Assembly: GCF_030551255.1 (NCBI RefSeq)
Contig: NZ_CP130630.1
Coordinates: 248,001-312,000, forward strand
Reading direction: 5' to 3'
Origin: Streptomyces sp. NL15-2K
GTDB lineage: Bacteria > Actinomycetota > Actinomycetes > Streptomycetales > Streptomycetaceae
DNA length: 64,000 nucleotides
The translations under genes and the position numbers were made by a program. A model generated the notes under the pieces. The model did not search any database. It had not been told where the DNA came from and saw only the letters and a list, made by a program, of their open reading frames with translations. Numbering within the stretch: the first letter of the stretch is position 1; every line of letters starts with the position of its first letter. Shown piece after piece: positions 1 to 64,000 of the stretch.

Positions 1-1271
1 TGGACGGCGCGCCGCCCGTCGTTCTGGGCGTGGCTGAGGTCTGGCGACGGGCGGGCCGCCCGTTCGACGACGGCGAGCTGTTCGACCTGCAGGAACTGGT
101 GGCCAGGACCTCTCATCACGTCGACCTGGCCCGTCAGCACCAGCGCGAGCACATGCAGGTGCTGGCGTTGCAACGCCGGCTGCTGCCACGGACCGGCAGC
201 GACACCATCGAGACTGCCAGCGTCTGCCAGCCCGCCACCCCCGACAGCGCGGGCGTCGGCGGTGACTGGGTGAACAGCTTCCCGCTGCCGGACGGCCGTA
301 CTGCGCTGGTGGTCGGTGACGTCGTCGGGCACGGCCTGGGGGCCGCGGCGACCATGGGACAGTTGAGCATGGAGGCCCGCGCGCTGCTGTCCGCGGGGCT
401 GGCGGCCGACGAGGTGCTGGAGCACCTGGACGAGACCGTGACGCTGCTGGACGACGCGGAGTCCGGGCTGGCGGCCGGATACAGCGCGCTCGGGTCGACC
501 TGCTGCATCGCCGTTTACGACCCGGTCAGCCACCACGTGGCGCTGTCCAGCGCCGGCCACCTCCCCCCGGTCCTGGTGCCCCCGGGCGGGCCCGCCGGCC
601 CGCTCGCAGTCCGCCCCCACCCCGGCCTGGGCGCCGAGTTCGCGCTGCGGGAGCCGTTCGACGTGCACGCGTTCGCCGCACCCCCGGGCTCGCTGCTCGC
701 CCTCTACACCGACGGCCTGGTGGAGGATCCCGCCGTAGCGATCGACGAGGGCATCAGCAGGCTGGCGGACGCCGTGTCCGCGGTACACCCCTGGGATGCC
801 CTGCAGCAGGCCGCGCGGCGCGTGGTCTCCGCGCTCGCGCCTGTGCACCGGCACGACGACGTGACCCTGCTGCTCGCGCGCATGATCGGCTACCGCAAGG
901 GGGACACCGCGACCTGGCGTCTGCCCTCCCGCGACGACGCGGCCGGCCGGGCCCGCACGCTGGTCTCCGCGCTGCTGGGGCAATGGCGCACCAGAGATGA
1001 CACCCGGGCCGGCGTGGTGCAAGTGGTCAGCGAACTGGTCGCCAATGCGGTCCGCTTCGCCGGCGGACCCATCACGGTACGGCTGATCAGGACCAGTCAC
1101 GGGCTGCTGTGCGAGGTGGGCGACACCGGCAACGGGAGGCCGCGGCTACGCCGCAACGAACTCCTCGACGACAGTGGCCGTGGCTTGCACGTCGTGCATG
1201 GACTCACCACCCGGTGGGGCGTGCGGTGGACCGACACCGGCAAAGTGGTCTGGGCGGCGGTCGCGAGGTGA
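1..1271 (+). CDS. SpoIIE-type PP2C phosphatase with C-terminal ATPase domain (5' partial)
   Basis: The reading frame is open from base 3 to the stop at 1269-1271. The start lies outside the window, and the GTG at 30 falls inside a domain, so it is not a real start. The N-terminal ~60 residues visible look like the end of a GAF domain followed by a linker helix. A SpoIIE/PP2C-like phosphatase domain follows, with acidic metal-binding motifs GGDWVN and VGDVVGHG, and TDGLVE near its end. The last ~120 residues are a HATPase_c-like anti-sigma kinase fold (motif ELVANAVRFA, then DTGNG and GRGL). Such proteins usually dephosphorylate anti-anti-sigma factors and so tune sigma-factor activity in Streptomyces; the substrate here is unknown. 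The gene stands alone in this window, with a small unknown gene 48 bp downstream. Confidence 0.88.
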   Translation, partial: DGAPPVVLGVAEVWRRAGRPFDDGELFDLQELVARTSHHVDLARQHQREHMQVLALQRRLLPRTGSDTIETASVCQPATPDSAGVGGDWVNSFPLPDGRTALVVGDVVGHGLGAAATMGQLSMEARALLSAGLAADEVLEHLDETVTLLDDAESGLAAGYSALGSTCCIAVYDPVSHHVALSSAGHLPPVLVPPGGPAGPLAVRPHPGLGAEFALREPFDVHAFAAPPGSLLALYTDGLVEDPAVAIDEGISRLADAVSAVHPWDALQQAARRVVSALAPVHRHDDVTLLLARMIGYRKGDTATWRLPSRDDAAGRARTLVSALLGQWRTRDDTRAGVVQVVSELVANAVRFAGGPITVRLIRTSHGLLCEVGDTGNGRPRLRRNELLDDSGRGLHVVHGLTTRWGVRWTDTGKVVWAAVAR

Positions 1272-1319
1272 CGCAGCTGCGGGTGGGTCAGGCGGCGTGC
1301 CAACCAGAAGGAGCCGACG

Positions 1320-1595
1320 ATGATCGCGAGAGTGGCCGTGTGGGAACCGATGCCGACCGACGACCGGGACTGGGTGCTGGATGCCACCGCCACCGTGTCC
1401 GGTGTCCATGGCGCGTATCACCTCGTCGATCCTGTCACTGGCAACGGACTGTCCATCGCCTTCTTCGAGGACGAAGCCGCAGCTCACGCCGCGCGAGAGG
1501 CGATCGAGGAGCGCGCCGCGGAGATCGGCTGGAACAGCTCCCCGCATCCGGCACCCGTCTCCCACACGATCCATCAGGTCGTCCGACACGTGTAG
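1320..1595 (+). CDS. Small protein, possible ABM-like (dimeric alpha/beta barrel) fold
   Basis: This 91-residue protein has a clear ribosome site (GGAG about 7 nt before the ATG). It starts with a short beta-strand pattern (MIARVAVWEP), then a helix, a central segment SGVHGAYHLVDP, and an alanine/glutamate-rich helix (EDEAAAHAAREAIEERAAEIG). This order resembles the antibiotic biosynthesis monooxygenase-like ferredoxin fold common in small Streptomyces proteins. No catalytic residues can be named. It sits just downstream of the phosphatase on the same strand and could be co-transcribed. The fold is an inference from pattern; the existence of the gene is better supported by its ribosome site and codon use. 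Confidence 0.65.
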   Translation: MIARVAVWEPMPTDDRDWVLDATATVSGVHGAYHLVDPVTGNGLSIAFFEDEAAAHAAREAIEERAAEIGWNSSPHPAPVSHTIHQVVRHV

Positions 1596-1601
1596 TGCGG
1601 C

Positions 1602-1643
1602 GCAGGAAGGGCGGTGCAGGAAGGGCGGTGCAGGAACGGCGGT
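1602..1643. repeat. Three tandem 14-bp repeats
   Basis: Three head-to-tail copies of GCAGGAAGGGCGGT lie directly after the stop codon of the preceding small gene. The third copy has one change (GGAACGG). No gene is encoded here; it may be slippage-derived. Confidence 0.85.
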
Positions 1644-1703
1644 GCCAGCGCGTGGTGGTTCCAGCAGGCGACGGCGGCCCTCGCCCAGATCGACCTCTCT
1701 GAA

Positions 1704-1976
1704 TCAGAGGTCGTGGGGTGCGCCGGTGTGGGCGAGGGCGCTGGGGGTTCGGCAGCCGACGATCGCCGGGGCCTCCTGGACGAGCGTGTCGTTGGTGAGC
1801 GCTTCCACCATGAACAGCGCGAAATCCACCCGGCGCGTCAGGTTGCCGGCCAATACCGGGTCGCCCACGTGCCTGCTCCAAACGGGCAAGCCCTGGCTTT
1901 CGCCCTCCTCCAGGCTGCTGCCGCGCACCACGGTCCATCGGGTGTCGCTGGCGAACACCCGCCGGCACGCCTCCAC
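1704..1976 (-). pseudogene. C-terminal remnant of an atypical SDR / NAD(P)H-binding protein
   Basis: About 80 residues resemble the C-terminal part of NmrA/YwnB-like NAD(P)-binding proteins. The pattern is RWTVVRGSSL, then a strand and helix ending with VDFALFMVEALTND. The Rossmann N-terminus with its glycine motif is absent. The frame opens only about 50 bp from the stop of the neighbouring reductase gene. It is best read as a truncated leftover. An intact small protein is possible but has no ribosome site that I can see. Confidence 0.5.
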
Positions 1977-2024
1977 CTGGTCGTCGTGATTGTCTCTTCC
2001 TTCTTCGTGGCGCTCTGTCAGTTG

Positions 2025-3818
2025 TCAGATGTCGAGGACGATTCGGGAACCGTGAGCGCGCGAGACGCACGGGTAGATGACGTCGTGACGGCCGCGTTCC
2101 TGGGGCTGCAGCACGTCGTCCCGGTGGTCCGGAACGCCGGCGAGCACGCGGGTCCCGCAGCTGCCGCACAGCCCGTTCTCGCAGGAGAATTCCAGGCTCG
2201 GATCGATGTCCTGCAGCGCCGACAGCAGGCTTCGGCCGGCCGGCACCTGCACCAGCCTGCCCGACCTGCGCAGTTCGGCCTCGAACGGTGCGTCGGGGGC
2301 CCCACCAGCGCGAGAGCTCGCCGTGAACCGCTCGACGTGGAGCGTCCCCTGCGGGCAGGAGGTGGGCATCAGTGCCTCGACCGCGTTGAGCATCGACTCG
2401 GGGCCGCAGCAGTAGACCGCGGTTCCTGCGGGCGCCGCGCGCAGGATCGCCTCCAGGTCGGGCCGCCGCTGCTGGTCGGCCGGCGAGATCGTCACCCGCT
2501 GCGGGTGCAACCGGGCGAGCCGCTCGGCGAAGGCCATCGCGGCCAGGGACCGGCCGCGGTGGACCAGGTGCCACTGCGCGCCCTCGGCTGCCAGCTGCTC
2601 GATCATCGGTACGAACGGGGTGATCCCGATGCCGCCGGCGACAAAGAGATAAAACGGTGCGTCGACCAGCGGGAAGTGGTTGCGAGGCCCGCGGATCTTG
2701 AGAGTGCTGCCCGGTGTGAGCCGATGGACTTCAGCTGATCCACCGCGCCCGTCCGCCTCGTGCAGGACCGCGATGCGATAGTGGTCCGTGATGGCCGGGT
2801 CACCGCACAGGGAGTACTGCCTCACCAGACCGGACGGCAGTATGAGGTCGATGTGCGCGCCGGGCTTCCAGGCCGGCAACTGGGTCCCGTCGGCCGCCGC
2901 GAGGTCCAGTACGACGGTGCCGTCGGCGACCGGCTGGATGGCACCCACCGTCACGGCCCTCTCCGGGGACCGCCCTCGCTTGTTCTCCCTGCGCCCCCAT
3001 CGGGTCCTGCCGCCGGGCTTGAAGACGGAGAGGATCGTCGCGGTCCAGAGCAAGGCGAGGAACAGCGCCATGGCGCCGACCAGCAGGATCCCGGTCCCTC
3101 CCGGCTCGGCGGCAGCGTCCTCGGTGCGCTCGGCCAGCGTCTCGATCCACGAGCCCTCGAACGTCGCCAGGACTGGCAGGCTGAGCGCGATGGACAGCTT
3201 GGTCAGCACCCAGCGGTGCTTGATCAGCCCCCAGGGCGTGCCGAGCGACACCACCACGCCGGTGATGATCGCCAGGAAGACGCTCGGGATCGCCAGGGCG
3301 ACGTCGAACGTGTCCATGAGCACATATGCGGAGTGCCGTATCTCGTGACTGTCCGTGGACACCCCCACGATGGACAGGGCGAGCATGGCGAGGGAGATAC
3401 CCAGCCAGCCGACGCCGATGCCGATGTGCAGCGTCAGCCACACCTTGCGCGACGTTCGCCCGAGCCGCGGGAAACGCGGCTTCAGCCCGACCGTGATCAT
3501 TGTCGACAGCAGCATGCCGAGCCACGGCGCCTGGTGGGCGAGCAGGAACAGGAACTGCGCGGGGATGAAGAGCAGGTGGAAGACGATCAGGATCCGCCGG
3601 GCGCGCGCGGCGCTCGCTGCGCGGTGAAGCGTGAACCAGCCGGCGAAGGAGAGCACCGCGGCAGCTGCGTACCCCACTGTCCCAGCGGTCTGGAACAGGG
3701 GGTGGGCAGCGTCCTGTCGCAGTGCGATCAAGGCACCCGCGGCGAGTGCGAAGACTCCGAAGGCGAACTGCAGGTTTCTGGGGCTGAGCCATCGGCCGAG
3801 CCGTTCTTGGATGACCAT
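2025..3818 (-). CDS. Membrane domain fused to PDR/VanB-type flavin and [2Fe-2S] reductase
   Basis: This 597-residue protein has two halves. Residues ~1-270 form a hydrophobic membrane region with about seven or eight predicted helices, resembling DUF2269-like integral membrane proteins. Residues ~285-597 form a class IA dioxygenase reductase. It contains a flavin-binding barrel (RQYSLCGDP), a NAD(P)-binding domain (GGIGITPF, and YCCGPESML), and a C-terminal plant-type ferredoxin with the cluster cysteines in CENGLCGSCGT and a final YPCV. Soluble PDR/VanB reductases pass electrons from NAD(P)H to Rieske oxygenases. Here the electron-transfer unit is anchored in the membrane, so its partner may be a membrane redox protein or quinone. 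No oxygenase lies next to it. It is divergent from a two-component system, 157 bp between starts, with tandem repeats in the gap. The N-terminal family call is weaker than the reductase call. Confidence 0.85.
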   Translation of the reverse strand: MVIQERLGRWLSPRNLQFAFGVFALAAGALIALRQDAAHPLFQTAGTVGYAAAAVLSFAGWFTLHRAASAARARRILIVFHLLFIPAQFLFLLAHQAPWLGMLLSTMITVGLKPRFPRLGRTSRKVWLTLHIGIGVGWLGISLAMLALSIVGVSTDSHEIRHSAYVLMDTFDVALAIPSVFLAIITGVVVSLGTPWGLIKHRWVLTKLSIALSLPVLATFEGSWIETLAERTEDAAAEPGGTGILLVGAMALFLALLWTATILSVFKPGGRTRWGRRENKRGRSPERAVTVGAIQPVADGTVVLDLAAADGTQLPAWKPGAHIDLILPSGLVRQYSLCGDPAITDHYRIAVLHEADGRGGSAEVHRLTPGSTLKIRGPRNHFPLVDAPFYLFVAGGIGITPFVPMIEQLAAEGAQWHLVHRGRSLAAMAFAERLARLHPQRVTISPADQQRRPDLEAILRAAPAGTAVYCCGPESMLNAVEALMPTSCPQGTLHVERFTASSRAGGAPDAPFEAELRRSGRLVQVPAGRSLLSALQDIDPSLEFSCENGLCGSCGTRVLAGVPDHRDDVLQPQERGRHDVIYPCVSRAHGSRIVLDI

Positions 3819-3907
3819 GCGACCAGCGTTGCCGGTGGTGCCATGCCGGGGCGTCGGCCGATTCGGGATAGCCGATCATCACACCAGCCATGGCTCGCCG
3901 GTACTGT

Positions 3908-3935
3908 GTACAACTTTCTGCGTACAGCTTTCTGC
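3908..3935. promoter_or_regulatory. Two tandem 14-bp repeats in the divergent promoter region
   Basis: GTACAACTTTCTGC is followed immediately by GTACAGCTTTCTGC (13 of 14 bases identical). The pair lies 40 bp before the histidine kinase start and 90 bp before the divergent reductase start. Direct repeats of this length fit a dimeric response-regulator site. That the neighbouring LuxR-type regulator binds it is an inference. Confidence 0.55.
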
Positions 3936-3975
3936 TGACGCGCACACCAGCAAGGGCGCCTAGCCTGGGAGCACG

Positions 3976-5151
3976 ATGAAAGCGCATGACCTGCACCCGG
4001 CCGGCCCCTGGTACGGCAGCCGCCCCGTGGCCAACACGGCAGTCGCGCTCGTCGTAGCGGTGTTCACGGCGACCGGCGGGTTCGGTACCAACGACTTCTT
4101 CGGGCCGACCCTCGCCGGACTCGACGACCGCTTACCGCCGCTGTGGCTCGGCGTCCCGCTCGCCGTGGGAGTCGGGCTGCTGACCTGGTGGCGGCGCAGG
4201 CTTCCGGTGATCCTGCTGGCGGGGTCCCTGCTGGCGAATGCTCTTGTGTCGGCTCATATGGCCGTAGTGGTCGCGCTGTACACATTGGCCGAGCGCACCA
4301 CCGCATGGCCCAAGGTCGCCGCCGGCACGCTGGCAACCGCAGTCCTGGTGGGCATCCCTATCTGGCGGTTCGCCGGAGCCGACGGCGCGATCCCGATCAG
4401 CATCGCGGTGTGTGTCGCACCGGCGCTTCTGGGCATGTACGTCGGCACCCGGCGCGAACTGGTGGAACGCATCCGGGAGCGGGCAAAGCGCATCGAACGC
4501 GAGCATCAGCAGCGCGTCACGCAGGCCCGAAGCGACGAACGGGCCCAGATCGCCCGGGACATGCACGACGTGGTCACCCACCGGGTCTCCTTGATGGTGC
4601 TGCAGGCCACGGCACTGGAGGTGTCCAAGGGCGAGGACGCGGTCACCATCGGGAAACAGATCGGAGCGACCGGGCGCGAGGCACTCGCCGAACTCCGCTC
4701 CTTGGTGGGAGTCCTGCGCAACCACGACGACGCCCCGCTCACTCCGCAGCCGGGGCTGGCCGATCTGGACGTCCTGATCGAGGAGTCCCGGCGGATCGGC
4801 ATCCCCGTCACCCTCGACGTGACGAACCAGGCAGAGGAGCGGCCCCCGCTGCTTGTGGACCACACGGCCTACCGGTTCGTCCAGGAGGCGCTGACCAACG
4901 TGTACAAACACGCGCCGGGAGCACGGACCCGAGTACGCGTCCAGCAGACCCCGCACCTGCTGCGACTGCTCGTCAGCAACGGCCCAGGGCGGCCGGTCAC
5001 CGATGCCGCGCTGCCGGCCGGCGGGCACGGACTGCTCGGGCTCGCGGAGCGCGTGCGGCTGGTCGGCGGCGAGTTCACCGCCGGCCCCACCCCCGACGGC
5101 GGCTTCGAGGTGATCGCCGACGTGCCGATCTCCCGGACGGAGGAGCGATGA
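3976..5151 (+). CDS. Two-component sensor histidine kinase, HisKA_3 (NarL-partner) family
   Basis: The protein has 391 residues. The N-terminal ~155 residues hold four to five membrane segments. A short coiled linker follows (RIRERAKRIEREHQQR). The dimerisation/phosphoacceptor domain has the motif QIARDMHDVVTHR with His197 as the predicted phosphorylation site. The C-terminal ATPase domain shows the N box (QEALTNVYKHA) and a glycine motif (GHGLLGL). The start has GGGAG 5 nt upstream. The stop overlaps the response regulator start (ATGA), so the pair is translationally coupled. The signal is unknown. The divergent membrane reductase is a plausible target. Confidence 0.93.
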   Translation: MKAHDLHPAGPWYGSRPVANTAVALVVAVFTATGGFGTNDFFGPTLAGLDDRLPPLWLGVPLAVGVGLLTWWRRRLPVILLAGSLLANALVSAHMAVVVALYTLAERTTAWPKVAAGTLATAVLVGIPIWRFAGADGAIPISIAVCVAPALLGMYVGTRRELVERIRERAKRIEREHQQRVTQARSDERAQIARDMHDVVTHRVSLMVLQATALEVSKGEDAVTIGKQIGATGREALAELRSLVGVLRNHDDAPLTPQPGLADLDVLIEESRRIGIPVTLDVTNQAEERPPLLVDHTAYRFVQEALTNVYKHAPGARTRVRVQQTPHLLRLLVSNGPGRPVTDAALPAGGHGLLGLAERVRLVGGEFTAGPTPDGGFEVIADVPISRTEER

Positions 5152-5816
5152 CCTCTCCGGTCGGTCCTATCAGGGCACTGATCGTCGACGACGAGTGGAT
5201 GGTGCGTTCGATGCTGCGCACCATTCTGGAGGCGGCACCCGACATCACGGTGACGGGCGAGGCGTCCGACGGCGTCGAGGCCGTCGACCTCGCACGCACG
5301 CTTCAGCCCGACGTCGTACTCATGGACATCCGGATGCCGCGAGGCGACGGGCTGACCGCGACCGAGCGGATGGCACGGCTCGACCCGCCGCCGTACGTCG
5401 TCGTGCTCACCACGTTCGACCTCGACGAGTACGTGCATACCGCGCTCCGCAACGGCGCCGTCGGGTTTCTGCTGAAGGACGCGTCGGCCGACGACATGCT
5501 CGCCGCGGTGCGCAGCGCGGCGCGCGGCGACGCGATGATCTCCCCGCGCATCACGCGCAGACTGCTCCGCAAGTTCGCCGAGCCGGCACCGGACCGGCAC
5601 AGCGATGCCGAGCAGCGGCTCGCAGTGCTCACGGACAAGGAACGAGAGGTACTCGTCGCTGTCGGCGGCGGTCTGTCGAACACCGAGATCGCGGCCGCGC
5701 TCTACATGAGCGAGGCGACGGCGAAGACCCACGTCAGCCGGATCCTCGCCAAGCTGGACCTCGCCAACCGGGTGCAGGCGGCAATCCTCGCTCACCAAGC
5801 CGGCTTGCTCGACTGA
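5148..5816 (+). CDS. LuxR/NarL-family response regulator
   Basis: The start is the ATG at 5148 inside the kinase stop, with GGAGG 5 nt before it; an in-frame open stretch further upstream is only the kinase gene read out of frame. The product has 222 residues. The receiver domain has the acidic pair DDE at 14-16, the phosphoacceptor Asp60 (VLMDIRMP), the switch threonine in VLTTF and the conserved lysine in FLLKDAS. The C-terminal LuxR helix-turn-helix covers about residues 155-215 (LTDKEREVL, then GLSNTEIAAALYMSEATAKTH). It is the cognate partner of the upstream kinase. Confidence 0.94.
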   Translation: MTSPVGPIRALIVDDEWMVRSMLRTILEAAPDITVTGEASDGVEAVDLARTLQPDVVLMDIRMPRGDGLTATERMARLDPPPYVVVLTTFDLDEYVHTALRNGAVGFLLKDASADDMLAAVRSAARGDAMISPRITRRLLRKFAEPAPDRHSDAEQRLAVLTDKEREVLVAVGGGLSNTEIAAALYMSEATAKTHVSRILAKLDLANRVQAAILAHQAGLLD

Positions 5817-6059
5817 TCCTGACCCCACCGCCATGTCCTCTCCGGCCCGACTGTCGAGTGCGCCTTCGAGTCGACGGGCGCTGTCCCTCGGACCGGTGCG
5901 CTTCGAGCGGCCCACGAAGTGGTCAAGTCCCAGGCCGTGTTCGAGTTCGCGGTAGTCGTGTTCGATGCACCCAGAATCCCCTTGTCGGCCTGTCGACGTG
6001 GGCGACCAAGGCCGCGCACGACGATGTGAAGGTAACGAGCGCCGTGAGCTCCGGTCGGC

Positions 6060-7304
<1,245 letters not shown>

Positions 7305-7320
7305 TCACGTCATTGCAGTC

Positions 7321-7360
7321 GGTTCTCCGTGAGAAACGCTAAGCATCCTCACGGAGAACC
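7321..7360. promoter_or_regulatory. Perfect 13-bp inverted repeat, likely operator
   Basis: GGTTCTCCGTGAG at 7321-7333 and its exact reverse complement at 7348-7360 are separated by 14 bp, between the desulfurase and the CGNR regulator. A partial third copy (GCGTGAGAACC) lies at about 7371-7381. The position fits autoregulation by the CGNR protein and control of the desulfurase. A transcript hairpin is the alternative. Confidence 0.65.
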
Positions 7361-7403
7361 GCAAGTATTGGCGTGAGAACCACGGCTCGCTTAGCATGAC
7401 CTC

Positions 7404-7991
7404 GTGGATCACGAGGCCCCCCACTACCTGCACCAGCTCCAGGTCCCCGGCGAGGAGCGCTACGTGTCGTTGGCCCTGGTCAACACGCGTTTTACGCTCA
7501 GTCACGGTCCGGTCGACCTGCTCGACGACGCCGAGGCCGCGCACCTGTGGCTCGTACGGCACGCGCTGCTGCCGGACCGGGCGGCGCTGACGGGCCGGCA
7601 GTTCGGTCGGCTGCTGGCGCTGCGCGAGGCGCTGCGCTCGCTGTTCGAGGCGTGGGCGAGCCGCGCCGTGCCCGCCGCCGGAACCCTCGCCACCCTCAAC
7701 TCCGCGCTGGCCGCGGCCCCTGCGACGCCCCGGCTCGCATGGACGGCCGACGGCCCGCACCGCGCCGACGAACCCGACACCGGCAACCCGGCCGGCGCCG
7801 CGCTCTCCCTCCTCGCCGAGGACGCCACGGACCTGCTCACCGGCTCCGAGGCCGACCAGCTGACGGAGTGCACGGCCCAGGGGTGCGCCCGCTGGTTCCT
7901 GCGCTCCCACGCGGCCCGCCGCTGGTGCACCACCAAGTGCGGGAACCGGGTGCGTGCGGCGCGGGCGTACGCGGCACGCAAGGGCAACTAG
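7404..7991 (+). CDS. CGNR zinc-finger / ABATE-domain regulator
   Basis: This is a 195-residue protein with a GTG start. The N-terminal ~130 residues match the ABATE (putative stress-response) domain pattern (LALVNTRF, then LLDDAEAAHLWL). The C-terminus is a CGNR zinc finger: two cysteines before RWFLRSHAARRWC, followed by TKCGNRVRAARAYAARK, a likely DNA-binding tail. Members of this family are presumed small-molecule-responsive regulators. It is divergent from the desulfurase. Confidence 0.9.
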   Translation: MDHEAPHYLHQLQVPGEERYVSLALVNTRFTLSHGPVDLLDDAEAAHLWLVRHALLPDRAALTGRQFGRLLALREALRSLFEAWASRAVPAAGTLATLNSALAAAPATPRLAWTADGPHRADEPDTGNPAGAALSLLAEDATDLLTGSEADQLTECTAQGCARWFLRSHAARRWCTTKCGNRVRAARAYAARKGN

Positions 7992-8002
7992 AGAAGCCTC
8001 GC

Positions 8003-8362
8003 GGCGACTACACCGAGCACGGCGGTAGGCGAGCAGCGGAGATCCTGCTGTCGAGTTCCCACCCTCCCACCGCTGTTTTCGCGGCCAACGACCTGTCCGC
8101 CCTCGGTGTCCTCGCGGCCCTCAAGCATCGAGGGATGAGTGCGCCGGAAGACCTGTCGCTGATCGGCTTCGACAACACGGTTCTCGCCCAGTTCGGCTAT
8201 ATCGACCTGACCACCATCGACACCCCCCGCCAGGACATGGGAGCGACCGCGGTGACCCTACTGACCGCCCGGATCGATAACACCGGCCGCCCAACCCACC
8301 CCGCGCAACTCACTCCACGGCTCATCGTGCGCTCCACTACCGTCCCGCACCCCGGGGTGTAG
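8003..8362 (+). pseudogene. C-terminal fragment of a LacI/GalR-family regulator
   Basis: About 120 residues match the C-terminal half of the LacI-family ligand-binding domain: PTAVFAANDLSALGVLAAL, the strand DLSLIGFDNT, and TTIDTPRQDMGATAV. There is no helix-turn-helix and no start. The fragment abuts the stop of the CGNR gene, so the front is lost. It is probably a deletion remnant of a sugar-utilisation regulator. Confidence 0.8.
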
Positions 8363-8990
8363 CCCGCGCGGTACGCAGGCGGCCAGGCCGCGGCAGGGAT
8401 CTATGCGTCTCGCGCTTCAGCAGCGCCAGGTTGTCCTCGATCTTCCGGGCCGCGAAGGCGTTGTCCTTGAGCAACTGCCGGTCGGACAGGGCCGCGAGCG
8501 GCATCACCTCGTTCGTGGAGGTGCGGTTGCCGTCGGTGACGGTGCACCGGACAGTGATCCGGCCGTCCCCGTCCTCCCGCATGACGTCCCTCCCGTCCAG
8601 GCCGAGCCGAAGCCCGGCGCGCAGTTCGGCGGCGGTGACTCGGGTGCGGAGCCGGCCAACTGAAGGCCACCCGTGACGGCATCCGAGGCGTTGCCGATCC
8701 GGATCGTGCGCAGCGGCGCCAGGTACTCGGGCGTCCGTACGACATTGCCCTGGGCGTCGTCGCAGGCCTGGAGCCGGGGGTTGGACAGCCAACGGCCGTC
8801 AGCGGTCTTCGTCTTGCAGCGCCGCTGCTTGTCACCGATGTTCGGCAGGAAGATCGTGCCGCCCGTATCCCCAAGGTGTCGTCAGTTCTGGCCGCCGTCC
8901 CGGTGCCGGAGACGCCGCCAGGGCGATCGCCCGACGCCGTCACGGCCCTGGGCCTCACTCTGCTCAATGCATCTACTCCTCGTAGTCTTG
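8337..8990 (-). pseudogene. Protein-arginine deiminase family remnant, frameshifted
   Basis: Pieces in three frames line up into one protein. The first piece contains GGTIFLPNIGDKQRRC and DAQGNVVRTPEYLAPLRTI. The second contains VTAAELRAGLRLGLDGRDV. The last contains DNAFAARKIEDNLALLKRET. This order is what I recognise in bacterial protein-arginine deiminases. At least two frameshifts are needed, and a deletion probably joins the middle to a later part. The family call is from memory of motif order, so moderate. That it is broken is clear. Confidence 0.5.
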
Positions 8991-9253
8991 ACCGGCACCT
9001 CCATCCCATCGCGGCGCCTCGCGGCATTCACTCCGCCGACCGGCGGGACAACCCCCGCCGACAGGGCGGACTCCGACCATCCGAAAGTGGGACCCGCGCC
9101 ACCAGACGGTTCACCGGAATGATCCTGACAAGCCGCACGGATCGGCCTACCGCGGAACTCCGGTCCGCCCCAGCGATAAATCGAAGGCAACCTTTTCGCT
9201 CTCTGCGGTCACTGAGCAGTGCGCCATCGGCTCGATCTCCCGAACGGACAGGT

Positions 9254-10201
9254 ATGAAGACAGCGAGGCAGGCCGCGCGTCAGCGCAGGCAAAGACGCAG
9301 GCTTGTGCTGGGCACCACCTTGGCCGTGACCGCCGCGGGCGTTCTCGCCTACCTGGTCATGGGGTTGCTCCCCGACCGCGAGGCGGAGGCAGGGCATGCC
9401 GCGACCGCGCCCGTCGCCACCACCCAGGTGAGAACCACCCCCACGACGGGCACCCCGAGCGCATCGGCGACCCCGCCCGCGACCGGCACACCGACGCCGA
9501 CAGCCGCCGCGACGACCGGTGCAGCACGCCCTTCGGCCACAGCCACCCCGCGGCCCCCGCGAACGGCGTCCACCACGCCATCGTTGGCAGGGCGGATTCG
9601 GCCCAACACCACCTACACGGGGGTCGCCACCGCCTACGAGGCCGACGACGGAGACGGCGCCTGCCTGTTCGGCCCGAGTGACGACCTCATGATCGCGGCG
9701 ATGAACACCACCGACTACGAGACGTCCAGGGCGTGCGGCGCGTACGTGCTCGTCCGCGCGGCCAACGGCAAGTCGATCACGGTACGTATCACCAACGAAT
9801 GCCCGCTGCCCTGCGCACCCGGGCAACTCGACCTCAGCCAACAGGCCTTCGCCAAGCTCGCCGACCTCAAGGTGGGCCGGATACCGATCACCTGGCAGCT
9901 GCTGAGTCCCAGCACATCCGACACGATCTCCATCAGATACAAGACCGGGTCCAGCCCTTATTGGTGCGGCATCCAGGCGATCGGCCACCGCAACCCGGTC
10001 GCGCGCCTGGAGGTCCGGACCAGCGGCGGCTGGCGGCAGTTGCCCCGCACCGAATACAACTACTTCATCTCCGCCAACGGCAGCGGGTGCGGCAGCTCGA
10101 TCAGAGTCACGGACATCTACGGAGAACAACTGACCATCACCGGGATCGCGCTGCGGCCGAACGTCGTGCAACCGACCGGCGTTCAGTTCGCCCGGCACTG
10201 A
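9254..10201 (+). CDS. Secreted or membrane-anchored expansin-like protein
   Basis: The product has 315 residues. The N-terminus is very basic (QRRQRRRLVLG) followed by a single hydrophobic segment, so it is exported or anchored. A Thr/Pro/Ala-rich linker of about 75 residues follows. Then comes a double-psi beta-barrel domain with expansin features (TYTGVATAYEADDGDGACLFGP, and VRITNECPLPCAPGQLDLS, HFD-like DLS). A C-terminal CBM63-like domain follows (ISIRYKTGSSPYWCGIQ to the end). Bacterial expansins loosen cellulose and plant walls without hydrolysis. I chose the ATG at 9254 because it precedes the basic signal region. An ATG at 9119 would add 45 residues with no signal features. Confidence 0.83.
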   Translation: MKTARQAARQRRQRRRLVLGTTLAVTAAGVLAYLVMGLLPDREAEAGHAATAPVATTQVRTTPTTGTPSASATPPATGTPTPTAAATTGAARPSATATPRPPRTASTTPSLAGRIRPNTTYTGVATAYEADDGDGACLFGPSDDLMIAAMNTTDYETSRACGAYVLVRAANGKSITVRITNECPLPCAPGQLDLSQQAFAKLADLKVGRIPITWQLLSPSTSDTISIRYKTGSSPYWCGIQAIGHRNPVARLEVRTSGGWRQLPRTEYNYFISANGSGCGSSIRVTDIYGEQLTITGIALRPNVVQPTGVQFARH

Positions 10202-10452
10202 CCCCACCGCGCACGCGTGCGTCTCTTTCACCGGAAGTCGGGGCGGCGACTGCCGATTCAGTTGACTGTCCGTCAGGGGCCGAGGCCGGCCGGCCTCCGC
10301 ACATCCACCGCCAGGCCCGACTGCCACGGGGGCACCTACTTCGCACGGGCGACGGCCGCCGCGACGACTGGTCCGTCGGCCGACACGGCCGAGTGCGACA
10401 TGCCGGTGTGAGCGCTGCGTCGGCGGGCCACGGAGCGCTCCGAGCGAGTCGG

Positions 10453-11784
10453 TCAGAACGGGCAGGTGTCCATCCAGCGCGTGACCAGGGATGTGTTGTT
10501 CTTGTCGGCGTCACGTACGGGACCGCACAGGAACGGGCTGAAGCGGGTGTCGGCACGCAGCCAGAGACTGAGGAACGACACGATCCACTTGCCCTGCTTG
10601 GCCTTGTTGCCGGAGCCCGTCATCGGGCACAGATGGTCGCCCGGAACCTCGATGTAGAGCTTCTCGGCGTGGGACATGGAGTTGTACCAGGGCACCGCGA
10701 AGTCGTCGCCGTGGGCGACAGGGTCGCTTTGACAGGTCAGGAAGAACGTGGGCTCGGTGACTGCGGAGAAGTTCTGGTTCGGGTAGTACGGGGCTGTGGG
10801 CACGCCCGCCCGGAAGAGCGCGTCGTCCCGGAGGGCTGCCATCACTCCCCCGCCGCCCATCGAGTGACCGACCGCGCCGAGCGTGCCGTTGACCTTCCCG
10901 GATATCGGGTTGCCGGTGGCGTCGCCGAGTGCGTGGAGCTGGGTGCCGGCGGCGGTGATCTGGCGGCCGCGCGAGGCGGGATCGTCGGTGAGTGTGTTGG
11001 TGCCGACGTTGATGACGACGAAGCCCCAGGAGGCGAGGCGGGGTGCGAGCCACTGCAGGTTCTGCTGTGTGCCCTGATAGCCGGGCATCAGTACGACGCC
11101 CGGGTAAGAGCCTCTGTTCGTGGGGTACGTGACCGTGCCGGAGCCGTACCCGGTTGGGCTGGGAACGGTGTAGGTGGCGGTGGTCAGCGGCCCGTTGGTG
11201 GCCTCGAGGGAAGCGGCCGTGGGGTCCGGGATTTCGTTGCCCGGAGGGGTGCCGCCACCGGAACCGTACACCTGGAACTCCCAGAGCGAGTAGCCGTAGG
11301 CGGTGCCGCGCTGGGTGCCGTGGAGGCGGACGTACCGGCCGTCGCCGTTCACGTCGAGGGTCTGCACGCCGCCGGTGCCGGTCGTGGTCGAGTAGATGGT
11401 GTTCCAGGTGGTGCCGTTGTCGGAGGTCTGGATCTGGAACGCGCGGGCGTACGCGGCCTCCCAGCGCAGCACCACTCGGCTGATGGTGGCTGTGGCGCCC
11501 AGATCGACTCCCAGCCACTGCGGATCGTTGAACGTGCTCGACCAGCGCGTCCCGGTGTTGCCGTCCACCGCCGCCGACGCGGGGGTTGACGCGTTCTCGG
11601 TGGACGAGGAGGTCGCGGGTTTGCCTTGGGACAGTAAGTCGACGGCGGCCGCCGGCGGGGCGGCGGCTGTCAGCAGAGTCAGCGCCAAGCCGATGGTGGT
11701 CGCCAGGGTGATCAGTGCCGTCATGGCACGGGGTCGGGTCCGTAACGGTGCGGCGGTGTGAGTGGAACGACTGGATGGACGCAT
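10453..11784 (-). CDS. Secreted F5/8-type C (discoidin) domain + polyester-hydrolase-like alpha/beta hydrolase
   Basis: The product has 443 residues. A long signal peptide ends at about 47 (PPAAAVDLL). Residues ~50-172 form a discoidin/CBM32-like carbohydrate-binding domain (TRWSSTFNDPQWLGVDLGA to LWEFQVYG). A Gly/Pro linker follows. Residues ~180-443 form an alpha/beta hydrolase of the cutinase/PET-hydrolase-like group: nucleophile elbow GHSMGGGG, aspartate region TCQSDPVAHGD, histidine in PGDHLCPM, and a late cysteine pair (FLCGPV ... DTCPF) in the place of the family's C-terminal disulfide. It probably cleaves polymer esters such as cutin at a bound polysaccharide surface; the substrate is inferred. 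It is followed by another secreted esterase gene on the same strand. Confidence 0.85.
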   Translation of the reverse strand: MRPSSRSTHTAAPLRTRPRAMTALITLATTIGLALTLLTAAAPPAAAVDLLSQGKPATSSSTENASTPASAAVDGNTGTRWSSTFNDPQWLGVDLGATATISRVVLRWEAAYARAFQIQTSDNGTTWNTIYSTTTGTGGVQTLDVNGDGRYVRLHGTQRGTAYGYSLWEFQVYGSGGGTPPGNEIPDPTAASLEATNGPLTTATYTVPSPTGYGSGTVTYPTNRGSYPGVVLMPGYQGTQQNLQWLAPRLASWGFVVINVGTNTLTDDPASRGRQITAAGTQLHALGDATGNPISGKVNGTLGAVGHSMGGGGVMAALRDDALFRAGVPTAPYYPNQNFSAVTEPTFFLTCQSDPVAHGDDFAVPWYNSMSHAEKLYIEVPGDHLCPMTGSGNKAKQGKWIVSFLSLWLRADTRFSPFLCGPVRDADKNNTSLVTRWMDTCPF

Positions 11785-11880
11785 TGTTTTACCTCCGGAT
11801 AGCGGTGAGAGCGCGGTAACCGGACAGCGGGGTGCGCCCGCACAGTGAGGGCTGCAAGGAGGGGGCGCCGCGGGCGGCGG

Positions 11881-13275
11881 CTACCGGGACTGTTCGAAGA
11901 GCCAGTCGATGACCACGTCGTTCTCATACGTCTGGGCCCATGCGAGGTGTGGGTTCACCGGTGTCGTTCCGGGCGTGTAGCTCGTGAACAGTACGTGGCT
12001 GCGCGCGTTGCGGGCCTGTCGTAGGAGGGCCCGGGACCGGGCCTCGAATTGTGCCTTCGGCAGATCGTTGGGCCATTCCCCACGGGTGACCCGTGCGCCG
12101 GCGGTCTCCAGCGCGTTCATCAGTGTCCAGGTGCCGGGCTTGCCGAACCGGCCCTCCCGGTAGGGGACGACCGGGTCGTCGACGGAGTGGTCGGCCCACA
12201 TCGGGATGTGCGTGATCCTGTCCATGGTGGCCGGGTCGCCCCAGCCGGCAGTGGGCAGGGCAGCCGCGAACATGTCGGGGCGCTTCGGCAGCAGGCTGTA
12301 GATTCCGCGCCCCCCTGATGACAGGCCGACGAGATAGAGCCGGGCTGTGTCCACGCTTCGGGAGTGCTCGCTCACGAAGGTGTCGATGAGTTCGATCAGC
12401 GCGGCCTGGACCTTGGCGTCGGTCCAGTCCGTGCCGTCGGGTCCGTCCATGGGGCGGGGCAGGGGGATCTGTGGAGAGAGGACGAACGCGGGGTCGCGGC
12501 GCTGCCGTTCCGGTTTGGCGAACGTGACCGCGATCCGGTTGGAAGTGAGCTGGGTCATGTTGTTGTCGGCGACTTCGCCACCGCCGTGCAGGGTGACGAC
12601 GAGTGGGTACCGCTTGCGCGTCTGCGGGTTCCGTACGAATCCCTCGGGCTGGTACAGCCTGAAGTCGAGTTCGAAACCTGCGGAGTCGGTGAAGGAACCG
12701 GCGGCGAAGTCGTCGACCACGGGAGTGATGACGTCGTCGTTCCGGCTCGCGAACGGACCAGCCTTGAGCACTGGTTCGCCTTCCCGGGTGTGCACGTCCG
12801 CCACTTGTCTGACGGAGTATGCGCGGTCGAGCGGAAGAGGGTCGGTGCCCGCGGCCCGCGCGCTGGAGTCGCTCGGGTCGAGTTCGATGATCAGGCGGTC
12901 CCCCGGCCGTCCTGGGCGAGATCGGTCGTCCACTTCGGCGGTGGTGCTGGGGTAGACCCGGGTCACAGTGCGAGCCGCTGTCTGCCCGCCCACAGTGGCC
13001 TTCACCTCGAAGGCCGAGGGAGGGATCACCTCGCCGCGTAGGTCAATGCGATACGCGTACTGGAGGGCGACGGCTGTCACCAGCCAGTTGTTCCTCGGCG
13101 TCACCCGCGTGACGAGGTCCGTTCGCAGGACCGGATTGCGTCCGGAGGTCACTTGTCGTCCTTGTGATGTGGCTGTCGTGGTGTCGGCGGCGGAGGCGGT
13201 TGCCGTGCTCAGGGCCGGCGCCGCGACCGCACCTGCCGTGACTGCGAGCGCCGTACGTCTGGTGATCCCTCTCAT
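11881..13275 (-). CDS. Secreted esterase with N-terminal Ig-like domain (PHB-depolymerase/prolyl-oligopeptidase-like)
   Basis: The start is the ATG at 13275 with GAGGAC upstream; a longer open frame to 13446 adds a non-typical proline/arginine-rich stretch. The product has 464 residues. It begins with a Tat-like signal (MRGITRRTALAVTAGAVAAP). An Ig-like N-terminal domain spans about 55-200. The catalytic alpha/beta hydrolase follows: PLVVTLHGGGE (oxyanion region), GLSSGGRGIYS (nucleophile serine), and a charge-relay region HSVDDPVVPY. A C-terminal histidine is expected in PVNPHLAW. This is the architecture of Ig-like-domain esterases. It is likely co-regulated with the downstream discoidin hydrolase, about 96 bp away, for extracellular polymer attack. 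Confidence 0.78.
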   Translation of the reverse strand: MRGITRRTALAVTAGAVAAPALSTATASAADTTTATSQGRQVTSGRNPVLRTDLVTRVTPRNNWLVTAVALQYAYRIDLRGEVIPPSAFEVKATVGGQTAARTVTRVYPSTTAEVDDRSRPGRPGDRLIIELDPSDSSARAAGTDPLPLDRAYSVRQVADVHTREGEPVLKAGPFASRNDDVITPVVDDFAAGSFTDSAGFELDFRLYQPEGFVRNPQTRKRYPLVVTLHGGGEVADNNMTQLTSNRIAVTFAKPERQRRDPAFVLSPQIPLPRPMDGPDGTDWTDAKVQAALIELIDTFVSEHSRSVDTARLYLVGLSSGGRGIYSLLPKRPDMFAAALPTAGWGDPATMDRITHIPMWADHSVDDPVVPYREGRFGKPGTWTLMNALETAGARVTRGEWPNDLPKAQFEARSRALLRQARNARSHVLFTSYTPGTTPVNPHLAWAQTYENDVVIDWLFEQSR

Positions 13276-13463
13276 GGGTCCTCGTCTCGGTCGGTGGGGC
13301 ACCCGGACCGGGTGCCTGGTGCGTGTGGATCCGTTCGCCCTGCTCCGGACTTCCGGAAACGGGCGGCGAGTTGGAGGCCTGAGCGGCATGTGCGGTGGCT
13401 GCCGGGGGGCCGCGGCCGGCGGGGACTCCGCTCGGGCCCGGGACACGGGTCACGGGTCACGGG

Positions 13464-14909
13464 TCACAGGGGGAACGCACCGGTCAGCAGGGCGCCTGCG
13501 GTCATGACCAGGGTGGTGGCGAAGGCCCAGCGGAAGATGAAGCGCTGGTGTTCGCCGAGCGACACACCGCTCATGCCGACCAGGATGAACGTGGACGCGG
13601 TGAGCGGACTGAGCGGGAACCCCGTGGTCATCTGGCCGAGAATGGCGGCCCGGGCGACTTCGGCCGGGTCCGTGCCGAAGCCCTGCGCGGTCTCGGCGAG
13701 TACGGGCAACACGCCGAAGTAGTAGGCGTCCGGGGTGAACACCAGACTCAGCGGCATGCCGGTGACGGCCACCGCCACGGGCAGGTGCGATCCGAAGGAG
13801 TCGGGGACGACGGAGACCAGCGTCTCGGCCATCTCGTCGATCATCTTGGTGCCGGTGAGGATCCCGGTGAGGACGCCGGCCGCGAAGATCATCGTGGTGA
13901 CGAGGACCACGCTCTTGGCGTGCTTGTCGAGCAGCGCCTGTTGCTGTTCCCAGGTGGGGTGGTTGACCAGCAGAGCGATCGCGAACCCGAGGACGAACAG
14001 CACCGGAAGCGGCATCACTTCCTGGATCAGGCAGACCAGGAGGGCGATGGTGAGCAGGAGATTGAAGATGTTCAGCCAGGTCCGCGGCAGCGGCGGGACC
14101 CGGACGGTGCCGGGCCCGTCCCCGGGAGCCCGGAGGGCCTGACGCTCCCCGTCGGCCGTCGCCGGAGTGGCGTGCCGACTCGACTCGGGGTCCGTGGTCG
14201 CCGTGAGCGTCGTCGAAGGGGCAGGTTCACGGTCGTCCCGCTCGTCCTCGCCCTCGCCCTCGCGCACGTCCGTGTCCGGACCCCCCGGGGACAGCGCACC
14301 GAGACGGTTGCGCTCCCGGCGGCCGAGCAGGTAGGAGGCCACCAGCACCCAGACGACACCGAAGCCCATCGCGGGCAGCACGGGGTTGAAGACCTCGGAA
14401 CTGTCCAGCTTCAGTGCCGCCATGGCTCGCACCGTCGGGCCACCCCAGGGGACCATGTTCATCACGCCCGCGCCCAGGCAGACGACGCCGGACAGCACAA
14501 GGGGGTTCATACCGAGCCTCTGGTAGACCGGCAGCAGTGCGGAGACGGTGATGAGGAAGGTGGAGGCACCGTCGCCGTCCAGGGCCACGCACAGCGTGAG
14601 GACGGCTGTGGCGACGGTGATCCGCAACGGGTCGCCACGCGCCACCCGCAACAGACCGCGGATCAGCGGGTCGAAGAGCCCGGCGTCCACCATCAGGCTG
14701 AAGTACAGGACCGCGAAGGCGATCATGATGCCGGTGGGGGCCACCTTGGACAGCCCACCGAGAGTCAGCTCGCCCAGATCGCCCGCGAATCCGCCGATGA
14801 GCGCCGCCAGCACCGGAAGCAGGATCAGAGCGACCAGTACCGAGGCGCGTTTGGTCATGGTGAGCAGCAGTAGGACGGCGATCGTGGCGAAGCCCAGGGC
14901 TGCCAGCAT
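13464..14909 (-). CDS. CitMHS-family citrate/dicarboxylate:metal symporter
   Basis: This 481-residue membrane protein has about 11-12 hydrophobic segments. A long hydrophilic, acidic central loop (about residues 205-275) separates the two halves, as in CitMHS carriers. Typical segments are DGDGASTFLITVSALLPVY, MNMVPWGGPTVRA and DAYYFGVLPVLAETA. The family imports citrate or related acids complexed with Mg2+ or Ca2+. It is divergent from a LysR regulator. A five-base-arm palindrome recurs before both this gene region and the CoA-transferase operon, so the three transcription units look like one substrate-responsive module. Confidence 0.92.
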   Translation of the reverse strand: MLAALGFATIAVLLLLTMTKRASVLVALILLPVLAALIGGFAGDLGELTLGGLSKVAPTGIMIAFAVLYFSLMVDAGLFDPLIRGLLRVARGDPLRITVATAVLTLCVALDGDGASTFLITVSALLPVYQRLGMNPLVLSGVVCLGAGVMNMVPWGGPTVRAMAALKLDSSEVFNPVLPAMGFGVVWVLVASYLLGRRERNRLGALSPGGPDTDVREGEGEDERDDREPAPSTTLTATTDPESSRHATPATADGERQALRAPGDGPGTVRVPPLPRTWLNIFNLLLTIALLVCLIQEVMPLPVLFVLGFAIALLVNHPTWEQQQALLDKHAKSVVLVTTMIFAAGVLTGILTGTKMIDEMAETLVSVVPDSFGSHLPVAVAVTGMPLSLVFTPDAYYFGVLPVLAETAQGFGTDPAEVARAAILGQMTTGFPLSPLTASTFILVGMSGVSLGEHQRFIFRWAFATTLVMTAGALLTGAFPL

Positions 14910-15041
14910 GGCGGCGCTCGCTTTCTCGGGGACGGCCCTCGGCGGCGGTGGGCGGGAACTGGGCGGGGGCGGGCCGAGGTGTTACGCGAGAGTTTCGGAG
15001 CACCGGCGGATCGGTGTCCAGCATCAAACCGAGATCTGTCC

Positions 15042-15056
15042 ATGCGATAAGCGCAT
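15042..15056. promoter_or_regulatory. Putative LysR operator, copy 1
   Basis: ATGCG-ATAAG-CGCAT, a perfect 5-bp inverted repeat in the transporter/lysR divergent gap, 35 bp before the lysR start. The same arms and spacing recur at 16045-16059. Inferred LysR-type site. Confidence 0.6.
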
Positions 15057-15090
15057 CAATTCAAGCGGTTGAGTCCTATGCTCGTCGGCC

Positions 15091-16017
15091 ATGGAGGCCA
15101 CCACCCTGCGTCAACTGGCGGCATACGCGGCCGTCGCCCGGGCCGCGAGCTTCACCGCGGCCGCCGCGGAGATGCACGTTTCCCAGTCCTCGCTCAGCCG
15201 CGCGGTCGCGGATCTGGAGCGACAGCTCGGCGTGCAACTCCTCGAACGGGACACCCGTAACGTGCAGTTGACCGCGGCGGGCGTCGAGGCCCTGCGTGTC
15301 GCCGAGCAGATCGTCACCGCTCACCGAGCGGGCATGAAGGAGCTCAGGCGATACCTGCTCGGCGAGTCGGGAACGGTCGCCGTGGCCACCCTTCCCTCCG
15401 TCGCGGCGGTGCTCCTGCCGCAGGTGATCTCCGACTTCCGTGAGCGGCGACCGCAGGTGGCGGTACGCCTCCTCGACGGCCTGGAGCGGTCGGTACTGGA
15501 CCGGGTCCTGTCCGGCGACGCCGACTTCGCGATCACCACTGTCGGTAACCCGCCGGAGCAGTTGGAGCACCGCCCTCTGGTCAGGGACCGCTTCGTCGCG
15601 GTGCTGCCGGAAGGCCACCCGCTCGCCGACCGCCACGAGATCGCCTGGGACGACCTGGCCCGACAGCCGTTCCTGGCTGTCGGGCGCGACTCGAGCGTGC
15701 GGCGGCTCACCGACGCGGCGTTCGCCCAGATCGACACGCACGCGGTACCGGCGGCCGAGGCGGGCAGTATCGCGACCGTGGGGGGACTGGTGACGGCCGG
15801 CCTCGGGGTGTCGGCGATGCCCGCTCTCGTGCTCCCGCTCATGGGTGCCGGACCCGTCGTCTGCCGTCCTCTGGTGGACCCCGTGGTGGACCGACGCCTG
15901 GACATCGCGGTGCGCGCTCGGCGAACGCTCCCGGCCGTGACGGAGCGGTTCCTTCAGACGCTCGAAGAGTTCCGCCTTCAGGGGCGTCCACTTCCGCCCG
16001 GGGTTTCGTGGGCCTGA
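15091..16017 (+). CDS. LysR-family transcriptional regulator
   Basis: The product has 308 residues. The N-terminal winged helix covers residues 1-60 (LRQLAAYAAVARAASFTAAAAEMHVSQSSLSRAVADLE is read as several helices). The C-terminal periplasmic-binding-protein-like effector domain spans about 90-295 (GTVAVATLPSVAAVLLP, then FVAVLPEGHPLA and VGGLVTAGLGVSAMPALV). It lies between the divergent CitMHS carrier and the CoA-transferase/lyase operon, and presumably activates both with an organic acid as co-inducer. Confidence 0.94.
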   Translation: MEATTLRQLAAYAAVARAASFTAAAAEMHVSQSSLSRAVADLERQLGVQLLERDTRNVQLTAAGVEALRVAEQIVTAHRAGMKELRRYLLGESGTVAVATLPSVAAVLLPQVISDFRERRPQVAVRLLDGLERSVLDRVLSGDADFAITTVGNPPEQLEHRPLVRDRFVAVLPEGHPLADRHEIAWDDLARQPFLAVGRDSSVRRLTDAAFAQIDTHAVPAAEAGSIATVGGLVTAGLGVSAMPALVLPLMGAGPVVCRPLVDPVVDRRLDIAVRARRTLPAVTERFLQTLEEFRLQGRPLPPGVSWA

Positions 16018-16044
16018 GGCCGCGTACGACACCCTCCCCAATTC

Positions 16045-16059
16045 ATGCGTTTTTCGCAT
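16045..16059. promoter_or_regulatory. Putative LysR operator, copy 2
   Basis: ATGCG-TTTTT-CGCAT, with the same arms and spacer length as the copy at 15042. It lies between the lysR stop and the CoA-transferase start. Confidence 0.6.
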
Positions 16060-16196
16060 TGATTGATGGCTGTCTGTTGCTCGACAGGCATTTCTCCGCT
16101 CCGGCAGTCTGAAGACAACGGCGACGGCCGTGCCGCACCAACGCGGACGACGCTGTCGGAGACCCACGTGGAACGGCAGGGCAAGGGAGCGCATCG

Positions 16197-17414
16197 GTGT
16201 CGGACGACGAGCGGAACACCACCGGAAGCGGGCAGTTGCACGGGCTGAAAGTGGTCGAGTTCGCCCATGTGGTGGCCGGTCCGCTGGCCGGCTCGATGCT
16301 CGCCGACCAAGGGGCCGACGTCGTACACGTAGAACCCCCCGGCGCCGGAGACGCGGCCCGCGCCATGGGGCCCCAACGTGACGGTGTTCCCCTGTGGTTC
16401 AAGGTCGCCGGCCGCAACAAACGCTCGGTCACCCTCGATCTGCACCACGAGGCCGGCCGACTCGTCGCCCACCGGCTCGTCGCCTGGGCGGACGTCGTCA
16501 TCGTCACCCTGCGCGCGGGACGCCTGCGCAACTGGGGACTCGACTGGGACTCCGTGCACCGGATCAACCCCCGGGCCGTACTGCTGCAGATCTCCGGCTT
16601 CGGCGCCACCTCGTCGCAGGCGGACGCCCCCGGCTTCGGCAAGATGGGCGAGGCACGCAGCGGAGTCGTGCACCTGACGGGTTTCCCCGACGGTCCTCCG
16701 GTCCACACCGGCTTCTCGCACGGCGATGCCGTGACCGGCCTGATGGGCGCCTACGCCGTCCTGGCCGCGCTCCACCGCCGCGACCATGACCCCGGGTTCG
16801 ACGGCGAGTGGATCGACCTCGCTCTCTTCGAGTCCCTGTTCCGACTCGTCGAGTGGCAGGTGATCGTCCACGACCAGTTGGGACGGGTGCCCGAACGCTC
16901 CGGCAACCAGTTGGCGGTCGCCCCCGGGGCCGTGATCAACACCTACCGTTCCCGCGACGACGAGTGGATCACGGTGACTTCCGCGACGCTGCGATCGGTC
17001 CGCAACATCGCCCGCCTGCTGGGGCTCCCCGAGAAGGACTTCACCACGGCTCAGCAACAGTACGACCGACGCGAACAGTTGGACGAGGGCCTGCGGAACT
17101 GGGTGGCGGAGCGCGGCACCGACGAGTGCCTCGAGGAGTTCGCCCGCGCCGAGGTCGTGGCCTCACGGGTGTTCGACGCCGCGGACATCGCCGCCGACCC
17201 CGTGTACGCCGAACGCGAGGACATCATCACCGTCGATGACCCCGACCTCGGCCCGGTGCGTATGCAGGCGGTGATCCCGCACTTCCGGCAGCGGCCCGGC
17301 CAGGTCTGGCGGACGGGGCCCGCCCTCGGGCAGGACAACCACCTCGTCTACGGGCAGTGGCTCGGACTCAGCGCGGACGAGCTGGCCGACCTGGAGAAGA
17401 GCGATGTCATCTGA
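16197..17414 (+). CDS. Family III (CaiB/BaiF) CoA-transferase
   Basis: The GTG start has AGGGAG about 9 nt upstream. The 405-residue product shows family III features: LKVVEFAHVVAGPLAGSMLADQGADV at the start, the loop GRNKRSVTLDL, VIVTLRAGRLRNWGLDW, and GFSHGDAVTGLMGAY. The aspartate in the last motif lies where the family's catalytic aspartate is expected. It would move CoA from a donor such as succinyl-CoA to an organic acid. It overlaps the start of a CitE-like lyase by 11 bp. Together with the carrier this suggests uptake, activation and cleavage of a hydroxy-di/tricarboxylate such as citramalate or malate. The substrate is inferred from context. Confidence 0.9.
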   Translation: MSDDERNTTGSGQLHGLKVVEFAHVVAGPLAGSMLADQGADVVHVEPPGAGDAARAMGPQRDGVPLWFKVAGRNKRSVTLDLHHEAGRLVAHRLVAWADVVIVTLRAGRLRNWGLDWDSVHRINPRAVLLQISGFGATSSQADAPGFGKMGEARSGVVHLTGFPDGPPVHTGFSHGDAVTGLMGAYAVLAALHRRDHDPGFDGEWIDLALFESLFRLVEWQVIVHDQLGRVPERSGNQLAVAPGAVINTYRSRDDEWITVTSATLRSVRNIARLLGLPEKDFTTAQQQYDRREQLDEGLRNWVAERGTDECLEEFARAEVVASRVFDAADIAADPVYAEREDIITVDDPDLGPVRMQAVIPHFRQRPGQVWRTGPALGQDNHLVYGQWLGLSADELADLEKSDVI

Positions 17415-18381
17415 GGCGTCTTCCAAGAGCCCTGCCGAGGTGGACGCGGGAGTGGTCGACCGGCCCCCGCTGCGCTCCCTGCTCTTCGTCCCCGGCACCA
17501 GAACCGACTGGCTGGCCAAGGCCCGGACGGCGGGCGCCGACGCGGCCATCCTCGACCTGGAGGACGCGGTGCCCGCCCCGGACAAGCTCGCCGCCCGTGC
17601 CCAGGTGGCCGACGCCGTCGCACAGGCCGCCGACACGTCGGCCGAACAGGCGGGACGAATGGCCCTGTTCGTCCGTGTCAACCCGCTGGACGACTGGGCG
17701 GGGGCCGAGGAACTGCGGGCGGTCGTACGGCCCGGGCTCGCCGGTGTCGTCCTTCCCAAGGTCGGCTGCGCTCAGGACGTGAGGCTTGCCGACCGGCTGC
17801 TGGGCTGGTGCGAACAGGAACAGGGCCTGCCGCCGGGACACATCGCCCTGGTGCCCCTGCTGGAGACGGCGCGCGGCCTGCGCGAGGCCTACGACATCGC
17901 CCAAGCCGCCTCGCGCATCGCCTACTTGGGCGCTCTCACCGCCCCCGGCGGCGACGTGGAACGCGCCGTCGGCTACCGATGGAGCGCAGAGGGAACCGAA
18001 ACCGTGGCACTGCGTTCCCGCGTCCTGCTGGACGCCAGGGCAGCCGGAGTGCCATGCCCGGTCAGCGGATTGTGGACACGCATCACCGACCTGCCGGGCC
18101 TACGCGGCTTCGCCGAACAGAACCGCTCCCTCGGCTACGAGGGCATGATGGCGATCCACCCCTCCCATGTCCCCGTGATCAACGAGGTGTTCTCTCCCAG
18201 CTCCGCCGAACTCGCCCGCTGCGCAGAGCTGGTCGCCGCGGTCGAGGCGGCACAGAGGGACGGGACGGGCGCCGTGACATTCCAAGGCGAGATGGTCGAC
18301 GAGGCCATGGCCCGCACGGCCCGCCTCGTGGTCGAACGACACGGGGCGCAGGTTCGGGTGGCGCGTACGAGTTCCGCGTAG
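17404..18381 (+). CDS. CitE/HpcH-family acyl-CoA lyase
   Basis: This 325-residue TIM-barrel protein of the citrate-lyase beta-subunit superfamily has RSLLFVPGTRTDWLAKA, AILDLEDAVP (metal-binding acidic motif), FVRVNPLD, VVLPKV, LLETARGL and the late MAIHPSHVPVINEVFSP motif. Relatives cleave malyl-CoA or citramalyl-CoA to acetyl-CoA plus glyoxylate or pyruvate. No citrate lyase alpha or gamma subunits are present, so it is not part of a classic citrate lyase. It is coupled to the CoA-transferase by overlap. Confidence 0.92.
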   Translation: MSSEASSKSPAEVDAGVVDRPPLRSLLFVPGTRTDWLAKARTAGADAAILDLEDAVPAPDKLAARAQVADAVAQAADTSAEQAGRMALFVRVNPLDDWAGAEELRAVVRPGLAGVVLPKVGCAQDVRLADRLLGWCEQEQGLPPGHIALVPLLETARGLREAYDIAQAASRIAYLGALTAPGGDVERAVGYRWSAEGTETVALRSRVLLDARAAGVPCPVSGLWTRITDLPGLRGFAEQNRSLGYEGMMAIHPSHVPVINEVFSPSSAELARCAELVAAVEAAQRDGTGAVTFQGEMVDEAMARTARLVVERHGAQVRVARTSSA

Positions 18382-18526
18382 AGGCCGCGGGCCCGCGCCC
18401 GTCCCAGGTCGCACCCGGCCGGCGACAGGGTCGTAGACGGCGTAGAGGCGCACCGCGTCACCCACGGCCGACGCCACCCGTCCCCCGTGCGCCGACACCG
18501 CCGTCGTGATGAACGGACGCTCGTGG

Positions 18527-18991
18527 TCAGGCGGTCGCGGACCCGGGCGGCTCCAGCAGCCTGCGCTCCAAGTCACGCAGGTCCTTGGCGATGGACGAGC
18601 GGACCTTGCGCGCCATCACGGGGGCGGCCAGGCGGTAGTAGCGGCCGGCGTCGCCCCGGACGCGGATGCGGGCGAGCGTGCCCTGTGGGTGCGGGGCGAA
18701 GGTGTACGTGACGTGCATGGGCATCGGGCCCGCCACGGACACCATGTCCAGCAGTTGGGGCGGCTCGTGTGCGGCGATGCGCAGCACATAGTCGATGCGC
18801 CTGCCGAGGAAGTACGCGGTGCGGGTGACCTCAGCCCCGACGCCGAAACCACCCCCGTCCGCCTCGCTGGTCAGCTCCGCGGTGCGGATGCCCTGCGTCC
18901 ACTTGGGGTCGTTGCGCCAGTCCATGGCGTACGCGGCCACGCGGTCGGGTGGCAGCCGGATCACGCGCTCCGCCGTCTCGTCGATCGCCAT
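18527..18991 (-). CDS. SRPBCC (START-like) family protein
   Basis: The ATG at 18991 has GGAGG 6 nt before it. The 154-residue protein fits the polyketide-cyclase/dehydrase-like START fold: AERVIRLPPDRVAAYAMDWRN (beta1-helix), then WTQGIRTAELT, MHVTYTFAPHPQGTLARIRVRGD, and a long C-terminal helix MARKVRSSIAKDLRDLERRLL. It is a hydrophobic-ligand-binding fold; the ligand is unknown. It is the third gene in a minus-strand run with a TIGR03086 protein and an AHSA1-like protein, divergent from an ArsR gene. Confidence 0.82.
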   Translation of the reverse strand: MAIDETAERVIRLPPDRVAAYAMDWRNDPKWTQGIRTAELTSEADGGGFGVGAEVTRTAYFLGRRIDYVLRIAAHEPPQLLDMVSVAGPMPMHVTYTFAPHPQGTLARIRVRGDAGRYYRLAAPVMARKVRSSIAKDLRDLERRLLEPPGSATA

Positions 18992-19034
18992 TGCGTCCTC
19001 CGATCCTGCGCGCCGGATGCCGTCCTGCGGGCGG

Positions 19035-19607
19035 TCAGTCGCTCCACTCAGGATTCCTCCCGCTGGTGCCGAGCGCCCGGCGGAAGGCGGGTTCGCCGGC
19101 GGCGGCGGGTACGGGTGGGCCGAAGCTGCCGTTGGCCCGGGCCTGGTCGGCGATCTTCTCGACCACGCCGAGGACGACCTCGGCGGTCTCCTCGCTGACG
19201 GGGAAGGTCTGCCGGGTGGCGCGGGCCAGGTCCCAGCCGTGCAGGGCGAGTTCCTCCAGGGTGATCGTGGCCGCGAAGGCGGCCGGCATCTCTCCCGGTC
19301 CGAACTCGGTGGTGCCCTCGTAGGCCGCGGGGTCGGCCCAGGCCGCTGCGGCCAGCTCGGCGGCCTCGGCGACGGCAGCGGGCGACATAGACAGGGCGTC
19401 GCCCCCGCCGGCCTGCGGTTCCTTGCGGGCGGCGCGTGCGGACGAGGCCAGGGTTCCGCCCAGGTGGTCGAGGAGTTCGGCGACGGTGAACTTCTCGCAC
19501 GGAGTGCGGTCGCCGAGCTGGTCGCCGCGGACGGCGGAGGCCGTGGCGGAGACCGCGGCGGCACATTCCCGGATGGCGGGGTGCAGTGCGCTGTGCTGGG
19601 TGTTCAT
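19035..19607 (-). CDS. TIGR03086-family (DinB/MDMPI-like) protein
   Basis: The ATG at 19607 is preceded by GGAAGAG. The 190-residue product matches the mycothiol-dependent maleylpyruvate isomerase-like fold: TPCEKFTVAELLDHLGGTL (conserved DH metal region), then ELALHGWDLARATRQ with a further histidine, and a C-terminal FGPPVPAAAGEPAFRRALGTSGRNPEW tail typical of TIGR03086. These are presumed metal-dependent, thiol-linked enzymes of unknown substrate. The gene is flanked by SRPBCC genes on the same strand. Confidence 0.87.
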   Translation of the reverse strand: MNTQHSALHPAIRECAAAVSATASAVRGDQLGDRTPCEKFTVAELLDHLGGTLASSARAARKEPQAGGGDALSMSPAAVAEAAELAAAAWADPAAYEGTTEFGPGEMPAAFAATITLEELALHGWDLARATRQTFPVSEETAEVVLGVVEKIADQARANGSFGPPVPAAAGEPAFRRALGTSGRNPEWSD

Positions 19608-19692
19608 GAGTCTCTTCCTGAGATGAGTCATCGGATGGGCCGGTAGGGGCAGCCTGTGATGTCGGCAGGAGCAGCCCGTGAAGTCGGCGGGG

Positions 19693-20115
19693 TCAGCCCG
19701 TGAAGAAGGGCGCCGGCTTGCCTGTCTCGGCGTAGGCCTTGAGCTGGGTGAACTTCGTCGCCCATCCGTACGTGAAGTCCCGGTAGGCGTCATCGACTGC
19801 CCGGAAGCCGCTGTGCGTGAAGCGGAGGGTGACGTCGCCCTCGGGTTGGGTGAGGACCTCGTAGGTCTGGGTGGTGCCTGTCCAGGGGCCGTTCTCGCCG
19901 GCCAGGACGAGCCGCTTGCCGGGCACGTCCTCGGTGACCCGCAGCCGCCACGGCTCCGGCACTCCGGGGAAGCTCAGCTCGTGCCGGCCGCCCACGCCCT
20001 GCTCGGCGGTGGCGGTCGTGGTGAACCAGCCGTGGATGCCCTCGGTCGTGGAGATCGCCGTGTAGACGGCGTCCGGGTCGGCCTCGATGTGCAGTTGCAT
20101 AGCGATGTCCGCCAT
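19693..20115 (-). CDS. SRPBCC / AHSA1-like protein
   Basis: The ATG at 20115 has GAGGAG 7 nt before it; the upstream ATG at 20157 has no such site. The 140-residue product starts MADIAMQLHIEADPDAVYTAI and has the AHSA1-type WFTTTA segment and a C-terminal helix region YGWATKFTQLKAYAETG. It is divergent from an ArsR gene with a palindrome in the gap. ArsR-SRPBCC pairs are common in actinomycetes. Confidence 0.85.
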   Translation of the reverse strand: MADIAMQLHIEADPDAVYTAISTTEGIHGWFTTTATAEQGVGGRHELSFPGVPEPWRLRVTEDVPGKRLVLAGENGPWTGTTQTYEVLTQPEGDVTLRFTHSGFRAVDDAYRDFTYGWATKFTQLKAYAETGKPAPFFTG

Positions 20116-20148
20116 GACGTGTGCTCCTCGCTTCAGTCTCATAATCAC

Positions 20149-20208
20149 TTTAGCCATGACTAAAATGACACACCTTCTGCGGCAAATTCAAGTGGCGGCT
20201 AAAATGAT
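20149..20208. promoter_or_regulatory. Putative ArsR operator with a repeated half-site
   Basis: TTTAG (20149-20153) and CTAAA (20160-20164) form an inverted repeat over the divergent promoter. The half-site CTAAAATGA recurs near 20199, just before the ArsR start. This fits autoregulation. Confidence 0.55.
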
Positions 20209-20212
20209 GTTC

Positions 20213-20539
20213 ATGGATGCGGTACGGGCGGTCGCCGAGCCCAGGCGGCGCGAGATCCTTCGCCTGGTATGGGACGCAGAGCTGTCCGCGGGCGAGATCG
20301 CGGAGCGTTTCGACGTCACCTTCGGAGCGGTCTCCCAGCACCTCAAGGTGCTCAGGGACTCCGGCCTGGTTACGCTGCGCCAGGACGGCAAAAAACGCTT
20401 CTACCAGGCCGACCGTGAAGCCATGGGACCGCTCGCCGACTACCTGCAGTCCATGTGGGCCGCCAAGCTCGACACGCTCGCCGAACTGGCGGAGGCAGCC
20501 GAGCGGGCCGAAGAAGCCGAACAGCCCGAGACCACTTGA
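20213..20539 (+). CDS. ArsR-family winged-helix regulator
   Basis: The ATG at 20213 gives the usual family start MDAVRAVAEPRRREILRLV and 108 residues. ATGs at 20204 and 20207 are alternatives that would add MMF. The helix-turn-helix is AGEIAERFDVTFGAVSQHLKVLRDSGLV, here described as residues ~27-54, followed by the wing VTLRQDGKKRFYQ. There are no obvious metal-binding cysteines, so it is the SRPBCC-linked type rather than a metal sensor. The next SRPBCC gene starts 11 bp downstream. Confidence 0.9.
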   Translation: MDAVRAVAEPRRREILRLVWDAELSAGEIAERFDVTFGAVSQHLKVLRDSGLVTLRQDGKKRFYQADREAMGPLADYLQSMWAAKLDTLAELAEAAERAEEAEQPETT

Positions 20540-20550
20540 GGGGCAAGCTC

Positions 20551-20991
20551 TTGAGCACGACAGACGTGGTGACGGTCGAACGGCGCATCGCCGCACGGCC
20601 CGAGACGGTGTTCTCCTTCTTCACCGACCGGGACAGGTGGCTGTCCTGGATGGGCAGCGACGGCGAGTTCACCTTCGAGCCCGGCGGCTCCTACCGGACG
20701 AACGTCAACCGCGACAACGTCGCCGAGGGCCGCTTCGTCGAGATCGACCCGCCCAAGCGGCTGGTCTTCACCTGGGGCTGGGCCGAGGGCGGGATGCCCG
20801 TGCCGCCCGGCTCGACGACGGTGGAGATCACCCTCGAACCGGTCGACGGCGGCACCTTGCTGCGCCTGGTCCATCGCGGCCTGCCCACCCGGGAGGCGAG
20901 CGCCGCACACGAGGAGGGCTGGGCCCATTACGTGGATCGGCTCGCAACCGTGGCAGCGGGCGGCGACCCCGGGCCAGATGTCTGGATGTGA
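20551..20991 (+). CDS. SRPBCC / AHSA1-like protein paired with ArsR
   Basis: The TTG at 20551 has AGGGG about 9 nt upstream and begins an N-terminus typical of the family (VERRIAARPETVFSFFTDRDRWLSWMG). The product has 146 residues. Further features are FEPGGSYRTNV, RFVEIDPPKRLVFTWGW, and a C-terminal helix EEGWAHYVDRLATVAAGGDPG. It forms an operon with the ArsR gene. The ligand or activity is unknown. Confidence 0.87.
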   Translation: MSTTDVVTVERRIAARPETVFSFFTDRDRWLSWMGSDGEFTFEPGGSYRTNVNRDNVAEGRFVEIDPPKRLVFTWGWAEGGMPVPPGSTTVEITLEPVDGGTLLRLVHRGLPTREASAAHEEGWAHYVDRLATVAAGGDPGPDVWM

Positions 20992-21474
20992 CCCTGCGCC
21001 ACGTCCACACGTCCACACGTCCATGCACAAGCCGAGTTCGGCGTGCCCGCAGCCGGCTGATCACGGGCGCCTCGGGCCCAGCCAGGAGGGCCCGCCTTGC
21101 GATCAGAGGGCCCGGAATCGGTGTCGGCGGATGAGAGGCGGTGGGAGCGTACGACCGCGACCACACTCCCGGCGACGCGGGGGGCGATCCGCCCGCCAAG
21201 ATCACGAAGCGGTCGCGACCGGGGTGCTCCGCGCTCCACACCGCGCGGCGACACACGCCCCTTCGGCTCGTACCTGACGGCGAGCGCGTCACCCGGCCGG
21301 GTGGTCGGCCCGCAGCCCCGCCAGATGCCGGCCTTCAGCAGGACACCGTCCTGGTCGGTCACCGTACAGAGGTGGCGGCCACGGCCGGAAGCAGCCCGTG
21401 CCCCACTCGGCGACGACATGCACAGGTACCGTCGCCGAACGTGACCGTTGACCGGAGGACGAGCCGAGAACGCC
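20992..21474. other. Gene-free, degenerate stretch
   Basis: No reading frame here has a ribosome site or a recognisable domain, and the open frames switch strand and phase. It contains three quick copies of a CCACACGT-like word (CCACACGTCCACACGTCC) at about 21003-21020. It probably represents debris linked to the fructan-locus remnants on its right. Confidence 0.5.
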
Positions 21475-21799
21475 CTTGACGCCGAGGTTGGGTTGGCCTT
21501 GATGTTGTTGGTGGCCAGGTAGTTCCCTATGCCGCTGAGTCGGCCGACCTCGGCGGGCGCACCGGAACGCTGGACCAGGAATGCCTCGTTGTTGCCGTCG
21601 GTGTGCTTGACCCGGATGTGGCTGGAGCCGGGCTGCACCTCGATCCACAGTTGCTGGTGTCGGAGGTGTCGTCGTGGATGGCCCGGGACAGGAAGCCGGG
21701 CCCGGAGCCCTTGATCGTCAGGAAGCTGATGTCGATGACGACGCGGGTGAGCAGGTCGTAGTGGCCCGGCGGGATGTGGATGGCCGCACTGGGAGGTGG
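21475..21799 (-). pseudogene. Fragment of an inulin fructotransferase (DFA-forming)
   Basis: Two frames joined near 21650 give a piece of the right-handed beta-helix enzyme. It shows SAAIHIPPGHYDLLTRVVID, then FLTIKGSGPGFLSRAIHDD, and in the next frame VQPGSSHIRVKHTDG. I recognise this as the N-terminal region of inulin fructotransferase, which turns inulin into difructose anhydride. The rest is missing, and a frameshift separates the parts. Confidence 0.65.
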
Positions 21800-21814
21800 G
21801 TGTGCGTGGGGGCA

Positions 21815-22021
21815 GCGAACGGCGCCCGCGGTCATGCCCGCGATGACCTGCTTCTCGAAGGCCTCGTAGATCGTCGGCTGCGGCAGGAGGACGAGGGTGG
21901 CGGACGCCATCATGGCGCCGTAGTTGACGCTGTAGACGCCCTGGAACTGGGAGACACCGAGGGACACGGTGGTCATGTTCGGGTCGTTGATGCGGGTGAC
22001 CGCGAAGGGGAACGCGTTCCA
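21815..22021 (-). pseudogene. C-terminal fragment of a MalG-type sugar ABC permease
   Basis: The frame reads WNAFPFAVTRINDPNMTTV, then NYGAMMASATLVLLP and VIAGMTAGAVR. This is the conserved end of carbohydrate ABC importer permeases of the MalG family. The N-terminal two thirds are missing. With the neighbouring fructotransferase piece it is the ruin of a fructan uptake/degradation locus. Confidence 0.82.
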
Positions 22022-22048
22022 GACTTACCTGTTCCGTACCCTGGCGGC

Positions 22049-22960
22049 ATGCGCATGCGTCCCACTGTGAGCTGGACCCCTACCGCTGACCTGCCGCCGG
22101 GCACCACGGATCTGGAGCCGGTCGCCGGTGTGCTGAGCACGGGTGGTGTGCTGGTCCTCAGCGGGGCGGGCATCTCCACCGAGTCGGGCATCCCCGACTA
22201 CCGGGGCGAGGGCGGGAGCCTCAGCCGGCACACTCCGATGACCTACCAGGACTTCACCGCCGGCGCCCAGGCCCGGCGCCGGTACTGGGCACGCAGCCAC
22301 CTGGGCTGGCGCACCTTCGGCCGCGCCCGCCCCAACGCCGGGCACCGGGCCGTGGCCGCGTTCGGGCGGCACGGCCTGCTCTCGGGTGTGATCACCCAGA
22401 ACGTCGACGGCCTGCACCAGGCCGCCGGCGCCGAGGGTGTCGTGGAACTCCACGGAAGCCTGGAGCGGGTCGTCTGCCTTTCCTGCGGCGCCTTCAGCCC
22501 GCGCCACGAACTCGCCCGGCGGCTGGAGGAGGCCAATGCGGGCTTCGAGCCGGTGGCCGCCGGAATCAACCCGGACGGTGACGCCGACCTCACCGATGAA
22601 CAGGTCGGCGACTTCCGCGTGCTGCCCTGCACGGTCTGCGGCGGCATCCTCAAACCGGACGTGGTGTTCTTCGGCGAATCCGTTCCGCCACGGCGCGTCG
22701 AGCACTGCCGCAAACTGGTCCGTGAGGCGGCCTCGCTGCTCGTCCTGGGCTCCTCACTGACGGTGATGTCCGGGCTCCGGTTCGTCCGCCAGGCAGCCCA
22801 GGCAGGGAAGCCAGTACTGATCGTCAACCGGGACCCGACCCGGGGCGACCTGCACGCCCTCACCCGAGTGGCGCTCCCCCTGGGAACAGCCCTCACCACC
22901 GTGGCCGGCCGGCTGGGCATCCCCGTCGACGACGAGGCGACGGCCCGGGCGAGGGAGTGA
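22049..22960 (+). CDS. Sir2-family NAD-dependent protein deacylase
   Basis: The product has 303 residues and starts at ATG 22049, with a second ATG 6 nt on. Motifs: LSGAGISTESGIPDYRG (NAD-binding), ITQNVDGLHQ, the catalytic histidine in VELHGSL, zinc cysteines CLSCG and CTVCGG, then KPDVVFFGE and LGSSLTV. The spacing between zinc cysteine pairs is long, as in class II (SIRT4-like) sirtuins. It is monocistronic, with a small hairpin right after the stop. Confidence 0.93.
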   Translation: MRMRPTVSWTPTADLPPGTTDLEPVAGVLSTGGVLVLSGAGISTESGIPDYRGEGGSLSRHTPMTYQDFTAGAQARRRYWARSHLGWRTFGRARPNAGHRAVAAFGRHGLLSGVITQNVDGLHQAAGAEGVVELHGSLERVVCLSCGAFSPRHELARRLEEANAGFEPVAAGINPDGDADLTDEQVGDFRVLPCTVCGGILKPDVVFFGESVPPRRVEHCRKLVREAASLLVLGSSLTVMSGLRFVRQAAQAGKPVLIVNRDPTRGDLHALTRVALPLGTALTTVAGRLGIPVDDEATARARE

Positions 22961-22979
22961 CGGTGACGGGACGTCACCG
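22961..22979 (+). terminator. Hairpin after the sirtuin gene
   Basis: CGGTGACG and CGTCACCG form a perfect 8-bp stem around a 3-nt loop, starting at the base after the stop. There is no U-tract, as is common for high-GC actinomycete terminators. Confidence 0.5.
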
Positions 22980-23394
22980 GAGCACTGGTGGAGTGTCGGT
23001 GTTCGAGAGTTGCAGTATTCGCCGCCTGGCTGGCTAGGTTTTCGTCAGTCGGCTCCCGGAAGGCGGCTTCATCTGGCCCCAGTTGGTGGAGATCAGAAAC
23101 ACGACCGCTCCCTCTGCCGATGGGGCGTTCGCAGCTGTCCCCGCTGCCCTTGGTCCACTCTCTGCAACAAGAGCCGGGCGGCGGCGGGGGGAGGCACCGT
23201 TCTGATGGCAGCGCATGACCAAGCTCAGGACGGGGGGCTGGCTTCTCCGTTCAGGCCGATGTGCAAACCATTCAAACCTTGGGGTACGTCCTCGAAGGCG
23301 CCGCCGACTCGGTCCACGGGGTGAGCTCGAAAGGCAGGCGGTCCACCAGCCGGCTTCGTACAAAACTCGGGGACACAGCAGGATCGACGGTAAC
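22980..23394. other. No recognisable gene
   Basis: Short open frames on both strands show no ribosome site or domain. The right half may be eroded 5' sequence of the IS5 remnant that follows. Confidence 0.5.
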
Positions 23395-23842
23395 TGCGGT
23401 CAGCGTCCGGTCGTCCAAGCAGTACTAAGTGGCACGTACTTGTCCGAGGCCCAGGGCGTCCCGATGGTGGTCGGCGTGTCCGGGGCGAACACCCACGGCA
23501 GCCGGCCCTCAAACCCCTGGTGAAGGGGATACCGGCCGTGCGGTCCCGGCGCGGACCGCGCCGCAGGCGCCCCGGCAAGCTCCGCGCCGATAAGGCGTGC
23601 CACTCCGCCGGCACTCTGTTCTGGCTGCGCAAACGCGGCATCATCCCGCATCGCCCGCCCGGCATCGAGTCTTCCGAACGACTCGGGCGCCACCGTTGGA
23701 AGATCGAGACGTCCATCTCCTGGCTGTTCGGCTACCGCCGCCTCACTGTCCGGTACGAACGCAAAGGCAGCCATTCCTCGCGTTCCTCGGCCTCGCCGCC
23801 GCGCTGGCCTGCTACAAGAAACTCGCCAAACTCACCACGTGA
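23395..23842 (+). pseudogene. IS5-family transposase remnant
   Basis: The 3' part of an IS5-type DDE transposase in at least three frames: SEAQGVPMVVGVSGANTH, then GIESSERLGRHRWKIE with the catalytic glutamate region, SWLFGYRRLTVRYERK, and after a frameshift near 23770 FLAFLGLAAALACYKKLAKL. The front half and the left terminal repeat are not recognisable. Confidence 0.85.
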
Positions 23843-23950
23843 GACATCGTCTTAGGCGGCGAACGCGCCGATCCAGCACTTCTCCGTGCGGCCCGGGGCC
23901 CGTATTTCAATTAGTGCTCGGCAGAGGGGGTGTTGGTGGGAGTCTGAGAT

Positions 23951-24916
23951 ATGACCTCGTGTCTGTCAGGCCGCGTTGCCGCTCGTGCTCTGCGGGCCAA
24001 GTTCGATCAGATCCTGCCGCACTTCGATGAGCGCCGCCGTCGGTTGTACCTGGCCAGTGAGGCGACGGCCCTCGGCCGTGGCGGGATCGTCCGGGTCGCC
24101 GCCGCCTCCGGCACCAGTACTGCAACCATCGCGCGAGGTATGGCCGAGTTGGCCGGTTGCTCCTCACCGACCCTGCGGGTGCGGGCTCCAGGTGCGGGCC
24201 GCAAGCGGCTGACAGACACCGACCCTGGTCTGCTGCCCGCGCTGGAGTCGCTGATCGAGCCGCACACCCGAGGCGACCCCGTCTCCCCGTTGCGGTGGAC
24301 CACGCTGTCGTTACGGGCCCTGGCCTCGACCCTCACCACACAGGGCCACCCGGTCAGCGCTTCAACCGTCGGACACCTGCTGCACACCCTGGGCTACAGC
24401 CTGCAGGGAACCGCGAAGACAACAGAGGGCATCAGCCATCCGGACCGCGATGCCCAGTTCACCCACCTCAATGCCACCGCCGCCGCGTTCCTCAACGATG
24501 CCCAGCCGGTGATCAGCGTCGACACCAAGGCCAAGGAATGGCTCGGCAACCGGGACCGGCCCGGTCGCACCTGGCGGCCGGGCAAGAACGCGATCAAGGT
24601 GGACTGCCACACGTTCACCACCAACGACCAGCCCATGGCGATCCCCTACGGGATCTACGACATAGCCAACAACAGCGGATGGGTCAACGTCGGCACCGAC
24701 CACGACACCGCCCAGTTCGCGGTGGAGTCCATCCGACGCTGGTGGCAAAACCGCGGACGGGCGGACCACCCGAATGCCACCCGGCTCCTGATCACCGCCG
24801 ACTCCGGCGGCTCCAACGACCCCCGCCGCTGGACCTGGAAAAGCAACCTTGCCACCTTCGCACGAGAGAGCGGCCTGGAAATCACGGTCTGTCACCTACC
24901 GCCGGGGACATCGAAG
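23951..24916 (+). pseudogene. ISAzo13-family transposase, 5' portion
   Basis: 322 residues of transposase run to the intron junction. An N-terminal DNA-binding region (EATALGRGGIVRVAAASG) is followed by the RNase-H-like catalytic core: ISVDTKAKEWLGN (first Asp), ITADSGGSN (second Asp), and VCHLPPGTSK at the junction. The frame runs nine bases into the intron before stopping at 24925. The coding sequence resumes in the same frame at 28438, where the conserved WNKIEHR with the catalytic Glu follows. Confidence 0.93.
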
Positions 24917-24990
24917 GTCGGGTAGCCGGAGGGATTCGCACCCTCCGGCTCCCACAGATCCGTACGTGACGATCTCTCGTCATACGGCTC
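24917..24990 (-). ncRNA. Group II intron domains V and VI
   Basis: On the minus strand, 24990-24955 gives domain V: GAGCCGTATGACGAGAG closing through GATCGTC to ACGTACGG, with the AGC-type catalytic triad in GAGCCG. Domain VI follows at 24954-24917 as a GCCGGAGGG/CCCTCCGGC hairpin, ending with CTACCCGAC that contains a candidate bulged branch A. Confidence 0.93.
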
Positions 24991-25002
24991 TTGTCGTCCT
25001 GA

Positions 25003-25672
25003 TCACCAGGCCAAGGAGGGGGAACTGACCCATCTCCACTGCGCGAACATCCCCGGGCGGCGCTTGGCTGCCCGCTGGAAGGCCGCGATGGCCTTCCTCA
25101 TCGCGCGAAACCGTCTGTACTTGTTGCGGAGCCAGCGCACCAGGTAGGCGTTGATGCGCATCAGAAGTGGATACAAGGCCGATCGGTAGAACCGGCCGTA
25201 ATACTGCATCCAGCCCGCGACGATCGGATTGATCCGCTGCGCGAGTTCTTCCACGGTGAGGTTGACCCGCCGGTGAAGCCGCCAGGAACGGACCTCCTCG
25301 CCGAGTCGTTTGAGGGCGTCCCTGCTGACCGCGGGACGGAACGACCATCTGATGCGGCCGTTCCTGTCCCGCATTTGGCGCTGTTGGAACCTGAACCCCA
25401 GGAACGTGAACGACGTGTGCTCGTACGAGCCGCGCCGCAATCCGTCCTGGCAGTACACGATCCGGGTCTTGGCCGGGTGCAGACGCAGCCCGACCTCGGC
25501 CATCCTGTCCGAGAGCGCGGCCAGCACCTGGCGGGCCTGGCGCTCGGTGACGCAGTGCACGACCGCATCGTCCGCATAGCGTTCGAAGGGGACGGTCGGA
25601 AAGTCCCGGACCATCCAGACGTCGAACGCGTAGTGCAGGAACAGGTTCGCCAAAACAGGAGAAACCGGGGCT
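25003..25672 (-). pseudogene. ltrA-like: Group II intron reverse transcriptase/maturase, 3' portion
   Basis: This is the second half of the intron-encoded protein. It resumes right after the conserved PQG block with APVSPVLANLFLHYAFD, then the RT active site FERYADDAVVHC, KTRIVYCQD, and FTFLGFRF. The group II maturase domain X follows (INPIVAGWMQYYGRFYRSALYP). It ends at RWVSSPSLAW with no HNH endonuclease domain. The gene was cut by the IS4-type insertion. Joined to 27931-27261 with one target copy it makes an uninterrupted 446-residue protein. Confidence 0.92.
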
Positions 25673-25682
25673 CCTTGTGGCG
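25673..25682. repeat. Target site duplication, left copy
   Basis: CCTTGTGGCG flanks the left end of the IS4-type element and is identical to 27261-27270. Confidence 0.92.
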
Positions 25683-27260
25683 CAATGCCACGTAGATAAG
25701 TGTTTTGGGATTCTCTTTCCACATGTGCACAGCGACACGCCCGCGTTGGTTGTGGATGGTCAACCGGCATGGCCGCCGTTGTCTGTGGCGGCGATGAAAC
25801 GGGTTATCTTCCTTCTTCATGGGTGGGGTTCGGGGTAGCTCGGCGGTTTCCGGTACGCGGTTGACGGACCGGGTGGGTATCGGGGTTCTGACGCGTCTGG
25901 TCGACCGGGATCTGGTCGATGAAGTATTGGCTGAGACGGGCCGGTTCGAGAAGCGGTCCCGCCTGCTGCCGGCCCGCGTTGTCGTCTACTACGTCATGGC
26001 TCTGTGCCTGTTTTTCGGTGAGTCGTACGAGGAAGTCATCCGTCTACTCGTCAATGGCCTACGGTTCCTGGGGACATGGCGCAAGGACTGGAAGGTCCCC
26101 ACGACAAGTGCGATTTCCCAGGCGCGTCGGCGTCTGGGACCGGATCCTTTGCGGGTCTTGTTCGAGCGGGTGGCTCTGCCGTGTGCTCAGCGGGGCACGC
26201 AAGGAGCCTGGCTGGGCCGGTGGCGGCTGATGGCCATCGACGGGTTCGTGCTGGACATTCCCGATACGCCGGCGAATGACGCGGAGTTCGGACGCTCCGG
26301 CGGGACGAAGAACCCCGCTCCTTTCCCGCAGGTGAAAGTCGTGGGACTTGGCGAATGCGGGACCCACGCTGTGGTGGCCGCCCGGCTGGGGCCCTGGCGT
26401 GTGGACGAGGGCGCCCTCGCAAAAGAACTCGTCACCGACTTCGAGCCGGGCATGCTGATCACCGCTGACCGGGGATTTTACGCCTACCGCCTGTGGGAGG
26501 CCGCCGCCGCGACCGGCGCGGATCTGCTGTGGCGCATGCCCGACGGACCTCATCTCCCGGTAGTCCGGCCGCTGAAAGACGGATCGTACGAGTCCTTTCT
26601 GCTCGACCCAAAAGTCAGGAACCGGCGCGGGAACCAGCGTTACCGCGGATCTGCGCGTATCGAGGAGCCGTCCGGGATCCCGGTCCGTGTCGTCGAGTAC
26701 GAAGTGACCAACCGTGAAGGGAAAGGCGAGATCTTCTGCCTGATCACCACGATCATGGATCCCGACGAGGCCAGCGCCGCCGAACTCGCGGCCGCTTACG
26801 CAGAACGCTGGGAACTCGAATCCAGCCTCGACGAGATCAAGACCCATCAGCGCGGCCGGGGCGGCGTCCTGCGCTCGAAAACACCGGACATGATCGAGCA
26901 GGAGATCTGGGCACTCCTACTGACCCATTACGCGGTCCGACATCTGATGTGCGAGGCAGCAGACCAGGCCGACATCGACCCCGACAGGCTGTCCTTCATC
27001 AGATCACTGCGCATCATCCGCCGCCAGGTCACCGACCAGGCGGGCTTTTCCCCCTCAGCGTCTCACGGAAGCTCTTGAAACAGCCCGCACAGAAATCCTC
27101 GAAAGACTCAACCCGCGACGCCGGCACCGTACCAGCCCACGAGCCGTCAAACGCGTCCACGTCCACGCCTACAGGAAGAAACTCCGCACCGAAACCACCA
27201 TCCACCACCCCGACCCACCCGACATCAAAATCCTCGCCGTTTCTTAACTACGCGGCATTG
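25683..27260 (+). mobile_element. IS4-family insertion sequence, 1,578 bp
   Basis: The left end is CAATGCCACGTAGATAAG. The reverse complement of the right end is CAATGCCGCGTAGTTAAG, so the terminal inverted repeats match at 16 of 18 positions. A 10-bp direct duplication, CCTTGTGGCG, flanks it. It contains one transposase gene and lies inside the intron's reverse transcriptase gene in the opposite orientation to that gene. Confidence 0.93.
25819..27247 (+). pseudogene. IS4-family transposase with a single frameshift near the C-terminus
   Basis: About 410 residues are in one frame: the N-terminal domain (LTRLVDRDLVDEVLAETGR), the DDE core with LMAIDGFVLDIPDT (first Asp), LITADRGFYAY (second Asp), and AAAYAERWELESSLDEIKTH (catalytic Glu in the Y-x2-R-W-x-E-E-like block). 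At about 27047 the run TTTTCCCCC breaks the frame, which then stops at 27078. The next frame continues from FPPQRLTEALETARTEILERL to the natural end KILAVS at 27247. One base too many in the run explains it. Whether this is a true mutation, programmed slippage or a read error cannot be told here. Confidence 0.88.
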
Positions 27261-27270
27261 CCTTGTGGCG
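27261..27270. repeat. Target site duplication, right copy
   Basis: CCTTGTGGCG, identical to 25673-25682, adjoins the right end of the IS4-type element. Confidence 0.92.
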
Positions 27271-27931
27271 TCCCACACTCCCGTTCCAGCAGGGTGCCGT
27301 CGGGCATCTTGAGCGGGGCAGCAAGCCACCGCCGCACATACAATTTCACCCAAACGGCGTCGGTGTGCGCTTCCACAGCCTTGACCAGGAGGTCCCAGGG
27401 CACACTGTCGAAGAACTGGGAGATGTCGAACTCGACAACCCAGTCCCGTTTCCAGCTGCGTTCCCGACACTTCTCCACGGCATCCAAGGCGGACCGTCCG
27501 GGCCGGTATCCGAAGCTGTCCGGATGGAGAATAGGATCCACCCGTCGCACCAAATGCCGGGCCACTACGGTCTGAGCCACACGATCAGCGACGGCGGGAA
27601 TCCCGAGGATTCTCTCACCGCCGCCATGCGGCTTAGGAATGGCCACCGCACGCACTGGCGGAGGAAAGTAGGAGCCCGACGACATCCTGTTCCAGACCTT
27701 GTAGAGGTTGTTCTTCAGGTCCTCCTCGAAGTCGGCGATGCTCTGCCCGTCCACTCCCGGTGCTCCCCTGTTTGCCCTGACTTCCTCCCATGCTTCCTTG
27801 ACTTCCCACTTAGAAATCTCAAACGGCTTGGCCTGTGACTTCAACTGGCTCACCGAACTCCTCCCGGACACCGTCCGGTTGATGCGATCAACACAGTCAC
27901 GAACGACCCGGCCCCTTCGCTCCACCCCCAT
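27261..27931 (-). pseudogene. ltrA-like: Group II intron reverse transcriptase, 5' portion
   Basis: This is the N-terminal half of the intron-encoded protein: RT0 to RT4-like blocks with ANRGAPGVDGQSI, RAVAIPKPHGGGERILGIP, PDSFGYRPGRSALDAV and WVVEFDISQFFDSV (first catalytic Asp), ending at ECGTPQG where the IS4-type element entered. The start could be the ATG at 27931 or the one at 28000, 23 codons upstream. Domain IV placement favours the later one. The frame continues exactly at 25672. Confidence 0.9.
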
Positions 27932-28437
27932 TACAGGAGCTTCCCCACTACTACGAGCCGGTCCGCCGGCGCGTTCCGCATCGGTACTCGGCCCCTTCAC
28001 GGCACGACCGCTCGGGGTGCTCCCTCTCGCCCGGCCCTACCAGGACGGGCTGTATCGGTACGCGCCTTCTCCTGTTCCACATGACCGCGGCAGATCAGGT
28101 TCACGTCGTCTCCATGCCGGACACCGCCTGGCCAGTCGGCGGGCTCCCGCCAGGCTTATCCCGGGACGGTTCCAAGCTCCCCGGTTTTGATGTCGTCGGA
28201 ATCTTTTCGACACGTCAGCAACGATTCACTTGCGTTCGTCTCCCTGATCCCCACCTGACGCCTCTCGGACGCCTTTTCCTCATCGCTCACCACGACAGTC
28301 TTCGGCTAACGCGGCATGAGGCGGTTTGAAGCCTCCCCCCGCAGGGCGACTTCGAAGGGCCAATCCTTCATCGGTCACGCAGCACTGCTTCAAGAAACTC
28401 GTCCTACATCGAATTCCCCTCTGCATTCAGGACACAC
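27932..28437 (-). ncRNA. Group II intron 5' ribozyme region (domains I-III), with candidate EBS1
   Basis: This non-coding intron 5' part starts with GTGTGTCC at 28437. TGGAACA at 28079-28073 (minus strand) is complementary to the last seven bases of the 5' exon, TGTTCCA, and lies about 360 nt into the intron, a fitting place for exon-binding site 1. A full secondary structure was not drawn. Confidence 0.75.
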
Positions 28438-29133
28438 TGGAACAAGATAGAGCACCGGATGTTCTGTCACATCACCGCGAACTGGCGGGGGCGGCCGCTG
28501 ACCAGCTACCAGGTCGTCCTCGAGACCATCGCCGCCACAACCACCAGGACCGGCCTGACCATCGGGGCCGAACTGGACACAGGCAGCTACGACCTCGGCA
28601 TCAGCGTCACACCCGCCGAGTTCCACGCCCTTCCGATCACACCCAACACCTTCCACGGTGACTGGAACTACACACTGTCTCCCGTTCCACGACGAGCGCC
28701 AGACGCGCCGGCCACGACACACCGGGCCGACCCGGCCCTGACCGCGATGCTCACCGACCCGGCCCTGACCGGCATGTCACGAACCGCCTTCGAGCATCTG
28801 GTGGCGGTCTCGGAACCTTTCTGGGACGCCTTGGCCGAGGCAGCATTCCAGCGACGCTTCCACCGCCCGCGCAGCTACCGCCACCCACAGACCAGCAGCG
28901 TGGACCACACCCACCGGCTCCTTGCAGCCATCCTCCGCCGCCGCAGAGCGGTGACCATGACGTTCCTGGCCCAACTACTGGGCGTCAACCGCACCAACCT
29001 GTCCATCCAGTACCAGGACGCAAAACGGCTCCTGGACCTGCACCGGATCCTCGTCACGCCGATACCCGGATCGCCCGCCCGCACATTGGAACAGCTACAC
29101 GCCCGAACAACCCCCGCGGGAACCCGTCGCTGA
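28438..29133 (+). pseudogene. ISAzo13-family transposase, 3' portion
   Basis: The frame of the 5' portion resumes with WNKIEHRMFCHITANWRGRP, containing the catalytic Glu, and runs 231 residues to the stop at 29131-29133. The first ~75 residues complete the DDE domain (DLGISVTPAEFHALPI, then FHGDWNYTL). The rest is a C-terminal extension of ~150 residues with a helix-turn-helix look (MTFLAQLLGVNRTNLSIQYQD). The two halves make about 553 residues. Confidence 0.92.
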
Positions 29134-29389
29134 CAGTTATTGAAATACGGGCCCCCGCCGCGCCGGAGTACTGCCGCTGCAACCCTGGCCGAGACGGTGC
29201 CCTTCAACGAGGCATCGGACCGCACGTCGTCTTGCACGACAAACACAGCGGCTCGCCGCGCCCGAAGTCGCGAAGTCCCGTCACCTGGCGGCACGCCAGC
29301 CAAGCACACTCACGAAAAACTCTTGGCCAGCAGGAATAGCGAACTGCAACTGGATTATCAGGCGAAGCGCAGGAGGTGTGGGCTCACCG

Positions 29390-30217
29390 TCAGGTGCGAG
29401 GGAACTCGAAGCTGTCGTCAGCTGCGAGGTCGGCCAGCAGCCCCCCGACCCGGGCACGAGCCCGGTCGGCGACGCCGCTTCCGGGGGCGGAGTGCACGCG
29501 GTCGGCCTCGATGGCGGCAAGGGCGGCCTCGGCGACCGCCCTCGCGGACATGACCCCGGGCAGGCCCTTCATGGTTGAGCCGTCAACGCCGGGTGGAAGC
29601 GCGGCGACACCGAGCGTCACCGAGTTCTGGCCCAGGGGGGTGTCGACCAGGCCGGGGCAGAGCACGGTGGCGCCCACCTTCCGAGCCGCGCGTCGCAGTT
29701 CGGCGTCGAGGGTCTCGGTGAGACCGACCACCGCGTGCATCGTGCCCGTGTAAGGGGTGCGGTCAGGCAGGGGAGCCAGACCGCCGGACGAGGCGGTGTT
29801 GAGGATGTGGCCGCTGCCCTGGTCGATCAGGTGGGGAGCAAAGCTGCGTACGCCGTGGATGACCCCCATCACCTTGATGTCGATCATGCGGCGCCACGTA
29901 GTGAGTTCCTGCTCCCACATCGGCGCGGCGGGCGATACGACGCCCGCGTTGTTGCAGACGAGGTCCACTCGGCCGTAGGCGTCAATTGTCTGCTCGGCGA
30001 GCCGGTCGACAGAGGCTGCGTCGGTTACGTCGGCGACGACACCGATGGCGTCCACGTCGCCGGCGCCCAGCCGCGCGACGGCCTCGTTCAGGCCGTCCTC
30101 ACGGACGTCGGAGAGGACGATGCGTACGCCGCGGGCCGCGAGCGCCTCGGCCAGGCCGTACCCGATGCCGCTGGCGCCGCCCGTGATGACAGCGACCTGT
30201 CCCTTGACGATCTTCAT
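29390..30217 (-). CDS. SDR-family oxidoreductase with altered catalytic motif
   Basis: The ATG at 30217 has GGAAGG 10 nt upstream. The 275-residue protein is a classical short-chain dehydrogenase: cofactor loop TGGASGIG, NNAGVV, and serine in TASSGG. The usual YxxxK is PYTGTMHAVVG, so methionine replaces the catalytic lysine. The C-terminal region is normal. It is the last gene of the TetR/MFS/GH3 cassette and might act on a sugar or aglycone if active. The change may mark a subfamily or loss of normal activity. Confidence 0.85.
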   Translation of the reverse strand: MKIVKGQVAVITGGASGIGYGLAEALAARGVRIVLSDVREDGLNEAVARLGAGDVDAIGVVADVTDAASVDRLAEQTIDAYGRVDLVCNNAGVVSPAAPMWEQELTTWRRMIDIKVMGVIHGVRSFAPHLIDQGSGHILNTASSGGLAPLPDRTPYTGTMHAVVGLTETLDAELRRAARKVGATVLCPGLVDTPLGQNSVTLGVAALPPGVDGSTMKGLPGVMSARAVAEAALAAIEADRVHSAPGSGVADRARARVGGLLADLAADDSFEFPRT

Positions 30218-30270
30218 ACTGTGTCGGTTCCTTCCACCATGGGATGTGCGGGGTTGGGGATGTGGGCAGA

Positions 30271-30648
30271 TCAGTTGGGCTGGACGCCCACCCTCAGGAC
30301 TGATGCGTCCGCGTGGCGGGCCGCGTGCACCGTGAAGAAACCGGCCTCGACTTTGCCACGGGCCTCGGAGGCGAGCAGCACACCGAGCCGCCGGATCAGG
30401 TCCTCGTCGAAGGAAGCGGCGAGCGCGGTGGGCGAAGGCAGGCTCGCGGACGTGTCGGCCGCGTCGAAGGACGTCCCGCGCACCCCGGCCGGGCCGTCGG
30501 ACACCGTGATGCGGCGCAGTCCTTCGGCGGGTTCGGGGTGGGTGGTCCACAGGGACTCCCCGGTGAGGAGACGGACCTTGGCCTCCAAGGAGAGCCGGCT
30601 GACGGCTGCGTCGAGCCGCGCCTCGAGAGTGTCGGAGGGGCGGTTCAT
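30271..30648 (-). pseudogene. GH3 glycosidase with large internal deletion
   Basis: Residues 1-100 match a GH3 N-terminus (LEAKVRLLTGESLW, ITVSDGPAGVRG, LPSPTALAASFDEDL, LASEARGK). The next words, FFTVHAARHADASVLRVGVQPN, look like a much later region of a GH3 enzyme. The catalytic aspartate and the (alpha/beta)6 domain are missing. The result is a 125-codon frame with a start and stop. It is a decayed paralogue of the neighbouring GH3 gene. Confidence 0.72.
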
Positions 30649-30802
30649 GGTGTTCCTTCAGTTGCAAGGACGCGGGGTGGAACCTGGCCGAGCAGGCGTG
30701 CGTCCTGGGCCGGTTCGGTGAAGTCCGGTGCGGGTCGGCAACGCCCGAACGGGGTGCCGGGCCGTGTCGATGTGCGGCTGCGCCGAGTGGGAGCGACCGT
30801 CT

Positions 30803-30836
30803 GCGATGGGCCGGCGGACATCCGCCGGCCCATCGC
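30803..30836 (-). terminator. Strong hairpin downstream of the GH3 gene
   Basis: GCGATGGGCCGGCGGA and its exact complement are separated by 2 nt: a perfect 16-bp stem 20 bp after the GH3 stop. It probably ends the MFS-GH3 transcript, or separates it from the broken GH3 and SDR. Confidence 0.75.
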
Positions 30837-30856
30837 TGCTGCTTTCAGCGGAGCGC

Positions 30857-33148
30857 TCAGTTGCCCGACTCCGCGTTGACAGCCTCCAACAGCCGCGTCA
30901 GTTCGGCCTTCGGAAGCGATGCCCCGCCACTGAGCGAGCGGACCCGGCCCACCGGGATGCGTAGGCCCGACTTCTTCGCGTCGATGCCCAGTTCCTTGGA
31001 AGCGGTGCTCCGCGCCTGTCCCGCACCCTGTTGCACGGCCGCGGCCAGAACTCGCGCCGCCACCGGGTGGGCGAGCAGTTCCCCGATGGTGGAGTTCTCG
31101 GTGAAGGGACGCCGGACGGTGTCGGCCTCGACCTCTGTCTCCTTCGACAGCCGCAGGTCTCGGCTCGACGCGCCGGCGTGGAAGGTGTACCTGCCTCCCT
31201 CCACGACCCAGCGGTGCAGCGAGATGTCCCAGTAGGCGAGCTCGTCACGGGAGATGACCAGCACTGTCTCCGAGGACTCGCCCGGCGCGAGACGTACGCT
31301 TCGGAACGCCTTCAGCTCGACCGGGGGGCGCTGCACGCCGTCGTCCTTGGCGACGTAGATCTGGACGACCTCGCGGCCGTCGCGGGTGCCGGCGTTAGCG
31401 ACCGTGACCGTGATCTGGATGTCATCGCCCGCGGCGCTGATGTGCAGGTCGCGGTACTCGAAGGTGGTGTAGGACAGGCCGTGGCCGAAAGGGAAGGCGA
31501 CGTCCCGCTTCATCCGGTCGTAGCCGCGATAGCCGACGAAGATGCCCTCGCCGTAGCGGACATGGAACTGGTCTCCCGGATACGTCGGGAACGACGGCGC
31601 GTCCTCGATGCGCAGGGGCACCGTCTCGGCGAGGCGCCCCGACGGGTTCACCCGCCCGAACAGGACATCCGCGATCGCGCCTCCACCGGCCTGCCCGAGG
31701 ATCGAACCGTCGAGCACGGCGGGTACCCGGTCGGCGACCTCGTGCAGGCGTACCACGCCGCCGTGCACGATGACCGCCACGGTGCGGGGCTGCGCGGCTG
31801 TCACGGCCTTGAGTAGTTCCAGCTGGTGGGTCGGCAGGTCGATGTCGGGCCGATCCGTGCCCTCGGCTTCCTCCGCGGCCGTGAGGCCCAGGAAGACGAC
31901 CGCGACGTCGGCCTCAGCCGCGTGCCGGGCCGCTTCGGCTCGGAGATGTTCGGCATCGCCGCCGTCGTGGCGGTAGCCGTCCGCGACGGCGATGGTCGTG
32001 GAGCCGGCGATCGCGCGCATCTCGTCGACGGCCACGTCCACCTTCGTGGGCACGACTCGGGAGCTGCCGCCACCCTGGATGCGCGGCTCGACCGCGAAGG
32101 GGCCGATGACGGCGACCGATCGGCCGTCGGCCGCGAGCGGGAGCACGTCGCCGTCGTTCTTGAGCAGGACGATCGCCCGGCCGGCGACCTCGCGTGCGAG
32201 GCCGTGATGGCGGTCCACGTCCAAGGCGGCGTCAGGGTGCGCCCGTCGAGCGTTCTCGGCGCGCCGGGCGAGTTGCACGGTCCGTCGGGCCCGCTCCGTG
32301 ACCACCGACTCGTCGAGTTCGCCGCTTCGGACGGCGTCCACGACCTCCTGATCCGAACCGGCGTCCCCGCCGGGCATCTGCAGGTCGAGTCCGCCGAGCA
32401 CGGCTCGGACCCGGTCTGCGACGGCGCCCCAGTCACTGACCACGAGGCCGTCGAAGCCCCACTCGTCGCGCAGGACTTTGGTGAGAAGCCAGTGATTCTC
32501 CGTTGTGGGAACGCCGTTGAGACGGTTGTAGGAGGCCATGACGGTCCACGGCTGCGCCTCGCGCACGACGCGCTCGAAGGAACGGAGGTAGATCTCCCGC
32601 AGGGGCCGTTCGTCGATGTCGGAGCTCGACCGCATGCGCTCGAACTCCTGGTTGTTCGCCGCGAAATGCTTGACCGAGGCACCGGCCCCACGCCGCTGGA
32701 GCCCACGCACCCAGGCCGCGCCCATCCGGCCGCTCAGGAGCGGGTCCTCTGAGAAGTACTCGAAGTTGCGTCCACAGCGCGGATCGCGCTTGATGTTGAC
32801 GCCGGGCCCGAGCAGTACATCGGTGCCGAAGGAGCGTGCCTCGGTGCCGAGGGCTTCACCGACGCGCTCGATCAGCTCGGGATCCCAGGTCTGGGCGAGC
32901 GCGGTGGCAGGCGGGAAGCAGGTCGCGGGGGCACTGGGAGCGATGCCCATGTGGTCTACGTCTCCCGGCTGATGCCGCACCCCGTGCGGGCCGTCCTCCA
33001 TCACGACTGCCGGAAGCCCGGCCGTCCGCTCAGTCACCCAGAACGCGGCTCCGCTGCCGAGCGATGCCTTCTCTTCCAGACTGAGAGAGTCGACGAAGGA
33101 GTCGATGTCGACGGAGATGTCGGCAGAGGCGTCGTTCTCGTGGTTCAT
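30857..33148 (-). CDS. Glycoside hydrolase family 3 (beta-glucosidase type)
   Basis: The ATG at 33148 has GAAGGCGG upstream. The product has 763 residues with no signal peptide, so it is cytoplasmic. An N-terminal TIM-like domain has MEDGPHGVR, GPGVNIKRDPRCGRNFEYFSE, and SVKHFAANNQE. The nucleophile aspartate is in LVVSDWGAV near residue 240. The (alpha/beta)6 sandwich has ENARRAHPDAAL to SILGQAGGGAIADVLFG. A fibronectin-like C-terminal domain follows (FPFGHGLSYTTF, GREVVQIYV). The tail of ~80 residues after the FnIII domain (TENSTIGELLAHPVAARV) is typical of a subset of GH3 enzymes. The upstream MFS transporter, 38 bp away, probably imports the glycoside that it cleaves. Confidence 0.93.
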   Translation of the reverse strand: MNHENDASADISVDIDSFVDSLSLEEKASLGSGAAFWVTERTAGLPAVVMEDGPHGVRHQPGDVDHMGIAPSAPATCFPPATALAQTWDPELIERVGEALGTEARSFGTDVLLGPGVNIKRDPRCGRNFEYFSEDPLLSGRMGAAWVRGLQRRGAGASVKHFAANNQEFERMRSSSDIDERPLREIYLRSFERVVREAQPWTVMASYNRLNGVPTTENHWLLTKVLRDEWGFDGLVVSDWGAVADRVRAVLGGLDLQMPGGDAGSDQEVVDAVRSGELDESVVTERARRTVQLARRAENARRAHPDAALDVDRHHGLAREVAGRAIVLLKNDGDVLPLAADGRSVAVIGPFAVEPRIQGGGSSRVVPTKVDVAVDEMRAIAGSTTIAVADGYRHDGGDAEHLRAEAARHAAEADVAVVFLGLTAAEEAEGTDRPDIDLPTHQLELLKAVTAAQPRTVAVIVHGGVVRLHEVADRVPAVLDGSILGQAGGGAIADVLFGRVNPSGRLAETVPLRIEDAPSFPTYPGDQFHVRYGEGIFVGYRGYDRMKRDVAFPFGHGLSYTTFEYRDLHISAAGDDIQITVTVANAGTRDGREVVQIYVAKDDGVQRPPVELKAFRSVRLAPGESSETVLVISRDELAYWDISLHRWVVEGGRYTFHAGASSRDLRLSKETEVEADTVRRPFTENSTIGELLAHPVAARVLAAAVQQGAGQARSTASKELGIDAKKSGLRIPVGRVRSLSGGASLPKAELTRLLEAVNAESGN

Positions 33149-33186
33149 GAAACCGCCTTCGAGTGGGGGGTGAGAGATGTGGGCCG

Positions 33187-34452
33187 TCATCGCGTCTTTC
33201 GCAGCCGGCCGAAGAGGACTGCGGAAGCCACGAGGAAGCCGCCGGCGACAAGAAACGCGGGGGCGAAGCTGCCCGTTGTCGCGATCGCCGCGGAGGTGAC
33301 ACCGGGCGCGATCGCCTGCCCCCCGGTTCCCGCGACGTTGAGGAAGCCGAGATCCTTCGCCGCCGTGTCCGCCCCGGGCAGCACTTCCGTGCTGACGACC
33401 TGTTCCACCGAGTTGTAGATGCCGCCACCGATGGCGCTGCAGAGACCGAAGACGATCATCGCCCACGGCTGCTGCACGAAGAAGAGGAACAGGGTTCCGC
33501 CCGTGCACAGGATGGTCGCGCCGACGATGAAGACCTTACGGCGGTTGAACCGGTCGGAGATGGGACCGACGGCGGTTCCCACGATGACCGAGCCGACAAG
33601 CTGGGCGAGCCCGAGCAACGACATGGTCTTCCCGGCCTCGGCGATCGTCGCCCCGAGATAGTCGGTGAGGATGTACAGCTGGTAGCCCACCACGACATAG
33701 GTGCCGATGATGTTGAACAGCCGGCCGAAGAAGACGAAGTAGTAGTCGCGCGACTCGTGCATCGGGAAGACGAACGCTTTCACGAGTCCCTTGGCCGAGA
33801 ACGGCTCACGTGGCTCGTCGCGGTTGGACGGCTCGGGTGTGATGACGGCGACGAGCGGACCCGCCAGGAGTGCGAAGAAGGCGAATATGTGCATGCCCGT
33901 CTTCGTGTCGTCGAGGAACTGCGGTGCGGCGACCTGACCGATCAGCGCGATGCCCAGCAGCAGGCCGACACCGTACAGCGCGGACATGGTGCCGCGTCGT
34001 GCCGTCGGAACCCGGTCGGGCAGGATCGCGATCAGGGGCGCGATGATGGCGTTGAGGAAGAGCTGGAACAGGCACCAACCGGTGACGATCAAGGGAACGG
34101 AGCCCGCGTTCGCGACGATCAGCAGCCCGAGGGTCGCCCCGACCGAGCCGACGATCATCCAGGGAACGCGACGTCCGAACCGTGTGCGGGTCATGTCCGA
34201 CAGCGCGCCGAAGAGCACATTGGCCACAGTTGCGACGATCACGCCGGTGGTCGCTATGAGGGCGATGGCGCTGACCTTCTGATCCGGCGCAATGGCCTCG
34301 ATCCGTGCGGGCAGGAACACGGCGTTGAAGGCCATGAACGGCCCCATGCACAGCATTGATCCGATGGCCAGTGCGATGCCGGTGCGAACGGGCCGCCATG
34401 GGTAGGCGGGTGCGGATGCCTTGTTCTCAACTGGAGACAGGTCGTTCGACAC
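33187..34452 (-). CDS. MFS transporter, sugar/glycoside type
   Basis: This 421-residue protein has 12 predicted membrane helices and a GTG start. The N-terminal half has the MFS loop motif in a GPH/MFS form (LFGALSDMTRTRFGRRVPWM), and the second half repeats it (VGPISDRFNRRKVF). The first gene of the GH3 operon, it is divergent from a TetR regulator, with duplicated operators in between. Confidence 0.9.
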   Translation of the reverse strand: MSNDLSPVENKASAPAYPWRPVRTGIALAIGSMLCMGPFMAFNAVFLPARIEAIAPDQKVSAIALIATTGVIVATVANVLFGALSDMTRTRFGRRVPWMIVGSVGATLGLLIVANAGSVPLIVTGWCLFQLFLNAIIAPLIAILPDRVPTARRGTMSALYGVGLLLGIALIGQVAAPQFLDDTKTGMHIFAFFALLAGPLVAVITPEPSNRDEPREPFSAKGLVKAFVFPMHESRDYYFVFFGRLFNIIGTYVVVGYQLYILTDYLGATIAEAGKTMSLLGLAQLVGSVIVGTAVGPISDRFNRRKVFIVGATILCTGGTLFLFFVQQPWAMIVFGLCSAIGGGIYNSVEQVVSTEVLPGADTAAKDLGFLNVAGTGGQAIAPGVTSAAIATTGSFAPAFLVAGGFLVASAVLFGRLRKTR

Positions 34453-34523
34453 TGAACCACCGCCTTCCGGGAATGTTCATGAAGTGCATGAAGAGATGGG
34501 TGCGGAGGCAGGGGAGTCACCAG

Positions 34524-34580
34524 CTACCTGCACCCCTGTAGGTAGGGAGGTTAAGCTGCTACCTACACCCCTGCAAGTAG
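34524..34580. promoter_or_regulatory. Two copies of a TetR-type operator
   Basis: CTACCT-N10-AGGTAG at 34524-34545 is a perfect inverted repeat. A second copy, CTACCTACACCCCTGCAAGTAG, lies at 34559-34580. Both share the core CTACCTrCACCCCTGyA and are spaced 35 bp apart, in the gap between MFS and TetR genes. They are likely bound by the adjacent TetR protein. Confidence 0.8.
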
Positions 34581-34608
34581 TTGCCGTGGCGGATGTGAAA
34601 ATGACCTC

Positions 34609-35184
34609 ATGAGCGAACCCCGTACTCGCCTGGCAGCGGATGACCGCAAGGCGCAGATCATCGAGCACGCCACTCGCATGATCGCCGCGACCGGCTACCA
34701 GGGCTTCTCCATGTCGGCCCTGGCCGAGGCGTGTGGTCTCACCCGCGCCGGCGTCACTCACCACGTCGGCTCCAAGCAGGAGCTACTGATCGAAGTACTG
34801 CGGGGCAAGGAGCGTGAATCGAGCAGAGAGTCGCAGGTGGCGATCGAGCGGGCGGGCCGGCAGGACCCGAGGGAAGTGCTCGATCTTCTGATGAGGCGAA
34901 ACATCGCGCGCCCCGAGATCGTCCGCCTCTTCACGGTGCTGGCGGCGGAGTCCATCAGCACGGATCACCCGGCCCACGACTACTTCGTCGACCGCATCCG
35001 CAGGGGTGCCCGTCAGCTCGCCCCCTTGTTCGTGGACCACTCCCCGGACCCGGAGGGCATGGCGATCGAGATCCTTTCGTTCATGGACGGTATTCAGCTC
35101 AACTGGCTGCGCGATCCAGAGATCGACATCTGGGCCCGGTGGACGGCCTTTGCCGACCGGTGTTTGGGTGCGAGGGACGGATAG
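34609..35184 (+). CDS. TetR/AcrR-family regulator
   Basis: The 191-residue product has the helix-turn-helix in residues ~13-60 (IIEHATRMIAATGYQGFSMSALAEACGLTRAGVTHHVGSK read as the TetR_N domain) and a helical ligand domain after it. It is divergent from the MFS/GH3 operon and next to paired operators. It probably represses the operon until a glycoside-derived ligand is present. Confidence 0.93.
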   Translation: MSEPRTRLAADDRKAQIIEHATRMIAATGYQGFSMSALAEACGLTRAGVTHHVGSKQELLIEVLRGKERESSRESQVAIERAGRQDPREVLDLLMRRNIARPEIVRLFTVLAAESISTDHPAHDYFVDRIRRGARQLAPLFVDHSPDPEGMAIEILSFMDGIQLNWLRDPEIDIWARWTAFADRCLGARDG

Positions 35185-35216
35185 GGCCGGGCCCTTCCTC
35201 TTGAGCGTGGACACCC

Positions 35217-35935
35217 TTGGACACTGGACGTTGGGCCCTCACGCAGGACCACGGCCTGCGCCCCGACTTCGTCGCCGGTCACTCCGTCGGCGCGTTCGCC
35301 GCCGTCACGGCGGGCGTCCTGACCTTCGAGGAGGCGCTGATGGCCGTACACCTGCGTGGCGAACTCATGCGGGAGGCCTGCGTCGGCGGCGAGTGGGGCA
35401 TGGGCGCGCCGTCCTCGGGCTGGGCGCCCGCGAGGTACGCACGCTCACCGAGCGAGTGAGCACCACGGACGATCCCTTGTGGATCCCGAACGTCAACGCC
35501 TCCGACCAGAGCGTCCTGTCCGGTACCGTGGTCGCGCTCCCACGGGCCCAGGCCCCGGCCCCCGGCCTGGGCGCGCGTCGCTGGCAGCGCCTGGACATGG
35601 CTGTGGCCTCCCACTGCCCGCTTCAGGAGCCTGTGGCCGCCCCTGGCCGAGTACCTCGCCAGTGTTCCGCATCGCCCGCAGCACGTGCCCTACCTGACCG
35701 ACGTGCGGGGCCGCCGCATCCACCAGGACGTCGGCGCCGTGCTCGACGACCTTGCCCGGTCCGTCGCCCGCCCCGTGCGGTGGTACGACGCGATGCGTGT
35801 GATCGGCGAACTCGGCGCGACTCATGCCGTGCAGATCCGCAGGGGCAGGCACTGGCCCGTCTCCTGCTCGCAGCGGCACCGGCGACCCGGCCGATCGCCG
35901 TGGAGGAGACGGGAATCGGCCCCCGCAGGTGCGCA
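35217..35935 (+). pseudogene. mdcH (remnant): Malonate decarboxylase acyltransferase (mdcH) remnant
   Basis: Malonyl-CoA acyltransferase-fold pieces run through three frames. The first is HGLRPDFVAGHSVGAFAAV with the nucleophile serine. The second is VLGLGAREVRTLTERV and MAVASHCPLQEPVAA with the catalytic histidine. The third is PYLTDVRGRRIHQDVGAVL and ARPVRWYDAMRVIGELGA. The order and these words fit MdcH rather than a polyketide AT domain. At least three frameshifts and a missing N-terminus show that it is dead. No other mdc genes are nearby. Confidence 0.78.
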
Positions 35936-35996
35936 GTCGGTGACCCGAGCGCGAGACAGCGCAGACCACGCTCAACCATCGAAGGAGGAACCCCTG

Positions 35997-36848
35997 ATGA
36001 CGGGCACACAGATCCGGCGGATCGCGGCGATGGGAAGCTCGTACGCTGCGGGTCCCGGCATCGAGCCGGTCGCCGACCGCCGGGCGAACCGCTCGGCGCG
36101 GAACTACCCGCACCTGCTGGCCGAACGGCTCGGTGCCGAACTCACGGACCTCACCGTGAGCGGAGCGACCACCGACACGATCACCACCACCCCCCAACGC
36201 GTGCTGCTCCACACCTTTCCGCCCCAGCTGGCCGGTCTGCCGGAGGACGCCGACCTGGTGACGATCACCGCCGGTGGCAACGACCTCGGCTACATCGGCA
36301 GCATGTTGCGGCTGGGCGTGGCGGGCCGGTTCTCTGCCCACACCCTCTTCCGGCCGCTGGGCACCGCACTGAAGCGGAAGAGCGTGCCGCGACCGTCGGA
36401 GGCCGACGTCGAACGGGCGGCGGCCGGTCTCGTCCTCATCGTGGAGGAAACGCGACGCAGAGTCGAGCGCGCGCGGGTGCTCCTGGTCGACTACCTCACG
36501 GTCGTCGGACCCGACACCCGCCACAGCCGCGCGACACCCTTCGAGGCAGCGACTCTGGAGGAGTTCCGCCGACTGGGCGACCAGGTCGCCGACGTCTTCA
36601 CCCGCGCCGCCGCCCGCTCCGGGGCGGAACTCGTCGCGATGCGGCCGCGCAGCCAGGAACACGCTCTCGGATCGACCGAACCATGGGTGACCGGACTCCC
36701 CGAACGACTTCGCCCTTCCACCGTCGTCGGAGCCTTCCATCCCAACAGCGCCGGAATGCGCGCTGTGGCGGACGCGATCGCCGAGCACCTGCAAGGGCCC
36801 GAGAGGGAGCAGGGGCCAGCAGGCGACAGGCTGCCTCGTCATTCCTGA
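35997..36848 (+). CDS. SGNH/GDSL-family hydrolase
   Basis: The ATG at 35997 has GGAGG 8 nt upstream. The 283-residue product shows SGNH blocks: the nucleophile in IAAMGSSYAAG (block I, GSS instead of GDS), a glycine in TVSGATTD (block II), ITAGGNDLGYIG (block III, Asn), and the late GAFHPNSAGMRAVADAI (block V, His). There is no clear signal peptide, so it could be cytosolic. Likely an esterase or lipase of unknown substrate. It stands alone, after the mdcH remnant. Confidence 0.9.
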   Translation: MTGTQIRRIAAMGSSYAAGPGIEPVADRRANRSARNYPHLLAERLGAELTDLTVSGATTDTITTTPQRVLLHTFPPQLAGLPEDADLVTITAGGNDLGYIGSMLRLGVAGRFSAHTLFRPLGTALKRKSVPRPSEADVERAAAGLVLIVEETRRRVERARVLLVDYLTVVGPDTRHSRATPFEAATLEEFRRLGDQVADVFTRAAARSGAELVAMRPRSQEHALGSTEPWVTGLPERLRPSTVVGAFHPNSAGMRAVADAIAEHLQGPEREQGPAGDRLPRHS

Positions 36849-37084
36849 TGACGGGGCCTGGGAGCTTCTGTACTCGATTGCCGGGGGCGAATTCCGGTCG
36901 GCTGTCCCGCTCGCGGTGGCACCGGGCAGGGCTGCCGCGCCGATACGGGCTTACCGCGAGTCAAGCCGGCGGGCTCGGGCCGGTGGCCTCTGCCGCGGCT
37001 CATGTCGGCGTCGGTTGAAGTCGCCTTCTGGACCACTTGCAGTGGCGGGGCCACGGAAGGGCACCGACACCGCGATCAGGCCGC

Positions 37085-37530
37085 AGCCCGTAGAGCCGCA
37101 CGACTTCGGCAAGGTCGGCCGGCGGGTGCGGGCTGGTTGCGGAGTGCGGGGCGTCGGGGTGTAGCGGGTTGGTGGCCAGGTACCAGGTCGTTTTCTCCGG
37201 CAGGAGGCGCGGGTCGGTGGTGGCCACGACCAGGCGGCAGGGGCTGTCGGGGCCGTAGCCGCCCAGGCGGGCATCGGCGGCCCACCAGGTCTCGGTGTGC
37301 CCGTCGCGGAAGTGGTGTTCGATGGGCCGCCAGTCATCCCGATGGTCGGGGTCGGTGTCGGCCAGTGCACGGGCGGCGTCGATCGGGGTGTGCGGCAAAT
37401 CGGTACGGGCCCAGGTGCCGCGGTGCGTTTTGAGCGCGACGACGTAGGGCAGGCCGACGTCGCGCAGGGCGAAGTACCAGCCGTCGCTCGGCCGAACGGA
37501 CTGACTCCCGCTCGACGGCGACGGCGGCGC
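37085..37530 (-). pseudogene. IS701-family transposase fragment
   Basis: The frame reads DGWYFALRDVGLPYVVALK, RDGHTETWWAADARLGGYG, RLVVATTDPRLLP, TWYLATNPLHP and ADLAEVVRLYGLR. This is the middle to late part of the IS701-type DDE transposase. Sequence after LYGLR, where the catalytic region with VEQ-YK is expected, is replaced by unrelated sequence. Both ends are lost. Confidence 0.85.
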
Positions 37531-37559
37531 GGCGGCCCGGCGCCTGGACACCAGTGCAG

Positions 37560-38004
37560 GGGGCCGCACCGCGGGGCCCGAAGGCGCTGATCCACAGGGG
37601 CACGTCGATGGGCCGGGGGGCCGCGAGGCCGGAGGACTGAAGCATGCGTGCCGGTCTGCCGTCCAGTACGGCGGTCTCGCCCGCCAGAAGCCGACGCAAG
37701 GCGCCGACGAAGTCGCCGAAGGGGCCAAGTCGCATCAGGGCTTGGCCCAGAGCCAGGCGGGCGGTGAAACCGGTGCCGAAGCAGACCCGGAAGCGGCCCG
37801 GCGCCAGGCGGGCGACGGTGGCGATGGCGGACGCCATGGCCATCACGGATCGCTGCTCAGGAACGAGGACCGCCGTGGGGAGCCCGATGCGGGTCGTACG
37901 CCGGGCGGCGAGCGCAAGGTGGACGAAGGGGTCCTCCCACAGAGGTGCGGAATCGTAGCTCCACATCCGGGCGTAGCCGAGTTCCTCCGGTACGTGCTCC
38001 GGGC
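37560..38004 (-). pseudogene. Luciferase-like monooxygenase (LLM) fragment
   Basis: About 148 residues of an F420/FMN-dependent luciferase-like oxidoreductase: EELGYARMWSYDSAPLWEDPF, ARRTTRIGLPTAVLVP and LAPGRFRVCFGTGFTA. The extreme N-terminus is missing at the response regulator's stop. The C-terminal half is replaced by IS701 sequence near 37560. An open frame of 210 codons spans the chimera by chance. Confidence 0.8.
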
Positions 38005-38658
38005 TTACGGACGGGCGAGTCCGGTGCGGTAGGCGATGACGACGAGTTGGGCTCGGTCACGGGCGTGGAGTTTGTTCATCGCGCGTTGGACGTGCGTGCG
38101 TACGGTGTACGGACTGACGAAGAGTTGCTCGGCGATTTCGGTGTTGTCCTTGCCTTCGGCGACCAGGGTGACCACTTCGGATTCGCGGGTGGTGAGCGCG
38201 TCCAGCTTGGCTGCCGGGAGGGGGTCGGGAGTGGCGATGAAGCGTCTGATCAATGTCCTGGTGGCAGCGGGTGACAGCAGGGCGTCACCGGCGGCGACGG
38301 TGCGGATGCCTTCGAGGAGGGTCTCGGCGGAGACGTCCTTGCCGAGGAATCCACTGGCGCCGGCGCGCAGTGCCTGGGCGACGTGTTCGTCCGTCTCGAA
38401 GGTGGTGAGGATCAGGACGCGGGTGGCGGTCAGGTCGGGGTCGCCGCAGATGGCGTTCGTGGCGGCGAGGCCGTCCACGCGGGGCATGCGGATGTCCATC
38501 AGGACGATGTCGGGATGGTGGGTCCGGGCCTCGGCGAGGGCTTGTTCTCCGTCGGCGGCTTCGGCAACCACCTCCATGTCGGGGTGCGTGTCGATGAGGG
38601 TGCGGAACGTCGTGCGCAGCAGGGCTTGGTCGTCGGCGAGCAGAATGCGGATGGGCAT
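38005..38658 (-). CDS. LuxR/NarL-family response regulator
   Basis: The product has 217 residues. The receiver domain has ILLADDQALLR, phosphoacceptor Asp55 (VLMDIRMP), LTTFETDEHV and GFLGKDVS (lysine). The C-terminal LuxR domain has LTTRESEVVTLVAEGKDNTEIAEQLFVSPYTVRTH (residues ~150-185). It starts 16 bp after the kinase stop. Confidence 0.94.
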   Translation of the reverse strand: MPIRILLADDQALLRTTFRTLIDTHPDMEVVAEAADGEQALAEARTHHPDIVLMDIRMPRVDGLAATNAICGDPDLTATRVLILTTFETDEHVAQALRAGASGFLGKDVSAETLLEGIRTVAAGDALLSPAATRTLIRRFIATPDPLPAAKLDALTTRESEVVTLVAEGKDNTEIAEQLFVSPYTVRTHVQRAMNKLHARDRAQLVVIAYRTGLARP

Positions 38659-38674
38659 GGGTTTCCTGGTGTGG

Positions 38675-39859
38675 TCAGGGCTTCGTCGGCAGGTCGGTGG
38701 TGACGGTGAAGCCGCCTTCGGGGCGGTGTGCGGCCTGGAAGCGGCCGCCTGCCGAGTGGGCGCGCTCCCGCATGCCGATGAGGCCGAAGCCGCGGTCTGA
38801 GGGCCCCGAGGCGTAGGCCGGCTGGGAAGGGCTCGCGTCGTTGGTGACGGTGATGGTGAGGCGTTCGGCGTGGTAGGTCAGCCACACCTGGGCGGTGTGG
38901 ACGACGGCGTGCTTGGTGACGTTGGTGAGTGCCTCTTGCACGATGCGGTAAGCGGTCAGGTCCGTCCCCGAGGACAGCGGACGCTGCTCGCCCTCGACGG
39001 TGACCTGGACATCGAGTCCGGCGGTATGGAACGCGGCTACGAGGTCGGGCAGTTGGTCCAGTCCGGGGGCCGGTTCCAGGAGGTCGGGGTCGTCGGGTTG
39101 TCTGAGCAGGGTCACGGCTGCCTTCATTTCGCGCAGAGCGTTGGCGGTGGTGTCGGCGAGTCCGGTGAGTACCTCCTGTGCCTGTTCCGGGTGGGTTCGG
39201 GTCAGGTAGGCGGCGGTGCCGGCCTGGGCGTTGGCCACGGTCAGGTGGTGGGCGACGACGTCGTGAAGTTCGCGGGCGATACGGACGCGTTCTTCGGCCA
39301 CGCGGTGGCGGGCCTCTTCTTCTCGGGTGTGTTCGGCGTATTCGGCGCGGGCCTGGACGGCTCCCAGGTAGGCGTGGCGCAGGCGGGCGGCCGAGCCGAG
39401 GGCCACGGGCAGCAGGAGGCAGAAGAGAGGGTTGAGGGTGGTGAGTGGCCAGGGGTGGTGGTAGCGGTTGGCGAACAGCGCGGTTGCCACGATCAGCGTG
39501 ATGACGGCGAGGCAGTACAGGTAGGTGGTCTTCCGGGGGGTCCGGACGGCCAGTTCATACATGGCGGCCATGACGGGTGCCAGAAGCAGGGGGGTGATCA
39601 GGTAACCGGTGCCTGCGGCGGCGCTGGCGCACACGGCGCTGAACACGACGACTGTGCGGGGATGGCTCCGGCGCCACAGCAGGGCTAGCGAGGCGGCGAA
39701 GGCCAAGGGGACGCCGGGGAGCCAGCCGAGCTGGTCGTCGGCGTAGGGAAGGCTGCTGTAGAGCGTGGCCGGGCCGCAGGCGGCGCACAGCAGTGCGATC
39801 AGGGCCGCCTCGGTCAGGCGGCGGTGGCCGCGGGCGTACTGCTGCCAGCTGATCGTCAT
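38675..39859 (-). CDS. Two-component sensor histidine kinase, HisKA_3 family
   Basis: The product has 394 residues. Five to six membrane helices lie in the first ~165 residues. A coiled linker is followed by RIARELHDVVAHHL with His199 as the phosphorylation site, and the ATPase domain (VQEALTNVTKHA, then GFGLIGMRERA). It pairs with the downstream LuxR-type regulator. A terminator separates it from the MMPL gene upstream. The arrangement resembles systems that sense envelope stress or drugs, but the signal is unknown. Confidence 0.93.
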   Translation of the reverse strand: MTISWQQYARGHRRLTEAALIALLCAACGPATLYSSLPYADDQLGWLPGVPLAFAASLALLWRRSHPRTVVVFSAVCASAAAGTGYLITPLLLAPVMAAMYELAVRTPRKTTYLYCLAVITLIVATALFANRYHHPWPLTTLNPLFCLLLPVALGSAARLRHAYLGAVQARAEYAEHTREEEARHRVAEERVRIARELHDVVAHHLTVANAQAGTAAYLTRTHPEQAQEVLTGLADTTANALREMKAAVTLLRQPDDPDLLEPAPGLDQLPDLVAAFHTAGLDVQVTVEGEQRPLSSGTDLTAYRIVQEALTNVTKHAVVHTAQVWLTYHAERLTITVTNDASPSQPAYASGPSDRGFGLIGMRERAHSAGGRFQAAHRPEGGFTVTTDLPTKP

Positions 39860-39922
39860 GCGGCGCTCCGGAGGTGGGGGTGCTCAGGGAACATGGTGGG
39901 TGCGGAGGGACCGGGAGGGCCA

Positions 39923-39955
39923 GCGGGCCCGCCGCAATGTTCGCGGCGGGCCCGC
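39923..39955 (-). terminator. Hairpin after the MMPL gene
   Basis: GCGGGCCCGCCGC and GCGGCGGGCCCGC form a perfect 13-bp stem around a 7-nt loop, 24 bp after the MMPL stop and 64 bp before the kinase start. It separates the two transcripts. Confidence 0.8.
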
Positions 39956-39979
39956 ACCATTCGGCGATGGCGGGTTGGT

Positions 39980-42223
39980 TCAGCGCCGGGCGGTCTCCCG
40001 TTCGGCCGGTACAGACAGTGCCTGGGTGTCGGTGTCGACGGGCTTGCCGGTCAGGGACGCTCCTTCGATATCGACGTTGGGCAGGATCCGGTCGAGCCGG
40101 CGCGGCAGCCACCACGCCCGTTCACCGAGCAGTGCCAGTACGGCCGGCACGAGCGCCATGCGCACGACGAAGGCATCGAACAGGACCGCGGTCGCGAGTC
40201 CGAACCCGATCATTTTGATCATGGATTCCTGGGCCCCGACGAATCCGGAGAACACCGCCATCATGATCAGTGCAGCGGCCACCACGACCCGAGAGCTGTA
40301 GCGGAACCCGGTGACCACAGCCTGCGCGGGACGCTCACCGTGAGCGTAAGCCTCGCGCATCCGGGAGACGAGGAAGACCTCGTAGTCCATGGCCAGGCCG
40401 AAGACGATACCCACAAGGAAGATCGGCATCAGACTCATGATCGGCCCGGTCTGCTCCACGCCCAGAGGGTCGGCGGCCCAGCCCCACTGGAAGACAGCGA
40501 CCACCGCGCCCAGGGAGGCCAGGACGGAGAGCAGGAAGCCAAGGGCTGCCTTCAGGGGCACGAGCAGTGAGCGGAAGACCACCATCAGGAGCAGGATCGC
40601 CAGACCGACCACGACCACCAGATAGGGCACCAGGGCGTCCTGCATCTTCTGGGAGACGTCGATGTTCATGGCGGTGGAGCCGGTGACGTAGAACGTCGCG
40701 CCAGTTGCCTGCTCGCTCACACTGCGCTCACCGCGCAACGTGTGTACCAGGTCCTTGGTCGTCTCACTGGTCGGCGCGGTGGACGGCACCGCGGAGAGCA
40801 CAGCGGTGCTGCCCGCCTCGTCGAAGCGCGGTGGGGAGACAGACACCACGCCTGCGGTATCGGCGACCTGGGCGGAGATCTTGGCGATCGCCGCCTTGGG
40901 GTCAGTAGCCTTCTGGGCGTCGACGACCACGGTCAGCGGGCCGTTGAATCCCGGCCCGAAACCCTCGGCCAGCGCGTCGTAGGCGCGGCGTTCCGTGGTG
41001 GCGGTGGACTTCACCTCGTCGCCCGGCATGCCCATCTGGAGGTCCAGCGCGGGCAGCGCCACCACCCCCAGACCGATGACCGAGGCGAGCAGCACCGGCA
41101 CGGGGCGGCGTAGCACGAAGCGTGCCCAGCGCACACCGCCGTTCTCCTTCGCCGCACGCTGCGGGCGACGGGCGGTGCCCTTGCGGTCGCGGCGTGAAAG
41201 GACGGCGTTGGGCCAGAAGCCGAGCAGCGCCGGGACCAGGGTCAGCGCGATCAGTACGGCGATGACCACCGCTCCGGCCGCGGCCAGACCCATCTTCGTC
41301 AGCATCGGGACGCCGACCACCGACAGGCCGGCCAGCGCGATCACGACCGTCAACCCGGCGAACACCACTGCCGAGCCCGCCGTGCCCACAGCACGGCTCG
41401 TTGCCTCGTGTGGGGTATGGCCGGCAGCGCGTTCCTCCCGGTAGCGGGACACGACGAACAGGGCGTAGTCGATACCGACCGCGAGACCCAGCATCGAGGC
41501 CAGGGCGCCAGTGGTCCCGGACAGTCCCAGCGCACTGGACAGAGCGATGATGGACGTCATTCCGATGCCGACACCGAGCACCGCTGTCAGCAGCGGCAGT
41601 CCGGCCGCAGCCATCGACCCGAAGGTGATCAGCAGGACGACGGCGGCGAGCACGATGCCTACCACCTCGCTCGTCCCGCCGGCGGCCGGCTGCTCAGCCA
41701 GCGCGTTGCCGCCCACCTCGACCGTCAGCCCGGCGTCCCGGGCCTGGTCGAGCACTTCCTGCAGATGGTTCTTCGAGGCGTCGGTGAGGTCGGTGGCCGT
41801 CACCTTGTACGTGACAGTCGCATAAGCAGTCGAGGCGTCCTTGCTCACCGCGGAAGCCTGGAAGGGATTCACCACACCGGCGATCTGACTGCCCGAGTCC
41901 GCCTGGTCGACGAAGTCGTCGATCACCGCGCGGTTGTCGGCTGCGGTGATCCTCTCTCCGTCCGGGGCGACGAATACGATCCGGGCACTGGCGCCGTTCG
42001 CGGCGGTTCCAGGAAACCGCTGTTCCATCAGGTCGAAGGCCTTCTGCGCCTCGATGCCCGGCATGGACTGCGAGTCCTCCGGGGCGTCGGCGGCCGTGGC
42101 GGCCCCGAAACCGGCGACAGCGAGGACCGCCACCCACAGCAAGGTCACCGTCCAGCGCCGATGAAAGGCCAAACGGCCAACGTGATACAAGAAATTAGCC
42201 ACGGGAGGAAGCACGCTCCACAT
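39980..42223 (-). CDS. MMPL/RND-family transporter
   Basis: This 747-residue protein has the duplicated RND layout. There is one N-terminal helix (TVTLLWVAVLAVAGFG), an extracytoplasmic loop of ~150 residues, and then five or six helices with SMLGLAVGIDYALFVVSRYREE (the proton-relay-like GIDY/F motif). A second helix pair and loop follow, with the equivalent GIVFGLAMDYEVFLVSRMREAY. MMPL proteins of actinomycetes export lipids, siderophores or drugs. The adjacent two-component system probably controls it. Confidence 0.93.
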   Translation of the reverse strand: MWSVLPPVANFLYHVGRLAFHRRWTVTLLWVAVLAVAGFGAATAADAPEDSQSMPGIEAQKAFDLMEQRFPGTAANGASARIVFVAPDGERITAADNRAVIDDFVDQADSGSQIAGVVNPFQASAVSKDASTAYATVTYKVTATDLTDASKNHLQEVLDQARDAGLTVEVGGNALAEQPAAGGTSEVVGIVLAAVVLLITFGSMAAAGLPLLTAVLGVGIGMTSIIALSSALGLSGTTGALASMLGLAVGIDYALFVVSRYREERAAGHTPHEATSRAVGTAGSAVVFAGLTVVIALAGLSVVGVPMLTKMGLAAAGAVVIAVLIALTLVPALLGFWPNAVLSRRDRKGTARRPQRAAKENGGVRWARFVLRRPVPVLLASVIGLGVVALPALDLQMGMPGDEVKSTATTERRAYDALAEGFGPGFNGPLTVVVDAQKATDPKAAIAKISAQVADTAGVVSVSPPRFDEAGSTAVLSAVPSTAPTSETTKDLVHTLRGERSVSEQATGATFYVTGSTAMNIDVSQKMQDALVPYLVVVVGLAILLLMVVFRSLLVPLKAALGFLLSVLASLGAVVAVFQWGWAADPLGVEQTGPIMSLMPIFLVGIVFGLAMDYEVFLVSRMREAYAHGERPAQAVVTGFRYSSRVVVAAALIMMAVFSGFVGAQESMIKMIGFGLATAVLFDAFVVRMALVPAVLALLGERAWWLPRRLDRILPNVDIEGASLTGKPVDTDTQALSVPAERETARR

Positions 42224-42447
42224 TCAGATTCGGGTACCCAACCACCCTCCCCTGCCAGCCCCGCCACGTCGTCGTGCACATGCTGGCCTTCTCCCGTAGT
42301 GCCAGCGCAGTACACATCGGCCATCCACTGATGCGAGAAGACCACGTCATGGCCCCTACCAGTGCCCAGCAGAGGACATACGAACGAGAAGGTCGTGCAG
42401 CTATCGGCCACACAGGGGCGACATCAGGAGGGCAGGGCCCTGCCTGG

Positions 42448-42844
42448 TCAGCGCACCGCCCGCGGCTTGCGCCACGGCGCCAATGCCGTCGATACCGCGG
42501 TGAACAGGCCCACCTTGCGAACCGTCTCGGCAACAGCACCGCCCCGGCCTGCGAGACCCCCAGCCACCGCCCTCGATGCGGACACATGCGTACAACCCGA
42601 TACGCTTACCCACCTGCAGAGTGCTTCTTCCCGTGCAGGCAACAGCACCCTGGACAAGCCGCATAATGCCGCACAGCGCGACCAGGGTGTCCATGCTCAT
42701 CCGCTGGGGCGGCTGTGTCACCAAGCGGTAGACCTGCTCACGCGACAGGGTCACGCCACGTTCTGCCAGGAGCGGCACCAGGTCCGACGTCTGAAACATC
42801 TGGTGCTCGGCCATCGTGGCCCGCAGACACCACTCCTATCCCAT
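42448..42844 (-). pseudogene. Integrase-linked XRE/HTH regulator, nonsense and frameshift
   Basis: Read from the ATG at 42844, the gene is MG, then TAG, then EWCLRATMAEHQMFQTSDLVP and SREQVYRLVTQPPQRMSMDTLVALC. This is the small Cro/CI-type helix-turn-helix protein that usually follows tyrosine integrases in actinomycetes. Codon 3 is a stop where related proteins have tyrosine or similar. The C-terminal end after LVALCGIM is also out of frame. Translation from the ATG at 42814 could still yield the HTH core. Confidence 0.75.
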
Positions 42845-42852
42845 CTTCTTGA

Positions 42853-42983
42853 TCATTTAAGATCCCAGTCGTCACCCAGCCGGCGCCTCAGCGAAGCTTC
42901 CAGGAGCTGGTTCCGGTACTCCTCAGAGACGCCCATGTAGATGGCCGTCGTAGACGCGTGGGTATGTCCCACCTGCTGCTGGA
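42853..42983 (-). pseudogene. Tyrosine integrase, 3' end (displaced)
   Basis: The frame reads QQQVGHTHASTTAIYMGVSEEY and ends RRRLGDDWDLK. It contains the last catalytic His/Trp position (GH) and the nucleophile tyrosine (IYMG). The rest of the gene lies 5.2 kb away at 48215-49128, beyond the Tn554-type element. Confidence 0.88.
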
Positions 42984-43166
42984 TTATCTTGAGTCCGGGC
43001 AGGCTTCGTGCCTGTGACCTTGGCGTTCGCGTTGAGGACGCTGTTGTCGAGGCGGAGTTGGCAGCCGCGTTCCCGTAGCGGATAGCTGACTGATCGTTAT
43101 CAGGGCGAGACGCGCTGCTGCGGTTCCTGATGGGGTGGCTCATCTCCGGGCGGCTGGTGCTGGAGT

Positions 43167-44339
43167 TCACGAGGTTGCGGGTCCTGACGAGGGGTGGCGG
43201 GGCTGCCCGAGTTCCTGATCGCGTTCGCGGGCCGCGGCCTGCTGCTGAGCGCGGTAACGGTGGAGTGCCGGCTGGTCGCCGAGGTGTTCGGCAGCCGCGA
43301 TTGCGGCGTCGAGGACTCCGTCCATCCAGAGCCGAGGAATCCCGTGCAGGTCCTGCTCGCTGGCGGCGAGCAGTCGGTGCGCTGTTGAGTCGTCGGGTGC
43401 GATCGGGACGAGGAGGAAGCACTCCTTGACGAAATGCCGCCATATTCCCTGGTCGAAGCCCTGCTTGTCGGGAGGCAGGCTGCGCTGGGCCTCCTGAAGT
43501 GTTTGCCGTGTGCCCGTGTAGTCGTCGGTTCGGCGTTGCAGCCGAGCAAGGGTGAGAAGTTTGCTCACCCTTGCTCCTGACCACGACGAATCACTGATCG
43601 CGACGGCTTCTTTCTGTACTTCCACGGCTTCGGCGAGGTAGCCGAGCTGAGCGAGGTGGAACTGCAGTGTGTTGAGCGTGTCGCCGGTTCGGGGCTCACC
43701 TGCCGCCCATTCGGTCATGAAGAGGCGGGACACCTCGCGCTCGCCGAGGCGCGCGGCGTGGTGGGCCCACGACTTGAGTCCTTCGTCGGCCGGATCGGAA
43801 GGGAATCGTGTGCCTTGCCGGTCCAGCCATTCCTCGACGGCGGCATCGGTATGCCGGGGCGATGTGATGTCGCCCAGGATGCGTGCGCGGTCGGGGTGGG
43901 AGCTGGCTCGCACCGTCTCCGTGGCGGCGGCGATGCCTGCGGTGAGGAGATGATAGAGGTGGTAGCCCAGCGCCGTATCGAAGCTGATGTTCTTGGCGTC
44001 CCAGTGCAGCCAAAGGTCCTCCGCCTGCCGGTGTTCGGCGACCAGGAATCCCGCCAGGGTTAGGTCGGGGGCCATGCCCCAGGGGACGGCCTCGCGGTAG
44101 TACGTGGTCTGCTGCTGGAGCAGGAAGCGCAGGAGCGGCAGGTCCTGGGGGCGGCGGTCGTATTGCAGTGCCCACAGAACGGCGAAGCGGGCCGCTCTGT
44201 TGCGGTCGGCCACGGGACCCTCGTCGGTAACCTGGGCGCAGTAGGCCAGGTCTGCCCACATCGTCGAGTCCTGCCGTGCTCGTTCGAGGGCGCTTCTGGG
44301 TCTGCGCAGGAGCCGGTCCTGCTCTTCGGCGGTACTCAT
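43167..44339 (-). CDS. Tn554-type cargo protein of unknown function, TPR-like
   Basis: This 390-residue protein starts within the stop of the tnpC-like gene (ATGA), with GAAGGGAAG before it, so it is expressed with the recombinases. It is mostly alpha-helical, with TPR-like helix pairs in the middle (LNTLQFHLAQLGYLAEAVEVQ, then LLTLARLQRRTDDYTGTRQTLQEAQ). Trp-rich stretches (LWLHWDAKNISFDTALGYHLYHL) stand out in the first half. There is no signal peptide, membrane helix or catalytic motif. I do not recognise it. A role in target choice, immunity or host takeover is possible but unsupported. Confidence 0.82.
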   Translation of the reverse strand: MSTAEEQDRLLRRPRSALERARQDSTMWADLAYCAQVTDEGPVADRNRAARFAVLWALQYDRRPQDLPLLRFLLQQQTTYYREAVPWGMAPDLTLAGFLVAEHRQAEDLWLHWDAKNISFDTALGYHLYHLLTAGIAAATETVRASSHPDRARILGDITSPRHTDAAVEEWLDRQGTRFPSDPADEGLKSWAHHAARLGEREVSRLFMTEWAAGEPRTGDTLNTLQFHLAQLGYLAEAVEVQKEAVAISDSSWSGARVSKLLTLARLQRRTDDYTGTRQTLQEAQRSLPPDKQGFDQGIWRHFVKECFLLVPIAPDDSTAHRLLAASEQDLHGIPRLWMDGVLDAAIAAAEHLGDQPALHRYRAQQQAAARERDQELGQPRHPSSGPATS

Positions 44340-44746
44340 TGTCTTCCCTTCGCTTGTTCTTTCGTGATTCTTTCTGCTCGTTGCTCGCCCAGTGCGCCGG
44401 CGAGTTGGTCGCGGAGTCGCCGGTTCTCCTCGGTGAGCTGCCGGACACGGGTGTTCGCGGCTTCGAGCCGCCGCAGCAGAGAGGCGTCGGAGGTCCGTTG
44501 GCGAGCCGGAACTGGAGACACGGGTCCTCGGTGGTGTGCCGCTCGCAGGCGTTCGACTTCAGCCCGCAGGTCCGGCTGGGCATAGAGCCAGGACCTGGAC
44601 ACTCCGGCCTGATTCGCGACGGTCTCGAAGGTGACCGGCTCGCCCGCTGCGTCGAGAGTGCGGAGGGCCTGGACGGCCTTGGCGCGGGTGTACTCGCTGC
44701 GGCGGCGGGCTGCGTCGACGATGTGCTGGCTGTTGTCAGCTCGCAT
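44336..44746 (-). CDS. tnpC-like: TnpC-like accessory protein (DUF6262 family)
   Basis: The product has 136 residues. Residues ~1-65 look like a helix-turn-helix (ARRRSEYTRAKAVQAL, then TFETVANQAGVSRSWLY). Residues ~90-125 form a coiled coil (RRLEAANTRVRQLTEENRRLRDQL). This matches the DUF6262 protein commonly found with paired tyrosine recombinases, the counterpart of Tn554 TnpC, which helps transposition. It overlaps the tnpB-like gene by 11 bp. Confidence 0.87.
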   Translation of the reverse strand: MRADNSQHIVDAARRRSEYTRAKAVQALRTLDAAGEPVTFETVANQAGVSRSWLYAQPDLRAEVERLRAAHHRGPVSPVPARQRTSDASLLRRLEAANTRVRQLTEENRRLRDQLAGALGEQRAERITKEQAKGRQ

Positions 44747-46988
44747 CGGCGGAAGCCCCCGACTGCCCGGGATCGGACTCCAGACCGGTAATGACCTTCT
44801 CCAGGTTTCCGAGGACTTGGCGGTTCATCTCGACCACCCGCGTTTGGCCGCGGGCCTCGGCGGCGGAGACGATCTGCAGCAACTGCTGGCGCTGATCGCG
44901 GTGTTGTGGCAGGAACTCGGGGGTGGTGACGAACATCGGGCAGGTCAGGCAAGCGTTGGCATGCGGACAGGTTTTCTGTACTGGCAGGCCGCAGTAGCCG
45001 TTGGGTAGGGCCTGGGTCACGCGGCCGAGCCGCTGCTTGGCCCAGGTGGCCTCGGCCAGCGGGCCGTCGGGATCGACGGTGACGCTCTCGCCCTTGATGT
45101 TGACCTTGCGGGCCTTCTCCCAGTGCCGGCGAACCGTGGTGTCGTGCAGCCGGGCGTAATGCGCGGTCATCTCACCCGAGGAGTGATCAAGAAGGACGCG
45201 TACGACTTCCTGTGGGACGTCCCGGTTGATCAGCCTGGTTCCAAAAGTGTGGCGCCATTGATGGGGCGTCAGGTGCACCGCCCGGCCGTGCTCGTCGCGG
45301 ACGTCGCAGCGCTCCAGCCAGAGATCGAGCTGTCCGCGGTAGGAGTGGGTGGTCAGCGGTCGGGTGCCGTCGGGGTTCATCCGCGGGGCCGGGAACAGCC
45401 ACCGGCTGCCGCCGGGCCAGCGTCCCAGGACGCGCTGCTGCTGGGCGGTGATCTCGCCCTCGACCTCCTCGTCGATGGGGACCAGGGCCTCGCGTTTCAT
45501 CTTCCGGTTGAGGTAGCGCAGATAGGCGGCGCCGTCGGCGTCCCGGATGATGCAGTCGAAGGCCAGGTTGCAGGCGTCACCGACCCGCAGCCCGCACCGC
45601 ATGAGGACCAAGGTCAGCAGGCGGCCCTCGGGGTTGTGCCAGCGGTCGAGGTTGGCGGGCTGCTCGACCTGGGCCATGACCTGCTCGGCAAGCGCCCGGG
45701 GCAACCGCTTGTCGGGACGGGGGAAGTCGTCGGGGTAGAAGGTCGCGTTCGCCGGAAGGGTCTCGTCCCAGCCGTGGCGGCGAATGGCGTGGAAGAACGC
45801 GTTCAGCGAGCCGATGTCCCGGCCGCGCGAGTGGATCGACCGCGGGTCGACGGCGAGATCGGCCAGGTAGCGTTCGAGTACCTTCCGGTCCACCGCAACC
45901 AGACCGCCCGCGGCGACCCGTGGGTCGGCCAGGAAGCCGGAGAATCGGTTGAGCGCGAGGATGTCGACGACGGCCTGGTTGATGCTGCGGCCGATACTGA
46001 GCCGCCAGCGCACGAACCTTTTGGCCGGCTCGCGCAGCCATGGCTGGGCGATGCGGTCGAACCGCAACCGGGCCCGGGTGCCCTCGATTCCGAGCCGACG
46101 CAGCACCCACACATCGCGGGGGAACTCGCTCTCCCAGCCGCTGCCGCAGGCGAGATCCTCCAGATGCTCGTGCGCGTAGCGCAGGAACGCAAGTTGTCCG
46201 TTCTGGTCATGGCTGGCCCCGCGCATCGCGGCGAAGTGCTCACTCCACTGCTCCATCGGCCACTCCAGCAAGGATCCTGCCTCGCTGGCGGCGGTCAGCC
46301 GGATCACCGGCGAGACGGCCGAGCTATGGGTGTTGACCTGCCGCTCGTCGTGGCGGCACTGCAGCGCGTACTGCAATTCGAGCTTGAGCTGACGCTTGTC
46401 GTCCAGCGGCCGGAAGTCGAAGCGGTCGTCTCCGGCGACCTCGCAGCGGCGTACGAACTCCTCGATCTCGGGGCTGCCGACGGCATACCAGCGGGACTTG
46501 TGGTTGTGGCAGAACGGCGACTTCCCCTGGATCCACAGGGTGCAGAACGACAAGCGGCAGATCTGGTGGCTGCTGTCGGCGACCGCCGGCAGATCGGCCA
46601 CCCACTTCTTCTTCTCGGGCTTGCCCGTTCGTTCCCAGAAGCCGTGATGGCTCACGCACAGCCCTTGGCGGGCCGCACCGTAGTGGCAGCCGGCGACGGA
46701 GCACTCGGTCAGTTCAGTCCGCCCGACCGGGCCGGGGCCGGGATCGGCGATGAACGTTTCGATGTCGGGGCCTCCGCGCCGCTGCCAGCGGTAGTAATGA
46801 CCGCGGCAGAGCTGACGGGTGCGGGGCTGCCGTGGACATCCGGGAACCCGGCAGGCTCCCAGCCCGAAGATCAGCTCTCCCGGAGCGGGGATGAACACAC
46901 CGACGCGGAACTCCGGCCGGACCGCAGCCATGAGTTTGCCCAGTAGCCCTGAGCCGGGAAGGGGAACAGCGGGAGTCGACTCACTCAC
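44736..46988 (-). CDS. tnpB-like: TnpB-like large tyrosine recombinase
   Basis: The product has 750 residues with a GTG start overlapping the tnpA-like stop (GTGA). The N-terminal ~230 residues contain several cysteine/histidine clusters (CRVPGCPRQPRTRQLCRGHYYRW, CSVAGCHYG, CVSHH, and CRLSFCTLWIQGKSPFCHNH), likely zinc-binding. The tyrosine recombinase domain has the first catalytic Arg in MRCGLRVGDACNL, HQWRHTFGTRL, and DHSSGEMTAHYARL with the nucleophile Tyr. A C-terminal cysteine group follows (CPHANACLTCPMF). Length and layout match the larger recombinase of Tn554-type elements. Confidence 0.9.
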   Translation of the reverse strand: MSESTPAVPLPGSGLLGKLMAAVRPEFRVGVFIPAPGELIFGLGACRVPGCPRQPRTRQLCRGHYYRWQRRGGPDIETFIADPGPGPVGRTELTECSVAGCHYGAARQGLCVSHHGFWERTGKPEKKKWVADLPAVADSSHQICRLSFCTLWIQGKSPFCHNHKSRWYAVGSPEIEEFVRRCEVAGDDRFDFRPLDDKRQLKLELQYALQCRHDERQVNTHSSAVSPVIRLTAASEAGSLLEWPMEQWSEHFAAMRGASHDQNGQLAFLRYAHEHLEDLACGSGWESEFPRDVWVLRRLGIEGTRARLRFDRIAQPWLREPAKRFVRWRLSIGRSINQAVVDILALNRFSGFLADPRVAAGGLVAVDRKVLERYLADLAVDPRSIHSRGRDIGSLNAFFHAIRRHGWDETLPANATFYPDDFPRPDKRLPRALAEQVMAQVEQPANLDRWHNPEGRLLTLVLMRCGLRVGDACNLAFDCIIRDADGAAYLRYLNRKMKREALVPIDEEVEGEITAQQQRVLGRWPGGSRWLFPAPRMNPDGTRPLTTHSYRGQLDLWLERCDVRDEHGRAVHLTPHQWRHTFGTRLINRDVPQEVVRVLLDHSSGEMTAHYARLHDTTVRRHWEKARKVNIKGESVTVDPDGPLAEATWAKQRLGRVTQALPNGYCGLPVQKTCPHANACLTCPMFVTTPEFLPQHRDQRQQLLQIVSAAEARGQTRVVEMNRQVLGNLEKVITGLESDPGQSGASADAS

Positions 46989-48094
46989 CAGTGGACCTCC
47001 CGCCCGGTCAGGAACCCGGCGGCCTCCAGGGCGCGACGGGCGTCCTCGACGGACAAGTGACCGTAAATATCGAGCGTGGTGGCGATCGAGGAATGGCCAA
47101 GCAAGGTACTGACGACCTCGATGGGCACCTTGCGGCGCAGGAGCAAAGTGGCCCGGGTGTGACGGAACCAGTGAGGGTCGAAGTCGATGCCGGTGGCACG
47201 GCGGATTCGCAGCACCAGGTCGTAGACGGCCGCATAGGTCAGCGGGTGTCCGTAGGAGCCGCCCCAGAGGTTGACGAACATGTAATCGCTGTCCAGGTCG
47301 CCGTACTCGTCGTGGAGATAGTCCGCGTAGAGCCGGATGATCTCGGGGCCGACGGGCACAGTGCGGGGAGAGGCGGACTTGGCCCGTGCCCGGTTGTCAT
47401 TGACTCGCGGAGTGACGATCAACTCGCCTTCTGCCGCAGCGAGATCCTCGTGACGCAGACCAAGGGCCTCGCCGATCCGGATGCCGGTCTCCCACAGCAG
47501 CGCGAACAAGAACCGGTCCCGCAGCCGGGTGCACGCGTCCAGGATTGCCTGGACCTGGGCGGCGGTCAGGATGGTCGGGTGCATGCGAGGCGTCTTCAGC
47601 TTGATCGTGCGGCGCCGCTCGGGTTCGCCGCCGGCCAGGTGATACAGAAACGGCTTCCAGCCCGTCCGTCGGGCTCGCACCGGCTGCAGCTCGGTGACCA
47701 GATCACCCAGGTCCACGCCGTGACGGGCGTGGAAGACGTAAAGACCGCTGACCGCCGACAGCTTTCGGTTGACCGTGGTCACCCCGCAGTGATGCTCCGC
47801 TGACGGCAGCAACGCGACCCTGCCGTCACGACCCGCAGGCGGCAGCCGGAGCCAGGCGACGAACTCGCCCAGATCCTCCAACCGCACCTCGCGCCAGTCC
47901 AGACCGCGCCGGCCGAGGAAGACGAACCAATCCTTCAGATCATGGGCGTATGCCTTGACCGTGTTCGGGGACCGCTCGATGTCGGTCAGGTAGGTCAGAT
48001 AGCGCTCGATCGGCTCGACTATCCCGCCCTCGTCGCCAAGGACCGTCCACGACTCAAGCGACGAGGCGGGCATCAACACCCGTTGCACCAGCAT
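46985..48094 (-). CDS. tnpA-like: TnpA-like tyrosine recombinase
   Basis: I chose the ATG at 48094 because GGGAGG lies 5 nt before it; the frame is open to 48193 but without a site. The product has 369 residues, close to Tn554 TnpA. The N-terminal SAM-like DNA-binding domain (ERSPNTVKAYAHDLKDWFVFL) is followed by the catalytic domain: first Arg in WETGIRIGEALGL, HWFRHTRATLLL (His-x-x-Arg), and LLGHSSIATTLDIYGHLS (His, nucleophile Tyr). Confidence 0.93.
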   Translation of the reverse strand: MLVQRVLMPASSLESWTVLGDEGGIVEPIERYLTYLTDIERSPNTVKAYAHDLKDWFVFLGRRGLDWREVRLEDLGEFVAWLRLPPAGRDGRVALLPSAEHHCGVTTVNRKLSAVSGLYVFHARHGVDLGDLVTELQPVRARRTGWKPFLYHLAGGEPERRRTIKLKTPRMHPTILTAAQVQAILDACTRLRDRFLFALLWETGIRIGEALGLRHEDLAAAEGELIVTPRVNDNRARAKSASPRTVPVGPEIIRLYADYLHDEYGDLDSDYMFVNLWGGSYGHPLTYAAVYDLVLRIRRATGIDFDPHWFRHTRATLLLRRKVPIEVVSTLLGHSSIATTLDIYGHLSVEDARRALEAAGFLTGREVHW

Positions 48095-48214
48095 CAAACC
48101 TCCCGAAGAACTGCGTGATGGACGGCGGTAGATAACCACCTCCACCACACAGACCACCGCCCACCCCGGACTCGTGCTGCACGTCATGGACACACACCAG
48201 AGGGCTCAAGAGAA

Positions 48215-49128
48215 CTTGAACGAAGCGGGCAGGGTAGCCGAACTCGGTCAGATGCGTGATGTAGCTGTGGCGCAGACAGTGCAGGTCGAGGTCCTCGTCG
48301 AGGCCATCTCGTGCACCCACTCGTCGAGGACGTCGACTACCCAATCCATCTCGGGGACCAGAAGCACCGTCCGTCGCTTCGGCGGTGTGCCCTTGGAGGA
48401 CTTCCCGTACCGGACGGCCATGCTGCCAGCCTGCCCGAACTGCGGCGCCTTCCTATGACGTCGCAGATCCACCAGGTCGACCCTCGAAGACTCGGTCCGC
48501 CGGGTGCCGTAGGCATAGATCGTCTTGAGTGCGGCAGCATCGCGTAGTGCGGTGAGCGTGCCCTTCCGGCCCTGCCCGTGAATGCGTCGAGGTCGGGCAT
48601 CGGCAGCGTCGAACAGCGCCTGGACCTCGTCGTAGGTCAGAGGCCGACGCCGGGGATCGCCTTCGTACTCCACCGAGTGAAGAACAGAGTTACTTCGTGG
48701 AAGATCACCTGCGGTGACAGGCCGAACCGTTCCTGGCAGGTCTCAACCCACCCGTACCGGCGGTCCAGCAAGTACTCCACGAACAGCTCGATGACCACCT
48801 CGTAAGACCGAGCCGTAGACAACTGGATCGGCTTGGACCCGCTGCGAAGGTGGACGATGAACGCCTCGCCATCGGCGGGAGTCCACTGCCACGGGTACAA
48901 CCCCGTGAACTCCTCGAGCCGTTGAAGCAGAGGCAGCCGGGGCTGGATCGTCGAAGCCTGGAGAAACCGCGCGGACTGCTGCCGAGCCCATCCCTCCTTC
49001 ATTGCAGAGGAAACCAGCTGGCTCCGGGTCCAGAAGGACAACGTTCGGGGCCAGCGCAAGACGCACCGAACCGGGTGCCTCAGCGACCACGCGTGTCGCT
49101 GTATCAAACGCATCATTGTTGCGTCCAC
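48215..49128 (-). pseudogene. Tyrosine integrase, 5' portion, frameshifted
   Basis: The N-terminal SAM-like domain (LSTARSYEVVIELFVEYLLDRRYGW) runs to about 48690, where a one-base loss (expected HEWNS, seen as HEVTL) shifts the frame. The catalytic domain continues as EYEGDPRRRPLTYDEVQALF, then ALKTIYAYGTRRTESSRVDLVDL. A second frameshift near 48310 is followed by LDLHCLRHSYITHLTEFGYPARFVQ, which ends at the Tn554-type element. The 3' end is at 42853-42983. It was probably the integrase of an integrated element that has since decayed. Confidence 0.88.
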
Positions 49129-49329
49129 ACCGAGTGGTGCTGGTCAACTGCGCAAGGGACTCCGGGCATTCCCGCGTCAGGGGATCTGATCAGCAGCAAC
49201 GGCCGATGCGAAGGTGTACGAACTGTTGCAGCTGGGGAATTTCCCGTGTTGGTCTGCAGCCGGGGCAGGTCGCTGGCCTGTGCCGCAACGATCCTCACCT
49301 GATGACGGACTCCCGGGCCCTCGGGCTCG

Positions 49330-49730
49330 GTCGAGGGCGCCCACGTTCACGTCGCGCGACGGCAGAACGAGAACGGCGCCTGGTCCAAGTCCAAGAAGTC
49401 GTGGGCCGTGCCGGTGGACCACCTCCTGGTCGTCACCTTCCCGCGCTCCCCCTCCTCGGTGCCCGCATCTGCCCGGTCAAGGACTGCGACAAGATGGCCA
49501 CCCGGTTCCTCCAACTGCCTGACCTGCAGCCGTTCGACAGCCTGGGCCCCTGCGTGGTCGCCGCTTGCTACCGGGTCCGCGGCAACGCCGACTACTGCCC
49601 GCCTCACCGCCAGACGCGCAACATCCTGCGCCGCACCGGGAGGCTGGAGGACGAGGAGGAGCTCTGGCACCGGACCGCGACGGCGGTGGTCGAACCGGGG
49701 CGTCGTCAGCCTCAAACAGAGAGATCAGGG
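49330..49730 (+). pseudogene. Possible fragment of a TnpB-like recombinase N-terminus
   Basis: The frame reads ARICPVKDCDKMATRFLQL, then CVVAACYRVRGNADYCPPHRQTRNIL and RTGRLEDEEELWHRTA. The repeated C-x4-C and CPPH patterns recall the zinc-rich N-terminal part of large Tn554-type recombinases, on the opposite strand to the intact one. There is no start or catalytic domain, and the frame changes near 49700. A remnant of a second element is the best guess. Confidence 0.4.
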
Positions 49731-49915
49731 ACATCGACGCACTCGACGATCTTCCCCGTCGGCGGGGGGAAGAACCCCCCTTCCGCCCATTCAGCGTCAG
49801 ATCAACTCCAACGCCATGCTCTCGAAGCGCCTGCACCAGAACCGCGACGAATGGAGAAACGGTGCTCCGTTGAGGAAAACGGTCCGAACGACCCGTCACG
49901 GTCCCCCGGTGCGGC

Positions 49916-50839
49916 TCACTTCAGCCAGGATTCGACCAGCGTCTTGTTCTCACCGATCCACTCCTTCGCGGCTTCCTGCTCATGGCCCGAGCCCCTCTTC
50001 TGAAGCAGCAGTTCAAGGCTGCCCAGCTGGGCCGAGGTGAGCTTGAAGTTCTTGAGCCATCCGGCCAGTTCGGGGTGGTCGGCGGCGAAGCCCTTGGGGG
50101 CGATGGCCTGGACCTTGTCGGGGTCGCCGTATGCGCCCTTGGGGTCCTTGAGGACCTTCAGCGGCAGCTTCGCGTACGCCCAGTGCGGTCGCCACAAGGT
50201 GACCACGATCGGTTTCTTCTTGCCGATCGCGCTCTGCAGCGCGGAGAGCATGGCGGAGCTGCTGCTTTCGGTGAGCTGATAGTCATCCTTGAGACCGTAG
50301 GCGGGCATGACGCTCTCACGCGTGAGCCGCATCAGGCCGGAGCCCGCCTCGATGCCGACGATCTGGCCGCCGAACTCCGATGCATGCGCCTTGAGATCGG
50401 CGATCGAGTTGACGTCCTTCACGTACGTGGGGACGGTCAGATTGAGGTCGGCCGGTGCGTACCAGGTGGAGGTGACCTCCAGCTTGGAGCCGAGCTTCTT
50501 CCAATACGACTCGTGGGTACTGGGCAGCCAGGCGTCGAGGTAGAGGTCGACCTGTTTGTTCGCGACGCCGGTGAAGGTGCTGGCGACGTCCAGTGACTGA
50601 ACGTCGACCTTGTAACCGCGCTCTTCGAGGATCTCCTTCCAGAGATACGTGGCGGAGGTGCCCTCGTCCCAGCCCTCGACGACGGCGATCTTCAGCGTCT
50701 TAGAGTCGCCGCGCCCCCCGCCGGAGCCGGAGTCCACGCTCGCCGTCTCTCCGCTGCACGCGGTGGTGACCAGAGTGAGTACGGTGGCAATACAGCCGAG
50801 GAGAAGTGCGCCGCGGGATCGGCGTGAGGTGCGGTTCAT
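49916..50839 (-). CDS. Glycine betaine/quaternary-amine ABC transporter, substrate-binding lipoprotein
   Basis: The product has 307 residues with a lipoprotein signal ending VTTAC at about residue 28. The mature part is an OpuAC-type binding protein: LKIAVVEGWDEGTSATYLWKE, VDLYLDAWLPSTHESYW, and VVTLWRPHWAYAK. Such proteins hold trimethylammonium ligands in an aromatic cage. The Trp/Tyr-rich segments fit, but the exact ligand cannot be read. It is the third gene of an importer operon (ATPase, permease, binding protein) under an IclR-type palindrome. Confidence 0.93.
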   Translation of the reverse strand: MNRTSRRSRGALLLGCIATVLTLVTTACSGETASVDSGSGGGRGDSKTLKIAVVEGWDEGTSATYLWKEILEERGYKVDVQSLDVASTFTGVANKQVDLYLDAWLPSTHESYWKKLGSKLEVTSTWYAPADLNLTVPTYVKDVNSIADLKAHASEFGGQIVGIEAGSGLMRLTRESVMPAYGLKDDYQLTESSSSAMLSALQSAIGKKKPIVVTLWRPHWAYAKLPLKVLKDPKGAYGDPDKVQAIAPKGFAADHPELAGWLKNFKLTSAQLGSLELLLQKRGSGHEQEAAKEWIGENKTLVESWLK

Positions 50840-50866
50840 GAGCGGTTTCCTGTTCTGAGACAGTCT

Positions 50867-51785
<919 letters not shown>

Positions 51786-51793
<8 letters not shown>

Positions 51794-52946
51794 GGGCCGC
51801 CTCCTTCCGGGGGTCGGTCGCGTCCGACTTCCGGGGGTCGGACAGAGCCGTGAGGAGTGCCGCACGGGGGACGACGCCGAGGAGCCGGCCGTCGTCGTCG
51901 GTGACGGCAAGGGGCACGGCGTGCCGTCCGACCCGCGGGCACAGGTCGACGAGCAGGGTGTCGGGGCCGGTCCGCTCGTACTCCTCGACCAGGCATTCGC
52001 GCACGGACGTACGGCCATCCCGGACCGCCTGGGAGAGCAGGTCGTCGCGCGCCACGCCGGCGATGCGCCCGTCGGAGTCCCGTACGTATACCCCCGCGGC
52101 CTCGATGTTCGACAGCCTCCTCAGGACGTCCCGGGGATCGTCGTCCGCGCTCGCCGTCATCAGCGGCTCGCGCATGATGGCGCTCGCGGTCAGCACGCGT
52201 GAACGGTCGACGTCGGAGACGAAGTCGCGAACGTAGTCGTCGGCGGGCGAGTGGAGGATGTCGGTCGCGGAGCCGAGTTGTACGACGCGCCCGTCGCGCA
52301 TGACCATGATCCGGTCGCCCAGCCGCATCGCCTCGTTGAGGTCGTGGGTGACGAAGACGATCGTGCGGCGCAGGTCCCGCTGCAGGATCAGCAGCAGGTC
52401 CTGCATGTCGCGGCGGATCAGCGGGTCGAGCGCGCTGAACGGCTCGTCCATGAGCAGGATCTCGGCGTCCGTGGCGAGCGCACGGGCAAGGCCTACGCGC
52501 TGTCGCTGACCACCGGACAATTCGCCGGGGTAGGCATCGCCCCGGTCACCGAGGCCGACCGTTCGCAGCGCCCAGTCGGCGCGATCGAGCCGCTCGGATT
52601 CGGCGACCCCCCGCAGCCGCATGCCGTAGGCGGCGTTCTCACGCACCGTGCGATGCGGGAACAGCGCGAAGTGCTGGAAGACCATGTTGACCTTGCGGTT
52701 GCGCAGCTCCCGAAGGTCCGCGTCGCCCATCGCCAACACATCGCGGCCGTCGATGCGCAGTTCACCGGAGGTCGGCTCCACCAGCCGGTTGAGCATGCGG
52801 AGCAGGGTCGACTTGCCGGAACCCGACAGCCCCATGATCACAAAGAGCTCTCCTGGCGCCACGTCGAACGTCACGTCGTCGACCGCGTGCACTCCGTCGG
52901 ATGCCGAGCCGTACACCTTTTTCAGCCGAGATGCCTCAATCACCAT
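51786..52946 (-). CDS. Glycine betaine-type ABC transporter ATPase with tandem CBS domains (ProV-like)
   Basis: The ATG at 52946 has GGAGGTG 5 nt upstream. The product has 386 residues. Walker A is MGLSGSGKSTLLRML, followed by the signature LSGGQRQRVGLARAL, Walker B ILLMDEPFSALD and the switch histidine in FVTHDLNEAM. Residues ~255-370 form two CBS domains (SAIMREPLMTA and HAVPLAVTDDDGRLLGVV), which in OpuA sense ionic strength. Its operon lies behind a 17-bp palindrome and is divergent from the IclR gene. Confidence 0.94.
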
Positions 52947-52988
52947 GCCCCACCTCCGGGGTCCGCGCGGGGCGGAAAGGTCGAGGTT

Positions 52989-53027
52989 GTTTCGCAATAC
53001 GAAACCAGTGCGTATTGCGGTACGCAC
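52989..53027. promoter_or_regulatory. IclR-type operator plus a second palindrome
   Basis: GTTTCGCAATACGAAAC at 52989-53005 is a perfect 6-bp inverted repeat and nearly repeats the sequence at 54042-54058. It is followed by GTGCGTA-N6-TACGCAC at 53008-53027, a perfect 7-bp inverted repeat. Both lie between the ABC operon and the iclR gene. Confidence 0.8.
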
Positions 53028-53164
53028 GATGTCCCCGCGCCGGGCGCCCCGTCAAGGCCCTTGGAGGAAGGAAACGGCGAATTAACCCCGGACGACCATC
53101 ACGGGAAGGCGCACCATGCGGCCGTCCCACCGGGCAGCGCCTGCCGCTCGACTACTCTTCCGCC

Positions 53165-53947
53165 ATGACCAGCAACGGCAGCCGCCCACGTGATCACTCG
53201 GTGCAGTCCGTCGACCGGGCGGTATCGATCCTGCAAGTGCTGGCCACGCGGGGCCCCAGCGGGGTGACCGAGATCGCCGAGGAACTGGCCATCCACAAGT
53301 CGACCGTGTTCCGGCTGCTGGCGACACTGGAGTCACGGGGCATGGTCGAGCAGGACGCCGAGCGCGGGCGGTACCGCATCGGGTACACGGTGGTGGAACT
53401 GGCGGGCGGCGCGAGCAAGGTGAACGACCTGGCCGTGCTGAGTCACCCCGTCTGCCAGGAGTTGGCCGCGGCCGTGGGCGACACCGTGAACGTCGCGATC
53501 CGGGACGGCGACGACGTGATCAGCATCGACCAGGCGATCGGTTCGGCGATCATGAGCATCGACTGGGTCGGCCGGCACTCCCCGATGCACGCCACTTCGG
53601 CAGGCAAGCTCTTCATGGCGCACATGACCCCCGACGAGATCGCGGAGATCTTCGCGAAGCGGCCGGAGCAGTACACCCCGCACACCATCATCGACCCGGT
53701 GCGTCTCGCGGCGGAGCTCAAAGCGGTCCGAGAGCGCGGTTACGCCACCACCAGCGAAGAGCACGAGATCGGCCTGGCCGCCATCGCCGCCCCGGTCCAC
53801 TCCCTGAACGGCCAGGTCATCGCGGCCGTGACCCTGTCCGGGCCGACCTTCCGGATCAACGAGGACACCATTCCCGACCTCGCGGAACAGGTGATGAAGG
53901 CCGGCGCGAAGATCTCCTGGCGCCGGGGCTACGTGAAGCGCGGCTGA
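53165..53947 (+). CDS. IclR-family transcriptional regulator
   Basis: The 260-residue product has the winged helix in residues ~14-75 (VQSVDRAVSILQVLATRG, VTEIAEELAIHKSTVFRLLATLESRGMVE) and the IclR effector domain in residues ~85-255 (MHATSAGKLFMA, GYATTSEEHEIGLAAIAAPV). It lies between the ABC importer operon and the catabolic operon and has matching operators on both sides, so it probably controls both. Confidence 0.94.
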   Translation: MTSNGSRPRDHSVQSVDRAVSILQVLATRGPSGVTEIAEELAIHKSTVFRLLATLESRGMVEQDAERGRYRIGYTVVELAGGASKVNDLAVLSHPVCQELAAAVGDTVNVAIRDGDDVISIDQAIGSAIMSIDWVGRHSPMHATSAGKLFMAHMTPDEIAEIFAKRPEQYTPHTIIDPVRLAAELKAVRERGYATTSEEHEIGLAAIAAPVHSLNGQVIAAVTLSGPTFRINEDTIPDLAEQVMKAGAKISWRRGYVKRG

Positions 53948-54041
53948 GCCCGGCGCCAATCCGGGCCACGCCGCGAGACAGACAGAGGGCTCTTGACGGC
54001 CGGGATTCCCAGCTTCACTATCTGTCCCGTATCGCGGTTTA

Positions 54042-54058
54042 GTTTCGCATAGCGAAAC
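54042..54058. promoter_or_regulatory. IclR-type operator, catabolic operon copy
   Basis: GTTTCGCATAGCGAAAC, a perfect 7-bp inverted repeat 31 bp before the flavoprotein start. It matches the copy at 52989 at 14 of 17 positions, with identical outer arms. Confidence 0.82.
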
Positions 54059-54088
54059 CACCGCCCGACGCGTCCCTGAGGAGCGGCT

Positions 54089-56158
54089 GTGCCCTCAACC
54101 ACCCTTGATCCCCTGCTCCAGCCCTTCCAGCTCAAGCACCTCACCCTGCGCAACCGCGTGGTCAGCACCTCCCACGAACCCGCGTTCGGCGAAGAGGGCA
54201 TGCCCAAGGACCGCTACCGGGCCTATCACCTGGAGAAGGCGCGGGGCGGGGTCGGCCTGACGATGATCGGCGGCTCGGCGGTGGTCTCGCCCGACAGCCC
54301 GCCGGCATTCGGCAATCTGCTCCTGTACCGCGACGACATCGTGCCGTGGCTGCGCCGGCTCGCCGACGACGTGCACGAAGCCGGGGCCGCGGTCATGTGC
54401 CAGGTCACCCATCTCGGCCGCCGTACCAGCAACTTCACCGGCGACTGGCTCCCGGTGGTGTCCGCCTCACCACTGCGTGAACCCGCGCACCGTTCATTCC
54501 CGAAGGCGGCCGAGGCCTGGGACCTGGACCGGATCGTCGCCGACTACGCCGCCGCGGCGGTTCGCTGCCGGGAGGGCGGCCTCGACGGCATCGAGCTGGA
54601 GGCATACGGCCACTTCCTGGACAGCTTCCTGTCCCCCGCGACCAACCACCGCGACGACGAGTGGGGCGGCAGCCTGGACAACCGCATGGCGTTCCCGCGC
54701 CGGGTGATCCGGGCCGTCCGCGAAGCCGTCGGCCCGGACTTCGTCGTCGGCATCCGGATGTCGCTCGACGAGGCGCACCCCGGCGGCCTCCCTGGTCTCA
54801 CCTTCGATGAGGCACTCACGGCCGCCGAGCAGTACGCCGCCGACGGTATCGACTTCATCAGCGCCATCCGCGGCTCCCTCGAGAGCGACGCGTCCCTGGC
54901 GAAGACCATCCCGTCCATCGGCACCCCGCTCGGGCCGTTCCTGGACTTCACCGGCGAGGTCAAGCGCCGCCTCTCCATCCCGGTGATGCACGCGGCGCGC
55001 ATCGCCGACGTCGCCACCGCGCGGCACGCCCTGCGCGAGGGGCTGCTCGACCTGGTCGGCATGACCCGCGCGCAGATCGCCGACCCGCACCTGGTCGCCA
55101 AGGTGAAGGCCGGCCAGGAGGACCGCATCCGGCCCTGCGTCGGGGCGAGTTACTGCCTCGACGCGATCTACGACTCCGGCGACACCAAGTGCATTCACAA
55201 CCCGGCCGCCGGCCGCGAACTCCACGTACCGCACCTCATCTCCCCCACCATCGGCCGCCGCAGGAAGGCCGTTGTCGTCGGTGCCGGTCCGGCCGGTCTG
55301 GAAGCGGCCCGCGTGCTGGGCGAACGCGGTCACGATGTCGTCCTGTTCGAGGCGAGTGACCAGCCCGGCGGGCAGATCAGGCTCGCCGCGTCGAACCCGC
55401 GCCGCCACGATCTGCTCGGCATCGTCGACTGGCGCATCGCCGAGTGCAAGCACCTCGGGGTCGACCTCCGCTTCGGAACGTACGCCGAGAAACCCGACGT
55501 CCTCGCCGAACACCCCGACCTCGTGATCGTCGCCACCGGAGGCCTACCCAACCGCAGCTTCCTCACCGAGGGCGAGGATCTGGTCGCCGACACCTGGGAC
55601 GTGATGACAGGCTCCCTGCCCCGTCGGCGCGGAGGCGCCGGCGAGATCCTCGTCTACGACGACCACGGCGGCTACCCGGCCATGGACGCCGTGGAGGTCC
55701 TCACCACGTCCGGCGCCTGGATCGAGTACGTCACCCCGGAGCGCACCCTCGCCCCCGACGTCGGCAGCATGAACTCCCCCGCCTACCTAAGGGCGTTCAC
55801 CGCACACGACGTCATCACCACGCTCGCCCAGCGCCTGCGCTCCGTGCGCCGAACCAAGGAGGGACGGCTCGCCGCGACCCTCTACAGCGAGTACACCGAG
55901 GCCGAGACCGAGCGGATCGTGGACCAGGTGATCGTGGAGCACGGAACCCTGCCGAACGACGAGCTGTACATCGAGCTGCTCCCCCAATCGACCAATCGCG
56001 GCGAGGTCGACCACCGCGCCTTGCTGGCGCACAAGGAACAAGCGGTGGTCAACAACGAGGCGGGCCGCTACCAGTTGTTCCGCATCGGCGACGCCGTCGC
56101 CGCCCGCAACATCCACGCCGCGATCTACGACGCGCTGCGGCTGTGTCTGCCGGTCTGA
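54089..56158 (+). CDS. DgcA/StcD-type N-methyl amino acid demethylase (OYE-like FMN + FAD/NAD domains)
   Basis: The GTG start has GAGGAG upstream. The 689-residue product has an N-terminal FMN-binding TIM barrel like trimethylamine dehydrogenase (QPFQLKHLTLRNRVVST, THLGRR, GIELEAYGHFLDSFLSPATN, DEWGGSLDNR). A cysteine region follows (RPCVGASYC, then DTKC). Then come a FAD-binding part (AVVVGAGPAGLEAARVLGERGH) and a NAD-type Rossmann part. Proteins of this group demethylate dimethylglycine (DgcA) or N-methylproline (StcD). Context with a Rieske N-demethylase supports one of these. The choice between the two cannot be made from sequence alone. One of four expected [4Fe-4S] cysteines appears to be alanine. 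Confidence 0.85.
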   Translation: MPSTTLDPLLQPFQLKHLTLRNRVVSTSHEPAFGEEGMPKDRYRAYHLEKARGGVGLTMIGGSAVVSPDSPPAFGNLLLYRDDIVPWLRRLADDVHEAGAAVMCQVTHLGRRTSNFTGDWLPVVSASPLREPAHRSFPKAAEAWDLDRIVADYAAAAVRCREGGLDGIELEAYGHFLDSFLSPATNHRDDEWGGSLDNRMAFPRRVIRAVREAVGPDFVVGIRMSLDEAHPGGLPGLTFDEALTAAEQYAADGIDFISAIRGSLESDASLAKTIPSIGTPLGPFLDFTGEVKRRLSIPVMHAARIADVATARHALREGLLDLVGMTRAQIADPHLVAKVKAGQEDRIRPCVGASYCLDAIYDSGDTKCIHNPAAGRELHVPHLISPTIGRRRKAVVVGAGPAGLEAARVLGERGHDVVLFEASDQPGGQIRLAASNPRRHDLLGIVDWRIAECKHLGVDLRFGTYAEKPDVLAEHPDLVIVATGGLPNRSFLTEGEDLVADTWDVMTGSLPRRRGGAGEILVYDDHGGYPAMDAVEVLTTSGAWIEYVTPERTLAPDVGSMNSPAYLRAFTAHDVITTLAQRLRSVRRTKEGRLAATLYSEYTEAETERIVDQVIVEHGTLPNDELYIELLPQSTNRGEVDHRALLAHKEQAVVNNEAGRYQLFRIGDAVAARNIHAAIYDALRLCLPV

Positions 56159-56212
56159 ACTCCCTGACCCCATGACCTCACGTCAACTTCCGAGCCCAGT
56201 CGGAGAGATGAG

Positions 56213-57481
56213 ATGAACCCAGTGACACCCGCCGCCGAGGTGCGCTCCCCAGCCGACCTCATTGCCCGACGCACCCTCGGACACAGCCTCGAAGCCCCGT
56301 TCTACGTCGGCGAGGAGTTCTTCGGCCTCGACATCGAGGCGGTCTTCGCCCGGCACTGGCTGTTCGTCGCCGCCGAGGCGGAACTTCCCGAGCCCGGCGA
56401 CTACGTGACAGTTACCGTCGGGCCGTACTCGGTCATCGTCGTCCGCGACGACGACGAGGACGTACGGGCCTTCCACAACGTCTGCCGCCACCGCGGCGCG
56501 CGCATCCTCAACGACGAACGCGGCTCGGTGGGCAACATCGTCTGCGGGTACCACCGGTGGACGTACGGCGTGGACGGCAGACTGCTGCACGCCGAGTCCC
56601 AGGCGCCCGGCTTCGACCCGAAATGCTTCTCGCTGCGGTCCGTGCACGCGCGCACGGTGGCCGGGCTGGTCTTCATCTGCCTGGCCGAGACGCCGCCCGA
56701 CGACTTCGACGAGGTCGCCGCCCGCGTCGAGCCGTACCTCGCACCGCACAACCTGGCCAAGGCGAAGGTCGCCACGCAGATCGACCTGGTCGAGAACGGC
56801 AACTGGAAGCTGACCATGGAGAACAACCGGGAGTGCTACCACTGCACTGGCCACCCGGAACTCCAGGCCTGCTACTTCCCGATCTACGGCTACCAGGAGC
56901 AGGACATCCCTCCTGCACTGCGCCCTGCCTACGAGCGCTTCCAGCGGGCCGACGCCGACGCCCGCAGGACCTACGAATCCCTCGGCCTCCCCTACGCCGC
57001 GATCGAGGAACTGGACACCCGCACCACGGGTTTCCGTATCCAGCGCGAACCCCTCGACCAGGCCGGAGAGTCCTACACCCCGGACGGCACAGCCGCGTGC
57101 AAGCGCCTGCTGGCGGACTTCCCCACGGCCCGCCTGGGCCGGCTGTCCATGCACCTGCAGCCCAACTCCTGGTTCCATGTCATGGCCGACCACGCGATCA
57201 CGTTCACCGCGATCCCGCTCGCCCCGGACCGCACACTCGTCCGCACCACCTGGCTCGTGCACGCCGACGCCGTCGAGGGGATCGACTACGACCTCGACAC
57301 GCTGACGAAGGTGTGGAGGGCCACGAACGACCAGGACGCGGCGTTCGTCGCCCGCGCCCACCAGGGCATCAGCACCCCGGCCTACCTGCCGGGCCCGTAC
57401 GGCCCGACGGAGGAAGACGTCCAGGCGTTCGTCAACTGGTACGTGACCCGGCTCAAGGCACACCTGGAGCGGCAGCGATGA
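56213..57481 (+). CDS. Rieske oxygenase, glycine-betaine/stachydrine demethylase type (GbcA/Stc2-like)
   Basis: The product has 422 residues. The Rieske [2Fe-2S] site is CRHRGARI and CGYHRWTYG (two Cys, two His). The mononuclear iron site is in NWKLTMENNRECYHCTGHPEL (His, His; the bridging acidic residue lies just before). A later Asp is expected in the NDQDAAFV region. Family members remove a methyl from quaternary amines using O2 and electrons from the coupled reductase. It overlaps the reductase start (ATGA). Closely related functions (carnitine, choline) cannot be excluded. Confidence 0.9.
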   Translation: MNPVTPAAEVRSPADLIARRTLGHSLEAPFYVGEEFFGLDIEAVFARHWLFVAAEAELPEPGDYVTVTVGPYSVIVVRDDDEDVRAFHNVCRHRGARILNDERGSVGNIVCGYHRWTYGVDGRLLHAESQAPGFDPKCFSLRSVHARTVAGLVFICLAETPPDDFDEVAARVEPYLAPHNLAKAKVATQIDLVENGNWKLTMENNRECYHCTGHPELQACYFPIYGYQEQDIPPALRPAYERFQRADADARRTYESLGLPYAAIEELDTRTTGFRIQREPLDQAGESYTPDGTAACKRLLADFPTARLGRLSMHLQPNSWFHVMADHAITFTAIPLAPDRTLVRTTWLVHADAVEGIDYDLDTLTKVWRATNDQDAAFVARAHQGISTPAYLPGPYGPTEEDVQAFVNWYVTRLKAHLERQR

Positions 57482-58512
57482 CCGAGACCGAAGAACTGCT
57501 GGTGTGCCGTCAGGTTCACCCGCTCACGCACGACGTCACCACGTTCGTGTTCGAGTACGCCGAACCCCGGCTGTTCCGGCACGAGCCGGGCCAGTTCCTG
57601 ACACTGGCCCTCGACATCGACGGCCGGCCGGTTCAGCGCTGCTACACCATCTCCTCCCCGCCCACCCGCCCCTTCCTGCTCTCGATCACCGTGAAGCGCG
57701 TACCGGGCGGCCTCGTGTCGAACTGGCTGCACGACCACCTCAAGCCCGGCGACACCGTGCGGGCACACGGACCGCTCGGCGAGTTCTCCACGGCCCGGCA
57801 TCCGGCGCCCAAGTACCTCTTCCTGTCCGGGGGCGTCGGAGTGACGCCGTCGATGGCGATGACCAGGACGCTGTACGACCTGGCCGACCCCGCCGACGTG
57901 GTGTTCGTGCACAGCGCCCGCACCCCGGCGGACATCGTCTTCCGCCACGAACTCGACCTCATCGCCGCGACAGCGCCGAACATCCGGGTGGTCCACATCT
58001 GCGAGGAGGACCGCCCGTACGCCCCCTGGGGCGGATACCGCGGCCGGCTGACGATCGAGACGCTCCGGCAGGTCGCGCCGGACCTCCTCGAACGGGAGGT
58101 CTTCACCTGCGGACCCGCCCCCTACATGGCCGCCGTACGGCGCATGCTGTCCGACGCGGGCCTCGACATGGACCACTACCACGAGGAGAGCTTCACCTTC
58201 GAGACGCCGACCGCGTCGGCCGGCGCCTCGCCCGACGCCGACACGAGTGCCGGTTTCAAGGTCGAGTTCACCCGCAGCGGACGCACCATCGAGTGCGACG
58301 CCGACACCTCGCTCCTCGCCGCCGCGTCCCGAGCCGGCCTCAGCCTGCCGGCCTCGTGCGCGCAGGGCATGTGCGGCACCTGCAAGACCACCCTGCTCTC
58401 CGGCTCCGTCGACATGCAGCACAACGGAGGCATCCGGCCACGCGAGATCACCCAGAACAAGATCCTGCTCTGCTGCTCAAAACCGCTGGAAGACCTCGCG
58501 ATCGACGCGTGA
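57478..58512 (+). CDS. Rieske oxygenase reductase (GbcB-like, FNR + [2Fe-2S] ferredoxin)
   Basis: The 344-residue product has a flavin-binding barrel (RCYTISSPP), an NAD(P)-binding domain (FLSGGVGVTPSMAM, EVFTCGPAPYMAAV) and a C-terminal plant-type ferredoxin (PASCAQGMCGTCKT, final LLCCSKP). It feeds electrons from NAD(P)H to the upstream oxygenase. Start and stop overlap by 4 bp with that gene. A possible terminator lies about 40 bp after the stop. Confidence 0.93.
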   Translation: MTETEELLVCRQVHPLTHDVTTFVFEYAEPRLFRHEPGQFLTLALDIDGRPVQRCYTISSPPTRPFLLSITVKRVPGGLVSNWLHDHLKPGDTVRAHGPLGEFSTARHPAPKYLFLSGGVGVTPSMAMTRTLYDLADPADVVFVHSARTPADIVFRHELDLIAATAPNIRVVHICEEDRPYAPWGGYRGRLTIETLRQVAPDLLEREVFTCGPAPYMAAVRRMLSDAGLDMDHYHEESFTFETPTASAGASPDADTSAGFKVEFTRSGRTIECDADTSLLAAASRAGLSLPASCAQGMCGTCKTTLLSGSVDMQHNGGIRPREITQNKILLCCSKPLEDLAIDA

Positions 58513-58554
58513 GGACAACACGACGCCACCCGGCCGACGCAAGAGATCGCCCGA

Positions 58555-58590
58555 GACTCTCCCTCATGCCGTTGATCATGAGCGAGGGTC
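58555..58590 (+). terminator. Imperfect hairpin after the catabolic operon
   Basis: GACTCTCCCTCATG and CATGAGCGAGGGTC pair at 12 of 14 positions around an 8-nt loop, 42 bp after the reductase stop. A plausible terminator. Confidence 0.45.
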
Positions 58591-58648
58591 GCGGGCGGGC
58601 GTCCCCTCCTGGTCCGACGCCGCGCGGCTGGTTGCCGCACCGGTCAGA

Positions 58649-59242
58649 TCAGGTCGGCCACAAGATCCGGTTCGACTCCCCCGTCCGTGACGCGGGGTCA
58701 CGTGGAATGGCGTTCATAAGCACGGTCATCGACCACAGCGCCGTGGCCTCGTACATGGCGGGCAGCGTCTCGTAGTCACGCACCAGGCGACGCGAGCGCA
58801 TCAGCCGGCTCAGCGTTCTTTCCACCATCCGCGGTGCTCGAATCGGTCGCCCGCGCGCAAGCGGCCACCTGGTCGGACGCCGCCCTGGTGCGTCTGAGCC
58901 GGCCGGCACCGCGAGCGCGGTGCACAACCCCCGGCCGCCCCTGCAGAGCCCACCCACCGATTCCGGCACCGACACGATCCGCTGGCAGTCCGGCGCGAGG
59001 ACCGACGCCGCCATGCCGTCACTCCGGTGCGGCACCGGCGAGCCCTCAACCGAACCCCGCTGCGGCTCGGCGACCGCGGAAGGCGGCTCGGCCAGCGTTG
59101 CACGCGCATCCACCAGCCGCTCAAGCGCGCGTTCTGCCTCACCGAGTACGGCCCGCACCCGCTCGGCCTCCTCCCGCAACCGCGCATTCTCCTCCCGGAC
59201 CCCCTTCTCCCGGGCTTCCAGCAGACCGAGCACCGACGGCAT
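58649..59242 (-). pseudogene. IS5-type transposase tail joined to a coiled-coil ORF
   Basis: The C-terminal part reads MVERTLSRLMRSRRLVRDYETLP, the end of an IS5-type transposase. The N-terminal ~52 residues (MPSVLGLLEAREKGVREENA, then ERVRAVLGEAERALERLVDARATL) form a coiled coil seen in small IS-linked Streptomyces proteins. The middle is low-complexity and does not fit either. The frame looks like a chance fusion of two remnants. Confidence 0.5.
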
Positions 59243-59430
59243 CAGCCACCTCTACGAGCCGGACGAACGGACGAACGGCCTGAGCTGTACAGTCCCCGCA
59301 GTCGATCCCGGGAAGGGTAAAGATGATCAGACGGTGGCCGACGGCCTTGGGCATGAACCTGCTACTCGGAATCCCAGGAGTGGCGCCGATCTGGCTGCGG
59401 TGGCACTGGCCGGGCTGAGAACCTCTGCTC

Positions 59431-60123
59431 ATGATGCAGCGAGCCGGTGAGGCGCAAGGCGAGGTCGTCAGCCCGGGGAAGTACGCGCGTATTGAGCGGG
59501 AGAGACGGTTCCTGCTCGCAGGGCCTCCCGCTCCTTCGTCGGTCACTGTCACCCGTATGATCACGGACCGGTATCTGGTGGGAACACGACTGCGCCTCAG
59601 ACGAGCCGAGCAGTCGGACACCGACGGTTGTGATCTCAGGCTCACCCAGAAAGTGCCTTTTGATCAGCCAGGTGCCGCGCAAGGGATGATCACGAATACG
59701 TACTTGTCCTCGGCCGAGTACGATCTCCTCGCCTCGCTACCGGCTGCGGTGTTGTCCAAGACGCGGTTCAGTGTGCCTCCCTTGGGAGTTGACGTTTTCG
59801 ACGGACCACTGGAGGGCTTGGTTCTGGCGGAGGCCGAGTTCACCAGCGATGAAGAGGCACTGGCCTTTGTGCCTCCCACGGAGTGCGTGGCTGAGGTCAC
59901 GGATGACAATCGCTTCACGGGCGGAAGACTTGTCGCGGCTTCTCGGCAGGAGTTGTTGGCGTGGCTGGCCGAGTACGGAATCCACCTGTGTCGACGGTCA
60001 CGCATTCCCGTGGGGAGGGTGGTCTCGACACGGGGACGTCCTCGGAGCCGGTCTGGTCAGGACGTCGCGTGGGATCTCCGTTCTCGCCCCTTCGAGCGGA
60101 ATGAGAGAGGCGCACCCCAGTGA
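59431..60123 (+). CDS. CYTH-domain (triphosphate tunnel) protein
   Basis: The 230-residue product has a CYTH-like core from about residue 18: KYARIERERRFLL in place of the ExExK motif (ERERR), then TRLRLRRAEQ, LRLTQKVP, and EVDVFDGPLEGLVLAEAEF-like strands with alternating charged residues. The family binds triphosphate or polyphosphate with divalent metal. The last ~40 residues are basic and probably unstructured. An internal ATG is possible as the start, because the first residues carry no clear ribosome site. No functional partner lies beside it. Confidence 0.8.
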   Translation: MMQRAGEAQGEVVSPGKYARIERERRFLLAGPPAPSSVTVTRMITDRYLVGTRLRLRRAEQSDTDGCDLRLTQKVPFDQPGAAQGMITNTYLSSAEYDLLASLPAAVLSKTRFSVPPLGVDVFDGPLEGLVLAEAEFTSDEEALAFVPPTECVAEVTDDNRFTGGRLVAASRQELLAWLAEYGIHLCRRSRIPVGRVVSTRGRPRSRSGQDVAWDLRSRPFERNERGAPQ

Positions 60124-60149
60124 CTTGCCGGCATCGGGGGTGCGCCTCT
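60106..60149 (+). terminator. Strong hairpin overlapping the CYTH gene's stop
   Basis: AGAGGCGCACCCC and GGGGTGCGCCTCT form a perfect 13-bp stem around an 18-nt loop containing the stop codon (60121-60123). It is followed by TGCTGTGTG. Confidence 0.75.
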
Positions 60150-60487
60150 TGCTGTGTGTGCGCCCCGCCGTTGCCGGGCAGGCAGGCATGCTGGAGGTGC
60201 TGGCGTCTTGTGACGGGGACGGCCAGCGCTCGGGGCGGTCGTTCTGCGCCTCAGCCGATGCTGCGACCGCCCTGGGGCCCGGCTGGAGCGGGGCACTGAT
60301 CCGCGGCCAGGACGAGGAACGCCACCACCGCGAGGGTGGCCGCCGAGGCATGGCTCAGGTCAAGTCCGCTGGAATGGGCGGATCACTCCACCACAGCTGC
60401 CTGATGCGGACGGTACCTGTCCGCAAGGGGGGTCATCGTGTGCGTGCGGCCGGGGAGACCGGCGACGAACGATGTTGGGAGACAGGC
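60150..60487. other. No recognisable gene
   Basis: After the terminator, open frames in this stretch show no domain or ribosome site. The last ~60 bases before 60488 presumably hold the promoter of the NmrA-type gene. Confidence 0.5.
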
Positions 60488-61303
60488 ATGACGTTTCTGG
60501 TGGCGGGCGCGACCGGCACGGTCGGGCGGCAGGTGGTGGCGGCGCTGCGGGAGGCCGGTGCGCCGGTGCGGGCGCTGACCCGGCGGCCCGGGGCTGCGAC
60601 GTTCGGTCCGGGGGTCGAGGTCGTCGGCGGCGACCTTACCGACGCGGCGTCGCTGGCGTCGGCGCTGCACGGCGTGACCGCCGTGCACCTGATCAGCTTC
60701 GGGGGCGATGACTACGCCCCGCTGGAGAACGGCGGGGAACTGGTGGCGGTGATTGAGGCGGCGGGGGTGCGCCGGGTGACCATGCTGGCCGGCTGGTCGG
60801 AGTCGACTCTGGAGCCGGCCGTGCGGGCGTCGGGTCTGGCGTGGACCATGGTGTCGCCGACCGAGATCATGGCCAACGCCCTGGAGTGGGCGGACGAAGT
60901 GCGCGACGGACGGGTCGAGCGGCCGTTCGGGGACTCGCGCACCGCGATGGTGCACGAGGGGGACATCGGCGCGGTAGCCGCAACGGCGCTGCTCGAGGAC
61001 GGACACGGGGGCGCGGAGTATCTACTGACCGGCCCGGAGCGGATCTCGCTGCGGGAGAAGATCGCCGCGCTGGGCTCGGCGATCGACCGGAAGGTGGAGT
61101 TCGTAGAGCTGACGCCGGACCAGGCGCGGGCAACGATGCGGGCGCAGGGCGTACCGGAGCACATGATCGACTTCCAGCTGGAGGTGTTCGCCGACCCGCC
61201 GGCCGAGTACAACACTCCGAACGGCGTGGTTGAGAAGGTGACCGGACGTCCGGCACGCACCTTCGCGCAGTGGGCCCAGGAGAACGCGGCAGCGTTCCGG
61301 TGA
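60488..61303 (+). CDS. NmrA-like / atypical SDR NAD(P)-binding protein
   Basis: The ATG at 60488 has GGGAG 7 nt before it. The 271-residue product has the Rossmann motif VAGATGTVGRQVV, basic residues after beta2 (RALTRRPG, NADP preference), GGDLTDAASL, and NmrA-like later parts (MVSPTEIMANALEW, VHEGDIGAVAATAL, LTGPERISLREKIAALG). There is no YxxxK. Relatives act as redox sensors or as quinone/isoflavone reductase-like enzymes. It is a single gene. Confidence 0.88.
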   Translation: MTFLVAGATGTVGRQVVAALREAGAPVRALTRRPGAATFGPGVEVVGGDLTDAASLASALHGVTAVHLISFGGDDYAPLENGGELVAVIEAAGVRRVTMLAGWSESTLEPAVRASGLAWTMVSPTEIMANALEWADEVRDGRVERPFGDSRTAMVHEGDIGAVAATALLEDGHGGAEYLLTGPERISLREKIAALGSAIDRKVEFVELTPDQARATMRAQGVPEHMIDFQLEVFADPPAEYNTPNGVVEKVTGRPARTFAQWAQENAAAFR

Positions 61304-61440
61304 GTGCCGGCACTCACCGGGCAGCAGGCTGATCCACGACCGCGTCCGCCCGACCCGGGCCACGGCCTGGCGCTGGTCTCCGGTCGCGCCCACGCCCAGG
61401 TCCAGCACGCCGTCCAGCACGCCGTCCAGGACGAGGCAAC

Positions 61441-61629
61441 CGCTACTGGCCCGAAGCGGAGGACCGCGAGGTCGCCTTCGGAGAAACAGGGCGCGGCTGC
61501 GAACTCCCGGACGGCCGGGTCATCCCGGTCACGGACGGAGAGCTGCGGGCCCTGCCGCTGCCCACGGCGCGCGCCATCGAGTTGGTGGCGTTCATCCCGG
61601 CCTCCGCCGTCGACCCCCGCCCAAGGCTT
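61441..61629 (+). pseudogene. ku (fragment): Fragment of a bacterial Ku protein
   Basis: About 62 codons read RYWPEAEDREVAFGETGRG, then VIPVTDGELRALPLPTARAIELVAFIP. This matches a short internal segment of bacterial Ku (the YELS-x-IVPVTDEEL and LPLPTA-x-I blocks). Nothing of Ku flanks it. Just upstream, near 61398-61432, there is short tandem repetition of CCAGCACGCCGT. It is an isolated relic. Confidence 0.75.
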
Positions 61630-61859
61630 GTGCATCGCCGGTCAGTGACCGCTGTGCCGGTCGGATCCGGTCGGGCGGGGTCCAGGACGGAACTTCAAGG
61701 CTGTGCAGACGGCCAGAGACGACCGCGTCCTGGGACAAGGTCAGGCCTCCTGCCGGCGCCGTATACCGGGCGGCGTGAACGGCGAGGAGAGAGCCGCCCG
61801 CGTGCGGGTTCGTCCGCCACCACCGTTACTGGCTGGCCCCGGTGAGTCGGGGCTTTCCC

Positions 61860-64000
61860 TCATCGTCGGCCCGACCGCACGGCGAAGACGGTGGTGCTTC
61901 CGCCGAACATGACCAGGATGGTTCCGCGAACGCTGACACGAATGTCGCGCACCCACTCCGGTACCCAGAACTCCTCGACGGTGCTCCTGGTGGTCAGGTC
62001 CCACACCCGGACCATCTGGTCGTTGCCGCCGGTGACGGCGTGCGCCCGGCCGTCCAGTTCGGTGATGGCCACTGCGGTGGTGCCGCCAGGGTGCGGCGTC
62101 AGCCACCCCGTCTCGCCGAGCCGCAGCAGATCCCAGATGCGGACGGAGCCGTCCAGGGCGCAGGTGATCGCCACCGGGCGGCTGTCGCACTCGCCGACCG
62201 CAAGTGCCGACAGGCCGTCGCAGTCGAGCCGGCCGATCTGGCGGCGCTCGGTGACATCCCACACCTGGACTGGCGCCCGGGCGACGCCCGTCGGTCCGAT
62301 CAGCGCGAGGGTACGCAGTCCGCACGGCAGCATGGCCAGGCGCGCGGCCTTGTGTGCGCTGACCCGACCCCATTCGGTGTCGAGAACGATGGTGTGGCTT
62401 CTTTTCTCCTCGTCGCGCGGCCCGCGGGCAACGCCCAGCACACCGGTCTCCCGCCCGGCCGTCACGTCCCAGACGTGCACGAGTCCCTGGTCGCCCCGCA
62501 GGAGGGCGGTGGGGCGGCCGCCGACGTCGCCGAGGACGATCTCCGAGACCAGCCGGACGTCCAGCCGTGCGGTCTGGCGGCGTCGTGCCAGGTCCCACAC
62601 ACGCACTGCCTCGTTGGCCGCGCTGGTGACGGCCAAGGTGTCGCCGTGCCACGAACGGATCGCGATGGCTGACAGGCCCTGGCGGTGGCGATCGGCGTGG
62701 CCGGTGAGTCGGGCGGTCTGCTGGCCGCTGGCCACGTCCCACATGCGCACGATCTGGTCGTCGCTGCTGGTGGCGACGACCACCTCACGGCCGTCCAGCT
62801 CCCCGACGTCTGCCGTCCTGATGTCGCAGGATTCCTCGCCTGCCGGCGTGCCAGGGGCGTGCAGTTCGGTGAGATCCCAGACCAGGGCCGTCTCCCGCAG
62901 GTCCTGGGTCACCGCGAACGTGCGCTCGTCGGCCTGTGTCGTGACCACACGGTAGGGCTGGCCGGAGTGTCCGGTCAGCCGGGCGGCCTCGACGCCTTCC
63001 CGTACGTCCCAGATGCGGACGGTCTTGTCCCTGCCGCTGACGGTGAGGGCGGTGGACCGTCCTCGTACCGACGTCAGAGCTACGTCGCTCACCCTCCCGT
63101 CCTGTGGCAGCGGCAGACGGGTCAGTACCTCTCCGGTTGCAAGGTCCCATACCTCGGCTACGCCCGGGGCGCCTGTGCGATAGTCACCGGCGAGGGCCAC
63201 CAGGACCACGGCGCGGCCGTCCTGATGACCCACATGGAAGGCGGAGATTTGGGTGCGGTCGTCAGCCAGGCGGCGAAGCAGCCGGTGTTCGGCCAGGTCC
63301 CACACCTGCATACCTTTGCTGTAAGTGCCGAGCGTGACGGCGACCTTCCTGCCGTGCAGGTCCGCGGTGGCAAGGCCCGGACCCGTCGCCTCGGCGAGCC
63401 GGCCGATCATCCGCCCCGTGGCCAGGTCCCACACCCCTGCCGGCTGATCATTGAAGGCGGCGCCCAGAACGACGGTACGGCCGTCGCACCGCGCGAAGGC
63501 CAGCTGCGTGACCTTGCCGCCGATGGGCTCCAGCCGCCCGATCCTCCGTCGCTCGGCGAGGTCCCATACGCCGATCCAACTGTCGGATCCGACGACGGCC
63601 AGGTCTCGGCCGTCGACGTGGCCGATGGCTGCGGCGGTGGCCGCGATGGTGCCGTCCGTGGGCAGTTCGGCCACCTGGTACTGCTCCTCCAGGTCCCACA
63701 CCCGGACGGCTCGGGGCCCTGCGACCAGAGCGACCGGCCGGCCGGCCACGGCACCCGCGGCGACTGCCCCGGCGGCTTGCCCGATGACCGCGACGGTGCC
63801 CGGATGCGGCGCCTGCCCCGCCGCGAACAGCGGCCTCCAGCGCGGTACTTGATGCGACGGCAGCCGGTCCAGTAGGGCCTCGAACCTGCGGTGGAGCGTC
63901 GGGGCGCGGTGGCGGGCGGCGTCGAAGGCGAGCGTCCAGCATCGCTGTGCCGGAGTGGCCTGGCGGTGGCGGTAGAGGGACGTGCGGTACACCCGTGCCG
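61860..64000 (-). CDS. WD40 repeat protein, two predicted seven-bladed propellers (5' partial)
   Basis: The frame is open to the window edge, so the GTG at 63992 is probably internal and an N-terminal domain may lie outside. The 710 residues seen start with a basic helical stretch (ALLDRLPSHQVPRW). They then contain 13 WD dipeptides in regular repeats, for example VRVWDLEEQYQVAEL, IGVWDLAERRRIGRL and VRIWDVREGVEAARL. Fourteen blades make two propellers. The blades carry actinomycete-type inserts between WD and the next strand (DGR-rich). Many such proteins carry an N-terminal ATPase or protease effector, but none can be seen here. No function can be assigned. Confidence 0.85.
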   Translation of the reverse strand, partial: ARVYRTSLYRHRQATPAQRCWTLAFDAARHRAPTLHRRFEALLDRLPSHQVPRWRPLFAAGQAPHPGTVAVIGQAAGAVAAGAVAGRPVALVAGPRAVRVWDLEEQYQVAELPTDGTIAATAAAIGHVDGRDLAVVGSDSWIGVWDLAERRRIGRLEPIGGKVTQLAFARCDGRTVVLGAAFNDQPAGVWDLATGRMIGRLAEATGPGLATADLHGRKVAVTLGTYSKGMQVWDLAEHRLLRRLADDRTQISAFHVGHQDGRAVVLVALAGDYRTGAPGVAEVWDLATGEVLTRLPLPQDGRVSDVALTSVRGRSTALTVSGRDKTVRIWDVREGVEAARLTGHSGQPYRVVTTQADERTFAVTQDLRETALVWDLTELHAPGTPAGEESCDIRTADVGELDGREVVVATSSDDQIVRMWDVASGQQTARLTGHADRHRQGLSAIAIRSWHGDTLAVTSAANEAVRVWDLARRRQTARLDVRLVSEIVLGDVGGRPTALLRGDQGLVHVWDVTAGRETGVLGVARGPRDEEKRSHTIVLDTEWGRVSAHKAARLAMLPCGLRTLALIGPTGVARAPVQVWDVTERRQIGRLDCDGLSALAVGECDSRPVAITCALDGSVRIWDLLRLGETGWLTPHPGGTTAVAITELDGRAHAVTGGNDQMVRVWDLTTRSTVEEFWVPEWVRDIRVSVRGTILVMFGGSTTVFAVRSGRR

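What the first reader, a model, noticed from the sequence alone, without database searches (positions are those of the whole stretch)
23896..29154. Three mobile elements nested inside one another, each junction readable to the base
An ISAzo13-family transposase gene is split by a group II intron on the opposite strand. The intron's reverse transcriptase gene is itself split by an IS4-type element with an exact 10-bp target duplication. Removing IS plus one duplication restores a 446-residue maturase (1,341 nt). Removing the intron restores a 553-residue transposase in frame. This gives a clear order of events: ISAzo13, then intron, then IS4. The innermost insertion disabled the intron's protein, which froze the stack.
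Basis: partly seen in the sequence, partly recalled or inferred. Interest (0 to 1): 0.85.

Follow-up and report, generated by a model that had tools for sequence, protein, structure and literature searches.

The report
Mobile elements homing into mobile elements
A nested stack of jumping genes in a Streptomyces chromosome is real to the base, and two of its elements turn out to be specialists that repeatedly land in the DNA encoding conserved motifs of other jumping genes' enzymes, so the stack looks like a food chain of mobile DNA rather than a random pile-up.

Summary
The same genome also carries the less-filled states: ISAzo13 with an empty site (L027) and ISAzo13 plus intron without IS4 (L026). 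The order ISAzo13, then intron, then IS4 is therefore shown by natural intermediates.

The IS4-type element belongs to a lineage that inserts at one exact place, the codons of the T-P-Q-G motif of group II intron reverse transcriptases (RT). This holds for 3 of 4 copies in this genome and 11 of 17 complete copies in five genomes (10 of 16 distinct sites, nine different RT genes, both orientations).

The outer ISAzo13 element is a specialist too: 19 of 25 of its ends found in Streptomyces abut one position of IS701-type transposase genes, and the window copy sits in such a remnant. That is a fourth layer. A second IS4 clade targets IS5, IS3 and IS110 transposase codons.

'Frozen' is not shown. 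Target-specific insertion sequences are known, some aimed at other mobile elements. Targeting of conserved coding motifs of their enzymes was not seen in the listings of ten literature searches.

The parts
23860..23895 (-). Degenerate remnant of an IS701-type transposase gene (GRTEKCWIGAFA), the part after the ISAzo13 insertion point; CCG duplication at 23893-23895
   Evidence: Translation of the flanks; the same IS701 position flanks ISAzo13 copies in other genomes. The window remnant itself was not scanned with a family model.
29155..29260 (-). Degenerate remnant of the same IS701-type transposase gene (..LKGTVSA / QRQYSGAA, in two frames), the part before the insertion point; CCG duplication at 29155-29157; outer limit approximate
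23896..29154 (+). ISAzo13-family insertion sequence, ends GGGCCCGTATTTCAAT, carrying the nested elements
   Evidence: NF033519 424 bits (left part) and 87 bits (right part), curated cut-off 200 for a whole protein; ends compared with L027, L026, L247, L249, L250
23951..24916 (+). ISAzo13 transposase, first part (ends HLPPGTSK)
28438..29133 (+). ISAzo13 transposase, second part (starts WNKIEHRMF)
24917..28437 (-). Group II intron, antisense to the ISAzo13 transposase, interrupted by IS4
   Evidence: Rfam RF01999 and RF00029; empty site in L027
28253..28369 (-). Match to Rfam group-II-D1D4-2 near the 5' end of the intron
24917..24992 (-). Match to the Rfam group II catalytic intron model RF00029 at the 3' end of the intron
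28073..28079 (-). EBS1 candidate TGGAACA, pairs 7 of 7 with IBS1
28438..28444 (-). IBS1 TGTTCCA, last 7 nt of the 5' exon, in the ISAzo13 transposase
27261..27931 (-). Intron RT/maturase, N-terminal 223 codons (ends GTPQ)
   Evidence: TIGR04416, model positions 4-184
25003..25682 (-). Intron RT/maturase, C-terminal part (starts PQGAPVSP)
   Evidence: TIGR04416, model positions 180-352, and PF08388
25683..27260 (+). IS4-family element of the RT-targeting lineage; ends CAATGCC(A/G)CGTAG(A/T)TAAG
   Evidence: NF033592 229.6 bits against cut-off 115, PF13006; four identical copies in the genome
25819..27078 (+). IS4 transposase reading frame (419 codons); a basic tail typical of the lineage continues in another frame to about 27246
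25673..25682 (.). 10-bp target duplication, copy 1 (CCTTGTGGCG; in RT sense CGCCACAAGG, the codons of T-P-Q-G)
27261..27270 (.). 10-bp target duplication, copy 2
23520..23855 (+). Remnant of an IS5-family transposase next to the IS701 remnant
   Evidence: NF033580 44.7 bits, cut-off 110

Best explanation
The stack is built by target-specific mobile elements, each aimed at a conserved protein-coding motif of another mobile element. The sites and their recurrence are shown for the two ISs; what recognises the DNA is inferred. The steps are as follows. (1) An ISAzo13-family IS inserted into an IS701-type transposase gene at the codons between SGTA and GRTEN, its usual site. (2) A group II intron entered the antisense strand of the ISAzo13 transposase at HLPPGTSK/WNKIEH, its RNA pairing with the target through EBS1-IBS1, and so killed that copy's transposase. 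(3) An IS4-type element inserted into the intron's RT at the codons of T-P-Q-G. Its 10-bp target CNCCNCARGG falls on invariant amino acids and leaves the wobble bases free, so one DNA specificity fits many RT families; recognition extends about 20 bp downstream into the codons around S-P. I infer that the transposases themselves read these sites. The benefit would be an abundant, dispensable and mobile landing site, at the expense of the host element.
For: RT-targeting lineage. In the own genome 3 of 4 identical IS4 copies are at TPQG of group II RTs. L024 and L025 carry them in opposite orientation in the same intron. Over five genomes it is 11 of 17 complete copies, each with a perfect 10-bp duplication, 10 of 16 distinct sites and nine RT genes whose 450-nt flanks are 53-72% identical to one another. 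In 7 of 7 RTs scanned with both halves, the left half ends at TIGR04416 position 182 and the right half starts at 184 or 185. The own genome holds 1,573 CNCCNCARGG sites and about 14 of them are in RT genes, so P(3 or more of 4) = 2.8e-6. The six non-RT sites resemble RT sites downstream (P about 1e-5) but not upstream (P = 0.53). ISAzo13: 19 of 25 ends abut the IS701 site; of nine flank pieces scanned, 7 are IS701, ending at model position 109 or 110 or starting at 111, and 2 are IS110. Second IS4 clade: nine of nine copies of one lineage for which a duplication was found, in six genomes, sit at the same codon of IS5-type transposases. Controls: 15 pieces from 12 loci of sister CTAG and other lineages were scanned, and none matched a transposase or RT model.
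Against: 6 of 16 distinct RT-lineage sites are not in RT genes. These include the single copies in two genomes (L059, and L108 beside a histidine-kinase-like frame) and the fourth own copy (L023). For ISAzo13, 3 of 25 ends match neither IS701 nor IS110; two of these are the ends of one clean copy with a 3-bp duplication (L250, G218), and the own genome has an IS110 site (L027). The RT lineage was seen complete in five genomes, so independence rests on sites rather than strains. Searches scored at most two or three candidates a genome, so the samples are not exhaustive. No experiment shows that the transposase alone sets the target. The intron's preference for ISAzo13 rests on one 7-bp pairing and copies that may share one insertion event. 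Four elements (L165, L180, L202, L221) lie near IS3-type ends rather than in a clear coding motif, and L174, L110 and the G309 copies have unclear targets.
Confidence: 0.82

Rival explanations
1. Neutral pile-up. Transposases and intron RTs are dispensable, so insertions into them are tolerated and accumulate in IS-rich regions without any special targeting.
For: The window stack is surrounded by remnants (IS5, IS701), and the host elements are dispensable.
Against: Neutrality does not explain the same codon in nine RT genes, in both orientations, or the same IS701 and IS5 codons across genomes. Related IS4 lineages in the same genus show no such excess among the loci scanned.
Confidence: 0.04
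2. Simple short-motif preference. The IS4 transposase only likes a 10-bp GC-rich target such as CNCCNCARGG, and RT genes happen to contain it.
For: The RT copies all match the motif except for the first base in L061 (GCCCGCAGGG); non-RT sites match 7 or 8 of 10 positions. 11 of 12 open RT loci of the own genome carry the motif too.
Against: 1,573 such sites in the own genome against about 14 in RTs; the non-RT sites also share the downstream RT-like sequence.
Confidence: 0.1
3. Hitch-hiking. One IS insertion into one intron was spread by intron retrohoming, recombination or gene conversion, so the many RT copies reflect few events.
For: L065 and L066 are the same IS-bearing intron in two different places, near-identical (99.8%) up to about the intron ends; L103, L104 and L105 look like copies of one interrupted IS5.
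Against: Nine distinct RT genes with flanks 53-72% identical, each with its own duplicated target letters, and both orientations in one intron.
Confidence: 0.03
4. One reading: a frozen fossil whose innermost insertion ended mobility of the whole.
For: The window RT and the ISAzo13 transposase are both split, and the pre-IS4 copy L026 has a frame break near the RT end.
Against: Uninterrupted ISAzo13 and IS4 copies in the same genome could act in trans on the intact ends; several other group II RTs are present; an IS-bearing intron has possibly moved in a relative.
Confidence: 0.25

Closest known systems
[quoted passage not shown] Partridge & Hall 2003 seen only in its reference list)
   Same: An IS specialised on another mobile element, called a safe harbor there, with off-target hits at a look-alike sequence (ureC).
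   Different: The target there is a terminal repeat of one transposon family. Here it is protein-coding motif DNA shared by different host elements, and the enzymes are transposases of the IS4 and ISAzo13 families.
ISRm22 and other REP-targeting ISs (PMC1525189, passages seen)
   Same: ISRm22 is an IS4-family element with its nine copies in one kind of target (REP).
   Different: REP is a chromosomal extragenic palindrome, not a gene of another mobile element.
Thermosynechococcus elongatus group II introns, including twintrons and TeI4g::ISEL2f (PMC2882425, passages seen)
   Different: In the passages seen, the IS in TeI4g is a single case with no recurrent site described; here the IS returns to the same RT codons in nine RT genes.
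IS231A in Tn4430 ends; Tn7 at glmS (both recalled; for IS231 and Tn4430 only a search listing was seen)
   Same: IS231A: an IS4-family element with a hot spot in a transposon. Tn7: recognition of conserved coding DNA.
   Different: IS231A targets one transposon's ends; Tn7 uses a dedicated targeting protein and a host gene (recalled).

Membership tests
IS4 family | IS4-family DDE transposase | tested here: met
   NF033592 229.6 bits against cut-off 115; PF13006 111 against 25; PF01609 42.3 against 23
IS4 family | Terminal inverted repeats and a target duplication of about 10 bp | tested here: met
   Ends CAATGCC..; 10-bp duplication in 17 of 17 copies of the lineage with both ends
IS4 family | Known subgroup in ISfinder | not testable with these tools
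   ISfinder is not held
ISAzo13 family | ISAzo13 transposase | tested here: met
   Left part 424 bits against cut-off 200 (model 2-305), right part 87 bits (model 313-387); the uninterrupted copy L027 has 554 open codons
ISAzo13 family | Terminal inverted repeats with a short target duplication | tested here: met
   GGGCCCGTATTTCAAT; 3-bp duplications in L247, L249, L250 and the window; none at G055's L248 copy, whose two flanks differ
Mobile group II intron | Ribozyme domains near the 5' end and domain V near the 3' end | tested here: met
   RF01999 99.3 bits, RF00029 57.2 bits. The whole 1,933-nt intron was not folded.
Mobile group II intron | 5' GUGYG and 3' AY ends, EBS1-IBS1 pairing | tested here: met
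   GTGTG, AC; 7 of 7 pairs for EBS1; no exact EBS2 of 6 nt or more to the bases just upstream of IBS1. The end consensus is recalled.
Mobile group II intron | RT with maturase domain | tested here: met
   PF00078 and PF08388, TIGR04416, in two halves
IS701 transposase (outermost layer) | Recognisable IS701 transposase on both sides of ISAzo13 | tested here: inconclusive
   Window flanks read QRQYSGAA / GRTEKCWIGAFA but are degenerate and were not scanned; clear IS701 halves flank copies in other genomes
Target-specific IS | Repeated independent insertion at one sequence | tested here: met
   10 of 16 distinct RT-lineage sites; 19 of 25 ISAzo13 ends

The most novel reading that the evidence does not exclude
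Streptomyces carries a guild of hyperparasitic insertion sequences, arisen perhaps three times (the RT-homing IS4 lineage, a second IS4 clade homing into IS5, IS3 and IS110 transposases, and an ISAzo13 lineage homing into IS701 transposases). Their transposases have evolved to read the DNA of catalytic or conserved motifs of other mobile elements' enzymes, with wobble bases left free. They form food chains such as IS701 < ISAzo13 < group II intron < IS4, and each new insertion inactivates the enzyme of its host element, so the guild may limit the load of other elements in the chromosome.
Probability: 0.55. Interest if true: 0.88.

Novelty: new variant of a known kind. Interest (0 to 1): 0.75.

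Why it matters
It turns a nested oddity into a rule that can be tested. Some ISs use the protein-coding motifs that other mobile elements cannot change, as stable landing sites. That gives natural site-specific DDE transposases with long, wobble-tolerant targets, several related lineages with different targets for finding the specificity residues, and a mechanism by which mobile elements control one another.

Tried and rejected
Phylum-wide sampling for the IS ends (396 genomes) gave, outside the own copies, two single-ended hits in two genomes; the backward control pattern gave five hits, so these two are no more than chance, and the reach outside Streptomyces is unknown. No close relative of the RT lineage was seen among the best plasmid hits (top listed 56% amino-acid identity; two records in the 60-80% band were not examined). 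A PDB sequence search with the transposase found nothing meaningful. I did not fold the reconstructed 1,933-nt intron: Rfam matches at both ends and the natural empty site in L027 answered the question without rebuilding it. Structure prediction and the large protein search were not used.

I first took L023 and the other non-RT sites as plain exceptions; the flank score suggests they are look-alike sites. Hmmscan of pieces beside L023, L063, L068 and L069 found no family; the piece beside L108 matched histidine kinases. I considered that L026 might supply an intact maturase and dropped it, because it has a 1-nt frame break. The finder for element ends returned low-identity ends (10 of 16 bases) for L159, L166, L168, L175 and L179; these were dropped. 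Elements with no duplication found (in one search: L154, L157, L158, L160-L164, L167, L173, L176; L182-L191, L194-L198, L201, L204, L207, L208, L211, L212, L215, L216, L218, L220; all of L033-L058 but L042, L044 and L047) were not used in counts. The control pieces were the longest open frames across each site, not known genes.
Full report
The finding describes three nested mobile elements. All three are there, and every junction given is right to the base. ISAzo13 spans 23896-29154 and has a 3-bp CCG duplication. The group II intron spans 24917-28437 on the minus strand and splits the transposase between HLPPGTSK and WNKIEHRMF. The IS4-type element spans 25683-27260, with a perfect 10-bp duplication, inside the intron's reverse transcriptase (RT) gene. 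Family models agree: ISAzo13 transposase, IS4 transposase, group II RT/maturase in two halves, and Rfam matches at both intron ends. The intron's EBS1 pairs 7 of 7 with the 5' exon.

The order of events is shown rather than inferred, because the same 12.4-Mb genome holds the intermediate states. L027 is an ISAzo13 copy whose sequence runs straight across the intron site, with a 554-codon open frame. L026 is ISAzo13 plus the intron without IS4, 98.9-99.5% identical, with a single copy of the 10-bp target. Its RT is open through the RT domain but has a 1-nt frame break near its end relative to the window copy.

The IS4 element has four identical copies in this genome. Three lie in group II intron RT genes: the window, L024 and L025. 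All three are split at the same amino acids, T-P-Q-G. L024 and L025 carry the IS in opposite orientations in copies of one intron. A named-genome search, end-pattern searches and flank reading gave 17 complete copies of the lineage in five genomes, each with a perfect 10-bp duplication. Eleven of 17 are in RT genes at TPQG (W, L024, L025, L060, L061, L062, L064, L065, L066, L067, L144a). Six are not (L023, L059, L063, L068, L069, L108). L065 and L066 carry the same intron, so 10 of 16 distinct sites are in RTs, in nine different RT genes whose 450-nt flanks are 53-72% identical. One more copy, visible at one end only, is also at this site (L113, G237). Incomplete copies (L112, L145, L146, L147) were not counted. 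By curated model, in 7 of 7 RTs scanned with both halves (L024, L060, L061, L062, L065, L067, L144a) the left half ends at position 182 and the right half starts at 184 or 185 of 353. L064 was assigned by translation only, because its frame is broken upstream.

The duplicated target in RT sense is CNCCNCARGG in 10 of the 11 RT copies, and GCCCGCAGGG in L061. These are the codons ACN CCN CAR GG(N), so the fixed bases follow the conserved amino acids and the free bases are wobble positions. The motif alone does not explain the siting. The own genome holds 1,573 such sites. Of 12 open RT loci looked at, 11 carry it at TPQG, and three more RTs are occupied. With 14 of 1,573 as the chance, P(3 or more of 4) is 2.8e-6. 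A position score built from nine RT sites was applied to the six non-RT sites, against 8,773 background sites of similar core in the window. Downstream flanks of the non-RT sites resemble RT sites (P about 1e-5); upstream flanks do not (P = 0.53). The exceptions therefore look like near-cognate sites, and recognition seems to extend about 20 bp into the codons around the S-P of the RT motif. They are still real insertions elsewhere: beside a histidine-kinase-like frame in L108, in a polymorphic-toxin-like gene in L059 (by reading), and in four places with no recognised family.

Other lineages. A second, longer IS4 clade (transposases mostly of about 540-600 residues) was sampled by protein search over 392 Streptomyces genomes, at most three candidates scored in each, and by end-and-duplication finding. 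One lineage has nine of nine copies with a duplication, in six genomes and seven distinct flanks, at the same codon of IS5-type transposases..PEGYCHRQMID/A... Right halves of four of them were scanned: three start at model position 37 and one, with damaged first codons, at 42. Others are at an IS3 integrase motif (L106, and one end of L109), at another IS5 motif (L107, and one end of L111), at an IS110 motif (L153) and at the IS3 OrfA start (L155, L156, with 9-bp duplications) (L109 and L111 by reading). Four (L165, L180, L202, L221) share a motif near IS3-type ends; L174, L110 and the G309 copies are unclear. A tree of 36 transposases puts the RT lineage with a CTAG-targeting sister group, apart from the long clade, which suggests that homing into mobile-element genes arose at least twice in this family; the tree is rooted at its midpoint and the program warns that long branches meet between the two sides. 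As a control, 15 pieces from 12 of 16 CTAG or other-target elements were scanned, and none matched a transposase or RT model (L047, L177, L178 and L214 were not scanned).

The outer layer. ISAzo13 in the window is itself inside a degenerate IS701-type transposase, between QRQYSGAA and GRTEKC. A pattern search for its end in 392 Streptomyces genomes found 25 ends in 10 genomes; the backward control pattern found none. Nineteen of 25 abut the same IS701 position, three abut an IS110 transposase (all in the own genome) and three abut neither (by reading; the two window ends, L238 by its DNA only). Of nine flank pieces scanned, seven are IS701, ending at model position 109 or 110 or starting at 111, and two are IS110. 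The stack is therefore IS701 remnant < ISAzo13 < group II intron < IS4, and two of its three insertions are at the habitual sites of target-specific elements. The ISAzo13 HLPPGTSKWNKIEHRMF region is also hit in other genomes: by another IS4-type element in G055 (L248) and by a sequence beginning GTGCG in G141 (L251). The latter did not reach an Rfam group II threshold.

How it most likely works. The sites, the duplications and the recurrence are shown. That the transposase itself reads about 30 bp of target, and that the benefit is a stable, abundant and harmless landing site, is inferred, by analogy with IS5075 ('safe harbor', passages of PMC8269217). 'Frozen' is not shown: intact ends and possible helpers exist in the genome, and in NBC_00154 one IS-bearing intron occupies, by reading, the LxRYADD codons of two different RT genes, with identity ending at about the intron ends. 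The two IS copies there differ by one base in a T run, so two separate insertions are not excluded.

Known relatives. Target-specific ISs are known, including IS4-family ISRm22 in REP (PMC1525189, passages) and IS5075/IS4321 in Tn21-type ends. Group II introns that use sites in other mobile elements, and one intron ORF interrupted by an IS, are described in T. elongatus (PMC2882425, passages). An IS that returns to the codons of an RT or transposase motif across families was not seen in the listings of ten searches. I file it as a new variant of a known kind.

Noticed in passing
window 27040-27060 and relatives L023-L025, L059-L069, L108: The IS4 transposase frame breaks at a T-run/C-run (for example CTTTTCCCCC) before a conserved basic tail. 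By the run lengths listed, 13 of 16 copies are out of frame and three (L061, L065, L067) are in frame through two different one-base losses. All four own copies, which are identical and so have moved recently, are out of frame. Either programmed or transcriptional slippage, or slippage mutation.
   Followed up: partly
L065 and L144 (Streptomyces sp. NBC_00154): A group II intron sits in two different places that read as group II RT genes, just after the LxRYADD codons, and itself carries the IS4 element at TPQG: an RT < intron < IS4 nest (exons by reading only).
   Followed up: partly
L248 (G055:C3:204800-212000): Another IS4-type element (ends CAATGCCGTTGCTTAA) is inserted in an ISAzo13 transposase at the P-G-T of HLPPGTSK.
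   Followed up: partly
L251/L252 (G141): An ISAzo13 copy is split after WNKIE by a sequence starting GTGCG and ending AC, group-II-like but below Rfam thresholds, in the sense orientation.
   Followed up: partly
L026 (G000:C1:12203500-12210500): ISAzo13 has IS701 sequence on one side and IS110 sequence on the other, each cut at the position seen in other copies; probably recombination between ISAzo13 copies.
   Followed up: partly
L059/L117 (Streptomyces sp. NBC_01549): A copy of the RT-lineage IS lies in what looks like a polymorphic toxin gene; left undescribed beyond that.
   Followed up: no
G000:C1, loci L017-L022: Six copies of one RT gene (565-664 open codons, equal scores) are scattered over the chromosome, each with a free TPQG target site.
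   Followed up: no
L174 (G225), L110 (G290), G309 ends L114-L116: IS4 relatives at other flanks (for example GCCCTTGACA next to GC-rich repeats), target unknown.
   Followed up: no
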